Below are positions 1 through 64,000 of a stretch of 64,000 nt of DNA, in pieces. Source of the stretch: Paracyclopina nana (lineage: Eukaryota; Arthropoda; Copepoda; Cyclopoida; Cyclopettidae). Under the pieces are notes generated by a model. The model had not been told where the DNA came from and did no database searches. It saw only the letters and a program-made list of their open reading frames with translations. The DNA lies in the NCBI GenBank assembly GCA_019096065.1, contig JAGUCH010000003.1:5704001-5768000 (forward strand), given 5' to 3'. How positions within the stretch are numbered: the first letter of the stretch is position 1; every line of letters starts with the position of its first letter. Both the position numbers and the translations under genes were made by a program.

Positions 1-879
1 GCCGGCCGGCCACCTTTGGGCTGTGTTTGGGAACTGAGTTTTGAGAACGTTCTACTTATCAAAATCTACTACTCTGGTTTTCTTGTTCTCAGTTTTCTAC
101 TGTTTGCGCAAGAACCAAACTGAGAGTGTTTACTGCTGGTAAGTTAAGTGGTAGCTCAGTTTAGAAGGTATAGTGCGTACGGAGCAGTTATCCAGTATTC
201 CAGTTGTAGGATTGCTCAAACTTTTCTCGAACATACTTTTTGAACCGTGGTAATTGGTAAGACTTTTAAAACAAACTAATGCCTACCAACTCAAGTTTAT
301 TAGTGAAATTCAACGTAATTACGGTGGTAAAGAATGGTTACGTTGACAGTCGTATTTTTTCACTCTAAATTAGGGTATGATCATTATAGTCATCATTTCA
401 TTACATGGCGTATTTATCAGTTTTTAATATCGTTTTGCCTACTTTTTGTGAAAAAAACAAGACTGTGGCATTAGCCATAAATAATTAGATTAACCAGATA
501 ATGCTGCTGTCACAGAGACCACACATAATTTGTTCACGCCCCTGATCATCTGCAATTTTTATCATCAATACCGTATGAAGGAAGTGGGATGCATTGGGAA
601 AAATGGGAGTTCAAATCGCAGGACAGTCGAAGCTGTCCACTGTGCCGTGAACTGATATTCGTATTCACGTCGCGAAGATTGCTTCATTATAACTGCCAAC
701 GTTGAATAAGCTGCAACAATGGTCCGTTACAACCAATAACTTTGCTAATTCGCCAATTTTCCTTTGTTATCAATTCGGCCAAGATGAAGCATGCGTGCAT
801 AATTAAAAAAAGTCAACACTTTTGTTACAATAACAGTCTATTTCGCTTGCTTTTAATATTAATACTATTATTAGTAGTA
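1..879. other. No recognisable gene; left edge of window
   Basis: I see no convincing coding exon, RNA gene or repeat here. The sequence is AT-rich with short scattered ORFs without family resemblance. It lies downstream (3') of the minus-strand cuticle gene and may contain that gene's 3' UTR. Confidence 0.5.
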
Positions 880-2431
880 TTAGTAAAGTTGGGCATAGTA
901 TTGGCGTTTGTACTCGTATTGAGGATAATGGTGCTTGGGCCTGTATGGATCATAATGCAAGCTCTTCACCACTGGGTTGCTCGAATATGCTCCATGATGA
1001 GCATATGGAGCCTGACCATGGTAATGATGGCTCGGCTTCACAGGGTGCAACTCGTGCAGTTTCACTGGGACTGGCTTTTGGAAGCCGAGTGGAATCGGAG
1101 CCACTGACTTGGCTTGCTTGTGGTAATGACCATGATGAGGTGGAATGGGTGTTGCCGCGTGATGAGGAATTGGGGTTGGATGATACGGAGCTTGGTGGTG
1201 GTGATGGTGGTTGCCGTAAGGCGCGGGCGTTGGATGAATCGCTGGTTTAGGGTAGCTTACATGGTGAATGGAGTTGATGTCCTCGGGGACAGGTTTAGCC
1301 AATGCTGGATGGTGAACCCCATGCACTGGGTGATGTTCTGGGTGCAGTTGCACCAATTCTGGCTCTGGTGGAAGGGACAAGACTTCGCCGGTTTCCACAT
1401 CGATAACAGGGTGTTGGTTGAAGGGAGGATGGGAGTGAGGCTGATCGTAGCCTGGGTGAATGGGGAGAAGGCTGTGGGATCCGAGGGGATGGGTGTGGGT
1501 AGCAGGGTCGGCTAGAAGCAAGTCAGCTTCAGTGAGGAGTTCTGGTTTGATGCCGGGAATATTGGCTAGAACTGGTGGTAAAGCTTCTTGATGCGCGACC
1601 ACCGGAGCTACCACTGCTTCTGGCACTAGAGTGGCAGAGGTGGGCGGGGCCCTTCTCAACGAGGGGGGAGTGGACTCCACCACAGCCTGCAGTAGAGAAA
1701 ATTGCGTTATGCATCTTTTGATTTTAGCGTTCATTTGTCACCTGGAAGCCGTGAATCGGGTCTGCGGTGTAAGTGACAGTCCTGATGCTTCCATCAGAGT
1801 CAACAAAGCTGTATTTTCCCTTCACTACGTCTCCCTCTCTGGTTTCTGTGTGAGATTTCTGGTCGCCAGTGGTGGGGTCACTCACTCCATAATTGTAGTG
1901 GAAATTGGGATTGCTGGAGTGGTCGCCAACCACAATGGGTACAGCATTGGTCCCCGAGTTTGGAATGACCAACGTTGAAGGCGTGGCAGGGACGCGGTGC
2001 ACAGGTGCAAATTCAGGTGGCACGACAGCGGGGAAGAGTTGTTGCTCTGAAAACATTATCAATGAAAAAATGTCGTGAAACAAATTTATGCGCGCATATT
2101 AGCAGTCGTATTTTTCACAATTACCAAGGGCTTGGGCTACTTCAGGGAGAGGTTGCAGGTCCTCAATTATAGGCTCTTCGGGAACAGCAGGCGTGGCCAG
2201 GAGGAAAGGAGGGTGCGGCGTGGTGACAGCAGGAGGCGGGGCCCTTCCCGTGGGCGTGGGGGCAAATTGAAAAGCAGGCTCGGGTGGGACTGCGGGCTCA
2301 GCAGTCAAAGTGGGAAAGTGGGGGAAAGGGGCCGGTTCCCCTCGGTTGGTAATGAGCACTTGAGCCTCGCTGTCAGCCCATAGCGCGTTGAAATTACCCA
2401 GGGTGATTAAGAGGCCCAATAAAAGCCGCAT
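880..2431 (-). CDS. RR-2 type cuticle protein with His/Pro-rich tail
   Basis: Structural protein of the arthropod exoskeleton, predicted to be secreted and to bind chitin. Three exons in sense order: 2431-2125, 2046-1742, 1686-880, joined through GT-AG introns of 78 and 55 bp, giving 472 residues. The ATG at 2431 opens a signal peptide ([19 protein letters not shown]); an upstream in-frame TTG was not used. Exon 2 carries the Rebers-Riddiford consensus with [38 protein letters not shown] and YTADPIHGF, typical of the RR-2 subclass (Pfam Chitin_bind_4). Exon 3 continues AVVES and becomes a long low-complexity region rich in His, Pro and Tyr with HHHHH runs, suggesting a sclerotised or metal-binding cuticle. 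The family is certain; the exact member is not. Confidence 0.9.
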
Positions 2432-4655
2432 TTTTCTTGGCAAACTATCTATAGTAACTTTGAAAAGTTTGCGAATGTAGTAGTATGTTAAAGAGGCTAC
2501 CTAAAGTATTTGAAGTGACTCCTACGGGTTGCGTTGAGGGACTGCTTCAATTTCACACGAAGACGAATCCATGAGATCAGTTATTAAGCGCGCGTTTAGC
2601 GCATCGATCGTGATGCATTGGGAGTCAAACCGCGGAAACGTTTTTGTGTGGATTATTGTTGTCTAGCTAAGTATAACTAGCCACTCGAATGACGCATTTT
2701 TGTTCAAATTAATGAATCTTCTTCCATTTCTTGAGAGCGATGACAAAAATGATGATTTGGTTACGGACATAAATGACAAGCTTCGCATATAGAGGCCTTT
2801 AAAGCGATCGCTTTGACTTTACACACAATGAAACAATTCTTAGGCAAAAGGAAGTCATCATCAATCACTACCGAGCAAACTTTTGGGGCAATTTCTATTT
2901 GGCCCTGTTGCCAAGAATATGCTTTTAACGAGCAGCACTGGCAAAAAAAGGACCTTGCCTTGTTGCACTTTGATACACAGACGAACTATAGTATGTAGCA
3001 CATTTGACAAGATTATGACCTTTGGAAATGCAAAAGTTTTGAACTTTGATGAACTCTCAATGATGACGTTTCTCGTGATCGTTAAAGAGTATAAAAAATG
3101 GTTGACATCTCTTCATGCTCTGCAGGATAATCACATAGGAAATGTGTATGCAAAGCACTATTTTTATAGGTGTAAACTTGAGTGCAAATTTAGGCCTATA
3201 TTATTGTTGCCAATTCGCACAAAATGTACAGCATATGCATGTTACTACACTTTGAGCTCGCGTTTTGCCTTGGTAATTAAATTGAAAAAAAAGTCCTTAT
3301 AGTAGAAAACAGCGTCAGTTGGTCGAATTCTTCTGGACAATGCTAAACTAGGCTTCCTCTATATGTAGTAATTTGTCATTGCTCTGTTGATGCTCAAGAT
3401 TAGAAACGGAAGTAGATTGGTCTGCCAGCTGATTAGATGAACATTGAACTAAGCATGCATGCGAGCAATCAAAGAAGCAGATGTTGCCAAAAAATTGCCT
3501 TCATAATATCTTTATTAGTGATTTTCTGATGATTTTGCGGAAAAGAAATTTGGCAGCGTGACCTCGAAAAACTTCGTTCGCGTTGCTGATGACTGCGTTC
3601 ATTCGTAAATGTCTTGGTCTTTCAGACCACATATGTTGTCATAGCATACTCCTATGTTTGCCTTGGGCTGCTTAACCTATATACACATATTTTTGGGGCC
3701 GCTTGAAAACAATTCTTACTTTAGCCCAGCAAAATGATTTTCTTTGGCAAAACAAGCAAATTATTACATAAAAAAAACGTTTCTGTCCTCAATAACTTAA
3801 AATGAGATCAGGCGCATAAACTCGACTGATAACTGTAATTGTGATTTAACTACATAGTGTGCCCAAAAACACCACCACCAGGTGGTGAATGAATTTTGGC
3901 TCCAAATTGAGGCAAATCGTTTGAATTACGAGTCCAAAAATTAGATATTTGGAGCAGCAGCGTCAAAAACATATTCTTGCAACATAGGAGGATTTGCCAT
4001 TCTTCAGAGCATGTATATATACTAGGCATGGCATTTGGTGAGTGATTACCATTCATCTGCATTTCCCAAAAAATGGGAGATCAAGGATGTTGCAGTGAAA
4101 AACCCTGTGTTTTCATTAACCAAACTCGAGTTGCAACGCCCCTAGAAAATAGCTAATAGTGAATTTGGGAGTCTTGTCAATCTCCTCATAAGGCTAATGT
4201 ATTTTGTTTTGAGTAACTTCCTTGCTTTTTGAGAGACTTCTTCCGTGCATCATTGCAGCCTGACCTAACGTGAATTCTTCGCATATATGAGCAACCATTA
4301 GACCTCATTTGCGACCCAAATCGACCAATTAGCTATATTCGAATGCACATCAATTTACTGCTTTTTAAACTGTTATGTTAGGCATTCGCGTATAAATTAC
4401 TGATGCGCCATTCCACGCGGTTGCTCTCAATAGATGGAATCTTTATTTCCAGCAATAATTCACACATGATTATTCATCTCCAGCAAGAATTATTGCATTC
4501 AATTATTTGTGCGGCACGTTTTGCGACGCGTTTTTTTTTTCACCTGCTCCCTTCCGTTACATTAATTTTAAGAGCACAGAGGCATGACTTCAATTTTGCG
4601 ATCTTATTGCAGATATCTGTATTTTTATTGTAAATAACATACAATGATTTTGTTT
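2432..4655. other. Intergenic, no supported gene
   Basis: About 2.2 kb of AT-rich sequence between the cuticle gene (upstream side) and the 3' end of the transporter gene. The longest open frame (about 2883-3302, +) starts at TTG, has no domain resemblance and no splice context, so I left it out. It should include the cuticle gene promoter just above 2431 and transporter 3' UTR just below 4656. Confidence 0.5.
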
Positions 4656-6831
4656 TTAACCGGCAGCTTGCTTGGCATGGTTTTCATTGGAAGTTTTACT
4701 CCAATTTTGAGGCTCAGAAGATCCAAAAAATAAATAGACCAAACCCCCAAAAATGCAAATGCCAGCCGAGATGTCGTATACACTGATCCACTCTTCTCTA
4801 GTGCCCTGGAATTATAGTTTCATATTGTTTTAAAACTTGATGTAGTTTTTTTGCGATTTAGGTGCTCACATTTGGAGTCATGTATGCGACGATGAGCGGC
4901 GTGATGAATCCAGGCATTTGAGCCATCGTATTAGTGATTCCAAATGCGAGGCCAGTAAATGGTCCAGCTAAATCACTGTGGGACAGCAGAAATCCTCCTG
5001 CAGTGCTAAGGTTCAAAAAGCTAACAGTGAGGACAATCAAAAAGATGGCCCCAATTTTGTCTTCAGGCCGGAGGAAATGCAAGCTAAATGTGCAAAACGC
5101 TGGCACGAAAAAAGCCACTGAATTGAAGAGCTTCCTCAAATTTGTAAGTGACATGATATCCTTCATCTTCAAAAAGTCAAATAACTTTCCTGCAAAGCTC
5201 ATGCACATCATGCCAACATAGGGCAACGAGGACATAACCCCAATCTATGAAAGTGACAATTTATTGGAAAATCTGTTAGATAAGAAGACCAACTTACTTG
5301 CGTGATGTTCATCTCGAAAACATCCTTAGCCAAAATCGGAATGTTGATGGCAGTAAGGTAAAAGCACCAAGAAAACGATACGTGAGTCAACCATAGTGCA
5401 TGCAATGGCACCGATTTTGCGACAGCTTTCCAGTTGACGTTTAGCTGACCTTTAACCTTTACCTCGCGATTGTAGGTCAAATACTTCAATTCTTCAACAG
5501 AAATGTTTGGATGATCTTTTGGGTTGTTGTAGGTCTTCCAATAAAGTAGAATTGATGTGATAAGTCCAGTTGCTCCAGGCACATAAAATATCAGGGGCCA
5601 TCCTCCATCATAGTCTATTTGACAAAGGGCACTCGATAGAGGATAATTGACAACACCCAACCAGAAATTCTGAGCCCTCATACGCCAAAAAAACTCTTAG
5701 TGAAACTTATACGTTTTATCAACATTGAGTTTTAGTCATTATGTAACATTAACTGCCTTGACACCTAGGTAAAATCGGAAATACCCATTTTCCTTGTCAC
5801 ATTCGATTTTTTCCAATTTTTTTACATAGGTGGTATGGAAGTTAATGTTACATAACGACATAAACTCAACCTGGGTAAAACGAAGGAGTGCTAACACGTC
5901 AAAATAACTTTCAGAAAATTTGGGAAAATTTCTGGTTGGGCAGTTGCAGTAGGAATTGCAGCCGAAACTATGCTCATTAATGTAGCCGTTTCGTCTGGAC
6001 CTGACCAAATTGAGAACAAGTTGTACACACTGGGCATGGCAAGGCCTGACAGAATGCCCTGAGCCATGCGCAAAGTAAATGCAGCCCAAGGATTCAATCT
6101 GAAATGCCATCAATTTTGCAACTAAATCAATAACTTGGCGGTAATATATTTACCAACCTAATAGAAGGTGGCAGCAATATGCTACCGATTGACATGAAAG
6201 CAATCCCTGACAGGAGGCCTAATTTCCCTCCGAATTTATCTGCAACGTATCCCCCAATTATTTGGGTGCTAAAGTATCCGTAGAAGAATGCACTCAGCAA
6301 ATTTCCTTGCATTTTCTTATCGAAAAGTTGCTCATCCTATCGATACAAAGTTATGAAACCTCGGGATTTTCAATGAGAAGCCGTTTTACCCCGAAGTAGT
6401 CTTGAACTATGGTTCCATTAGTTGTCAAGCAAACCAAGCCAATTGACATATTAAACCTCAAAAGGAAAAGGTGAAAAACGCATGCAAATGACAGGATCAC
6501 CAAAGTGAGTCTGCAAGAGTTGAGGAGAGGTGGCTTCTTTTCATCACTAGCTCCATCTGAAATCGGCTTTCATCAATGATCTTACTTTAAAATGAATGAT
6601 TGCAAAACTTACGTTTTTCTCCTGGAAATTCAGATTTACTATCCATTGTGACCGAGTGAATTGGATGAACTTGTGGAACTGAAGCTTGTATAGAATTGCT
6701 ACATCACTAAGGTTCAGGAAACAATCGTTGTACAAGAAATAAAGAATAACAAAGCGTTACAATTGACCTACTGAAAAGTCAAAGTGTCCAGAGTTGTCTG
6801 CTTCCTCTACAAAGAATCTTTTAAGCTTCAT
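4656..6831 (-). CDS. SLC17-family anion transporter (sialin / phosphate cotransporter-like, MFS)
   Basis: Twelve-TM major facilitator of the SLC17 group (sialin, vesicular glutamate and Na/phosphate transporters). Eight exons in sense order: 6831-6768, 6678-6613, 6556-6390, 6336-6158, 6098-about 5909, 5669-5298, 5244-4870, 4805-4656; about 520 residues, near family size. Visible family blocks: RFNMSIGLVCLT after TM1, GNLLSAFFYGYFSTQIIGGYVADKFGGK (MFS loop), ARMAQG-like RMAQGILSGLAMPS, LTHVSFSWCFYL, then GTREEWISVYDIS and a final TM. The exon 5/6 junction is uncertain: an imperfect palindrome covers exactly this intron and the exon edges, and the chosen donor adds about ten residues not expected in the family. 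Exons 1 and 2 (N-terminal cytoplasmic tail) rest on splice signals alone. Substrate cannot be told from sequence. Confidence 0.85.
5655..5945. repeat. Imperfect palindrome (about 130-bp arms) across transporter intron 5
   Basis: The plus strand from about 5655 (CCAACCAGAAATT at 5659) inward, and the reverse complement from about 5945 inward, share an ordered series of matches: the CCAACCAGAAATT start, a CGTTTTA block, TTGAGTTT-A-TC, and a near-perfect TTATGTAACATTAACT core (about 5738-5754 against 5838-5856), then CACCTA-GTAAAA. The centre lies near 5800. The outer ends overlap exon 6 start and exon 5 end, so the right arm holds an inverted, diverged copy of the exon 6 acceptor region. It is either an inverted duplication within the gene or a MITE-like hairpin plus local duplication. 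Confidence 0.7.
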
Positions 6832-6989
6832 GTCTAAATTCAAGTAGATAAATAAAATTCTGTGTTTTTGGCGTTCATGCCAATTTCAACAATCGAAACG
6901 CGCTTATATGATTTTTAAAAAATCGGGCAGTGTCGTGACTCATGCTTGAAACGAGAAAAGGATTGGCTGGTTTATTATCAGGCGCACAT

Positions 6990-7905
6990 TTACACAATTT
7001 TCTCCATTTCTTTGGCATAAGAGATTGCCATGGCTGCTAATTCCTTGCTAGGCAGCTCCATCTCGGTTGACTTTTTCTTGTCATCAGGCAAAAATCGGAT
7101 CCTCTTTGTCTTCTTATCCGAAATCCACTCCCTAGCATTGACATAATTTTCCAACTCATTATTTTCCAATTGAAGCATTTTCCTGCACTCCTCCGCATCG
7201 ATGTCTTCATATGCCTTCTCCATGCATGATGCTATATGTAACAAGGTTGGATTTTTTTATCGATGTAGTCTTTAGGCAAATCAATCTTACCAATTTCATC
7301 CCTAATTGTGACCAAAAGGATGTCGATGAAGAATCTGTAAGATTCTGCGGGAACATTGTATCGCGTGTCGATGACCTTGTTGTATTTGCCTTCCATGATG
7401 AACTGCTCCATCTGGACAGGATTTTCAATGTAGGGATTGCTCAAAAGCACATCAGGAGGCAACAACTCCAGCTCTGTGTGGAAGTCACCAAGTCTGTTTT
7501 GGGATAGGAGGCAGAGCAAATTCAAGCCCAGGAGCTCATACATTCTTGAGGATTCGGGAAGGGAGCTGGACTGATCAGTGTACATTGCCTTTAAGATTGA
7601 CATGTATCGCTCAAATGCTGCAACATCCTTGGCTGCAACACTGTATTGAGCTCCAATTTCGTACACTTCTCGAGTCAGGAGAAGCTCCTGAAAGGAAGAT
7701 AGATAGAATTTTTGAAAAAGAAACCAATTGATGAGCGCCTTACCCTTTCACTGGCGGTCTTTTCCCCATCTAGGAGAATAGTGAAGCCTATTTTGAGCTC
7801 AGAGAGAAGTTGCTTTGTCTCCGCGAGCTTCCTTCCTTCCCAAGCCTTTTTCAAGGTCTCGTACTTAGCCAAGAGTGAATTGAAAGAATGGTCTGAGCCA
7901 GTCAT
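6990..7905 (-). CDS. PSMD8: 26S proteasome non-ATPase regulatory subunit 8 (Rpn12)
   Basis: Lid subunit of the 19S regulatory particle of the 26S proteasome. Three exons in sense order: 7905-7744, 7687-7291, 7231-6990; 266 residues, the usual length for PSMD8. Conserved stretches include REVYEIGAQYSV, FERYMSILKAMY, LPESSRMYELLGLNLLCLLS, NRLGDFHTELELLP, PVQMEQFIMEGKYNKV, VPAESYRFFIDILL and, across the last junction, TIRDEIASCMEKAYE, which matches the family (DEIAGCIEKAYE) and fixes the splice. The C-terminal region carries the PCI/CSN8-type fold. ATG at 7905 was chosen; an in-frame TTG lies ten codons upstream directly after an acceptor-like TTTTGCAG, so a further 5' exon is possible. Confidence 0.93.
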
Positions 7906-9003
7906 ATTTCCAGAGCTATCTTTTTCTTCCAGCAAAACTGCAAAAGTATCTCTTCTTCAATGAGCCGATGATGACTTTTCAAAACACAGTGCTGACAACA
8001 ATAGCATATCGAAAAATGAACCGAGCTAAGCCTCTTTTGTAGCAGACATAATGAAAACAGCAATTCATAGAAATTATGAGAATACAAACAATAACTCTAA
8101 TTATAATTTCTTAAAACCATCATAAATTTTCAGCAGCGCAAAAGTTAAGGCATAAGTATTTCCAGCTAATTAACATTCAAATTAGCCTTAAATCATGTAT
8201 GACAGTTTCCCATACTGATTTTTAAGAGGTGATTTTTGTGGCTTTAAGTTCTCATCTTTTTTCCGTAAAGCGCAATCAGCACTCAGCAAGAACTCAGAAG
8301 TCAGTAGGCACTTTTAAGCAAATTGGCTTAATTCAAATTTTTTAATATAGGATGATATGATAATTTTGTGATAAATCGCTTCGGTTCGTGTTGACCATCA
8401 GAGAGTTGTCAGATAGTCACTATCAGCTACCTCAACAATTGTGGCTCTTATCGCTAAGTGCTTTTGCTCTCCGCTAATGTCCAGTCGCCATAATTGCTAA
8501 GTAAAAAGAAGAAAGGTTATGTTCCAAGAAAAACAACCTTTGAAAAATTGATATTGCCGACCAAAAGAGCTATTGATCTCCCGCATGAAATATGACCTGT
8601 GATTGCTTAGCTGCACAAGAGGACTTTCCTTTGTAACTGTGTAGGCCAAAACCTGCCGGCGTTGGAGTGCCAGTTGACGTTTGTTTTCAGCGCGGTGCGT
8701 TGTTCGTCGGGACTTAGCTCTGAATTCTGAAGACTACACCACTGCATTGCATTCTGGTGTGTCCGCCTAATTTTTGAACCTACTACTTGGATTTGCACGT
8801 GCTATGCTAGCTATTTGAGTTGGTGAGGAAAAGCTTTGCCGCATAATTGTATAAACGCTCGCTTCAACATATAAAAAGGGCTTTCTCTACTGCAGGATGC
8901 TAGCTCACTGTTCTTGAGCTTGTTGCCGCACTTGCAGCTGCTCCATTCGCATTTGGAGATGATGACGGCGAAGACACTAACAAAGGCAAAGTGACACCGT
9001 GAA
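7906..9003. other. Divergent intergenic region, PSMD8 / galactosyltransferase
   Basis: About 1.1 kb between two divergently oriented genes, presumably holding both promoters and 5' UTRs. I found no coding exon with family resemblance; small ORFs on the minus strand (8607-8798, 8811-9032) look random. No clear TATA or repeat unit was identified. Confidence 0.5.
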
Positions 9004-10158
9004 ATGTGGGAGATTCCATACATTAGGGTCAAGTGGAAGAGTCATTGTCAGAGAGTACTGATTGCTCTTCTACTCCTTTTACTGATCCACCCTAAACGGT
9101 TCTCAGAGTCATGGATATTCACTAAGGGCCTGAAGGCTCATGAAATCATAGATGCGTTGACTCCCAATGCTGTCACGGTGAACGCATATCAAGAAAAATG
9201 CCCCCTTTCTATGGAGCCACTTGCGCATTGGACACCGCCTGAACAAAATGACAAAAGCAATCTGCTTAAAGTGTCTGTCGGGGGGAAATGGAGACCAATC
9301 GATTGTCAGCCTCGCTTTGACAGTAAATTGCCATCATTTAAATAGGTCGTTTATTATAACCCGATTTTTGTCTTGTAGCTACGGTTGTGGTGCCTTATAG
9401 GAATAGGCCAGAACATTTGGAAGCCTTTTTACAACGGATCCACCCCTTCCTTCAAGCACAAAATATAAGCTACTCAATCTACGTTGTGGAGCAACTGCAA
9501 GGAAAGTTGTTCAACCGAGCAAAGCTTTTCAATGTGGGAGCTTTGGAGGCTCAGGTATTGACAAATAGGCGTTATTACTGCATACTTATTTAATTGAGCC
9601 CATTGACTCTAGAAAGTGAGGAAGACATCCAAGCAATGTTTCATATTTCATGACGTCGATCTACTACCACTAAATGCTCAAAACCTGTACGCTTGCTCAA
9701 GGCTACCCACTCATTTGTCCACGTTTGTTGACACATTTAGATTCAATTTGCCATATATGACCCTCTTTGGGGGAGCCATTGCCATATCACAAGACACATT
9801 TCAGGCTGTGAATGGGTTCTCAAACAGATTTTCAGGTATTTTTCGAACCCCATCATTACTTACAGAAATGCTTTTATTTCAAGTTGGTTTCAACCATCTA
9901 GGCTGGGGTGGGGAAGATGATGATTTTTGGATGAACCGGCTGTCACCGTACACTAACAAGGCTATGCTACGATATGACCACTCCATTGCCAAGTACGAAA
10001 TGTTGCACCACGCAAAAGAAAGCCCTTCAGAGGATCGATTTATGAAGCTGGAAAAAGGCCGGTTCGAAGCAGAAGAGGATGGACTTAACAACGCTAACTA
10101 CAGCGTGATATCTTACGTAGAAAGAGAACTTTATACACACATTCTAGTTGCTTTGTGA
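9004..10158 (+). CDS. Beta-1,4-galactosyltransferase family (B4GALT / B4GALNAC type)
   Basis: Type II Golgi glycosyltransferase (family GT7) that adds Gal or GalNAc in beta-1,4 linkage to GlcNAc. Four exons: 9004-9322, 9379-9554, 9613-9835, 9902-10158; 324 residues. A short cytoplasmic tail is followed by one membrane anchor (VLIALLLLLLI). Motifs in order: GGKWRPIDCQPRF, VVPYRNRPEHL, FYVVEQ-like IYVVEQ, FNRAKLFNVGALEA, FHDVDLLP (metal-binding DxD-type), LPYMTLFGGAIAIS, NGFSNRFSGWGGEDDDFW (catalytic loop, split by an intron) and DGLNNANYSV. The first donor (after F-D) was preferred because it joins RFD directly to TVVVPYRNR as in the family. Donor sugar specificity cannot be read. The stop is 25 bp from the selenoprotein K SECIS on the other strand. 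Confidence 0.93.
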
Positions 10159-10182
10159 AATACATAAGCTGTGATCACATCA

Positions 10183-10248
10183 TTCTGCACATCAGTCAAC
10201 CAAATTTTCGGACGAAATTTCTCCAGCTGACGTCATCACATTGCAAAA
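10183..10248 (-). promoter_or_regulatory. SECIS element (type II-like) of selenoprotein K mRNA
   Basis: Read on the minus strand, 61 nt after the SelK stop. Helix I pairs TTTTGCA (10248-10242) with TGCAGAA (10189-10183). The SECIS core is ATGAC (10236-10232) opposite CTGATG (10195-10190), giving the non-Watson-Crick GA quartet. Helix II is ten pairs, GTCAGCTGGA with TTTGGTTGAC. An apical AAA (10220-10218) is followed by a mini-stem TTTCG-TC-CGAAA, as in type II SECIS. This is a hand fold, but every diagnostic feature is present and in the right order. Confidence 0.88.
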
Positions 10249-10308
10249 CTTGAAATCACTTAGAAAATTGGCGCTGCAGCGAAATTGTTGCTATTTCGGC
10301 TGCATAGC

Positions 10309-10590
10309 TTAACCTCATCCACCTCCTCCCATCATGGGTGGTGGGCCAACCCCTCCGGATCCCCCTCCAAAGCCACCAAATCTTCTTCTTGGGGCTGGTG
10401 GAGGCCCGCGACCTCCAGTAGAACGGTAATCTGTTGTATATCTGTCGCCTTTCCCATTCGAGTCGGGATTTATGAGGGTCCGAAAAAACAAAACTATCAC
10501 GTTCACAAAGCCCCAGAAGAGGTCAGTCAAGGCACCGAAGCTCCATGGCCTCGATTCGAGGACACGGCCGTCACCAGAGATGTACACCAT
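10309..10590 (-). CDS. SELENOK: Selenoprotein K with recoded UGA (Sec) as penultimate sense codon
   Basis: Small ER membrane protein acting in ER-associated degradation and in DHHC6-dependent palmitoylation, by family knowledge. The frame starts MVYISGDGRVLESRPWSFG, has one membrane segment (LTDLFWGFVNVIVLFFRTL) and a Gly/Pro/Arg-rich tail ending GPPPMMGGGG. It then reads TGA (10317-10315), GGT, TAA, i.e. ...GGGG-U-G-stop, matching the family ending (GGUGR in vertebrates). Translated with Sec it is 93 residues, the family length; ordinary ORF calling would stop at the TGA and lose two residues. A SECIS lies just downstream. It is a single exon, convergent with the galactosyltransferase, whose 3' end its UTR probably overlaps. 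Confidence 0.93.
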
Positions 10591-11144
10591 CTTCGTTTTT
10601 AAAGAATTATGAAATCAAAAATGAGCCATTTACGACGTATTTTAGGTTACCTCAGCGTGAAAATAATTTGCGATGAATAATTGACAACTTTCTGCCTTCT
10701 CAAGAACTGAACTGAGAGATCGAACTAAGACAAGCTCTTAATGATACCTGCTTAATTGGTAGCATATTAGCAATTCATTACCATAATCTGCCAAAAATTG
10801 AAGCATTTTATTTGGAAGATCCCTAGAAGGGATGTTATGCTTTTCGTGTCACTCTTCATATTTTGGAAGCCATTTTTGTAAACGGTAGCCAAAAGCCTTA
10901 AATATAACTGGTCGGTTTTCATTTAGCCAATCAAAAAACGAGCCACGTAGACAAGTGGACCAATGACAATCGTTTTCAATCAAAAACAAATTCAGCGTTG
11001 CCAGACTTTACTTTACTATGACATTTATGACATTTTTTGGAAATAATATCGTAGCAGTAGAACATTATCTTCTAAATTAGCCTGGTAACGAGTTACCTTA
11101 AGCAATTTTTTGTCAAGTGAATTTAAGAGATAGTGTGCAAGGAA
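10591..11144. other. Divergent intergenic region, SELENOK / ABCB8
   Basis: About 550 bp between divergent start codons, likely a shared or back-to-back promoter region with 5' UTRs. No coding exon or repeat recognised. Confidence 0.5.
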
Positions 11145-13386
11145 ATGTCGATGTTTAGAGCTTACCAAAGCTGCTGTCGCCTTAGAGGCATGTCACAAAG
11201 CAATATTCTTGTGAAGAATTTTCAAAAACTCGAATCTTCCTTCAAGTCATCAACCAATAACATATATTCGAAAACATACAGAAAGTCGGGCGACAGGCAA
11301 TTCTCGACAACATTACAATGGATCGTTACTGGTTGTGGTGTTCTGAGTTGCAAGGTGCTTTTTAACTTGAATAGAGCCAAGTGTGAAGCTCGCGTGGAAC
11401 CTGCTCAGATCATTGCAACAACTGATCAAGACTCGGCGCCGTTTCCTTGGGTGCAATTTCTCAAGTCACTTTTGCCCCACATTATAGCTCTTTCTATCGC
11501 ATTAGTGACGGCCGTTATTGTAGCTGTAATGAATACCAAAATTGGGGTGAGCATTGGCTCGCTTGTAAATGTACTCTCAGCCAATTTGCCTAGTGGTGGA
11601 ACCTCATCTGGACAGACATTTTACCAGCAGGTTAAAGATCCAGCCATGAGAATTGTCAAGCTTTATGCTACTCATGCTGCCATGACATTTGCATACATCT
11701 ACAGTTTGGCTGTTGTTGGTAAGCTACCACTAATGTGCAATGAACAAAGGAAAACTTTTGACTTGATAACTTTTTTTCAGGTGAAAGACTTGCCGCGCAA
11801 CTGAGAAAAGACCTGTTCGCATCGATAATGAAGCAGGATATTCAGTTTTTTGACCGAAACAAGTCTGGAGAAATCATGTCAAGGCTGTCATCAGATGTGC
11901 AAGAGTTCAAATCTTCCTTTAAGCACGTCGTCTCTCATGGACTGAGGTGCTTTACCCAGGTGTGTCTCTTGAAAATGGAAGGTGGTTTTTTAGCTTTTCA
12001 TAGCTCTGGTTTTATTGCAGTCGGTAGGGTCAGCTGTGGCTCTTTACCACATTTCGCCAAAGCTCAGTGGTGTTATGTTCGTGGTAGTCCCATCAATCAT
12101 ATTTGTTGGCACGCTCATAGGGTCCATTCTGCGTAAGCTGTCCAAGCTTGCTCAAGCTCAAACTTCGAAAGCAATGGCCTTGGCTGATGAAGGCATCTCA
12201 AATGTGCGAACTGTCAGAGCATTTGCAATGGAAGACATCGAACTTGCAAGGTATGGAAAAGAAGTTGACAAAGCTTGTAATTTGCACGAGTGGCTGGGAA
12301 TGGGCATTGGACTCTTTCAAAGCGGAACTATGCTATTCTTAAATGGTGTAATCCTCTCAACCTTGTACTACGGAGGATATCTCTTGTCTACCCAACAATT
12401 AACGCCTGGAGACTTGATGGCCTTTTTAGTGTCTACTCAGACAATTCAGAGGTCCCTTGGCCAAATGTCACTTCTGTTCGGCCAATGTGTTAGAGGAATG
12501 TCTGCTGGTGCTCGAGTTTACGACTACATCAATCTCGAGCCCATAATTCCTATTGAAGGGGGAAAACGAATTCCCTTCCATAATTTACTTGGCGATGTTG
12601 CTTTTCACAATGTTGGTTTTACTTATCCCACTCGAAGCGATCAAAAGATTCTTTCCAACTTTAACCTGCACGTCCCAGGTGGAAAAATGGTTGCTTTGGT
12701 CGGAACCAGTGGTGGAGGAAAATCCACAGTTGCATCATTGCTGGAAAGGTTTTATGACTGTGATGAGGGTGCAGTGACCATTGACGGGGTCGATATTAAG
12801 AAACTGGATCCGAAATGGTTAAGAGGAAGGTGCATTGGTTTTATAAACCAAGAGCCAGTTCTTTTTGCTACCTCAATCAAGGAGAACATTCGTTATGGAC
12901 GACCTGATGCTACTGACCAAGAAGTGTATGAAGCCTCTAGAGCAGCTAATGCTCATAACTTCATTTCAAAGTTTCCCAATGGCTATGATACTATTGTGGG
13001 AGAAAGAGGTGTTACAGTGTCGGGTGGCCAAAAGCAGAGAATCGCCATAGCAAGAGCACTTCTCAAAAATCCCAGCATTCTGGTAAGAAACCCTTTTTTC
13101 TGTCATTTTCACTATAATAGCAGTTGTACGATTTATTCGAAAGGTTTTGGATGAGGCAACTTCAGCTCTTGATGCCGAATCAGAACGAATTGTCCAAGAA
13201 GCCCTTGATTCAGTTTGCAAGGGAAAAACCGTACTTGTTATAGCCCACCGACTAAGCACTATTCAAAACGCAGACATTATTGCTGTAGTCGATGGTGGAC
13301 ACGTTGTTGAAGCTGGGACTCATTTGCAGCTAAAAAAGTTAGGTGGTATCTACAGTCAGCTAATTAAGCAACAAGAGAAGCAATGA
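11145..13386 (+). CDS. ABCB8: Mitochondrial ABC transporter, ABCB8 type
   Basis: Half-transporter of the mitochondrial inner membrane; ABCB8 acts as ATP-binding subunit of the mito-K(ATP) channel and in iron export. Four exons: 11145-11718, 11781-11959, 12021-13082, 13144-13386; 685 residues. The N-terminus is Arg/Ser-rich without acidic residues, like a presequence; the ATG at 11145 was chosen over an in-frame GTG upstream. The ABC transmembrane domain includes [18 protein letters not shown] and [20 protein letters not shown], typical of ABCB8. The nucleotide-binding domain has Walker [10 protein letters not shown] (about residue 479), Q-loop INQEPVLFA, signature [16 protein letters not shown], Walker [13 protein letters not shown] across the last junction, and H-loop [10 protein letters not shown]. 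All catalytic motifs are intact. An AATAAA follows the stop near 13423. Confidence 0.92.
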
Positions 13387-13469
13387 GCTAATTGATTTTT
13401 ATAGCGAAAACCGTTAATTGAAATAAATTGTCAATCATAAAAAAGTTGTTAAATTGCAAGGGCTGAAAA

Positions 13470-15197
13470 ATGGACGTCGCCGCTTCTAGCAGATCCTCCT
13501 TAATTCAAAAAATTTCAAATGAACCCACCATTAAGTCTCTTGTTTTTGGCCATGCTGACATGGTCAGAATCATCCAAACTTCAAGGATTTTCAAAGATAG
13601 CAAGACTTTCGTCGACTTGAAGCTCAAGAGGGATCCACTTTTGATTCAATCAGAATTCGAAGCTTTGATTAGCCCAAACTCTGAGGTGGAAACTGCAGAG
13701 TTGAAAAAATTCGTTATGGATAACTTCGACCTTTCCCCCGAAGCCGAATTTGAAGATTGGGATCCAGAGGACTGGACGGATGATATAGGCTTTTTGCTTA
13801 AAAATATTAAGGACCCCGGCTTAAGATATGCCTTAATGGAGGTCCATGTTCTGTGGAAAGTACTCAGCAAGAAATGCGCCCAAGATATCATTGAGAAGCC
13901 GTATCTTTCCACCATGGTAACAGTACCCAATGGATTCATCATTCCTGGCGGAAGATTCAAGGAGACTTACTATTGGGATACCTATTGGATCGTTCGAGGA
14001 CTACTTTTGTCGAACATGCACAAAACTGTCAAAGGCATGATCGAGAACTTTTTATTCCTCATCCAAACTTACGGATTCATTCCTAATGGAACCCGAACCT
14101 ATTACTTACATAGGTCACAACCTCCATACTTGCTTCAAATGATTCAAAAGTACGCCTTGAAAACGGATGATTGGAAATTTGTTGAGGAAACTCTCCCTCT
14201 GCTGGAGCAAGAAATGGCTTTCTTCGAGGAAAAGAGGAGCCTTGAAATTGAGTTCGAAGGAAAAATTTACCGAGTGTTTAGATATGGTGCTGATTGCTGC
14301 GGGCCCAGGCCTGAGGCCTACGTTGAAGACTCTGAGCTAGCAGAGCACTTTGATACTGAAGATGAAAAGGAAGAGTTTTTCTTGCATATCAAGAGTGCAG
14401 CCGAGTCAGGATGGGATTTCTCTTCCCGCTGGATGATTACCAAAGATGGCACAAACAATGGGACCCTTTTGGATGCAAAAACCAACTTGATTTTGCCCGT
14501 TGATTTGAACGCTCTCATGTTCAAAAATTATTCGGATTTGAGCGAATTCTTTGCTAAATTTGGCAATGAGGAGAAGACTCAATTGTACAAGGCCAAAGCC
14601 ATCGATTTGCTAAACGCTATCACAACCATTTTTTGGGATTCCAAAGAAGAGATGTGGTTCGATTTCGACCTCCTTAATCAAAAGAGGCGATTGTATTTTT
14701 ATGCCTCCAATTTGGTTCCCTTGTGGGCTAAAGCGTATCCTGACGAGCAAGCCGATCAAGTTGCCGAAGCAGCAATCAATTATCTCGAGAGAGAAGGTGT
14801 CATTGACCATGAAGGGGGAATTCCAGCAAGCAAAATGAAAAGTGGACAGCAATGGGACTTTTTCTGCTGGCCTCCACTCCAGCACATGATTGTCTCAGGA
14901 TTGAACAAAACCAAAAATGCCTTAGCCGAGCAGGTTGCATTTCGTATTGCTCAAACTTACGTGAAAGCTGCTCTTATTTCTTGCGACGATGATACCAACA
15001 TTTGCCATATGTATGAAAAGTACGACCCGGAAGAAAGTGGAATGGCAGGTGGAGGTGGAGAATACGAGGTCCAAGTAGGCTTTGGATGGTCGAATGGGGT
15101 TCTCATTGACTTTATTGGTCTCTACGGAGATTATCTAGTGAACGATCAAGACTCTTGGCCTGGCTTTGCTGCGGGACATGATCGCAGATTTTTCTGA
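13470..15197 (+). CDS. Trehalase (GH37), intronless, non-secreted form
   Basis: Hydrolyses trehalose, the main arthropod blood sugar, to two glucoses. One uninterrupted exon of 575 residues, 83 bp after the ABCB8 stop. Trehalase signature 1 is clear (PGGRFKETYYWDTYW); ESGWDFSSRW holds the catalytic Asp; PVDLNALM and GGGGEYEVQVGFGWSNGV (general-base Glu region) are present. Signature 2, normally QWD-[FY]-PNGW-x-P, reads QWDFFCWPP and is one residue shorter, so the active-site loop is diverged. There is no signal peptide (MDVAASSRSSLIQK...) and no C-terminal TM, unlike Treh-1/Treh-2 of insects, so a cytosolic enzyme is inferred. The lack of introns among intron-bearing neighbours may reflect a retrocopy or intron loss. 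Confidence 0.92.
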   Translation: MDVAASSRSSLIQKISNEPTIKSLVFGHADMVRIIQTSRIFKDSKTFVDLKLKRDPLLIQSEFEALISPNSEVETAELKKFVMDNFDLSPEAEFEDWDPEDWTDDIGFLLKNIKDPGLRYALMEVHVLWKVLSKKCAQDIIEKPYLSTMVTVPNGFIIPGGRFKETYYWDTYWIVRGLLLSNMHKTVKGMIENFLFLIQTYGFIPNGTRTYYLHRSQPPYLLQMIQKYALKTDDWKFVEETLPLLEQEMAFFEEKRSLEIEFEGKIYRVFRYGADCCGPRPEAYVEDSELAEHFDTEDEKEEFFLHIKSAAESGWDFSSRWMITKDGTNNGTLLDAKTNLILPVDLNALMFKNYSDLSEFFAKFGNEEKTQLYKAKAIDLLNAITTIFWDSKEEMWFDFDLLNQKRRLYFYASNLVPLWAKAYPDEQADQVAEAAINYLEREGVIDHEGGIPASKMKSGQQWDFFCWPPLQHMIVSGLNKTKNALAEQVAFRIAQTYVKAALISCDDDTNICHMYEKYDPEESGMAGGGGEYEVQVGFGWSNGVLIDFIGLYGDYLVNDQDSWPGFAAGHDRRFF

Positions 15198-15261
15198 AGC
15201 ATGGAAAATGCTGGCCGATCGCCAAAAAAAAGACCTCAAAATAAAGTAAATAGCACAGAAA

Positions 15262-15707
15262 ATGCATTTGTCCATGCTTTTACCCGCTGAAATTTGGGAG
15301 AAGATTCTTGATCTTCTAGACAGAAAATCACTCCTTGCTTGCCAGCATACTTGCCATAGTTGGAGAAATGTCGTTATTGATTACCCCACCGGAATTGTTA
15401 AGTTCAGTCACATTTGTGTCACAGAACAGAAGGGTCGCGAAAGCAAAAATGTGATGTTACTGTTTACATTAGGTTCATGTGACGCTTACATTTCAAAAGC
15501 CTTCTATGACATAGAAGGGTAAACAACTGTTAAGACGTTATGTTACTGTACTCTTAAACAACTATTAAAATTGGTACTGTTATTTATCTGTTCTCATGGT
15601 TATTTCAGGGTACAGTCTGGCCAAAAATTTCTGTCTGATCCAATCTGTGATGTAGATGTGATACAAATTGTAACCAAAGTGTTAAACAACCATGCAAGCA
15701 TAACTTA
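15262..15707 (+). CDS. F-box domain protein (possibly 5' part of the PHR gene)
   Basis: Starts 65 bp after the trehalase stop. Exon 1 (15262-15519) encodes an F-box: LLPAEIWEKILDLLDRKSLLACQHTCHSWRNVV, with the Leu-Pro and the Trp/Cys positions expected for Skp1 binding in SCF ubiquitin ligases. A GT donor in GAAGG/GTAAAC can join to TATTTCAG/GGTACAG at 15610, adding a 33-residue tail and a stop near 15707 (about 119 residues in all). No substrate-binding domain is present in that model. The PHR-like exons that follow on the same strand could be the missing half through an alternative splice that I could not fix. F-box assignment is firm; gene extent is not. Confidence 0.65.
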
Positions 15708-16569
15708 AAGAATTAAGAGCAACAGTCATTTCACATTTCAAAATTTGGAATTGTGACCTCAAGCTTGAATGAGTCAAGGGATATTCCTCATAAATATTGG
15801 CCTATCAGCACAAATGTATGTACCTGAACTCATCTTCAGTCTTAATCCAAAATATCTATGTCAATGACATCACATGTTATGATATAGTTCAGATTAAACT
15901 TGGCCTGTTTAATTTAAGAATAATAATCAAATAATGAGCTTACATCAATTTTGGCAACCAATAAGCCTATTGAACATTTTTTGTGTTTACTTGTTTTTTG
16001 TAATAAAAGATAAATTGATAGCATTAGAACAGTTAAGGAATTGCCTTCATAGGATACTCTCAATTGAGTTTTCCAATTAATAGTACATGTGAATGGATTT
16101 GTGTAATATGTTTCAATCAAAGATGTAATGCTAAGATGACAGCGCCATCTCTGAACATTTTTAGTAACTGAAAAACTACTAAAATTATTGTATTTTGCAT
16201 GGTAGTTTCATGACTTGAAAAAAAGTTATTTCATAGATTCAAAATGAATAAATTTCATGGTTATTTAATACATCAGTCACAAATCAAATCATGGTTACTT
16301 CACATTTTAAAGCGACGTCATCATTTTCCAGCTTCTTTGCTCCATAGTAGTTTCAGAGAACAAAAAAATTGATATATGCATGGTTGTGTCACAGTTGCTT
16401 GTCACATTTCTAAAACAATAAGAAATCGACATATTGTGCTCTAGATGTACACAGTTAGTTCACATTTCAAAATTTTTCTTCTATGTACAGAACAATTTCA
16501 CAGATCTGTCACATTTCTATAACAACCCTTACCTAACTGTGTACATTTCAAAATTTCCACAGTTGTGTC
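15708..16569. other. AT-rich spacer with degenerate TCACATTTCAAAATTT motifs
   Basis: No exon recognised. A motif close to TCACATTTCAAAATTT recurs in varied form (about 15730, 16308, 16458, 16515 and 16545), giving a loosely repetitive stretch that ends in several possible acceptors (TTCCACAG, TGTCACAG) just before the PHR exon. It may be an intron of an F-box/PHR gene or a simple intergenic spacer. Confidence 0.45.
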
Positions 16570-16586
16570 ACAGTTCAATTTGAACT

Positions 16587-19500
16587 ATGTACAATTCGAA
16601 GATTCCGGTGGGGTACGTGTTAGGTGGACGATTGAAAAATCGAGCATTCGTAAGTACATTTTCATCCTTCGCACACTGCAGAAGTAGCTTATTGCATTAT
16701 CAATATGAAAAAATAGCCAAAAACGTTGATAGGGTCTGGTTGTCACAGGTTCATCGTCGATTAAACTATTGCAACCGAGATCTGCACCATAAAAGAAGCA
16801 TTTGGAATATAGTCAGCCTTGAACCTCAAGGCGACGTGATCTTAGTGGGCGTCGGGCTTTATACAGGTCATTTTGATGACCTATTTGATGAAGATGCAAC
16901 TATAGTCTTTGAAAGAGACACTACAACAATTAATATTTGGAACTCTGATGGTCTTCTCGAGGCTGCTCATAGCGAAATCTTGAACACCGAGCAATCTCGC
17001 AATCTCGCAACAAAAGCAATTGAAAAGCACACCATGAACATTTTTCTTGAGCGCCCATTTATTGGAGCTAAAGGATGCAGCTATGATTTAGAGCATAACC
17101 TTCTCCCAACTGATGTGAAAAACCATTTTTCTGGAGCCCCTATAACTCTAACAGGGGCTGATTTGTGGACATGCTATGGGTCTCGATGTGATAATTCGGA
17201 TAAGGGCTTTTTCAAGTTTTCCTCAGTCGGGGAAAGACGACGGGGTCGGTGCTGCCTCGAGGGGGGACAAATTCCATTTTTGCTTTACTGGCCTTATTTG
17301 TAGAGGTGCCAACGTCTAGAGAACACCAAAGAACTGATTGAACACAGCAAGCAGGTATGGGATACAGTATCTGTCAGATCCAGTCAAGCCATCCTTCTAA
17401 CGGGGGTCGGGATATACGCTCCGTTGACCGGACAAAACACTCAAGCGTTGATATGCATTGACGCACGCCCTTTGCAAGAGCCCTTAAGACCACTTGATTT
17501 AGAAACTGAACTACAAAGCTGTTACGATGGAGACCAGACAATTGCCATTTTTTCTAAGGTAAGTTATGGTGGTATAGCTGGCTGCGTCCCTTTTGCCCTT
17601 GGCCGTTTGCCCTTGGCCGTTTGCCCTTGGTACTTTTGCCCATTGAACTTTTGCCCATGGAGACTTTTGCCCTTGAAACTTTTGCCCATGGACACTTTTG
17701 CCCTTAGATACTTTTGCCCTTAGGACTTTTGCCCTTAGATACTTTTGCCCTTAGGACTTTTGCCCTTGAGGACAATTGCCCTTGAGACTTTTGCCCTTGG
17801 GGACTTTTGCCCCGAGGACTTTTGCCCTTAGGGACTTTTGCCCTTAGGGACTTTTGCCCTTAGGGACTTTTGCCCCTAGGGACTTTTGCCCTTGGGGACT
17901 TTTGCCCTTGGGGACTTTTGCCCTCGGGGACATTTGCCCTTGGGGACCTTTGCCCTTTTCGGACTTTTTTTGAAGTTCTGATAGTTTGCTTTTAACCTAC
18001 AATTAGAGAATAATGAAAATTAAATCTGAATTTTGTCCGTGTGCGTGTACAAGGCCAATTGATCTACTGGACATAGTAAAAGCAACCAATAGAAAGTCCT
18101 CATAGGCACAACCAAAACCAAAACCAAAAGACCCACAGCCAAAAGTCCCAAAAGGCCAATGTCACAAAGGGCAAAAGTTTAGGAGGGCAAAAGTTCTCAA
18201 GGGCAGAAGTCTCAAGGGCTAAAGTCCCCAAGGGCAAATGTCCCCTAGGGCAAAAGTCCCCAGGGGCAAAAGTCCCCAAGGGCAAAAGTCCCCAAGGGCA
18301 AAAGTCCCCAAGGGCAAAAGTCCCCAAGGGCAAAAGTCCCCAAAGGCAAACGTCCCCAAGGGCAAATGTCTCAAGGGCAAATATCCTAGGGCAAAAGTCT
18401 CCAAGGCCAGGGCAAAAGTCCCCAAGGGCAAAAGTCCCCAGGGGCAAAAGTCCACAAGGGCAAAAGTCCCCAAGGGCAAAAGTCCCCAAGGGCAAAAGTC
18501 CCCAAAGGCAAACGTCCCCAAGGGCAAATGTCTCAAGGGCAAATATCCTACAGGCAGAAGTTCCCAGGGGCAAAAGTCTCATGGGCAAAAGTCTCATGGG
18601 CAAAAGTCTCTACGGGCAAACGGCCAAGGGCAAATAGACCAAGGGCAAACGGCCAATGGCAAAAGTCCTGAGACCGGTATAGCTACTATAGGAAACAGTA
18701 AACATGTTCATATCTATCCTACCGGCAACAAAGAGAACATTTTGGATGCCCGATCACTTCTTACGTTGGGCATCCCAAAACTGTTTTATAGCTTTTTCTC
18801 TTAATTATTTTCTGAAAGGTGGGATTTTTGCTATCTAAGCTGGTGTCTGGCAGTAAAAACACTAAATTATATTACCATTGTAACATATTTTGAGCCTTAT
18901 TTTGCTAGAAATTCAATTTTTTTGAGAAAGTCAGGCTGGCCTTTGGACTTGCTCTTGGGCAAGTAAAGCACCAATTAAAAGTGCTACTCGAATGGCACTT
19001 GCTGAAAAAGTGGCTCTATCATAAGAGAAAGTTGGCTCATTTAGACCACTTCTTTTAGTTTACTTCTTGTAGCTCTAACGAAAACTGGCTAACGCGCTGA
19101 TGACGTCACGTTAGCTCAGCCGGCATCCCAAAAAATGCGAAAAACTAGGATTCGACTTCCTATAAAAAACCTCTTATTTGTACATTTTTGAGGGGCCACG
19201 TCTAAAAGCTGCGCCGACCCGCACCAACCCGCACCAAAACGCACCAAGCCGGACCATACCGCACCAACCAAAAAACAACAATAATCAGCAAACTAAAAGC
19301 AGTTATAGCACCAATTAACAGCAAGCTCAAGCTAACTGGCGCAACTGGCCTTAAATAAAGCCATTTTTTCAATCCTATGTAATGAAGTTCAACTTCAAGT
19401 TTTTGTGACTTCTTAAAGGTTCATTGAAAAGGTCCTTCAAAGTGGCTTTTTTCGACCCACAAAATTGAACGTCCGCTCTTTAAGTGAAGCAAAATCTTTT

Positions 19501-21482
19501 CATGCTATGGCAATTTTTATATGAAAGCATTGAAAAATAATAATTCGTAATAGCAGCATTTTAATGAAACTTCATTAGCCTATTCAACGATCAGATTAGC
19601 TTTCATTTTTGGCTATATTTGGATGATACTTTAATTAGTACTTTTTTGTTAACTAATAAGCTGGTATGCCCAAAACTTCTTAAGAAAATAAGCAGCAGCA
19701 CATCAACTTTCCTTAAAGACATTTTTTCTATACCTTAATCTGTTATTTTTACATGAACAATACATAAGTGCAATAATTAAAACCAGAAAATACAAATTCT
19801 CCAATAGATAGCAGTATCATAACAAAGACATACCATCTACCGACTTTTTTGAAGAAACACTTGGGAGTTGAGTTCAAAATCATGTCTTGTTTTGATAAGT
19901 CAAGCCACTTTTTTTAGGGCGGATAATTTTTTTAAATGGTTACTTTTTTACTAATGCATAGCATCAGGACTCTTAACATCTTGGTATTGAGTGTCTCATG
20001 TTTATCATAGCCTTAAAATCATTCTATTTTACCGTAATGAAGTAATCCTTTAAAAAAATTCAATACACTTATTTGCTTGGGTCTTTATTTCAAACTACTT
20101 CTCCTGTCGCAAAAACGCGGTAACTCAGTTTTTCTTCTCCTGCAGTGTCAGCTGAAAATCCCAAAAGTTGCCCATGAAGGCCGCTGGGATCGCCCTACAT
20201 CAATGTTATTGTTATGATACTGATGTGAATTCTGCCGTTTTTATCATCTCAGTTTGATAAGAAACTATTTTTGAAACCCATTGACATGTGTGAATTCACA
20301 CTTAGGGGTCAACTGATGTCAAGTTTACATTCTATCAATTGATTGACACCACCAAACTGAGTTTGTACTGTATTGATTTTAAAATACAAACTTTCACAAA
20401 GGTTTGAATTTGCACCTCAGGGCCACTTGGGGTCAAGTTTGTATATTTGTAGATTTTCAAGGTAGGTAGATTAGCGCCACCCGGCGCAACTGGCCTTAAA
20501 TAAAGCCATTTTTTCAATCCTGTGTAATGAAGTTGAACTTCAAGTGGAAATGTAAGGTGCTAGCTAGCATGATCTTCCAAGGGCAATTTCAAACCCGCAC
20601 CAAGAAGTAGTTAAAAGTGGTTACTGCAAAAGTTAGCTGGTGGTATGAACTGGCACAACTGACCTTTTAGGCCTTTGCAAGAAAAGTTACTGCAGTGGCT
20701 GGCCATGAAAGAGCCATTTCTGTTCTCCTATGAAGCGAAGCAAAACTTCAAGTGCAATTTCAAACCCGAAGTAACTTTTTTCAAAGTGGTTACTGTAAAA
20801 GTTAGCTGGTAGCATGACCTTTCTAGGCTCAACTGCTGATTGAACCTCATGAGTTAGGTCCAAAAGGGCCCAGAACCAGTCCTAACTCAAAAAGTTTTAA
20901 CTTTAGCAACATACGGGTTTGAAATTGCACTTGAAGTTTTGCTTCGCTACATAAAAGAACACAAATGGCTCTTTCTTGGCCAGCCACTGCAGAAACTATT
21001 CTGGCAAAGGCCTAAAAGGTCAGTTGTGCCAGAAAGTTCATGACACCAGCTAACTTTTGCAGTAACCACATTGAACAAAGTTACTTCTTGGCGCGGGCTT
21101 GAAATTAAGCTTATTTATGTTTTCTACTGGTTGGTGCGGGTCGTTGCGGGTTGGTGCGGGTCAGCGCAGGTTTTAGTCAACCCGTTTTTGAGGTACTAAA
21201 AATATATTATGTTTGCAGAAACCGTTTTACTTGGAACCAAATTCTTGGTGGGAAATTGTGCTTAATGTGAGTACTATCAGAAAAAAGTACGAAACATGTA
21301 CAGAAAAGGTGATGTGGGCTCCCATGGGGAAGAAAGGCATTTCAGTGTTCCAATGCAAAGGTGGTCACTTGGAAATTGAATTTGGAAACAAAACTGCAGA
21401 GAGAACTTACCCGTGGAGGTCCAGTTTCGAAGAAGGTCAATTCCCATTCATCTTATTTTGGCCTGTCATTCCATTGTTGTAG
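16587..21482 (+). CDS. Tandem PHR-like domain protein, split by an in-frame UAG
   Basis: PHR domains (found in PAM/Highwire/RPM-1 and BTBD proteins) are beta-sandwich modules of ubiquitin ligases. The frame from 16587 shows a first PHR: SIWNIVSLEPQGDVILVGVGLYTG, then ITLTGADLWTCYGS and the C-terminal signature GGQIPFLLYWPYL, followed at once by TAG (17301-17303). The same frame stays open to 17558 and begins a second PHR (VWDTVSVRSSQAILLTGVGIYAP). It is continued in phase by exon 21219-21482 (FSKKPFYLEPNSWWEIV ... EEGQFPFILFWP) across a 3660-bp intron. No ATG sits between the TAG and the second domain. So this is a read-through gene, an alternatively spliced one, a decaying one, or a sequence error. 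The first exon's start and its link to the F-box exon upstream are unsure. Confidence 0.6.
17580..18675. mobile_element. Foldback-like element with 16-bp minisatellite arms and 9-bp TSD
   Basis: Flanked by exact 9-bp direct repeats GGTATAGCT (17571-17579 and 18676-18684). Ends are inverted: GGCTGCGTCCCTTTTGCCC on the left against GGTCTCAGGACTTTTGCCA read from the right, then both run CTTGGCCGTTTGCCCTTGG or close to it. Left arm (to about 17960) is a tandem array of a 16-bp unit TTTTGCCCTTGGGGAC and variants; right arm (about 18140-18665) is the same unit in inverse orientation (GGGCAAAAGTCCCCAA). The 160-bp centre is unique. No transposase. This architecture is that of foldback elements, whose inverted arms are made of subrepeats; a 9-bp TSD also fits Mutator-like elements. 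It begins 21 bp after the PHR exon donor. Confidence 0.85.
19194..21184. mobile_element. Second non-autonomous inverted-repeat element, 9-bp TSD
   Basis: Exact 9-bp flanks TTTTTGAGG (19185-19193 and 21185-21193). Terminal inverted repeats share CTAAAA-CTGCG-YGACCCGCACCAACCCGCA followed by further ACCCGCACCA-type subrepeats. Inside are a long inverted repeat (about 20587-20775 against 20908-21115, with blocks such as GGTTACTGCAAAAGTTAGCTG and AAGCAAAACTTCAAGTGCAA) and a direct repeat of about 63 bp (19338-19400 and 20480-20545, CTGGCCTTAAATAAAGCC). A stretch near 19795-20230 recurs at about 57230-57670. No transposase frame is visible, so it is non-autonomous. It ends 34 bp before the PHR acceptor at 21219. 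Confidence 0.78.
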
Positions 21483-21521
21483 GTGGAAGTGCATTGTTAA
21501 ATATGAGTTTATTGTCATTTA

Positions 21522-24500
21522 TCACAGATCGAACCAGATGTACTCCATAGCATCTCGAGTTAGCTTTTCAGGAGGAATCACATCTAATCTCAATAAACTT
21601 TGAGTGTAAAAAGTCAGCTCAGATAATAGAATTATGGAATGCCGATGATCAGGATCTTCCAGCCTTCTAGATCTAATTTCAGATTTCACTGTGCTCAAAA
21701 ACTTTTCATGGATCTGTTTGGCGAAAAGTCATACAATTACTTCCTAGATAAAAAATGACGAAAGAAAGTTTACCTTCAGCATGACTCTGGTTTGGGTTTC
21801 TAGTGGCCAAATATCAGCCACACTCTCGTGTAGCTTTGTTAGCTGCCTACAAAGGGCCTTAAAATTCGCACTTGGCAGTTGATTTGTCGGCTGCCACGAT
21901 GATAATTGTTGAGATAGTAGCGAATCGACGACGACTAGAATTTTTTGTTCCACTTCGTCAGAATGATTCTTTAAATGCAAGTTGGCCTGAAAGAAAGCTT
22001 CTGTTTTGCTGATTTTCAAGAATTTTTAAAATTAGCAGCCTACCTGATCAAATTGTTTTCTAAAAGTTTCTAGTTGCTTGGCTTCTGCTGCAGTCGTAGA
22101 TTCAGAAGTCTTCAGTCTCTTTTGGTGACAGGCCTCAAAGTGTCTTTGCACAAACGGTATGAGCTTCATGACAAGCTGCACAGCACTCTGAGCCAAAGCC
22201 AGATTTCGTATGGTGATAGTCTTCAATCCTGAAACACTTATAGCACCAGCACCAATGATCAACTGACAGATTCTCGAGTTGAAAAACTTCATCAGCTCAG
22301 CTGTTTTTAGGCCTAGCTCGACACTAGTTGAGGGCAAGGAAGAACACAACTCGCAATAGTCTCCGAGCATTATCACCAGTTCATGGGATGCATCAGGTAC
22401 AACAAATGGTGTTCCTTCCACCTGAAAAGACAAAATAATTAGAAAATGAAGCATTGATAGTAAATGAGTTTCCTCTTACAAGGATTGCTCCAGGGTATTT
22501 TTTGATCAAAGTCTTGATATCCTCCTTATTGTTGTTTTCTCCATTATTGGTTGCATCTTCGTTTTTTAGCTGAAAGGCCTCTTGTAATGCAGAAATATTT
22601 TGCACTCGATTAAGAATGATTCCAAACTCGAGGGTGGAACTCTTCCATTTTTCTTTTTCAAGCAAGCTGGTGAGTCTTTGTCTTTGGGTATCGTCAAATG
22701 CTTGGATATAGAGTAAATTCTGGCCTTGAAGACTCAATAAAAGGCCAGAGCTAACTCGTCCCGTCATCCTAAGACATTCCTGGTTTAGGAGGTCCACGAG
22801 CTTTGCCATGGTACACAGCTCAGCAGTAGAAATGAGTTTGGAGGCATTTGGTTTTGACCTTTGAGTCAAAAACTTGGAGCTCCTTTCAACAACCTAAAAA
22901 TATTTCCGTAAGTGCATGAAGAATAATATTACAATTACCGTTGCTACCTGATCGCAAACATTAATGAGGACCTCTTGACTTGTTGATTTTATGGCCGACA
23001 GCTGCTGGTCTGGAATGACTATCGAGTCTATTTTGTCACTATTGTTGGCAGTGGTTATAGCGTCCATAATCACAGCGTGGATTGCGAAAATTCTGCGTAA
23101 CAAGGACATCAATGATCCTAATAAAATGTCGAAAAAATCGGTCCACTCTGGCCCTTTAGACTTATTGGCTAAATTAGCTATCAAATTGGTCAATGTCACG
23201 TCTTGATCTTGAGGTGAGAGAATGTCGCGAGCCACATCTCGAAACGTATTTTTTATTGCTACAATGCTGCAAGGCAAAAATAATCGGTAAAATTAGGATG
23301 ATTATTCTGTTGTCAGCAAATGCTGTTATTACCTAGCTTCCTCCAAAACTTCCAAGAAAGTGTATGAGTTTTGTCTGAGCAATCCATAGATCACAGATGT
23401 CAATTGTTCCATCTCCAATTCTTCTAAACCCTTTTCAGGTTCAACGGATAATTGGGATGCCTAATCAATCATGCTCAAAAGGATATTAATGGCCTAATCC
23501 AAAAAATCTAATCCCTACCCTCGACTGAATGTCATCCTTGTTGATTTCAGATGAAATGTAAGTCTTGAAATCACCAAGGAGCATTTTTCCAATGACCGAT
23601 TGAATCTCTTCTAGTTGGGAGGATAAGTGACGGAAGGAAACAACGCCGCGTAAATCTTGACTCAAGATGTCTTTCGACGTTGTAATTAGATCCAATGCAC
23701 CTGATAAGTAAAGGTTGCGTAAGAGGATGTAATTGAGCAATTTCATTTGACGCTCGTACCTGAAAATTCGTTGCCTGACAGCAAAAGTTGAATCGTTGGC
23801 TGAGTTTGATGCAAAGACGACATCAAAACTAATTTTTCCATGACAATTGATAAATTTTGCTTTCTCCTCCTGAGCCTGCATACGTTTAAAGAGTCCTAGA
23901 GAAGGATTGAGAGTAATGATAAACAAGGATTGCAACTCAGTGAAAGCGTTTACCTTAATGACTGTGCCATCAACTTGCTGTAGATTACTTCTTATTTTCC
24001 CAACATTGGCTACCAAAGACGTCAATTGAGTCATAAGAGCATCATGATAAGTCATCACCTCAAATAAAATCGCATTGCAGCAAGCATGAAAATCATAATA
24101 GGAGAATTCATACTTGAAAAAAGTGGTGGGACTTTTGGGCTACTTGGTCGGCTATGTTAACCTCCACCGAGTCCAGATGATGAGCAAGCTTTTCTTGAAC
24201 CATTCTTCCTTCACTTTCGATCAGTTCTGACAATTTTAGATTTTTGTTGTTAACAAGAAAGGGAAAAATCTTGCCAAAAGTATCCGCATTCTTCATGCTA
24301 AAATCTTGGTCCAAAAATATCGCAGGGATGCTAGACAAACTGTCAACCGACACAGATGGCCTGAAAATAGTCCAATGAAAACTGTTCTAATTAAAAACTA
24401 CTAAACAAAAATCGCTTACGATCTTGATTTCGCTATTTGGCGATGTTGCTGAATACCATTTTGGCAATGTCTAGGACAATATTTCCGCAGCTTTCTTAGG

Positions 24501-24860
24501 TACTTTTCGCAATGTTTGACGCTTAGTTGACATACATACGGAGAAGGAGGAATAGGCTGACTTTCATTGAAGTCCTCTCCCCAAGTTCTTGTGAAGAAGT
24601 CTCTCTGTTTACCTAAAGAAAGTAGAAGAAGAATCAAAGAGACGTAAAAGTTTGAGCAAGAAAATAAGTTAGAAAATTGACAACTACTTGAAAAATTACT
24701 AATAATTTTTGAAACCTTTTCGCGGGTCAGTAAGGACAGCTGGCAGATTTTGAACGCTCGCTAAAATATCCGACTTTTGACTGATAGCCCCGTTCGGCTG
24801 AAAATTGGGATAATTCTTCGGCACCTCGATGTTATCGCTCAATTTGCGAGATTTTTTCAT
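21522..24860 (-). CDS. VPS54: Vacuolar protein sorting-associated protein 54 (GARP subunit)
   Basis: Subunit of the GARP tethering complex that returns endosomal vesicles to the trans-Golgi. Ten exons in sense order: 24860-24716, 24612-24420, 24360-24114, 24058-23519, 23460-23333, 23266-22948, 22893-22480, 22421-22044, 21986-21774, 21713-21522; about 922 residues (family about 970). Diagnostic stretches: DFFTRTWGEDF, LAHHLDSVEVNIADQVAQKSHHFF, GALDLITTSKDIL, RGVVSFRHLSSQLEEI, then KFFNSRICQLIIGAGAISVSGLKTITIRNLALA and the C-terminal FKALCRQLTKLHESVADIWP. The donor after CDQ (22948) was preferred to one three codons on; both keep frame. ATG at 24860 replaces a TTG upstream. The gene is convergent with the PHR gene, stops 39 bp apart, and divergent from MRE11. 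Confidence 0.93.
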
Positions 24861-25202
24861 TTTTTGACGCTTATCTTTACAATTTTCCAATCTGTTATTA
24901 TTTTGCTGATGTGTCCGCTTAGTTGTTAGATGAAATAAACTTTAAAAGTCAATTCGTAATTATAAATGCCAAAATGTACAATAATGTGGTTTTAACTTTC
25001 AGTAACAAATGCATCAAATAACACTTTAATGTACAGTGTTATAAGGTAAAATAATGCTAACTTTTAAAAACATATTGCATTTTGGCATTTTTTGAAACAA
25101 AAAAACGAATAAGGTCTTTGTCATCTTGTAGCTTTAAACAACACAAAATAAAATAATTCCGCGAATAATAGCTGTTTAGGCTCCGTCTTTCGAAACTTAA
25201 AG
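24861..25202. promoter_or_regulatory. Short divergent promoter interval, VPS54 / MRE11
   Basis: Only about 340 bp separate the two start codons, so both promoters and 5' UTRs must be here. The sequence is AT-rich without an obvious TATA at a fixed distance. Inferred from gene layout only. Confidence 0.5.
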
Positions 25203-27302
25203 ATGTCCCGACAAAATGACGAAGAAGAAGAACACGTGGAGGGCGTCGAGCCTGATATCAACGACACTCTACGCATTTTAATAGCCACCGACATTCATTT
25301 AGGGTACGGTGAAAAGTATCCAGAGCGGCAGAATGATTCTTTCACTACATTTGACGAAATTCTCGAAATCGCGAAATCGCAACGTGTTGATTGTGTTTTA
25401 CTTGGCGGAGATTTATTTCACGAAAACCGGCCTACAAGATTTGCAGAGCACAATTGCATGAAAATACTGAAAAAGCACGTGTTTGGAGATGAACCTGTCA
25501 CTATGGAACTGGTGTCTGATCCTGAAATCAACTTCTCGCATTGCGATGAACATCACAGGAATGTTAACTACATGGACCCCAATTTGAATATTGGACTTCC
25601 TGTGTTTTCCATACATGGAAACCATGATGACCCGTGTGGTTTGGGAGGCTTTTGCAGTTTAGACAATTTACACACGGCCGGACTCATCAACTACTTTGGT
25701 CGGATCGACAACCTCAAGGGTAACTAAAAAAAGGCCATTGTACTTTCAAAAATATACATGCGTGTGTTTGTTGCAGAAATCACGGTGACGCCTTTGTTGT
25801 TCAAGAAAGGCCACTCAAAACTTGCACTTTATGGCATGTCAAGCGTGAAAGATGAACGCTTACATCGTCTCTTTAGGGAGAATAGGGTGAAAATGCTCAA
25901 GCCTGAAGAAGAGACAGAAGACTGGTTCAATTTGCTTGTATTGCATCAAAATCGTACCAAGCACGCATCAGCCACCAACTTCATTCCTGAACATTTCATA
26001 GACGGGATGTTTGATCTGGTTCTTTGGGGTCACGAACATGAGTGCAGACTGACTCCGGAGAAAAGATTCTTCGCCGAGAACAAGGAACTTTTCATTACTC
26101 AGCCTGGTTCTTCGGTTGCCACTTCATTATGTGAGGCAGAAGCTGTGGAGAAGAAAGTTGGTATTTTGACCATTCATGGTAAACAGTTCAAAATGGACGA
26201 GTTCCCATTAAAAACTGTCCGCCCAATGATCTTCAAAACCATTTCGTTGATCGAAAATGGGCCAGACCTTTCAAAAAGTAAGACTGAAAAGGATATCCAA
26301 CTAAAGATTGACACTTTCCTAAGAGACTACGTTCGAACTCTGCTAGATCAAGAGTTACCATCTAAGCTAACCAATCATCCCCTTCAGCCGAAAAAACCTC
26401 TCGTTCGTGTGCGAGTCGAGTACATTGACGAAGCACACAATTTGGCTGTGGGTAGATTTGGAAATCACTTTTACAACGAGGTAGCCAATCCCGCTGAGAT
26501 ATTGCTATTTAAACGTATGGTGTACAAAAAGGGCTCAAAAGAAAACATGAGCAGCATCGATATTGATGGTATGGAGGAACTTGTGCCTGAAAACATTGTC
26601 ACGACAACTATTGAAGATTTGATCGAGGAGTATTTCGTGAACAACTCCAAGCTTGATCTTCTTGGTGCCAAAGGAATGTCATCAGCTGTGAAGCACTTTG
26701 TTGAAAAAGGTGACAAGAAGGCAATTGGCCATATGGTTGAAAAACAGTTGGAAAAAGTGGTCAAAGTTATGAACGATAATGAAGTGGAGGATTTGGATGG
26801 TTTCAACGAAATGCTCAAGCTAATGAAAGATAAGAAGAAACCCAACGAGGAAGAGGCTGAAGCTAACGAAATCATGCAGGAGCCAAGAGTGGACAACAAT
26901 CAAATGGAAGTTGATGAAATGATTGAAGATGACATGGACTTTGTGCCGGAGCCTGCTCCAAAACGCGGTCGTGGACGTGGACAGTCTACGAGAGCTAGAG
27001 GCGGTGCTAGAGGTCGAGGAAGAGGGAGAGCAAAGGCAACTATTGTCGAAGAGTCAGACGATGAAGAAAATTCGCCTAAGGTTCCAGCAGCATCAACTGC
27101 GACTAGAGGGCGAGGGCGTGCAGCAGCCAGAGCAACAAAGAAACCTTTAGTTTCTTCAACTCCCAACAGAAATGCATCTTCCTCAATTACGTCTTTCTTC
27201 ACCAAAACCTCTCAGCTGTCTTCAATAACTTCCAACAGTCAGTCAAAAAAGCGTGGCGGGAGGAGCAACATTAACTATGGCTCCTCAGACACTGATGAAT
27301 GA
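25203..27302 (+). CDS. MRE11: Double-strand break repair nuclease MRE11
   Basis: Mn-dependent nuclease of the MRE11-RAD50-NBS1 complex, acting in DNA end resection and checkpoint signalling in the nucleus. Two exons, 25203-25719 and 25777-27302; 680 residues. All phosphoesterase motifs are intact: ATDIHLGY, GGDLFHENRPTR, GNHDDP, LVLHQNR and LWGHEHEC. The C-terminal part holds the DNA-binding region, a glycine-arginine-rich stretch (RGRGRGQSTRARGGARGRGRGR, a likely arginine methylation site) and a Ser-rich tail that ends after NYGSSDTDE. Nothing looks broken. Divergent from VPS54. Confidence 0.96.
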
Positions 27303-27847
27303 AAATCTATGATAGCAATTCTTCTTTGCGATTGCGAAAATTAATTGCATTATTTTTATGTGATTTCAGATGCTACATACTTCGGCGTTGATGAAACGTT
27401 GTGAACATGTGAAGTGTTTTCGTCTGCAATCTTTCAGAAGCTTAAAAATACCTAATGAGACTTGAATTGTGTTCCGGACCAACAAAGACTGTGCGCGCCA
27501 GCTTTTTCGTACTCCGTGAGTTTTGTCCCTATTTAACATTCTTGGACTACGTTTGGCCTTGAGCTAAATTGTTTTGTGACAATAATGAGTCAACAATTGG
27601 AAATTATGTGTACTGATAAGCAAGCTCACGCGTTTCCATGAACAATGTAGGAAGTATTATTTCAATTGGCAAATCATATGCTTTTCCTTTTTCAGGATAG
27701 CCTGTAAAGCTCCCTCGTATAAAGCAAGCTCCAGTTGTGAAGTACGGAGCGCAAAAAAAAAAGATTTTTGACGCAATTTTTTGTCGTAAGCGTCAGCTCC
27801 AGGCATTTGTTATCGAGTCATCAAGTGTTATCAGTAAATTCACAAGG
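27303..27847. other. Intergenic, MRE11 / IPMK
   Basis: Contains MRE11 3' UTR and the IPMK upstream region. The IPMK frame is open back to about 27737 but without ATG, and an acceptor-like TTTTTCAG near 27695 suggests a 5' UTR intron. Nothing else recognised. Confidence 0.45.
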
Positions 27848-28798
27848 ATGACGGCACTATCAAATCACTGCTATTACTTAAATAGTAGGCTTCAGGGGTA
27901 TGCTAGTCTTGAGCAAAACTCCAACTGCAAGTACCCGCTGGCACTCATGCCTTTACCGACTCAAATTGCTGGACACGGAAGTGAAGGCGATGGACAAAGG
28001 GCTATTCTGAAAAGAGAGGATGGCAAGCTCCTCAAGCCCGTTCAGATTCCACCCAAGGGACCTCGAGAAGCCAGTTTTTATGCAAAGATCAGCCAATCGT
28101 CTGATCCAGTGGACGTCTGGCTTCGTCAACATATTCCAAAGTTTTTTGGAATTGAGAAAGTTGGATTCGCCAATGGAATTACAACATCTGAAGAATACCT
28201 TGTGCTTGAAGACATTACTGATGGACTCATTGCTCCCAGTGTCATGGATGTCAAGATTGGCAAGAAGACTTGGGGCCCCGATGCAACCGAGAAGAAAATT
28301 GCTCAAGAAATGTCCAAGTATACTGGCACCAAAGACCCGTTTGGGTTCAGCATTTTGGGCATGATTGTGCATGCTTTGGATCCTCAAGCTCCTGAGCAAG
28401 TGAGAAAGTTTGATAAGTCGTTTGGCAAACGCTTGCAATCCCAGGAGGTGGATCAGGTGCCTCAAATCTTCTTCTCTAACGGCCAAGGCACTCCAGCTGA
28501 GCTAGTTGGCGAATTTGTCGAGAAAATCATGGCCATTCGAAGTGTCCTTGAGCGCCAGAGGAAGTACAAGTTTTATGCCAGCTCGTTGCTCCTCGTCTAT
28601 GACACCCATGTTGTGAGGCAATTCAAAGCCAACAAATTGGGGCTTGATGATTTGAAGGCCACCGTCAAAGTCCGTCTCATTGACTTTGCTCATGCTTTTG
28701 ATGCCAACGAAGAACGAGATGACAATCTCCTGACAGGAATTGAAAACCTATTGGATCTGTTTTCGAGATATCATCTTGAACTACTGGCCAACGATTGA
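27848..28798 (+). CDS. IPMK: Inositol polyphosphate multikinase
   Basis: Kinase of the IPK family that phosphorylates inositol trisphosphate and PIP2, acting in nucleus and cytoplasm. Single exon. The inositol-binding motif PxxxDxKxG is present as PSVMDVKIGKKTWGPDA; other family blocks are QIAGHG, LKREDGKLLKPVQ, GPREASFY, GFSILGMIVH, FYASSLLLVYD and VKVRLIDFAHAF (the metal-binding SSLL and DFA positions). ATG at 27848 gives 316 residues; an alternative start at 27947 (MPLPTQIAGHG) is closer to the conserved beginning, so the first 33 residues are uncertain. Human IPMK has a long insert that is absent here, as in other invertebrates. Confidence 0.9.
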   Translation: MTALSNHCYYLNSRLQGYASLEQNSNCKYPLALMPLPTQIAGHGSEGDGQRAILKREDGKLLKPVQIPPKGPREASFYAKISQSSDPVDVWLRQHIPKFFGIEKVGFANGITTSEEYLVLEDITDGLIAPSVMDVKIGKKTWGPDATEKKIAQEMSKYTGTKDPFGFSILGMIVHALDPQAPEQVRKFDKSFGKRLQSQEVDQVPQIFFSNGQGTPAELVGEFVEKIMAIRSVLERQRKYKFYASSLLLVYDTHVVRQFKANKLGLDDLKATVKVRLIDFAHAFDANEERDDNLLTGIENLLDLFSRYHLELLAND

Positions 28799-28917
28799 AA
28801 TTAAGAAAAAAATTTTTTTTTTGTGCCTTTTGCTAATGTTTCAATATAAATTGCACCAATATCTACCCTCTCAATGCAGTTTCACATGAGCAATTTGAAT
28901 TCTCTTTCAGCCAAGCC

Positions 28918-29202
28918 ATGTCTTCTTCACCCAAAGGAGCCACAAATGAAAAGGTGCTAAAGAAGGCTGATAGAGCCAAATGTTGGGCTGCGAGAGACGA
29001 GTTTTGGAGTTGCATCAATACCAATAGTGAAGATATGGGGAGGTGTCATGCTTCTAGGCAACAATTTGTTGAACAGTGTCCTCCTACGTGGGTGACATAT
29101 TTCGATAGGAAATACGAATACGAAAAGTTCAAAGCTGAAGCAGCCAAGATGGGCTACCAGAAGCTAGACGAAGAGTTCAGCCAAAAGACTAAATCTGGTT
29201 GA
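28918..29202 (+). CDS. COA6: Cytochrome c oxidase assembly factor 6
   Basis: Twin-cysteine protein of the mitochondrial intermembrane space needed for copper delivery to COX2. Single coding exon of 94 residues. Two Cys pairs are spaced CX9C (C-WAARDEFWS-C) and CX10C (C-HASRQQFVEQ-C), the family pattern, followed by PPTWVTYFDRKYEYEKFK, which matches human WIKYFDKRRDYLKFK. A CTTTCAG acceptor-like sequence lies nine bases before the ATG, suggesting a 5' UTR intron. Confidence 0.92.
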   Translation: MSSSPKGATNEKVLKKADRAKCWAARDEFWSCINTNSEDMGRCHASRQQFVEQCPPTWVTYFDRKYEYEKFKAEAAKMGYQKLDEEFSQKTKSG

Positions 29203-29541
29203 GTTACCCAAGTGCTTAATCATATTCTCGCAGTGAGCTAACCATCACGTGACAATGGCAACAAGTAGCTTTCCTTTGTCAGAAAGGCTGGATGTAGCTG
29301 TGCAGTGTCATATTAGCAGCGTTGAATCTCGCGCGTTCTTACGCGTCTGTTTACAAGTTCACTTCATATCATCATAGCGAGACTGACCGCAGTTAGTAGT
29401 GCAATAAAGAAGTAGCCCTCGGGGATCTTATCTTGCCACATCTATAGAGCTGCGTGCAGACACACGTCTCGTTATATTATTATAGATAGGCTCCAGCGTG
29501 TCCCACGCACAGAAACCTGTCTTCTGCACCAAGAATTCAAC
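29203..29541. other. Intergenic, COA6 / QDPR
   Basis: About 340 bp with COA6 3' UTR and QDPR promoter. No gene or repeat seen. Confidence 0.5.
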
Positions 29542-30378
29542 ATGGCAGCCAACCGAGCAATCGTCTATGGAGGCAAAGGGGGCCTTGGCTCTGTGATTGT
29601 CTCCCATTTCAAGACGAGTGGATGGTGGATCTGCTCGGTGGATATTAATGCTAATGACGAGGCTGATGTCAACGTTCTTGTCAACCCCAACGACTCATGG
29701 GTGGACCAGGAGGCTGCAGTGTGCAGTTCTGTGGCAGAAAAGTTGGCTAGTGAAAAGGTTGAAGCTGTAATCAATATGGCTGGAGGCTGGGCTGGAGGTT
29801 CTGCCAACTCGCCTGACTTCATCAAAAATGCTGGTATGACAACTTATTTCATCTTTTCAATTTTCATGCCTGATAATGTCAACTTTCAATAGACCTGATG
29901 TGGAAGCAATCCGTATGGAGCTCTACCATTTCTGCTGCTTTGGCAGCTAAGCATTTAAAAGCTGGCGGCTGTCTGGTGCTTCCAGGAGCAAAACCAGCAT
30001 TGGAAGGTACTGCAGGAATGATGGGCTATGGCATGGCCAAAGCAGCGGTTCATCAGCTCACGAAGAGCCTTGCTGATCCCAAATCTGGCTTGCCAGAAAA
30101 TGCCACTGCTCTTGTGAGTACACCTTTGAGACTAAATTATTGTCATCATCATCATCCCATTTTTATTTTAACTCTTTAAGGCTCTTCTCCCGATCACGCT
30201 CGATACTCCAATGAACCGTAAATGGATGCCCAAGGCTGATACTTCAACTTGGACTAGCCTCGAATTCGTATCTGAGCTTCTCATGAAGTGGTCCAGCACT
30301 GCCGAAAGTAGACCTGCATCGGGGTCTTTGGTCCAGCTTGTAACCAAGGGCGGCAGCACTTCACTCGTTTGTGAGTAA
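29542..30378 (+). CDS. QDPR: Dihydropteridine reductase
   Basis: NADH-dependent short-chain reductase that regenerates tetrahydrobiopterin for aromatic amino acid hydroxylases. Three exons: 29542-29833, 29893-30113, 30181-30378; 236 residues, the usual length. Features: Rossmann motif [13 protein letters not shown], acidic residue in VDIN for [29 protein letters not shown] across the first junction, and the catalytic Tyr/Lys in [12 protein letters not shown]. The C-terminus ([27 protein letters not shown]) also fits. The stop is 60 bp from that of O-GlcNAcase on the other strand. Confidence 0.95.
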
Positions 30379-30438
30379 ATGCTTAGATTGAACAAATGAT
30401 GCTTCCAGTTGAAACGGTGTTTAATACAAAATGATGCG

Positions 30439-32457
30439 CTAATGGTTCTTCTTTATTACAACGTATGAGTTGGCTACATGAGTGGTCCGCATATTAAGAT
30501 GCGAGAAGAAGCTCAAAATGAGATCCTCATGCTTGTCGACGACAATCGCCAAATGATTTTTATCTTTTTCGTGCACTTCACAGAAGGCTTCGAACATGCT
30601 GTTGATAGTTTTGGAAAAGATCAGACTTTGCTTGCTAAAAAATACGGCCAACATCTCGTTTTTGGCAAATGCGTCGAATTTCTCATCAGACGAGACTCCG
30701 TACGGAGCTTTCTTTGCAGCTTTGACAATATGGCTCACATGCTTGGTAGCTACCATCATGGCCAGCACTTTTCCCTCATTGTTTTCCGTCACATAGCCAT
30801 GGCAGTCAGTCTGCTCAACTATAGAGCATGTGATGAACTTGACCAATGACTCTCCGATATGTTCCGAGTTGGACATGCTCCTCAAGATCCCCTTGATGCA
30901 ACATTTATCTTTGTTCAGTAAAGGCCTCACTGTGAGGTAATCGTGGTAAGGGACGGCATTTCGTAAAGGATACGAGGCCACGCTTTGAATTGGATACAAC
31001 CGCTGTAGATCTCCAGCGAAGCCCCCAAGGAGACCCGCCAGAGAAGGCCCACCATTTATGGGCTTCGAGCACTTCTCTAGGCTGCACCATCTTAGGTATC
31101 GGTTGCAGGCTCGCAATATGACTTGAAGGTTGCTCAGGTAAGGGTTGATTTCGAAGAACAACTCCCTATTAGGCACGTAGGTCCACTTGTCAAGCATCCG
31201 AAATACTTTCTTACAGCAGTCATGAAAAACGGAGTATCTTTTGAGCCACTCAAATACAAACGGAGGTTCGTCTTGGTCACAGTTGCTTTCCAAAGATAGT
31301 TCGCCGTGCTTTTCACTCTCATTCCAGCTAACATTCTGCATAATGGTGGCGTGCTGCTTCAGGAAGTTGAACTCGTCCAATAGCAGTCTTGCCTTGGTTC
31401 CATGGCTATGTGGCAGCCAATATAGATGAAAAAGGAGCTCGATTTCAACATCTTTGAAATCATTCTCCCTGCTGTCATTGTGGGAAGGTAGCGTATCATC
31501 CACCGAGCTGACAGTCGTCCTCCGATTGATTTCAGCCTTGAAGTGAGGTATCGCGTCTTTAGAAGCTTGGATAGGGTCGTACTCATAGCCATCTTTCTTG
31601 TCCACACTTTTTAGCCATGCTCCAAGGCTGTACAGAACTGGTACGTTGAACGAGTACTCGCAATTGGGATTTGTGAGGACGCCGCTCAAATAGGGTATCA
31701 GTTTAGGCGACCGGCCTTTGAAAGGTCCCAAATAGAAACGCTGCTGATCGTAGTCATTGGCATGTAAGTTGTCCCAGATGACTGGCTTCCGTTGCAAAAC
31801 TTTTCCCAGCTCTCTTATTTCCTCCACGGAAATATGCTCGGACACAACTTTGCTTCCAGTCCAAAAGATTCGTATGTCTCTATTGAGTTTTCCTCCCAAC
31901 GTTCTCAGGTAGGTGGACTCTTTCACATTGGGTTCTGCTCTGCTGGAGCAATACTCGACGGGACAGAGTAGGAAAAGAGGCTTGCCAAGGTGCGAATGAA
32001 CTTCATTAGTAACGAAGACCTGGGCATCGGCTAATGAGTCAAAGTTTTCTTCATCCTCTAGAGGCAAACTAGTATCGATATCATCCCAAAGAATGGCAAA
32101 TCCTCTACAGCCAGCTTGGTTTAGTTGCTCTAGCTTTGCCTTGAGCAATGATAATTCTTTTCGACTTGAATACACAATATCAAGGCCGGGGCTGATTCCA
32201 TAAATAAAAGTGACTCCTGTCTGCTCGCACCTCTGCATCAGAGTTTTCAGATGATGCAGCTCTGAGTCTGTGTATAGATCTCTCCATAATGCTCTATGCT
32301 TTGCATCATCTTTGGGAGCATAGACATATGTGTTGAGTCCGAAAGTTTCCATTTTCCCGTAAAGGTCGAGTCTTTGGTGTTGGCTCCATGGCCTGCTGTA
32401 GAAGCCTTCAACAACACCACACAAGAAACTAGGGGTTTCTTCAGTATTGTTGGCCAT
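30439..32457 (-). CDS. OGA: Protein O-GlcNAcase (GH84), intronless
   Basis: Removes O-GlcNAc from nuclear and cytosolic proteins. One exon, 672 residues; ATG at 32457 (MANNTEETPSFLCGVVEG) replaces a GTG further up. The GH84 domain is clear: FLCGVVEGFYSRPW, YVYAPKDDAKHRALWRD, the catalytic Asp pair in FAILWDDID, FLLCPVEYCSSRA, VIWDNLHANDYDQQRFYLGPFKGRS and GVLTNPNCE. A stalk region follows, and the C-terminal acetyltransferase-like part is shorter than in vertebrates (916 residues), ending in a GNAT-like segment. The long disordered linker typical of insect OGA seems missing. Lack of introns is notable beside multi-exon neighbours. Confidence 0.95.
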   Translation of the reverse strand: MANNTEETPSFLCGVVEGFYSRPWSQHQRLDLYGKMETFGLNTYVYAPKDDAKHRALWRDLYTDSELHHLKTLMQRCEQTGVTFIYGISPGLDIVYSSRKELSLLKAKLEQLNQAGCRGFAILWDDIDTSLPLEDEENFDSLADAQVFVTNEVHSHLGKPLFLLCPVEYCSSRAEPNVKESTYLRTLGGKLNRDIRIFWTGSKVVSEHISVEEIRELGKVLQRKPVIWDNLHANDYDQQRFYLGPFKGRSPKLIPYLSGVLTNPNCEYSFNVPVLYSLGAWLKSVDKKDGYEYDPIQASKDAIPHFKAEINRRTTVSSVDDTLPSHNDSRENDFKDVEIELLFHLYWLPHSHGTKARLLLDEFNFLKQHATIMQNVSWNESEKHGELSLESNCDQDEPPFVFEWLKRYSVFHDCCKKVFRMLDKWTYVPNRELFFEINPYLSNLQVILRACNRYLRWCSLEKCSKPINGGPSLAGLLGGFAGDLQRLYPIQSVASYPLRNAVPYHDYLTVRPLLNKDKCCIKGILRSMSNSEHIGESLVKFITCSIVEQTDCHGYVTENNEGKVLAMMVATKHVSHIVKAAKKAPYGVSSDEKFDAFAKNEMLAVFFSKQSLIFSKTINSMFEAFCEVHEKDKNHLAIVVDKHEDLILSFFSHLNMRTTHVANSYVVIKKNH

Positions 32458-33144
32458 CTCACCATCCGTGAAATCAGAAAAATAACAAATCAGCCTTTTA
32501 ATTTTCCAGCCAAACAAAATTGATAGCAGCACTTGAGTGACTTGACTGAGCCGAATCAGCCGATGAAAACTAGATAAAAAGAAAATATCATTAATTAAGG
32601 CTCAAATCAATTTTAAGCGAATAGTATTTAAAAAAACAAATCTATGATGAAAAATAAATTGAAATTAGCGTTCTGCTCTTATAGCGTCAATTTTAAAAAC
32701 ATTCATTCGATGGTGCGAACATTTACACCACATCGTTTTCGAGAAAAATAAAAAGGAAACTTATGCAACAAAAAGTTGCCGTTTCACAAATCTTGATTGG
32801 CCTGAAACATGACTTATTTGTCAAATGATCACGCATTAAAGATCTCTTTGATGTGACACAAAATTACTGCAAATTAGCAATTTTATCAAAAGTCACGTTT
32901 CTTTTTACATACTCCCGTTGAACTTCGTTTCAAAGAGAGCTTGACAATCAGTCGATTCAGCACATGATAGCTTTCTCAATTGCAGTTGTAGTAGCTCGCT
33001 TGTCAATGAAAAAATCTTCGTGATCATGGCAACAACGTAGAGATTCAGCTAACGTCTCAATCAAGAACGCAGTTGTTACTGCTTAATGAGTGGTCGTCCA
33101 GGCGTCATTTTCACTGCAGCAGAGGAGGCCGCGTCAAGAAAATC
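32458..33144. other. Divergent intergenic region, OGA / TMEM41B
   Basis: About 690 bp, AT-rich, presumably containing both promoters. No coding exon or repeat recognised. Confidence 0.5.
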
Positions 33145-34616
33145 ATGCCTGTCACGAGATCAGCTGCCAAGAACAAAGTCCAAGATGATCCGGCTGTCTC
33201 TCCTGGATCATCCAAGCAAGATGAGACGACCAAGGGCAAGAGTAACATGCTTCCCAGCACTGTGTCAGAGGCCAACAACAAAACTCACCTAAGCGGAAGT
33301 GAAGAGCACCTTCGAACGAGGACGGCCTTCCTTCTTCTGCTCGCAATTTTTGCCTGCTCCGTGTCAGCTCTTGCATTCGTTTATTATTCATTCCCACACC
33401 TCGAACCGTAATTTAATCAGAGTGCCCATCAAAAAAGTACAATTAATTTGAACTTGGTATTTCAGTGAGGAGGCTGTTCACGTCAAATTTCCTCGCTCTA
33501 TTGACGACGCCAAGCAATTGGGACTGGTTTTGTCTCGGTACAAGGACCGGTACTATATTCAGGTACTGCTCATCTCTATTATGATTCTACTATTCAACGT
33601 ACTGTATTGTATTTCATATAGGTACTCGGTGGAGTATTTGTGACGTATTTATTCCTCCAAACATTCGCCATCCCTGGATCGATATTCCTGTCAATAGTGT
33701 CAGGGTACTTGTTTCAATTCCAAGTGGCGCTATTATTGGTAACACACGTTTGATTGGCTTCTTTTTACTGCCAATGCATAGTATGCCTTTTCTTCGCAGA
33801 TCTGCTTTTGCTCCGCTACTGGAGCTTCGTTCTGCTATTTACTAAGCTATTTAGTTGGACGGAGGCTAGTCAAGAGATATTTGCCCGAGAGGGCTGCAAA
33901 CTGGGCAAAGAAAGTTGACAGCCATAAAGACAGCCTACTCAGCTACATCATTTTTCTGCGTATCACTCCGTTCCTTCCAAACTGGTTTATCAACATTGTT
34001 TCGCCTGTGATCGATGTCCAGCTGAAGCCATTTTGGGTTGGCACTTTTATCGGGGTGGCGCCTCCATCATTCATCGCTATTCAAGCTGGCACAACGCTCC
34101 AGCAGCTAACGTCAACTGCAGACGCCCTGTCATTCCAATCCATTGCCCTTTTGGTCATATTTGCTTTCCTAAGCATTCTCCCGGTGGTCCTGAAAAATAG
34201 GTATGCATTCGAGACTCGAAATGAATCGGTGATCTATAAATGGGTATTTTGAGCGGTTGCGACCTTCCTTGGACTGTTCACTAACCAATTTACGTAAAGT
34301 GGTCTTGAATTGTTAAGTTGTAGAGCTAGAACTTGTTTTACAAACTTGAAATGTGTGCAGGAAAGAAATGCAAGACTTTTTCGGTCGTCCAGACCAGGAC
34401 CCGATTACAGTTCCGCAGCAAACCGCAGCAATCCATGCGAGTGATCAGAAGCCCCAGCAGTCAAGTTGCAGTGATGAGAAGCCTGATTCCGAAGTTGGGG
34501 CTAAGGTTACTAACCTATCTTTGGTCTACTTATGCTTTCATTTATGTTGTCTTAACAACTTCTCCAGACCAACATTATGCATGACTAACGTACAATCCGT
34601 GTTACTTATCATTTAG
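33145..34616 (+). CDS. TMEM41B: Transmembrane protein 41B (VTT-domain lipid scramblase)
   Basis: ER scramblase of the DedA/VTT family required for autophagosome formation and lipoprotein export. Five exons: 33145-33407, 33466-33562, 33622-33738, 33800-34200, 34361-34616; 377 residues. Conserved blocks: QTFAIPGSIFLSIVSGYLF, CSATGASFCYLLSYLVGR, FLRITPFLPNWFINIVSPVI, FWVGTFIGVAPPSFIAIQAGTTL and LSILPVVL. The last intron was placed at NR/GTATGC because it joins to KEMQDFFGRP, close to the family ending; without it the frame runs to a stop at 34252 with a different short tail, so two isoforms are possible. The tail after residue 300 is unusually long and ends in a hydrophobic stretch that may be non-coding if a further intron exists. 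Confidence 0.9.
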
Positions 34617-35069
34617 CCTTAATGCCTTCCCTGTTTACTTCTTCTAAGACTATTTAATTTTTGTTCCTAAATTATGTACCGCTGTACTAGAAATCGTGTA
34701 CATTAATGCATTGTTTTCGATGTCTGAGCTGTGCTCTAATTGCCTCCTTCTTTCTCTTCTAGGCTGCGCAGTAAATTTGATTGATGGGCTTAGCATTTCC
34801 AAAATTATACGGAGAACATGAATAGACCTCAATTAAGGAATTATTTATTGATGTCAGTTTCTAATAAAATTGATTTGTAAATTCATCTGAAACGGCACAT
34901 TATGGTGAAAAAAATATTTAAAATTCTCAAATTATCCGAGTATGAGTTCAATGACCAATATGTGCCACGCACGCACCCTTACGCGCAATAGCAACTAAGA
35001 CCCACTCTCGCGCCAGCCTATAGTACGTTCATTGACCTCATCCTTGTTCAGTTCCAATTTGTGCTCAAA
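34617..35069. other. Intergenic, TMEM41B / homocysteine S-methyltransferase
   Basis: About 450 bp, AT-rich, with an AATAAA near 34864. No gene or repeat seen. Confidence 0.5.
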
Positions 35070-36069
35070 ATGGAAGGTAAGGCGAAATATCGAAACCAAT
35101 TGTCTACGATGATTGAGAAAAATCAGTTCGTTATTGACGGAGGATTAGAAACCTACCTATTCTACATCAAACAGTTGCCATTGCCCTGCTTTGCTTCTTT
35201 TGCTCACTTGGACTCTGAGGAAGGATACCGAACTATATCTGACTATTTGAAGGAGTTTGTTAAGCTTGCTGTTGATGCCAAAGTCGGCATATTCTTGGAT
35301 ACTCCGACGTGGAGGCTGAATTGGAATTATGTTGAGCAGCTTCAGCTCGCCGACAAGTTTGAGGAGTTGGTTTGCAAAAGTGTGACAATGGTCGAAGATA
35401 TAAGAAGAGAGATGGAAACTGTTGATTCACCCGTGGTTTTGTGCGCTGCTCTTGGACCAAGAGAAGATGCTTATGTTGATGGAACGAAAATGAGTGCTCA
35501 AGAGGCTTGCGAGTATCACGACAAGCATATTTCAATTTTTGCCAGGAAAACCGCGGTTGACATCTTGAGCGTGTATACGCTCAATTATGCAGAAGAGGCC
35601 ATTGGCATTGCCATGGCTGCCCAGAAAAACGGAGTAGAGGTAGCCATAGGATTCACTCTTGAAGCTGATGGCAAGTTGATTACAGGAATGACACTCCAGC
35701 CATATATAATTCTGATTTGTCAGTTGATCTGGCTTGTTTTAGACTGCCATCGAAACTGTGGATAAGGCCACTGATTCCTACCCATTGTTTTACATCATCA
35801 ATTGCGTCCATGTGATGTACTTTGAGAATCTGTTGGTGGATGCTCAAGAAGAGCCTTGGGTTAAACGAATCAGAGAACTGAGAACAAATGCATCCAAGAA
35901 AACCCATGAGGAACTTGATTGCAGCGCCACTCTAGATGAGGGAGACGTTGAAGAATTTGGAGAGGACTTGGTAAGGCTGAAGAAAATATTTCCACATTTC
36001 ACTGTTTTGGGTGGCTGCTGTGGTACGTCACCTAAACATTGCTCTAGCTTCCTTGGAAAGCTAAAATAA
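35070..36069 (+). CDS. Homocysteine S-methyltransferase domain protein
   Basis: Zn-dependent methyltransferase of the Hcy-binding family (Mht1/Sam4/BHMT relatives), making methionine from homocysteine, probably with S-methylmethionine or SAM as donor. Two parts, 35070-35699 and 35743-36069, 318 residues in the joined model. Evidence: FVIDGGLETYL, LCAALGPREDAY, VDILSVYTLNYAEEA and the three zinc Cys in IINCVH and GGCCGTSP. The two parts lie in different frames. Homology wants the junction exactly after DGKLITGMTLQ, before TAIETVDKAT, which leaves a 43-base intervening piece that ends in TTTTAG but starts CCATATA instead of GT. So the donor is missing from this sequence; either an error, a mutation or an unusual intron. 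Confidence 0.85.
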
Positions 36070-36508
36070 AATCAAGAGTGTCCACTAGCTTCTCTAAAAA
36101 TCCGACTTAATTTTTCATTGACTTTGGGTAAAAAAAGTGGAGTTGCCTCTCTGAATGTACTCAGTTGGTATTGTGGGGACGTATCAAGCATTCAAAGCAG
36201 GAAGGGACCTTCGAGGTGACATTGGTGGTTAAATCGTGTTTTTTGTTGTCGCTATTTTTATGCTCGATTAAGTGCTTATGGTTTGCCTTCGCATGCATGA
36301 AGAAGCGACAATTTTGTACAAAATTATTTTGACCTCAATTTCTGAGCCTCTGTCTTGTAATGCTGCTGAAGGGGCGATATTTTTGGATTTTAAGCAATCG
36401 TCAAATCAGACCTTTTTTATCAATATTCATGAGAAATCAGCGACTTTTAAATGTACAGTAATATATACGTTAAAGTCTATGTGAGAAACAAGACATATAA
36501 ATGTTTAA
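36070..36508. other. Intergenic up to inverted-repeat element
   Basis: No supported gene; ends at the TTAA that flanks the element starting at 36509. Confidence 0.5.
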
Positions 36509-38054
36509 GAGTGAGAATCCCATAGCAGTGCAGAAGGAGTCTAGTGGCTCCGACAGCTTTTCAAAAATCTTATGGACCATCTTGAGGGGCTACCCCTAGA
36601 TACTCACTGTACCAAAGGGTTTTGCCCTCGGACCCCTGGGAGGGGAGATACACGCCCCCAAAGTTTGGAGAAATTCTTATGTAGTAAAACTTTGGACCCC
36701 CCTGGTGGCCACATGAGGCAACTTTTATCGACCCATTTTTTGTGCATTGTTATACCCCCTAAGGGTCTCTTGGGAAATGGGATAAAAGTTGTCGTTATGC
36801 ATGCCCACTGTGCTCCAGGGGGCAATATGTTATTTTTAGGGGGTAACTTTGGCGCAAAATTGAGGAACCTTCCCGCGGATGAATTTTTTTCATTTTTTTC
36901 ACAGAGTCAGCCAATGGTTAGTACTTTCATATAAAAGAATAAAAAAATGACCCTTTTTTGTTTAGAGCCAGATATTGTCCGTCAAAGTTTTGCTTATTTT
37001 AGCCAATATAACTTTGTTTTACAGACTTCAGATTTATGGCCTATAAAAGAAATTTTATTATAATTATTATATGTTGTGAACAATACTTATTTTGGTCATT
37101 TTTTGTTTTGGCTGCATCTAGGGGTACTTCCTTAATAAAAGTTTTAGAATTTTTGGAAAAAAATGGTTTAATTTTAAAACCTTAGTTTCTGAGTGATAAA
37201 ATGAAAATGCATGAACTGGAAATGAAATTTTATTATAAATATGGGGTATAAGGAGCAATTTTTATTATAGTCATACCTAGGTGTTCTCGATTTTAGGGGT
37301 AGTTATTTCATAAAAACTAATACATTTACTGTTAAAGTACCCCCAAAAATGATCCAACACTATCATGACAATGATAAAAGTTGTTGAATGTACCACATAT
37401 TTATAATAAAATTTCATTTTCAGCTCAATATATTTAAGTTCATTTAACAAATATGTAAGTTTAAACAAGACTGATGTATGTTTATTATAAAAGTATCTTG
37501 AAAAGTAATCAAACGTTATTTTAGTAAAAATAAAAGTTGCTTACCACTGCCAATAATTATAATTTCAGAGGTGAAAAATGAATTTTGTAACATACAAACT
37601 TAATTCTTGCAACTAGCACCAATTTTTCAAAAAATCATATAACTTTTATTAAGGAAGTACCCCTAGATGCAGCCAAAACAAAAAATGACCAAAATAAGTA
37701 TTGTTCACAACATATAATAATTATAATAAAATTTCTTTTATAGGCCATAAATCTGAAGTCTGTAAAACAAAGTTATATTGGCTAAAATAAGCAAAACTTT
37801 GACGGGGGTATAACAATGCACAAAAAATGGGTCGATAAAAGTTGCCTCATGTGGCCACCAGGGGGGTCCAAAGTTTTACTACATAAGAATTTCTCCAAAC
37901 TTTGGGGGCGTGTATCTCCCCTCCCAGGGGTCCGAGGGCAAAACCCTTTGGTACAGTGAGTATCTAGGGGTAGCCCCTCAAGATGGTCCATAAGATTTTT
38001 GAAAAGCTGTCGGAGCCACTAGACTCCTTCTGCACTGCTATGGGATTCTCACTC
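36509..38054. mobile_element. 1.5-kb inverted-repeat element with TTAA target duplications
   Basis: TTAA flanks both ends (36505-36508 and 38055-38058). The termini are inverted: GAGTGAGAATCCCATAGCAG at the left and its reverse complement at the right. Arm one (36509-36763) and its inverse (37803-38054) are almost identical over about 250 bp; a second paired block (36980-37145 against 37640-37805) shows the arms once ran on. The left arm keeps about 215 bp (36764-36979) that the right arm lacks. The centre (37146-37640) is AT-rich. No transposase. Open frames inside are only mirrored arm sequence. TTAA duplications are typical of piggyBac-type transposition, but the terminal bases do not begin CCC, so the family is open. 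Confidence 0.88.
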
Positions 38055-38058
38055 TTAA

Positions 38059-38513
38059 TATTTTGTTCTTTAAAGCATGTGTTGCTCCAATCATGCATAA
38101 GCAGATGTATCGCTTTAATTTTCGATGCTCCATTTTGATCGTGGAAAGTAATTAGGGCGCGCAGCCGCTAAGCGCTCAGCAGAGCGCGGCTGTAGCTGCG
38201 CATGGCAGTCGTAAGCGTGGTTTCGCGTTCCGAAACTCTCTCATCAGATCAGTTTTTGTTTTCCAAGTGGGACAGTCGCTGCGATAGGCTGTATTCGTGG
38301 TGAAAATCCTTATGGATGCAGCAAGATGCTTTGCCGTGGGAAAATCGAGCCTCAATTGAAATTGCGACAGTGCTGTGCTACAGAATGATGCGTCGTTTAT
38401 TGAGCGAAAAACCGTGATTGCTTTGTGAGTGCGAACGTGCGAGGAGCTTCGTCGCCCAAAATTGCTTATTTTAGTTGCATTGCTTCACAGGAATCAAGGT
38501 AAGGATGATCTTT
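38059..38513. other. Intergenic with a GC-rich hairpin
   Basis: Between the TTAA element and the AASS stop. Around 38166-38196 CAGCCGC pairs with GCGGCTG across a short GC-rich loop (stem 7 bp). No coding exon recognised; AASS 3' UTR is expected in the right part. Confidence 0.45.
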
Positions 38514-41500
38514 CTAATTATCCAAGAACCTGCTGGTTTCTTTGGAAACAATGCCCTCGGATTTTAACCTGTCCAGCATGGGTCTGTAGATGTCCGCTGA
38601 GAAGGGCAGCACCATGCCAGTTTTCTGAATTTCCTTGTCCAGCACCATCCTACAAAAAAGAGCCAATTAGTTTTAAAAGGGTCAAAGTCAAGCAAATGGC
38701 GGTGTTCACCTTGTTGCAATGGCACAAGGGAAACCGACGGTTTTAGCCATTGCTGAATATCCAGTGGGTTCACCATAGGCAACCAAGTTGATGCCTCGCT
38801 TTTCTCGTCTGCTATCTGGCCACTTGATGATAACCTGGAAAACATGGTCAAATTTAACCCTTCGAGCTATTAGTTTCACAACCGACGACAGATGTTCAAT
38901 TGTGAGCTTGAAAAGAGTGATTTTACGCATCTAACGAGAGGCTACTTTAGTTTCACTATCTAACTAACTATTTTAAGCATACCTCGTGGCGCATCAAAAC
39001 CATGTCGCGTTCGTCTGCGTCAAAGGACAAAATGGAAGCCAAATGATTGCTGATCGTGTCCAGTGGCGATCCGAATTTCTCCACCTTTTCCTCGGATAGC
39101 AGGCCCAAATTGACGAGAGCAGCGGTGCGTTTTTCTGACCCGATTCTCTCGCTGATCATCTCCAAAAGATTGTCGATGAAAATCGTATCTGAGGGCAGAC
39201 CCAGCAATTTGCACATCAATTGACGCCATGTGATTTCAGGGCCCTGCAAATGTAGAAAGTTTAATTGACTTGTTGCTTCTTGTTTAAAAGCCTCTTCAAA
39301 TACTTGAGAATGAAGAGCAGGATGCTGATGGGGAGACAATAGTCCCATTCGCACGAGTCCCTTTAGAACGTCGGTATAGCCTGAAATAGAGTGGTTTTGA
39401 AGTCGTGAAATCACAAACGAGATTTTTCACTATCGCTATCAAAAGAAATTGTGTCAAACGCCTTGTACGAACGCCATATGGTGGACGGACGCGCGTTATT
39501 TCGGCTACTTGAGACACATAAAATGCTGCGCGGATTGCTAGCTAGTTCTGAACGCGTTAGTTAAGGTTTTCTCAAATATCTGACTGCACATGCATTATTT
39601 ACCTGCATATCGGAGTGTCCCTCTGAGCAAAGTGTGAGCCTCGCGGATGCCGTAGAGCTCTCCATAAATAGTGGAATCCCTGTTAGGGTAGCCTTCCAGG
39701 TGGAAACCTGGCAAAAAGTCCATGGGCACGGAGGCATCGAGGAGTCCCCCCTCAGGATCGATGGTCACAACTTTCCCATCTTGTAGATATCTAGCTGCAT
39801 GAGTGGAAGAGGGCCCCAAATGCCATTAATTAATTCTCCCGGAAAACCATGAAAGATGTAATGTACCTCCTGACAGCATGTTCATCAGAGCTCCCCTTGG
39901 GCTCCATGAAAACTTATATCCCAAGGGATTATCTGAGGCCTCTGGGGCTGGAAGGCCACCGCAGTATGAAATGAAGCTCTCCACTTTTCCGCCACCAGTG
40001 TGCGCCTCATCGAAGCACTCCATGGCCAGCAAATGGTCAATGCCAGGATCGAGGCCAACCTCATTGACGATTGTGATGCCAGCGTTGGCAGCCTCCTTGT
40101 GAAGAGCCTGGAGGTGCTCCGTGCAATAGGAGGCAGTGACCATGTTCACTTTTTGGCTGATGCACCGTTTGGCCACTTCCGGATGGAGTGTCCATGGCAA
40201 AAGGGAAACCACGATGTTGTGTGACTTGATCAAGTCATCCAAGTGGCTGGGGCTGGAGTGAACATCCAGCAGCACTGGCTCAGTCCGGGGAAATCTGCAG
40301 CAATAAAATGGTTAATTCGCATTTTATAGATGTCGCATTATTCAGCTCCTACCTCTGTGCAACCTTCTTGGCTTCTTCTTTCAGCGCAGAAGCTACGGTG
40401 ACACCAATGCTTTGATCTCTTGTCAAGTAGTCGACCACAGGCGCTGAAACATATCCAGCTCCCAAAATGAGAACCTGGGAAAAATGTTGAAAAGAAGCTT
40501 GTTTTGATGCAATGTGATATACTATATTGTTGTACCTTTTTCTCAGAGTTGAAGTCTCCTGGGATGATGGTCTCATTGGCCTCTCTGAGCTTGGCAATGT
40601 ACTCGAAATTGGGTGTCAACTTTCCACCGGAAGTGATGACAGCTCCTGATACCACAGGGCCCATTTTTGCAATTTCGTGCTCAGCAAAGCTCTGAGCAAA
40701 GATTTCTTTTTTAATCATGGTCGTCCACCGCGAGCATAAAAATGAGCCTACCTGAGATGCATCTGATTTGAGAATGTCAAACACATGCGGGAACAGCAGG
40801 TCTCCAAAGAAATCTGTGGCTTCTCTGGGCAGTTGGGTTGGCATGTTGTCAATGGAGCAAATGAGCACACCAGGGCCCTGAAATATGTATTTTTTAAAAG
40901 ACCTCACACTAAGTTTTCATTTGATATTTACTTTGAAGGTCTTCTTGTCCTTGTTCCTATCAGCATCATACAAGCAAAAAGGTTCATCAATGGTAGTGCA
41001 TTCATTCATAAACTCAATGGAGCCTCCAGGATCGGCTGAGATGTCACAAATGGCCAACAGTCTATGGGGGAGGCTAGGGGTGCCTTTGAACGCAAAACAT
41101 TATTCCAGAGCCATTATTTAGTAAGTAGAGATAGCTACCTTTAGCGCTTGCAATCCAGGGTGAGTGTTGAGGGGTCAAAAGGGCTTTAGCGTCTGGAATG
41201 GTGAGAAGTCGCGGAGTGTTCGGAGCCCAATAAATGCCATTCACAATCACAGACGAATAAGGTGCGAATTTGTGCGCAAAGTTGGAGACGTAACGTTCTG
41301 GATGCTCCTCAAATTCCTTTGCGTCAAAGCCGCCACCATTTTTACGCTCAAATTGGTCCTTTCTGCTAACCTACACGAATATAAGAAACAGCTATTTCTA
41401 GTTTGAAATTAAGCAATATATCGTGTGATTTCAACGACATATTTGCACACAACGCTTCTTTGGATCCACCTCATGATTTCACTTACTTCACAAGCATAAA

Positions 41501-42786
41501 GTTTATCTGTTTTTCCATGCTGTGCCACTTTGGCCAACATGGATGGAGTGACATATTCGTGAGGCAACTCTTGGAAAATTTCCTGGGCGCCCTGAGACAC
41601 ATTTCCCGAGCCAGTAAATACAAAAGTCATCGGCCCAATGGACTGAGGCATCATGCCCAGGGAAACCTCGTAGCCTAAGGAAAATTATGTCAATTTAGTG
41701 AAACGTTTTCTCTCTGCATGGTCAGCTCATGATTTTACCAGCATCCCGAATGCCTTGTCTGGCATGGTGGGAATTTCTGTAGTTGTGGGCGGGGCCGATA
41801 TGCATGAACGGGGTGTGATGTCCCAAAGCCAACAAGCGCAGTCCAACTCCGTTCAAAATGTCAATCATTCCTGCGATGCCTGCATACTTGCCAAATGCAA
41901 CGAGCCTTTGGCCTATGAAGAAGCACAATATTACCATGAAATCATAACCCTCTTCGCGTTTCTTTTATACCTGACTCGTCACACATTCTTTCATAGTCAA
42001 TTAGCCTCACATTTTTCTCCAGACAGGCATCCAGTAGCTCCATATTGTCTTGCTGTGCCTGAAAACCAGTAAAAGTATAGTGGTTGAAAAAAAGTTTCTC
42101 TTTTGCAAGTTGGACGGTGTGCTAATGTATAGTGAAATACCTTAATGGTGTGTGAGAAAAATACAAATGTCTTGTCCCTTTGCAAGCTGTCGACGGGAAC
42201 TTGTTTGACCCCAAAAACCACAGAAGCTTCAGAAATGTCTTCCTTGATGATGGCTCCAGCATTGGCATAGGCCTGTAATGGTTTCCGGCTTGCATACATG
42301 TTTGTTTTTGCCTTTTATATTCCACTTACTTGCATAGGATAAGCTCGCCTGTTTGAGGGCTGCACGATGACTTTGACGCCTTCTTTGATGAGCCTCCGCA
42401 CATGATGAGGCCCTAACGGCGCTCTCCTTTCCCACACGCTTTGATCTTCTCGCCGGATGGCCATCACCTAAAAGCAGTCATTTTTACAGCACCCCCCAGA
42501 TAATACCCATAATAAGTATTCAATTGGGAGCACTCATGAAATATGGAAAAAACACAGAAAGAAACTACTCGAAACACCGCTTAGCTGATTATTTGGACCG
42601 GAAACGAACCTTCCAAATTTCTTTCTGAAAGCCACATGAAAAGAGGGATATTGAAAGAAATACGCAATAAAAAAAGGCGACTAGTATTTCTATGCTTACC
42701 TTTTGACCACCGGTATAAGAGGCATATCTGACGGATGTCCTCAAATTGTTGCTCATTAAGAACAACCGCTTATGAAGTGACCCCAT
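38514..42786 (-). CDS. AASS: Alpha-aminoadipic semialdehyde synthase (LKR/SDH), bifunctional
   Basis: Mitochondrial enzyme for the first two steps of lysine breakdown through saccharopine. Seventeen exons in sense order: 42786-42700, 42467-42330, 42272-42141, 42058-41971, 41912-41739, 41674-41487, 41370-41139, 41083-40932, 40877-40752, 40691-40536, 40474-40353, 40294-39867, 39794-39603, 39380-39304, 39243-38983, 38834-38710, 38649-38514; 937 residues (human 926). The N-terminus [23 protein letters not shown] is a presequence. The LKR half has [30 protein letters not shown] and [11 protein letters not shown]; the SDH half has [16 protein letters not shown] (Rossmann), [16 protein letters not shown] and [20 protein letters not shown]. 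Intron 39303-39244 is 60 nt and in frame, so retention would also read through. The start codon is 20 bp from the divergent Spätzle-like ATG. Confidence 0.95.
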
Positions 42787-42806
42787 TTTTTTGTTTTTTT
42801 TTTCAG

Positions 42807-45800
42807 ATGATGCGGGCCCTGCTTTCAACTGTAGTCTTTCTGGCGGTGAACTGTGGCAGCCAAACTTCCCCGTTTATGGCGGCCGACCGTGGAAATTTGC
42901 CGGACTGTCAGATTTACGGCCGCACTTATTGCCTGCAGATCGATTCGTATCCAACGTACGCTAGTTTTTTACTAACACCTATTTATCTGGCTAGCTGCCA
43001 CTTGATTTTGCGTCTCGCTGTGTGATTTTATTCGAAAGCTCTTGACACAGTGGTCAGTTTAGAGAGACTGAAGTCATTTTACTTCAGAGGACAAACAAAA
43101 ACGGACGGAGCGGCTAGGAGCGGAGCTAATCCACAATAAGGATTTTTCGAAAGTTGAGGAAACCCAATTAGGCTAGTTCTTTATTTTGTTTTGTTTTTTT
43201 CGCATATAAAATGTTCTGCTTACAGGTCTAATTTGGCGGAATAAAATGCAATGTTATTTATTAATTACTAATCAGTTTTTAGTCTGAATCAAACTAGAAA
43301 ATCAAGTCGAACATTGTGTATATTCTTAGCGTGGAGCATTTAGCAACAGTTTTGGACGTCTATTGATGGAGGTCAAAATCTGGGCAACACGTGCGGTGTG
43401 AAAACTTGCTAGCCAACACAGTGGAAAGATTGATATACAAAACATTGCAATGATCACATATGGAAAAAACCCACTCGCATTTGTACCCGGAAGTGAAATT
43501 TAGAAAGCTCGCAATTTGCGAGAGTTGCACCAAAGCTTAATTTATATTTATTATCACCAATTTCTTTTATTCCATTTCAGAGACACGATTCGATACCTAC
43601 TAGACAATCATTTAGTCGATGTTACTTCAATAATTTTGAGCGAAGGAACGCCATTGATGAAAAACACTCGCGCTCACTCTGGTAATCAAACGCATTCCTT
43701 GCGATTCGGAGAAGATGGAAGTCCGCAATCTTTTTATGTGCAGAATCGGTAAACCTCTATCTATTCCTCGGTACTCTACTCTTTTCAAATCAAGGGAAAG
43801 CCATTTCGCTCGCATATTTTAAAATGCACTTTGAAAATTGTTTGCCAAGTTGGGTGAGCTGAAAAAATTAATGATAGTAGTATATACTTTTTAGAGCCCC
43901 AAAACAAGAGCCAGAATCCATTACAGTCAAAGTACAGAAAAAAGTCTCGCTGTCCTCAAAAAAATCTCAAAAAGAGGAGAAAATGAGGCCTGAAGAGCAA
44001 CTGCCATCAAATGCTATATCGTCAAATCTTCAGCCAGCCATTTCGAAGCCTGCGCAAAACTCGGTGGAAATGGGGCAACCTAAAGTAACGATCAAATTTT
44101 CAGCTACTTTGTCATTATCCGCATCTGCAATGCATTTCGATCTTTCATAGGATTTGAACACAAGTGAAAGCCTGTTCAGCGAGCTTAAAGATGCGTTTTC
44201 AAACATGGACAAGAAACCTCCCATCATCGAAGAGATTGTCAACATCAATGACTCAAAAGTGGATGACTCAACAGGTGAAGAGCCATTTATTGTGCACGCT
44301 AAAATTCAAAAACCCATCAAGCCTCTTCGCGTAAGAAATGAACCATCTAAAAATGAATACATATTTCAAGAATATTTATTCCAGCCCAAAGTGGAAGAAA
44401 AAGTGCCCAGTGCTGAGTACGAGCCGCCAATTCCTAGCAGAGATTTTAATTTCGAAAACTTCCAAGAAGTGCAATCAGTTGATGATACCAATCCGAGTGA
44501 TGCGCAGTTTAGTGAGACTGTACCTAGCTTTCCCTCTTTTCCCGCACACGATGAGAAATCCATCTACTTTGACCACCAAACTGTGAAGAAGTTTGAAAAC
44601 CCTCCATCTCTCTCGTTCAACGCAATTAAATCCACGACTGAACTCCCCAAATACACCTATTCCATAAAGAATACGCCCACTGTGGGCTCATTTTTTAACG
44701 AGGATGAGCTCCATCTCCCAGGCTCTGAGGTGACCACAGAGCTTCCACAATACACCTACAAGTTGGCAGATTACACCACCACAACGCCAAAAAAGTACAC
44801 ATTCCACTACATCGAGGACAACGCAACTGAGCCGCCACCTTTACCCAAATTCACTTACAAGCAATTAAGCGATCCGCCCAGTGCAATTGAGGCAGCAGCT
44901 ACTAATGCACCTCGCAAGAGTGGCGGATTCTTTGAGCAATTGCATGCTGACAAACCTCCGCAAAAGTTCACCTATGGAATTTTTGAATCCGTGACCGAAT
45001 CGAGCACAGAGCGGCACAAGCAAAACTCAGAAAATCCATTTCTGAGAAAAAACACTCTTTCAGAGTTGAACGAAGTGCCCTCAGCGAGTGACATTCCTCG
45101 TAAATACACTTTCAAAGTATTCAAACAAGATGAAGAATCTGCGGATCCTCCCAAGAAGTTCACCTATGGACTGCTGCCAACCGAAGCAACATGGGATCAG
45201 AATGAAGAAACAAGTACTGAGCAACCTCCCAAAAAATACACTTATGGCCTATTTCCAACGGAAGAAACTGCGACTGAGGAGCCTGTCACAGAGAGAAAGC
45301 CCCAGATCAGGGTGACATATGGGCTGTTATCTACTGAAAGACCCACCGTTGCTCCACAATACGTTGGACAATTCTACGCGGTCAAAGGGTCGCCCCAGGA
45401 AAGCTACTATCCAATCAGTGAATCTTTGGGGGGAAAGCAGCACCACAATGATGATAGTGACCTTTTGCCTGCTGAAAATAGCTTTTTTGACTACACGACG
45501 GCCAAGCCACCTCAGAGGAGGACTTCCAAGGCAACCACCGAGCCACCGGCAAAAAAGTACACTTTTGGGATTCTCCCTGCAGAAAAACCTACTGTAAATA
45601 TCCCAACCACCAAGAAGTACTCGTTTTCAGTGGTTTCTGAAAGCAAAGAGCACAAAACTGGCACCACAGAGCCTCCATTTTCCATGGCGTCCATGGCCAC
45701 AACATTAGGCTATTTCCCTCTGTCGCCAGAAAAAGATTTGATTCCAGACTTGACCATAGAAGACAGGAGAAAGCTAGGACTGTTTAAACCTGTAGTAACG

Positions 45801-47146
45801 CAAGAACTCGTCAAGATTTTGGAGGAAACCATGAAGAAAATTGAGCCTCGTGACATTCCGAAAGAGGACGAGATTAACCAGTTTGAAAAGATCAAAGAGG
45901 AAATCAACCAAGATTTGCAAGAGTTGAACATTTTTGCTCAGCAGAGCTTTGACCCACCTGCAGTGGAAGTGGCCACCTCTACTCCCGTCAAAAGAGTGGT
46001 GACAGCAGGTATTTTTATTTCATTTAGGTCTTATTATGTTTGTCCAATTAACCGAGTTGGAATTTCAGAGCCAAGGATAGCATTGAATATGCCCAGTGAA
46101 CCCCTGAATTTGAATGAGCCATTTGATGAATTCGATTTCAAACCCATCCTCAACCCTCCACCCTCATTCTACCAACTGAAACCGGTTAATTCCAACAACC
46201 CATTTTTGTCCTCTCCAGGCCATTCTTTCACTGCTCCCAGACTGGAGGAGCCGGCTGCTGTTGAATATTTAGACCAGTCCATCGATACAATTTCCGCGCC
46301 TTTCTCCCACCAAAACTTTGAGTACGAGGACGCAGTGGACCAAGTGCAAGAAGTGGTCGTGACGAATGACGAGCCACCTCCCATTCCAGACTATGACGAG
46401 GCGCATGTGAATTATGAGCCAAATTATTACCAGCAATCTACTCATGCGCTTAGGGAGCAGCCTGTTGCAGAGAGGCAGGTTCAAGCGCAAGCGGGTAGCA
46501 AATCTGACTTTTTGCTCAAGAAAGCCTTCAGAAAAGTCTCCAATTTGTTTGACAACCTTTTCTTCAGGGGGTAACTATGATTTTAATTAAAGCCATTACT
46601 CGATGCAATAACTGCCCTTCATAGGTTTGGCTTATCTCGCAGCCGGAGGGAAGCTTCTGAAGAGTCCAATATTTGCCCTACTCGAACTCATTTCATTCAT
46701 CCCAAAGTGGCTTTCAGTGTGAAAGGTAGTACAATATTGACCCTTTCAATATTTACTTGAATACGTAGTATTTTTACACTTTACTGCCATTATAGTATTT
46801 CTTCCGTGAAGTATTTTAGAAATGTATTATCCTCGATTTAAGGTCAGTGGCTGTATATTGTAAATCTTCCATGGAAAGAGAACCAACAACAGGGCATAGT
46901 CACCGAGGAATGCACGTAAGCTGCATCATTGCAATAATTACGCAAAGAGCGCTTAAAATCAAATATACTATTTTCTACAGGACTTCAGAGTGCAGTGGAG
47001 TGTGCGCCAAAAATTCGTTAGAAGTCAAGACTGGTAAATGTGAACCTCAATTTGTGCAAAAGCGCTTGGTAGCCTTACACCCAAGTGGCCACAAATTGAT
47101 CAGTGAACTGTTCTGGTTCCCTGCAACTTGTCGATGCGCTCTGTAG
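42807..47146 (+). CDS. Spätzle-like cystine-knot ligand with giant repeat-bearing prodomain
   Basis: Secreted Toll-receptor-type ligand. Eight exons: 42807-42955, 43581-43748, 43895-44084, 44151-46008, 46069-46570, 46625-46725, 46843-46915, 46981-47146; every junction is GT-AG and the sum is in frame, 1068 residues. A signal peptide (MMRALLSTVVFLAVNCGSQ) starts it. A furin-type site RSRR lies at 961-964. The mature part (104 residues) has seven Cys in Spätzle order, with HFIHPKVAFSVKGQWLYIVN, EEC, SECSGVC, CEPQFVQKRLVALHP and FWFPATCRC. The prodomain is about 940 residues, far longer than in Drosophila Spätzle, and at about 331-666 holds some eleven K-[YF]-[TS]-[YF] repeats (KFTYGLLPTE, KYTYGLFPTE, KYTFGILPAE) between Thr/Pro/Glu linkers. 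TTTTTTTTTTCAG directly precedes the ATG. Intron 46009-46068 (60 nt) is in frame. AATAAA at 47177. Confidence 0.9.
42956..43580 (+). other. First coding intron of the Spätzle-like gene (625 bp)
   Basis: By far the longest intron of this gene; the others are 54-145 bp. No exon, repeat or RNA gene was recognised in it. It could hold regulatory sequence, since the start region is squeezed against AASS. Confidence 0.5.
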
Positions 47147-47627
47147 CCAAAACGAAAGTATTGTCAGCAGTGTTCAAATAAAAATGAAACCCCTTTCTAC
47201 AGATGTTTCCTTGATTTTGAGTAGTTAATTGTGTGTCAGATTTGCTGTAATCAGTTTTAACCTGCTTGTCGCTGCATCTTCAACCCAAATACAGATTGGC
47301 CCACGGTAATCAGAGCTCTTAACCTACCAAAAGCCAGATCGGGCTCCAAGTCAAGTTGAGTGTGGACAGGTCGCCTAGCGCGTTGGTGAACACAAACATG
47401 CCCCAGTAAGATAGACTCTATTTATATGAATGGTTATCATTCCGAGAAGCGTGGGACAATATGTATTTGTCATACGTTGTTGGGTTGTCATAGCTAGTAA
47501 GAGAAGTGTTTACTTAAAAAAAGGTAGTAAATAGCTTTTCATTTTCTTCCTCTCTTTTGATTTCTCTCGAACTTGCTCTTGAGCAGTCTCCTTTTGCCTG
47601 ACAAACTGGAAAGTTGAGTACATCAAT
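47147..47627. other. Intergenic, Spätzle-like / 7TM gene
   Basis: About 480 bp with the Spätzle-like polyadenylation signal at 47177 and the 7TM gene's upstream region. Nothing else recognised. Confidence 0.5.
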
Positions 47628-48575
47628 ATGGTGACCGATCCTTTCGTAAGAGCACTTTGCTTCTGCTTTTGGGCGGCTCTGGAGCTGGTCAGCATTCCTT
47701 TGCTAGCGTTCACCATACTATTTGAATACAAGCAGGGCGATCCTCTCAAAAGAAATCTGATTGACAGGGTAAGATATGCACTACATATTTTGTGGCATAA
47801 CTTTCTAGACTAAAGTTAACGACATACGTACTAGATTGCATCAATCAGTTGGAGGGTGACCATTTTGAGCAGCCTCATCCCCCACTCGATTTATTCCTAT
47901 GCCATGCTAGTAGAACCTGTTAATGCCGTAGTAGCTCAACTCTTTATCTTCTTAAGAGAGTTGTTCAACTCATTGAACCTTTTCTCCTTGGTGGAAATGT
48001 CCATGATCAACTTCCTGGTCTTACATGTCTGGAAAAGACATCCTCCCATCAACGAGGACTTCTTCTTGAGGTTTTTCACCCTGCTCAACCTCACAATTTC
48101 ATTTATGGTGGCAACAACAGACTGCATGAAGGTCAGAAAATGGTATTTCCTGTTGCAAAACATGGAGTTGCCAAAGCCGGAAAGCTTTGAGCCAACAGCC
48201 TCACTGATCTTGGCTTTTGGATCTCTGATAGCATTTGTTACCAATATAGTGAGTATATTCCTTACAAAGAAGAGGAATACTGTTGCTGTGCATCCAGTCA
48301 ACCAAGGCAACTATAACAACATTGCTAGAAACAGCGAAGTCTTGAGCATCAATCACGTTTTGAACAACTCCCTAATCGCTATGTTAGTTAGCATCACAAC
48401 TGTCGTGCATAGGCTGCTTCAAAGACACACAACCCAAGAGTATGTCAATAATCTAAATGCCATTCACTATTTCATCACGGCTTTGATAGTGGCATCATTC
48501 ACTCCCTTTTTTGCTCTGTACAAGCTCCCAGCCATGCGAAAATATTTCCGAGACTGTTTGAGTAAATCACAATAA
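47628..48575 (+). CDS. Orphan seven-transmembrane (GPCR-like) protein
   Basis: Two exons, 47628-47768 and 47835-48575; 293 residues. Seven hydrophobic segments can be drawn: ALCFCFWAALELVSIPLLAF; VTILSSLIPHSIYSYAML; FSLVEMSMINFLVLHVW ending in WKR where class A receptors have DRY; FFTLLNLTISFMVATTD; SLILAFGSLIAFVTNIVSIF; SLIAMLVSITTVVHRLL; and YFITALIVASFTPFFALY followed by KLPAMRKYFRDCLS, which looks like TM7 plus helix 8 (NPxxY replaced). Loops are short. I do not recognise a ligand family; it resembles a very reduced class A receptor and may be lineage-specific. The start is supported by TM1 and the junction keeps frame. AATAAA follows near 48616. Confidence 0.75.
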
Positions 48576-49818
48576 ATGCAAAGAGGTGTTTATGTATCAA
48601 TGATCTACACCCAAAATAAATAGCATCTGTATTCTTACCAAGTTTCTGATTTTACTCCGTCGCAAAACAATATACCGTAAAAGAGAAAGCTCAAGCTATC
48701 GTCGGGTCAATGGCAGCCGAGAAGCGGTTAGCATGACCTTCCGCGCGACTATCACGCTTCACCGCGGGCATTTCAGGAGCGGTACGCGCGGCGGCCAAAA
48801 AAATGTATTATCCTCACATTGATGATAGTCTTTAACGAAAAAACTGGGGTGGGAATATTATGTCTATTTACTTTAAAACAGGAGCATACAGGTACATATA
48901 CGTATAATTGAGGATTAATTTTCCTCACTAATTTGTCTAGTTAATCTTAGCCAAAGTAGCGATATGTTATGCAAATCTGTTGAGGACTTTGATTCTTTAC
49001 TGATCTAATATACGTGATAATGTTTTTATCAATGCATTGGACAACCTTGAAAGAAGTTGTCTCCTAATTTGAACTAGCTCAAGTACTCAATTTTTCTTGA
49101 TGGAACGAAAACAAACGAAATATCCATTAGTTAGATAGGCGCTGTTTCCGCCTCAGAGACTGAATTTTATGATCACCAAAAGTGACAAATATTTTTCCTA
49201 GCTAGCCCGAGGTATAGAGAATAAAAGAAGTTCATAGTCTGAAACAATTGCTCTGTCGCCTAGTTATTAAGCTATGATGGAAAAAACATTAGAAAGCTAA
49301 TTGTGTAATTTTTTGGCTGATGCACGAATACCAACAATTTCAATTTCATAGCTTTTTCGAGATGGAAGTAACAGTCTAACAAAATGCGAGTGGTTCCTGC
49401 TTTCAAGTTATTAGGCTATAGTTGTTTCCCAAAGTTGGGAAGTCATGTTTCAAAATCAAGTATGTGATGCTATTCTCTTACAAGAACCCATCTGTCAACT
49501 CTTAATGAAAATAGAGCTCTTGCATGCCCAAAAGCATGCCCAAGAAATTGAAACGGGAAAGCTTCCAAATATGTCTAGCTTTAGTATTATAAGCCTTTAA
49601 GCTACTGATTTTTTCCATAACCCCTTACAGTTTTTGTTGATTGTGATATTTGCCAACTCTATTTTTTTATAGTAGTTTAAAATACGAACGTTTTTTCATT
49701 AGAGTAGCATTCGAGTGACATTAGCTGACCAAGCATAATTACCTTTTTGCAACAGAATGGCTTTATTGTATGCTCTTCTCAAACTTCTTCATGAGGCAAT
49801 TGAACTCAAGCAATCACC
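48576..49818. other. Intergenic, no gene recognised
   Basis: About 1.2 kb. After the 7TM polyadenylation signal there is a GC-rich patch at about 48710-48800 (CCGCGCGACT, GGTACGCGCGGCGG) and then AT-rich sequence without coding potential. No tRNA-like fold or repeat was identified by eye. Confidence 0.5.
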
Positions 49819-51490
49819 ATGTCAGGTCGAACTGTCAAACTAAAACCTGCAAGAGATAACTCTAAGAAAAATCCAGAGTTCTTGCTAGTAAAGCAAGATT
49901 TGGACTTACGAGGTAAGATCTTGCAACACATGCCTAAATAGAAACAGTGGTCATGTGCAAGCTAGGGCTCTGATATTGAATTTGTTCTTAGCAAAGCATG
50001 GAAAGAAAAAGGCAAGTTATTTCACTGACAGCTACATCGACAGAGATCGAGCAGCGGTGACCGCGGAGACCAAAGACATCAAAAGTGATCTCAGAGTGAG
50101 TTATGAAGAATCACACATTGAATACTGAATCAGCTAAATATTACTTTATATCGGAATTTACATAGACCAAACAAAAGAAAGACAAAGGCTTAGCTTTCAA
50201 ACGGCATGAAGTTCTGGAAGAAGAAGTTGACATTGAAACCTACTTGCTACAAGGCCAGCACGAATTGAAGTAAAACCTTGCTGAAATGATTCAGGGAATT
50301 GTGAGCGCATATATATAAACTAAAGCGTTCACAACTCACTGAATCCGTCTATATTTAGCTGTAGGCTATTCTGCGGTCATTCAATGCATACCGTTCCAAT
50401 TTTTCAGACTAGGCAAGCCAAGATCAGCGTTGCATTACTTGGATAAGGCATGCTCATTATCGTTTGACACTGATCAGCCAATAATCGATGCTTTCCTGGT
50501 CAGAAGCAAGTGTTTGATTCAACTGGGTGAGGTATCCTTCTAGCTCCCACTAATTCTTAGTACTTATTGCGTGCTCTTTACCTATACATTTATTTTTTAG
50601 TACAATTTGGCAAATCAGGATGCTTCAATAGCTTTGAAAACATCCCCAAACACTTTGAGAGTAATGATTGCCAAGGCCAATGCTCTTTATTGCCTAGGAG
50701 ACTTTGAAAAAGCTCTCATATATTTCCACAGGTAAATTTTGTATCACGTACTGAATAACGTAAAAATGAAACCCTTGATAGGGCTAAAAGAGCAAGGCCC
50801 ACCCAAAAAATTGCAAGTATGGGAATTACGCAATGTAGAGGAGCTATAGAAAATTCACTGTGCAGGGCTAATTGTAAGGTAATTGTGATAGCTTTATAAT
50901 AATTTGCGAAAGGAAGCCTCATAATGTCTAGCCTTTGCAGGTTTTTCATCAATTGAAGAATGTCTTAACCAGAATGATAGAGTATGAAGAAACAGCCATT
51001 AGCATCGCTCAAAATGTCGAGGGTGGCCCAAATGAATTGGGCGACGCATGCTGGGATGCTAACTCTAAATGCATAAAAGGTTCAAAGAATATATTCAGAA
51101 CCGCACATAAAGTTAGAGAAATGATTCCTCATAACTGTATTACAATTAGGGAGCATGGAGCAAGAAATGAATGCTTTTGCAGTTGCGAACTTGGTGGAGC
51201 ACGCAATTGCAAAATTCGAAAATCTTTCACTGCCCGATCCACCGACAGAGAGAAAAATGGAGACTTCAAGCAAAAGCTCTTACGTGGTGCAAGCTAACAA
51301 GGACATTCTTGGTGAACTATTCGAAGATCAGTCCTTTTTATTGACTTTCTTAAATAATTTCCCTGAGCCGAACAAAATTAACCCATCTCATAAGAAGATG
51401 AAGAGTGTAGCACAGGAAGGACTGGAATATTTGTCCACAAGGAAAAATTTCTGGCAAGCACAAAACCCTCTGTTCTCAAGAAAAAGCTAG
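49819..51490 (+). CDS. ODAD4: Outer dynein arm docking complex subunit 4 (TTC25), C-terminally short
   Basis: TPR protein that docks outer dynein arms on ciliary and sperm axonemes. Eight exons: 49819-49912, 49992-50095, 50166-50269, 50408-50531, 50601-50731, 50782-50878, 50941-51079, 51150-51490; 377 residues. Family stretches: YLLQGQHELKLGKPRSALHYLDKA, FLVRSKCLIQLGEYNLANQDAS, IAKANALYCLGDFEKALIYFHRA, GITQCRGAIENS, then DILGELFEDQSFLLTFLNN and GLEYLSTRKNFWQAQNPLFSRK, matching human ...YLDTRSNFWRQQKPIYAR. Human ODAD4 is 672 residues and continues with further TPRs; here the frame stops right after SRKS and no later exon was found before DCP1 on the other strand. The exon 7/8 splice was chosen by phase. 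Presence suggests motile cilia or flagellate sperm. Confidence 0.85.
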
Positions 51491-51812
51491 ATGTAAGGTT
51501 GAAATCCTAGACGCAAGCCTATTTCGTCCGATACACTTAACTTTATTCTAGTTCTTTTTTATTAGAGGATCGTTGCAATCGTCAAAGGAGAGGAAACGTA
51601 CTGTTTTATATATAGAACAACTGGCTCATGAAAATAATTCTGGGATACTTTTTTCTGTTTCGGCATGATCAAATAGTAGTATTATGAGTTGTAGCTCATA
51701 GCTGCAGCCCACGAAATTTTAGTAGCTTAGCTCTAATACTGCCGTCAAAGTGCTTAAAAGAAGGGATAGTGCAGAGTCGGGAGAAGCAAGAGAGAATCGC
51801 GAGAAAAAGTAA
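51491..51812. other. Convergent 3' region, ODAD4 / DCP1
   Basis: About 320 bp between two stops on opposite strands. I looked for the missing ODAD4 C-terminal TPR exons here and saw none. Confidence 0.55.
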
Positions 51813-53145
51813 CTATTGCAGCTTGGTGTTTAGGCTTTCCACGTAAGCCTGATGAAGTTTGGTGATCAAACTGCGATCCGTGTTTAGTAAGTGTCGAAAT
51901 GCCTGAAATTGCAATAAAAATCATATGCACCCTCCCATTGTCTAGACATTTTAGTAGGCTTTTTTACCTGCAAAAGTTGATCCTCGGTCAAGGGTGTAAT
52001 AGCCGGTATCTGCCGCTGTACGGGCATTCCACCATTCAATGGGGATGACATCACACCTCCCAAATTTGGGAAAACAGGATGCGGCTGAAGCGAAACTTCC
52101 ATACTTTGCTGGCTCGCCGCGAATACCATGGGGCTTAACAACTCTGGTTGCTCTTGTACATTTGCTGCTGTCTTAGCCACCGAAGTCGGGACTGCAGGTT
52201 GTTGTGCCAAAACCGACGCATAAGATCCATTAACCTTGTTGTCATTCTTCTTTGCCTTACCGGGGGTCGCTTTTACATGTTCCTTGGCGTTGGTAGCCTT
52301 TTTAGAAGACCTGGGCTTGTAATCAGATTCGAGGTCACTCGCTGCTTTAGCCTGTGGCGGCAAAGGAGGCATTTTGTGTGGCGATTCCAAGGAGTCCACA
52401 GACATGACGCCAGAAGAGGAGAGAAGGTTTTGAAGTGCTGTCATGGGTGGCTGGTTGATTTGCTGCTGGGACATCATAATTCCGGGTGGGGGTGGGTTGA
52501 TGCTTTGGCTGCTGCTGACCTGGGCGAAAAAAGCGGCCACGCTGTCGTCGTTCTTCTTTTCCACCTCCTGCTGGTTTTGGTTGCTGAGCAGCCGTAACAG
52601 CTTTTCACCCCCTGACAACTGACTTGGCTTGGCCAGTTTCCCTTCCTTCGACCCGGCGTTGTTCAACATGTCTGCCAAATTGACGTATCCGGGATCATTT
52701 TGAGCGGCTGGCCGGCCACTCTTCAGGGTTGTTATGATGTCAGTGATCGTGGTGAAGAGCTTTTTGCAATTGCTCTGCTCGTAAAACCAGATGCCGAGGA
52801 TGTCCTTGGTTTTGTAGAGCAAGAAAGGGGTTTTATCTTGCAATTCTATGTCTGGAGTCACTGGCTGGATCAGGTTTGTCGTTGATAGCCTGTTCAAGAT
52901 CAGAAACCCGTAGGTCGGCTCACATTTACGAGCGTAGACAAAGAGCGTGCCTTCGATGTTCGTTTTCTCCCATTCGGTGCCCTCGTACTTGTACAGCGCA
53001 ACCTAAAACTCATTTTTGTGAGGGTATGAGAAGACAACAACGCTGAAATTGACCTCACCTGTGGCGACGACATCAAAATCTCTTTGATGTAAGGGTCGAT
53101 GCGCTGGAGAGAGGCCAGGTTCATGCGTAACTCCGAAGGATCCAT
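51813..53145 (-). CDS. DCP1: mRNA-decapping enzyme subunit 1
   Basis: Activator of the DCP2 decapping enzyme in P-bodies. Three exons in sense order: 53145-53059, 53002-51968, 51902-51813; 403 residues. The N-terminal EVH1-like domain includes LQRIDPYIKEIL, VALYKYEGTEWEKTNIEGTLFVY, YGFLILNRLSTTNLIQPV, FLLYKTKDILGIWFYEQSNCKKL. A Gln/Ser/Pro-rich linker follows. The C-terminus LTEDQLLQAFRHLLNTDRSLITKLHQAYVE is the trimerisation domain, completed only by the small last exon. ATG at 53145 was chosen (MDPSELRMNLASL); an in-frame ATG at 53205 would add 20 residues with no family support. Confidence 0.94.
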
Positions 53146-53588
53146 TTTTCCTGTTGTTGTTTTAAAACACGAAAAATATCGCGAGTTGCGAGGGTGTCTA
53201 TTCATGAAAGGATTATCTGGAGCAAGTTATTTCCTTTTTGAGGTAACGCTCCCAAGTTTCTTTTTCGAAGAGAGAAAAATGCTCCGTTTTGATTGGCTAA
53301 AAAGTAGTAGGAACTTAGTCACTTTTTTGAGGTATCTTATTTTTATTTATTTATGTTTTTAATGGCGTTAAATAGATTTTATTTAATGCATAACCCCGTT
53401 TACTAAGCCTCAGATATTATTTGGCTGTGATCATTGCATGAAAGAAGGAATAAAAAGGAGTTGCTTTATGCTTTGCATCAGTCTGCTAGTGGATTGGTAC
53501 TCAACTCGAGCAAGAGTAGTCGAGTAGTTCTTCGTCGCGGACGACACCCAGTTTATCTCGCATCAAGAGCATCCTGTCATTGGACACG
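53146..53588. promoter_or_regulatory. Divergent promoter interval, DCP1 / NCKAP1
   Basis: About 440 bp between divergent start codons; inferred to carry both promoters. No specific site identified. Confidence 0.45.
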
Positions 53589-56500
53589 ATGGCTCTCCCT
53601 ATGGTGGTCCACCAGCAAAAACTGGCCGAGAAGCTCACGATTCTCCGGTCGAGGGGCGAGGGAATGCTGACTCGTATTTACAACATCAAGAAAGCGTGTG
53701 GTGATCAAAAGTCCAAGCCGGCCTTTCTGTCAGACAAGTCGCTGGAAACCTCTGTCAAGTACATCGTCCGTAGGTTTCCCAACATCGACCCCAAGTCTCT
53801 GTCGAGTGTACAGCCATTGCGAACTGAAGTCCTCAAGTCTCTGTCCCTCTACTACTACACATTTGTTGACCTTTTGGACTTCAAGGATCACGTCAGTGAA
53901 CTCCTTACCACCATTGATGCTTGTGGAGTGGTCTTCGACCTCAGCCTCAATTTTGACCTCACCAGACTCTACTTGGATGTTGTGAGCATTTACGTGCGAC
54001 TGTTGATCCTCTTGTCTAGAGTGGATGATCGCAAAGCAGTTCTTGGCTTGTTCAACGCTGCCCATGAAATGGTTCACGGGGCGTGCGATCCTGCCTTTCC
54101 TAGGCTTGGACAGCTGATAGTCGACTACGATCCGCCGCTCAAAAAGCTATCCGAGGAATTTGTGCCTCACGGACGCATACTGAACAGGGCTCTCTTGTCC
54201 TTGGCTGCCATCTACCCAAGGCGCAATTTAAGCGCGGACCAATGGCGATCAGCACAAATGTTATCGCTGGTGTCCAACCCTAACCAGCTGCTGAACCCTG
54301 CACACACAGAAACCATTCCTTGTGAATACTTGTCTCTGGAGACTCTCGAGCGCTGGATCATCTTTGGGTTTGCTCTCTGCCATCCCACCTTGTCTCAAAA
54401 TCAGACTGCCAACGAGCTATGGGTTCTAGCTCTCTCCTCGGGATGGGTTGTGCCCCTTTTCCGGGATGAGGTTGTCTACATTCACAACTACATCCAATCC
54501 TTCTTTGAGGGCATCAAGGGGTACAGCAAAAAAGTCTCCGAAGTAAAAGACTGCTACAACAATGCTGTTCAAAATGCATGCATCATTCATCGAGAGAGAA
54601 GAAAATTTCTCAGGTCTGCCCTTAGAGAGCTTGTCTTGCTCTCTGCTGATCAACCAGGCCTGCTGGGTCCAAAAGCTCTCTTCATTTTCATGGGAATGTG
54701 CTTTTGCCGAGATGAGGTAAACCTTTTTTAAAAAGTTATCTAGTCATTTTCTTAATTGACTCGTATATTTTGGCCACAGATCATTTGGATGATGCATCAC
54801 CATGAGAACCCACCTCCACGCAATACCAAAAATAAGGGCCAAGAGGATCTCGTCGACAGATACTTGCCTGAGCTAATTTTTTACATGGAAGAAATTCGAG
54901 GCTTGGTTCGCAAGTATAGTCAAGTCATTCAACGTTACTATGTGCAATACCTATCTGGCTACGATGCTATTGCTCTTGACCAAAGCATTCAAAACTTGAA
55001 TGGGATACCAGAAGAGGACTCCGTGCTGCTGTCCTCGATTTGCCACACCATTTCGAATGTGGGAGTCGACCAGGTGGAAGATCCAGACATGAACTTTGAC
55101 TTCTCTGGCTTGAGGTTAGATTGGGCCCGCCTTCAGAGTTACATCTCAAGCCATCAGATGAGCACCAAACACGGTCTGCTTTTGGATGCTTTCAAGGCCT
55201 CTGGAATTGCTCCTCTGCTGAACACTATCGTCTTCCACACAAGAATGGTTGACCAGTTGGAGGAGATGCTGGTGGAGACCTCAGACCTGTCTTTGTTCTG
55301 CTTTTATGCTCGTTTGTTCGAAGACCATTTTCAAATGTGCCTTGAATTCCCTGCCCAAAATCGCTTCATTATTTCCTTTCCTCTCGTTTGCGGCCACTTT
55401 TCCCAAATAACCAATGAGTTCTGCCCCGAAGAGAGGATTCATATCCGTGAAAGAAGCCTCAGTGTGGTGAATATGTTTCTGGATGAGATGTCTAAGGAGG
55501 CCAAGAATATCATCACCACTATTTGCGATGAGCAGTGCAACTTATCGGATCGCCTGTTGCCAAAGCATTGTGCTGCCCTTATTGTAGATGTAAGTTCATA
55601 AAATCATTTGATGCATAATGATGGTCAATAGTCTTAATTGTTATAACTTAGGCTGTATCCAAAAAGAAAAGAGAGAAAAAAAGAGTGATGCATTTGCAAG
55701 AGCGACCTGGAGCTGAAAGCTACCGCAAGACCAGAGAAGATCTTACCACCATGGACAAGCTTCACATGGCCTTGACCGAGTTGTCATTCTCCATCAATTA
55801 CACATCCAGCATCAATGTGTGGGAGTACGCATTTGCCCCTCGTGAATACTTGAATCAACACTTGGAATCCAGATTCGCCCGTGCCCTGGCTGGGATGGTC
55901 ATGTTTTCTCCCGAAACTTCCGAAATTGCCAAACCTTCCGAACTTCTAACGTCAGTGCGTGCCTACATGAACGTGCTCCAGTCTGTTGAGAACTACATCC
56001 ACGTCGATATGACAAGAATCTTCAACAACGTTTTGCTGCAACAAACTCAACAGACCGATTCAAACGGTGAGCAGACCATCGCATCCATGTACACTCAATG
56101 GTACTCGAGCATCCTGCTGAGGAGAGTCAGCGCTGGCCATATCTGCTTTTCTCCCACTTTGAAGTCATTTGTTTCGCTCACCGCTGAAGGTGCCATCCCA
56201 TTCAATGCCGAGGAGTTCTCGGACCCAACTGAGTTGCGGGCCTTGACTGAACTTATTGGCCCTTATGGAATTAGGCTCTTAAACGAAACTTTAATGTGGC
56301 ACATTGGCAGCCAAGTGTCCGAGCTGAAAAAATTGGTGTACCAAAATCAAGATGTATTAGAGGCTTTGCGAACCAATTTCGACAAGCCCGACACTATGAA
56401 GGAGCTGACGAAGAAATTACACGATGTCGATTCCGTTTTGCAAAGGATGACAATTGTTGGAGTAATTTTGAGCTTCAAGAAGCTGATTGATGATGCGCTC

Positions 56501-57127
56501 AATTGGCAACTGGAGGAAAGGATTCCTTTCTTGTATAGCACCATAAGTGATGTGCACGAGCACAGCCTGCCTGATCAGTCCATGTTGATCAACGAAATGG
56601 CCTCTTCGGCTGGATTCGCCAATAAATTGGACCCTCTGTTGGTTCAATGCATTCAAACATTGCCCAAGCAAGAATTCGGAGATGACTACATCGTTTCATG
56701 TCTTCTGATGGTTTTTGTGGCAGTCTCCATTCCAAAATTGGCCAAGTCAGAGTCTTCACAGTTTAAAGTTCAGCTTGACGCTCATGCGAACAACATTCAT
56801 TGCTTGGCAGTGGCTGTCAATGAGATTTTTGGAGTGCTTTTCAGCCTCTGTGGAAGAGATGACTTGGAGGATCGCTTGAAAGAATTTTTGGCATTGGCAT
56901 CTTCAAGCCTGCTGCGGCTTGCCCAAGAGACGTCCAAAGAAGACGTTAAGAACCGAGAGTCTGTATATATTCTCTTGGATCTCATTGTAAATGCTTCCCC
57001 GTTTTTATCTATGGACCTACTCGAGTCATGCTTTCCCTACACTCTATTGAGAAATTCCTACCACAATGTGCATAAGTTAAGCTATGTTAACTCAGCTGCC
57101 GCAGTTACTGGCTCTGTCGCTTCCTAA
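53589..57127 (+). CDS. NCKAP1: Nck-associated protein 1 / Hem (WAVE complex subunit)
   Basis: Large helical scaffold of the WAVE regulatory complex, which switches on Arp2/3-driven actin assembly under Rac control. Three exons: 53589-54716, 54780-55589, 55652-57127; 1137 residues, matching human NCKAP1 (1128). Family stretches: QQKLAEKLTILRSRGEGMLTRIYNIKKACGD, FPNIDPKS, SLSLYYYTFVDLLDFKDHVSELLTTIDAC, TRLYLDVVSIYVRLLILLSRVDDRKAVLGLFNAAHEM, ERRKFLRSALRELVLL, then VDRYLPELIFYMEEIRGLVRKYSQVIQRYYVQYLSGYD and FVAVSIPKLA. Only two introns in 3.5 kb. AATAAA overlaps the stop region (57126-57131). Confidence 0.96.
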
Positions 57128-57229
57128 ATAAAATTTTCATTGGTTGGAATGATGTTCCCTTTTCCTTATAGTCAGTGCTCATGCATTTCACATTGACTTG
57201 AAGAAGTTCCTAACCCAAACTTTTCGCAA

Positions 57230-57670
57230 CACCCAACAATATAGACAGCAGCATCATAACAAAGACACTCCATCTACCGAGTTTTTTGAAGAAACACTTG
57301 TGAGCCGAGTTCAAAATCACATTTTGTATGCATTAGTCGAGCCACTTTATTTAGGGCAAATAGCTATAGTAAATGGTTACTTTGTTTTTACAAATGCATA
57401 GCTTCAGGACTCTAACGTCTTGATGTTTTAAGTTTTTTGGGTACAATAGATTTAAAACCATTTTATTTTACCGTCATAAAGTAATCCTTCACAAAAATTG
57501 ATAACTCTTATGTGCTTGGGTCTTTATTTCGAACTACTTTACGAGTCGCAAAAACGCGCTAACTCAGTTTTTTGGCTCGAGCAGTGTCAGCTGAAAATCA
57601 CAAATGTTGCCCATAAAGGCCGCTGGGATCGCCCTACATCAATGTTATTGTTATGATACTTATGTGAATA
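57230..57670. repeat. Dispersed repeat, second copy of 19795-20230
   Basis: Shares long blocks with the interior of the second foldback-like element in the PHR intron: AGCATCATAACAAAGACAC, TTTTTTGAAGAAACACTTG, TGCTTGGGTCTTTATTTC, and GGCCGCTGGGATCGCCCTAC followed by ATCAATGTTATTGTTATGAT. Over about 430 bp the copies look 75-85 percent alike by eye. Both are in the same orientation. The termini with ACCCGCACCA repeats are not seen here, so this is a partial copy. A 67-codon frame inside is not a gene. Confidence 0.75.
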
Positions 57671-58948
57671 CATTTTCTGAAAGCTCATGTTCTTAGGGTT
57701 CATTTGGTAGCAATTTAAAAATCCTGGCCTATGGATTCCCATAACATAACGAAAACACCTAGTACTTACAGTTTATTATTTTTGAGATTATCAATACCAA
57801 TGAACCCCTCTGGAAAAAAGAGAAGATCAAACTTTTTTTGTTTCATAAGCAAGCCTGTAAAATGCACTCAAATTGAGGTATTTGCTACCAAACTTATTCA
57901 GCAAAAATAATCAAGTTGGTAACAGTCAACTTTAAGCATGCCAATATGCCTGTTTCTGCTCATCCTAGCAATTTTACTATTAAGTAACTTAAGTTTTACT
58001 TTCGAATTTTAGTGGGGGTCATTGAACCTAACTATCCCTAAAAAATGAGCCGTTTTTGTGCTTAACGTTTTTAAAAATATTATTTAAAGTATTGGAAGCA
58101 ATAGGCCAGAATTTTTGGGAGCGGGCGCGCTACGCGCGCCCGCTCCCACAAATCATTCTGACACGGGCAAAAGGCAAAAATTGACGGAACCAATCAGATT
58201 TGAGAATTAAGGCCCAATGAAAATTGATCTTATCAATAGAAGTTACAGGGTGACAAGTTCCATACTGACTGCGAGCTAACCTCTTAAAGTAGCAAAGTTG
58301 ACCAGTAGACCAGTTGACAGGTAAAACTATTAACTAAATTCTAAACATAAAAAGTAGTATTCTTACAGTGCAGTGGTTTAAAAGCATATTTATAAACATA
58401 ATTTTAGACTTCCAACCACCTTTGGGCCCAAAATAATCACTTTTGGATCCACAACTTTTCAGACCATATTAAAAACACAACTGCCCTTTTTCGACCACCT
58501 ACCCTACCTCTAAAAACGGCCAAAACAAACAAAATTTAGGAATGAAATGTCATTTTTTCTTATACAAAGTCTTTTTAGGCAGTGCAGTGTTTGGCCTAAA
58601 TTGGTCACTTATGAAAATCTGGCAGGAAATGCAATGTTCTCAATTTTTCAAATTGACATCTTAAATTTTTTTATTCGGACCAGGGCGAAGTGCTTGCCCG
58701 CCTTAACTACCTAGCAAAGCTATTGACTTTGCAGAAATGAATAGCTCAAATAGTGCTAAACTGGCTGTACTTACTGCCTACAGATATTTGTCCATTTTGA
58801 TCTTCGCTTCAATGGGAATTTGGTACTGAATTAAAATACGAATTCTAGGCAATGCAATGGAGCACTTTAAGCGAAGCAAGGTAAGGACTTTTGAAACGCC
58901 CGCTCCCTGCTGTCCACATTGTGGACGCCTAAATCTAGTTATTTTATC
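57671..58948. repeat. Repeat-like AT-rich DNA with a perfect GC hairpin at 58124-58154
   Basis: No gene recognised. GGGAGCGGGCGCG is followed by five bases (CTACG) and then its exact reverse complement, a 13-bp GC stem in otherwise AT-rich sequence. A partial echo (CGCCCGCTCCCTGC) occurs near 58900. Short motifs such as AGGCAGTGCAGTG also recur. It is probably a decayed transposable element, but I could not set its ends. Confidence 0.5.
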
Positions 58949-59452
58949 GGGTGCCGTCACTAAGGCCTAAAATGAGGTGGGTTTTAGGATCTAAAATATT
59001 GGTGGATTTTAAGATCTAGCAAAGTGGATTTTAAAGCCTACACTTTTCTAGATCTGGGTACTAAGATCTAAGTTGAAAAAATAGTTTGAGTTTTAAGTGG
59101 GTTTTAAGATCAAAAGAAAAGGGTTTTAAGATCTAACAGCCACAAAAATAGAAAGCTACGAGGAATTGCGAGTTTTCTTTTGTAAGTAATTTTTCATTTT
59201 AAACTAACTTTTCAGAGCTAAAAGATCTTGAATAACAGTCAATTTGATTTAAAAAGCTAAGTATAAAGAGGCGATGTTTTTCAATGTAGATCTTAAAACC
59301 CAGATGGTTAGATCTTAACATCCAACTATTAGGCTTTAGCATCCAAACCTTTAGATCTTAATACCCGGAGCAAAAAAAGTGTAGGCTTTAAAATCCACCA
59401 TGATTTTAGATCCTAAAACCTACCCCTATTTTAGGCCTTAGTGACTTCTCCC
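58949..59452. mobile_element. 504-bp MITE with 8-bp target duplication
   Basis: Exact 8-bp flanks ATTTTATC at 58941-58948 and 59453-59460. Terminal inverted repeats of about 55 bp: GGGTGCCGTCACTAAGGCC at the left and GGGAGAAGTCACTAAGGCC read in from the right, continuing with AATGAGGTGGGTTTTAGGATC against a close match, and GGTGGATTTTA. The inside is rich in GGATTTTAAGATCTA-like motifs in both orientations. No coding capacity. An 8-bp duplication and GG-starting termini fit Merlin- or hAT-type non-autonomous elements; which one cannot be told from one copy. Confidence 0.87.
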
Positions 59453-60331
59453 ATTTTATCGCCAAATGAACCCACGCAACATCGCGCACAAGAACAATGC
59501 GCGTGTTTCGGTCCGCACCGGCAGCGGCGCTCAGCGCTCAGCGCGCTGCGCACCTTTTCTCCGTCAGCAGCTCGGCCTCAAGAATGCGCAACTCAGCGCC
59601 AACTCGGATTTTGTAGCAGTGTGAGAAAAATGTTGAACTGAATAAGAAGTAATTTTATATGATGGAAAGTAATTTTCGCATGTATAATTCAGTTTACCAA
59701 TTCGTCTCAGTTCATATAACTACACATATATAAAGGCTCAGACGTTTTACTTTATCAAGTGACACACATTATAAAGTATTTTATAAGGTGTGTTGCTCCT
59801 CTGTTTGACCAGATATATTGTCCAAGAAGTAAATCTAGCTCATGAATGTTTTAGTTTCCTTATCACTAGCATCACTGTGGGACAAGCAACTTGTTCTGTT
59901 CAAGCAGTCTTTTTATTGATTCTCACACTCAAGAAGAAGTTACTGGGGACCTTTTGTCTACTTTTGCTCTCATCTTTGAGCATTGAGGAGCTGGACCAGG
60001 ACCTTTTGAACTCCCATGGGAGACCAACCATCTTGGAGTTGTGGAGGATTCGCTGTGGAAGCGGCCTTTCTCTCTTGAAGTAGCCTCTTAGGTCATTATA
60101 GTTCCTTTCTGGGACGCCGATGCCATCACCGGGCAAAGAGGACTTCAACACGCGCAACAACGTGGGAAGCAACGCACGCAACAACACGCACAACAACGCG
60201 CGCAATAACAATGGGCGCAACAACGTGGACAACTATGTACTCTTTTTACAGTAGAAGAAAAATGCAAAAACTGTGTGAGGAATTCAGGATGGGAATTATA
60301 TTAGAAGAAAGAAAAAATAGCAATCATCAAC
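59453..60331. other. Spacer with GCAACAAC-type simple repeats
   Basis: No supported gene. At about 60148-60232 an imperfect tandem of ACGCGCAACAAC / GCACAACAACGC units occurs. Another GC-rich patch at 59515-59550 (CAGCGCTCAGCGCG) resembles one near 38175. Frames here lack ATG starts or family resemblance. Confidence 0.45.
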
Positions 60332-60739
60332 TTAGGGAGGGGAGGTCATGAAGTAAAACTCGAAAGAAGAAAAGGTCATGAAGGTCATCAATAAAAAATA
60401 TCTTCTGGAGGCTGCCAGGTATATGATGAAGCCACCCAGATAGGCCTCAACCCAAAAGGCCAACAAATTCCAAAGGAAGGCCACCACCAGAAGAGCCCTC
60501 CTCAAAGTAAGCCTCAGAGGCCGGACCAAGTCCACTGACATGCCATTGTGGCCTCTAATGGACCTGATGGCCACTGTCCTGTCCATGAAGGCCAAGCCCA
60601 GGGCTAGGAGGCTGGTAAAAACAAGGCTCTGAACCTGACCTTCCAGGCCATGGAGATAGGCCAGGGCAGCCTTCAGATCATTAAGGACCCTGATCCCTGA
60701 CCTCATGATGGAGGGGTCCAGCTTGTTGCCCCCCAGCAT
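60332..60739 (-). CDS. Possible hydrophobic protein or gene fragment, unknown
   Basis: An ATG-started frame of 135 codons with codon pattern smoother than random. It has a mixed N-terminal part (MLGGNKLDPSIMRSGIRVL) and three hydrophobic segments: VFTSLLALGLAFM, ALLVVAFLWNLLAFW with GGFIIYLA, and YFLLMTFMTFSS. A stop lies just upstream in frame. No family recognised. It sits in a repeat-rich interval and may be part of a transposable element, the 3' exon of an undetected gene, or chance. Confidence 0.25.
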   Translation of the reverse strand: MLGGNKLDPSIMRSGIRVLNDLKAALAYLHGLEGQVQSLVFTSLLALGLAFMDRTVAIRSIRGHNGMSVDLVRPLRLTLRRALLVVAFLWNLLAFWVEAYLGGFIIYLAASRRYFLLMTFMTFSSFEFYFMTSPP

Positions 60740-61047
60740 GTCTTATGGCATAGGCCAGAAGCAAGGTCATTAGATCAGACATCTGGAACAACACCTCAAA
60801 AAGTGCTGCACAAAAATTGAATTGCTATCAGAGTAAAACTTACTTTTCACCTGTGGCTTGAAGCTCCCAAAAGGAGGTGGAAAGGAGGGTACGTTGGAGT
60901 TTCCAAAATGGACTGACATAAATGCTTGTGAGTTTTGCTGGTGAGAAGTGAAGGCTTGAATGAGAAAATTCTAGAAAAATCAGCGAAACACTGGTTAATC
61001 CAGCTTCTAGAAGGTGAAACTGAAGCTGAGCTGAGCAAGCCCTGGTT

Positions 61048-61077
61048 AACTTGGGTTAACCCTAACCTAACCTAACC
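61048..61077. repeat. Short interstitial CCTAA (arthropod telomere-type) tract
   Basis: TTAACCCTAACCTAACCTAACCTC holds three to four CCTAA units, the arthropod telomere repeat (TTAGG) read on the other strand. It is too short to mark a telomere. Confidence 0.5.
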
Positions 61078-61219
61078 TCATCAAATCTCAGTGCTCTAGT
61101 TAAACCAGCACAGAGCGAACATAACAGTACAGAGGGAGGACATCAAGCAGTTTTCTTATAAATCAACGATGTTTTGTTGGTAACAAATAACATGGAAAAA
61201 CCTTAAACTACTCAAAAAA

Positions 61220-61385
61220 CTATTGAAAACAATCCATGATGCAGGACTGAAGCTCAGAGCTCACAAAATCTCTTTGTTCCAATCGGAATTCGAGTTTTTG
61301 GGAAGGGGGGGAAACCGAGCTGACTTTCCCATGGTGAGTCTCAGCCCAGTAAAAGAAGCTGTCGAGGAAATGAAAAGGAATACTT
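61220..61385 (+). pseudogene. Retrotransposon reverse-transcriptase relic
   Basis: A plus-strand frame reads IHDAGLKLRAHKISLFQSEF then FEFLGR, followed by PVKEAVEEMKR. This is the stretch between the RT palm and thumb of LTR retrotransposons (pattern LREAGLKL..SKCELF...EFLGHVVS...P.KVEAI). It is short, lacks the YVDD box and surrounding domains, and stops soon after, so it is a dead fragment. Confidence 0.7.
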
Positions 61386-61734
61386 GATTGCTTGCACTGC
61401 GCCGATTTAGTTGTAGCACTACTGATGGCGTTAGATGCTTGGCGCTCTTAAGACCACAAAAAGTTAACAAGTTCATCAAAATGGAAGAGATAACTACTTA
61501 AAGATATTTTTAGTTGATGAATAATTGTCTAGTTGAATTTATGTGTGTGGGAATGACAACCTTTTTTATTGTAATTTGAGCCCATATTTAGGATTTTTAA
61601 TTTTTAGCTTTTTTCGGGCCTGATGTACTGGTGTTGGAAAGTTTGTAATGAAACCACTTGTTACTCTGACTATTTATGAAAAAATCAAGAAAAAGGGGGA
61701 ACTTCTTTGAACCCGCTTAATACGAGATTATTTA

Positions 61735-61785
61735 GTGTAGCCCCTCAAGATGGTCCATTAGATTTTTAAAAAAGCTCTCATTGCC
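61735..61785. repeat. Fragment of the TTAA element's inverted repeat
   Basis: GTAGCCCCTCAAGATGGTCC then ATTAGATTTTTAAAAAAGCT matches the arm of the 36509-38054 element (37971-38018) over about 45 bases, with a few changes. The rest of the element is absent. Confidence 0.75.
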
Positions 61786-62001
61786 AATAGTTATTATTGA
61801 AAATTCGGTGAATGCTTTCCTTAAGGAGCCAACGATCGCCAAAAAAATTAAGCTAAAACCTTAGCATTACGAAACAATATTTCATCAGGAACAAAATGCA
61901 TCTGTACCAAAGGTGCTATTGTAATCAACAAGAATGTAATTTCGCGTGACATGGGTGAATCTGTTATTATTGCGCTAGGTGCAATGCACATATATAACAG
62001 A

Positions 62002-62693
62002 CTATTTTTTAGCAAAACTGATTTTCATTGAAGCATTGGGCGTGATTTTGAAGCCTTGTAGGGCATCTCGTGCTGCAGCCGATTGCAACTCGTTCTCAAA
62101 CTCAACAAATGCAATGTCATGGCGACCAGGAACGAGTCGAACTTCTTTGAACCCAGGGAATTGGTTGAAGAGCATCGAGAGCATCATTTCGTTGGTTTCT
62201 TCGGGTAGATTTGTCAAGAACAAAATCTGGTTTGGAGGTGCATCGCCCGAAGTTCTTCCCTGGGCGGCAGCAGCTTCCTTTGCTGCTCTCTTCTTCGCCT
62301 TTTTGGACTCAGTTGGAGCTTTCTTTGGTCTCTCGGTGAATGTTCCCTTCAGTTTTGCAATGACATCAGAGTCGGTTCGAGAGAATGCGATTCGCATGGG
62401 TTTATCATAAAAGGGAAATCCTTGCATAGATTTGATGGCGGCAACTGCCGAAGGGACGTCTTTAAAGATGACAAACGCCTGTCCACGCATTTTCAGGGTC
62501 TTCATAGCAACGATGTCGAGAATTTGCCCGAATTGAGAGAAAATGGCATACAACGATTTTTTCAAGTCTAAAATAATAAAATATGGATTACATTATTTAC
62601 ATAATGCTAGGAATCTTCGAAATTAGTATTACCATCTTTTTTGACTTTCTCGTTGAGATTGTTGATATAAATGGTATGGTTCGGTCTCTCCAT
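62002..62693 (-). CDS. snf: U1A / U2B''-type snRNP protein (SNF), two RRMs
   Basis: Spliceosomal RNA-binding protein that, as Drosophila SNF, serves both U1 and U2 snRNPs. Two exons in sense order, 62693-62633 and 62567-62002; 208 residues. RRM1 starts [20 protein letters not shown], with RNP2 (IYINNL) and RNP1 (MRGQAFVIF); RRM2 has ILFLTNL and [22 protein letters not shown]. The linker is Lys/Ala-rich ([16 protein letters not shown]). Length and domain order are those of SNF/U1A. Confidence 0.95.
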
Positions 62694-63274
62694 TTCGAAA
62701 AACGTTGGATATCGTAATGCTATACTTCAGTTGTTTGGCTTTAGTCAGTTGGTGTTTGAATTACGGAGCAAATACAAAGTCGATCAAGCTTTTTCTAGCC
62801 TGAATAACAACTTCTAAGGAGAATTTTTCAAAATGATTATAATAAAAAGCTCTTAAAATAATATTGTTGAGTATTTGAACTTTGTTTTTTACTTCTTGTC
62901 ATGATGATAAAAATAATAAAGAGTCGTTTCAATTTTTAGGGAGCTTTATTTTAATAGAAACAGTTTACAGTTACCGGGCGTTCCCACTTGCGCACTTATG
63001 CTCTTTGACTTAATAAAACGAACGTAAGATTAAAGTGTAAGGGCTGTGTCGACCAATCAAAACTTTCCTTGTCGGCAATTTCTTCCAATCACAGTACGAC
63101 AACAGTTTTCGATCCTTCAAGAACATGCGCTAACTGTAAAATTGGCTCGAAATAGTAAACTTCTCTTTTCAGTTGTGCGCCACGTGTACGAAAAGTGACG
63201 TGTAAAAAAGCAGAATAACATTCTCCATAGTTCTTTTCATCAGTCACCATTCGAATTATTCAGTGTTCATCAAA
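62694..63274. promoter_or_regulatory. Divergent promoter interval, snf / MANF
   Basis: About 580 bp between divergent starts, inferred to hold both promoters. A CCACGTG box (63181-63187, CGCCACGTGTACG) about 90 bp before the MANF ATG resembles the CCACG half of an ER stress response element; this is a motif match only. Confidence 0.45.
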
Positions 63275-63976
63275 ATGCAGCTTCTCGTGGCGACATTTTT
63301 ACTCGTTGTGAGCGCAAGCCCATTTTGTCTTGCCCTAAAAGAGGGCGATTGCGAGGGTAAGCAGCTTTAAAAACTTATAATTTAAAGATCTTGAAGCTTT
63401 AAAAGTATTTTCTCTCTTACTTTCCAGTGTGCATAAGCGTATTAAACAGATTCAGAGAGACTCTTGCCAAAGACGAAGCTTCCAATCCCAAACAAATAGA
63501 GGCAAAATTCAGGACGTTCTGTGCTGATCTCAAGCTCAAAGAAAACAGATTTGTAAGCTCTAGTTTCTCCCTTGGTTTTGTAAAACTTTATTATATGTCT
63601 TTTTCAGTGTTACTACCTAGGTGGAACGGAAGATGCTGCCACTGGAATCCTGGGTGAGATGTCCAAGCCCTTGTCATGGGGGATGCCCTCGGACAAAGTA
63701 TGCGAGAAGCTGAAGAAGAAAGACAAGCAAATTTGCGAGTTGCGTTATGGTAAGAGCAACTAGCTTTTCACAGCCATCAATTGTGGAGTTTACTCATTTA
63801 TTCTTGCAGAGAAGCAAATCGACTTGAAGAGCGTGGATTTGAAGAAGCTCAAGGTACGCGACCTGAAGAAGATACTCAACGATTGGAACGAGGAGTGTGA
63901 TGGATGCATAGAGAAAGGAGATTTCATCAAGAGAATTGAGCAGCTCAAGCCCAAATATGTACGAGAGGAGTTATAA
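63275..63976 (+). CDS. MANF: Mesencephalic astrocyte-derived neurotrophic factor
   Basis: ER-resident and secreted protein of the unfolded protein response that supports dopaminergic neurons. Four exons: 63275-63356, 63428-63552, 63608-63749, 63810-63976; 171 residues. A signal peptide ([20 protein letters not shown]) is followed by the saposin-like domain: [52 protein letters not shown] and QICELRY. The C-terminal SAP-like domain has [29 protein letters not shown] with the CXXC (CDGC). It ends REEL, a KDEL-type retention signal where vertebrates have RTDL. AATAAA at 63992-63997, so the gene is complete. Confidence 0.97.
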
Positions 63977-64000
63977 TCTGTGATGCGCGTCAATAAAACT

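Follow-up and report, generated by a model that had tools for sequence, protein, structure and literature searches.

The Drosophila Spätzle precursor comprises 326 residues, far fewer than the 1068 predicted for the precursor described here, and a cysteine adjoining cysteine V of its cystine knot is taken as the interchain bridge. Among other described members of this family of Toll ligands, Tenebrio Spz4 is reported to have 380 residues in all (PMC7084639), and Drosophila DNT1 (Spz2) to be an 886-residue protein with a 468-residue prodomain (residues 31-498) (PMC2586362). DNT1 and DNT2 are described as having conserved furin sites and a furin mode of cleavage, whereas the Spz prodomain is described as lacking a furin site; Toll activation is described as depending essentially on a helix that adjoins this site in the Spz prodomain, DNT1 and DNT2 reportedly do not conserve the sequence of this helix, and DNT1 from S2 cells is reported to be secreted with a truncated prodomain, not as the bare knot (PMC5412559). 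According to a comparison of insect genes, the part coding for the knot has a characteristic intron-exon structure in Spz, Spz2, Spz3 and Spz5 (PMC8296651). Published subfamily rules allow proteins of the Spz1 type just one cysteine besides those of the knot, adjacent to cysteine V (PMC2772990).

Here, we analyzed a Spätzle-type gene of the copepod Paracyclopina nana, located at 42807-47146 on the forward strand of the window, that is, the whole 64,000-nucleotide stretch of DNA under study. As rebuilt from the sequence, the gene has eight exons separated by introns that are all GT-AG, and encodes a 1068-residue predicted precursor with the following features:

42807..42955, forward strand: exon 1, with the start codon, a hydrophobic leader (putative signal peptide, judged by eye) and the C-x-C-x-YP module; a phase-2 intron begins two bases past the YP codons
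43581..43748, forward strand: exon 2, residues 50-106, continuing the YP module, with phases 2/2
43895..44084, forward strand: exon 3, residues 106-169, where the inserted prodomain begins
44151..46008, forward strand: exon 4, residues 170-789, encoding the full set of 11 aromatic repeats (336-658) and, between about 705 and 768, predicted helices
45156..45185, forward strand: an example repeat, KFTYGLLPTE, residues 505-514
46069..46570, forward strand: exon 5, residues 789-956, an acidic Pro-rich stretch followed, towards the cleavage site, by a candidate basic amphipathic helix (about 935-957)
46625..46725, forward strand: exon 6, with the furin-type site RSRR (961-964) and the first knot cysteine
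46843..46915, forward strand: exon 7, the knot as far as cysteine II; a phase-2 intron begins two bases past the cysteine II codon, as in some paralogues
46981..47146, forward strand: exon 8, the remainder of the Spaetzle domain and the stop codon

The intron phases (2, 2, 0, 1, 2, 1, 2) allow the frames to join across all seven introns, so that the exon model at 42807-47146 is phase-consistent, with splicing as predicted from the sequence. A splice-site script, trained partly on this same gene and also used as a rough guide for the paralogue L017, favored later acceptors for exon 2 (43641) and exon 6 (46643); in a control, it recovered three of the five introns preceding the knot exactly, and for introns 1 and 5 it chose the correct donor but a later acceptor. 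Use of the acceptor at 46643 would shorten the precursor by six residues and replace RSRR with RGRR, which still conforms to R-x-[KR]-R. Exon 4 lies in an open frame of 807 codons (44151-46574) that reads through intron 4, compared to a maximum of 211 codons in 500 shuffles. Intron 4 itself (46009-46068) is 60 bases long, a multiple of three, and stop-free; if retained, it would lengthen the precursor by 20 residues without breaking the frame.

The gene is arranged head to head with a gene for saccharopine dehydrogenase on the reverse strand (Pfam matches at 39829-40311), the likely start codons, judged by eye, being at 42756 (or 42786) on the reverse strand and at 42807 on the forward strand. 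Immediately before the forward ATG, a poly-T tract and a CAG form an acceptor-like site, which suggests that the 5' leader may derive from an upstream exon inside the neighbor, or from trans-splicing. Just 3' of the Spätzle gene, an open frame at 47835-48575 resembles, by eye, a multi-pass membrane protein and has no Pfam match.

The Spaetzle domain (PF16077) was recognized at residues 971-1067 with 64.9 bits against a cut-off of 27 (E 1e-17), confirming the assignment to the Spätzle family made in the preliminary description; it was the sole Pfam domain recognized in the precursor, with nothing in the prodomain above the cut-offs. The nearest solved structures to the knot in a PDB search were Drosophila and Aedes Spätzle, with E values of 3e-5 to 2e-4 (about 3e-5 for the Drosophila entries 4bv4 and 3e07). 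Residues 965-1068 contain seven cysteines, six of them expected of the knot, including the C-x-C ending, here TCRC, and the stop codon follows two residues past the last knot cysteine, leaving no C-terminal extension. The initial count of seven cysteines in the knot holds, but their arrangement differs from that of Drosophila Spätzle: the position next to cysteine V is Thr (TCRC, as opposed to CCKC), and the seventh, extra cysteine precedes cysteine IV, within SECSGVC. Judged from sequence comparison, the Thr does not exclude membership of the Spaetzle family, and the cysteine next to V is absent from 13 of the 14 other complete knots of this genome (L020 has it, and so does L023 by a separate analysis). 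Because the knot lacks this cysteine, covalent dimers of the kind formed by Drosophila Spätzle are not assured. No relatives of the knot were confirmed in viral contigs.

In the phylogenetic tree, the gene is placed weakly near the Spz1-like rows (80/91), on a long branch. By the published rules it is not of the Spz1 type, as there is no cysteine next to V and one extra before cysteine IV (PMC2772990); it also lacks the extension after the knot that is expected of the Spz2/DNT1 subfamily. The extra cysteine between III and IV is a feature reported for Daphnia Spz7 and Spz8, and also Spz3 (PMC2772990), and would be shared by the Paracyclopina protein if the cysteine of SEC is cysteine III, although the eight exons and the long insertion set this gene apart from Spz7/Spz8. 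We read the short paralogues of the same genome as Spz7/8.

Evidence that both ends of the precursor belong to one Spätzle gene comes from the paralogues. The 92 Mb genome (10 contigs) contains at least 22 exon-level Spaetzle matches, this gene included, and the C-x-C-x-YP pattern is present in 14 of the 15 paralogue loci, L024 being the one without it, with five of the 20 rows apparently arising by chance at other places in these loci. A profile built from seven paralogue modules of this genome scored 10.2 bits against residues 20-105, the best of 2000 shuffles reaching 5.9; against the whole precursor, its alignment covered only residues 39-60, at 6.2 bits (E 5.5e-4 for one sequence). The module is, as judged by comparison with the genome's own paralogues only, a feature of the Spaetzle family. 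In 5 of 14 paralogue loci, a GT lies two bases past the YP codons, with a stop at once after it, which is what an intron there would produce, and exon 1 ends at the same place; a GT after YP alone says little, because four more of the 14 loci have it at the same offset inside an open frame. Similarly, 4 of the 10 paralogue loci examined show a break two bases past the cysteine II codon, as does exon 7, so that each of the two intron positions, the one past YP and the one past cysteine II, appears to be common to some paralogues. With homology and intron position marking both ends as Spätzle, and with frames running through between them, a single gene, as originally proposed, and not two, is well supported by the sequence.

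Between the YP module and RSRR, exons 3-5 insert a prodomain of about 850 residues, where the short paralogue L010 has only about 42 residues from YP to the first knot cysteine. The preliminary description put the prodomain at several times the length found in known Spätzle proteins; this is accurate for the short members, whereas the difference from Drosophila DNT1 is about two-fold (PMC2586362), and the claim to unique length is further weakened by the paralogue L017, with 784 residues before the knot, leader included, in a rough model. L017 (G000:C2:2121000-2130900, reverse strand) is a second very long Spätzle gene of the genome, in which the knot is followed on the same strand by long open frames, of 573 and 213 codons. 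It resembles the gene studied here in its long low-complexity prodomain, the YP module and the GT two bases after YP, but its low-complexity part precedes the YP module instead of following it, it has a long C-terminal tail, and the repeat motif is not in excess there, its two [YF][TS][YF] sites being within chance, which rules out a shared repeat. L017 is DNT1-like by its long tail only, because a pattern search of L017 and L034 did not find the Spz2 motif as quoted in one source (PMC2772990). At another locus, L015 (G000:C4:8840000-8849900), a pair of Spätzle knots lies in tandem on one strand, separated by about 0.5 kb.

A close parallel in overall layout is Drosophila DNT1, likewise reported as a secreted precursor with a long prodomain and furin-type sites, cleaved before a Spätzle-type knot (PMC2586362, PMC5412559). 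Nevertheless, DNT1 has a C-terminal tail of 285 residues, which this protein lacks, and a prodomain of only half the length, and the cited descriptions of DNT1, as far as they go, mention no such repeats (PMC2586362, PMC5412559). Given that long low-complexity Spätzle precursors exist in DNT1 and L017, the present gene stands out for its aromatic repeat and for carrying it C-terminal to the YP module.

The strict motif K[YF][TS][YF] has nine matches and the looser [KRQ][YFV][TS][YF] 11, all within residues 336-658 and all encoded by exon 4, whereas 20,000 shuffles of residues 27-964 yielded means of 0.11 and 0.37 matches and maxima of 3 and 5, respectively. The report of about eleven repeats in a very long prodomain is thus borne out, as are the eight exons (as a predicted model), the 1068 residues, RSRR at 961-964 and the seven cysteines of residues 965-1068, all of which are present in the sequence. 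The repeats are spaced irregularly, 15 to 82 residues apart, a common form being P-P-K-K-[YF]-T-[YF]-G-[LI]-[LF]. Across all 55 repeat pairs, the four core codons agree at frequencies of 0.86, 0.70 and 0.50 at the first, second and third positions, respectively; the greater variation at third positions suggests that the copies are old and have been constrained as protein. A tandem array at the DNA level was ruled out, since between 42500 and 47500 Tandem Repeats Finder listed nothing but an unrelated 22-base run. At the DNA level, a pattern encoding P-x-K-[YF]-T-[YF]-G matched three times in the gene and twice elsewhere and is uninformative, because the reversed control also totaled five matches. 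Among the titles and abstract openings listed in searches of the open-access literature with unaccented spellings, none mentions a Spätzle with this repeat.

In a single-sequence fold of residues 505-788, covering five of the 11 repeats, the repeats were modeled mostly as coil with pLDDT under 50, and helices were predicted at 705-710, 720-732 and 741-768; since the mean pLDDT of this single-sequence model was only 50.9, low values are no proof of disorder. At the other end of the insert, RSRR is the sole R-x-[KR]-R site in the 1068-residue precursor, and, when 18-residue windows were scanned from residue 27 onwards, the helical hydrophobic moment peaked in the segment just ahead of this site, LKKAFRKVSNLFDNLFFR (938-955). 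This candidate helix beside the cleavage site, together with the cystine-knot domain, recalls Drosophila Spätzle, from which the protein differs in having a furin-type site. The analogies for furin cutting and for the role of the helix are therefore drawn from different relatives, because in DNT1 and DNT2 the sequence of the Spz helix is described as not conserved, and DNT1 as retaining a truncated prodomain (PMC5412559).

Taken together, the domain, the repeats, the cleavage motif and the phase-consistent exon model are features of the sequence itself, and the explanation that we favor, with reasonable though far from full confidence, is a furin-processed Spätzle-family Toll ligand encoded by a single gene and carrying a probably disordered, multivalent prodomain. 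The secreted precursor would consist of the leader, the C-x-C-x-YP module, the probably disordered insert of about 850 residues and the cystine knot, with the insert bearing the 11 short aromatic repeats, a stretch of helix and, next to the furin-type site, a basic amphipathic helix. As in reports on Drosophila DNT1 and DNT2, the cut at RSRR would most likely be made by a furin-like convertase; the released knot would then, most likely, act on a Toll receptor. The prodomain would help folding and secretion. Until the cut, the helix beside RSRR may shield the knot, as reported for Spätzle, and the repeats, acting as multiple weak versions of a single binding motif, would set the holding or sorting of the precursor or of the freed prodomain.

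An alternative that we consider unlikely is that the insert is a neutral, fast-evolving disordered expansion without a function of its own, in which case only the YP module, the helix at the site and the knot would matter. The disordered look of the modeled part (505-788), the presence in L017 of another long low-complexity prodomain devoid of the motif, and the in-frame 218-residue precursor that remains when exons 3-5 are removed would all suit such an expansion; however, the repeat cores keep their residues while third codon positions differ, and the repeat counts far exceed those of shuffled sequences with no tandem array in the DNA to account for them.

More improbable, in our estimation, is a tether in which the repeats bind matrix, chitin or cuticle and hold the ligand until cleavage. 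Eleven spaced motifs of aromatic and basic residues in Thr/Pro/Glu linkers would suit multivalent binding, and the leader implies an extracellular precursor, but the resemblance of the repeats to matrix or cuticle sequence, noted in the preliminary description, did not hold up when kinship was sought within this genome, Pfam and PDB. The repeat block matched only itself in the 92 Mb genome, leaving matrix or cuticle kinship without sequence support there, and the best match of a trimmed repeat concatenation outside the gene had an E value of 0.97; Pfam revealed no matrix or chitin domain, and the PDB search with residues 17-964 returned one chance match (E 0.35). Moreover, each of the five segments spanning residues 27 to 930 carries a net negative charge, so that binding to sulphated glycans is not favored.

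We see a slim chance that the ligand is splice-switched, with a short form that differs from the repeat form in range or latency. By frame arithmetic and translation, exons 3-5 form a phase-symmetric block of 2550 bases, omission of which would give a 218-residue precursor in frame, and prodomain isoforms are reported for Drosophila spz and DNT1 (PMC5412559, PMC2586362). Symmetric phases, however, are expected by chance in about one case in three, and because five other skips are also in frame, the skipping of exons 3-5 is a prediction, not a result; the symmetry may bear on splicing or on the origin of the block. A more elaborate and highly speculative version, to which we attach very little weight, is that the repeat cassette is a separable localization module: the eleven K-[YF]-T-[YF] motifs would hold the cut or uncut precursor on a polymer or cell-surface partner, skipping of exons 3-5 would free a short ligand, and splicing would set the range of the Toll ligand. 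Finally, although the exon model is predicted from sequence alone and exon 4 lies within a very long open frame, a split into two genes, with exons 1-5 coding for a repeat protein and exon 6 starting a short Spätzle gene, can be dismissed as extremely improbable, given the family module and family intron position of exon 1, the lack of a methionine in the exon 6 translation and the phases that join through all seven introns.

What the sequence presents looks like a real gene for a Spätzle-type ligand with an unusually long, repeat-bearing prodomain, a striking variant of a known ligand type and not a new kind of ligand. Prodomains are described as contributing to the timing and place of Toll-ligand action (PMC5412559), and a repeat that can be counted and dissected, placed between a conserved module and a cleavage site, offers a handy case for studying prodomain roles beyond ligand blocking. 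If kept in relatives, the repeats would define a short partner-binding motif.
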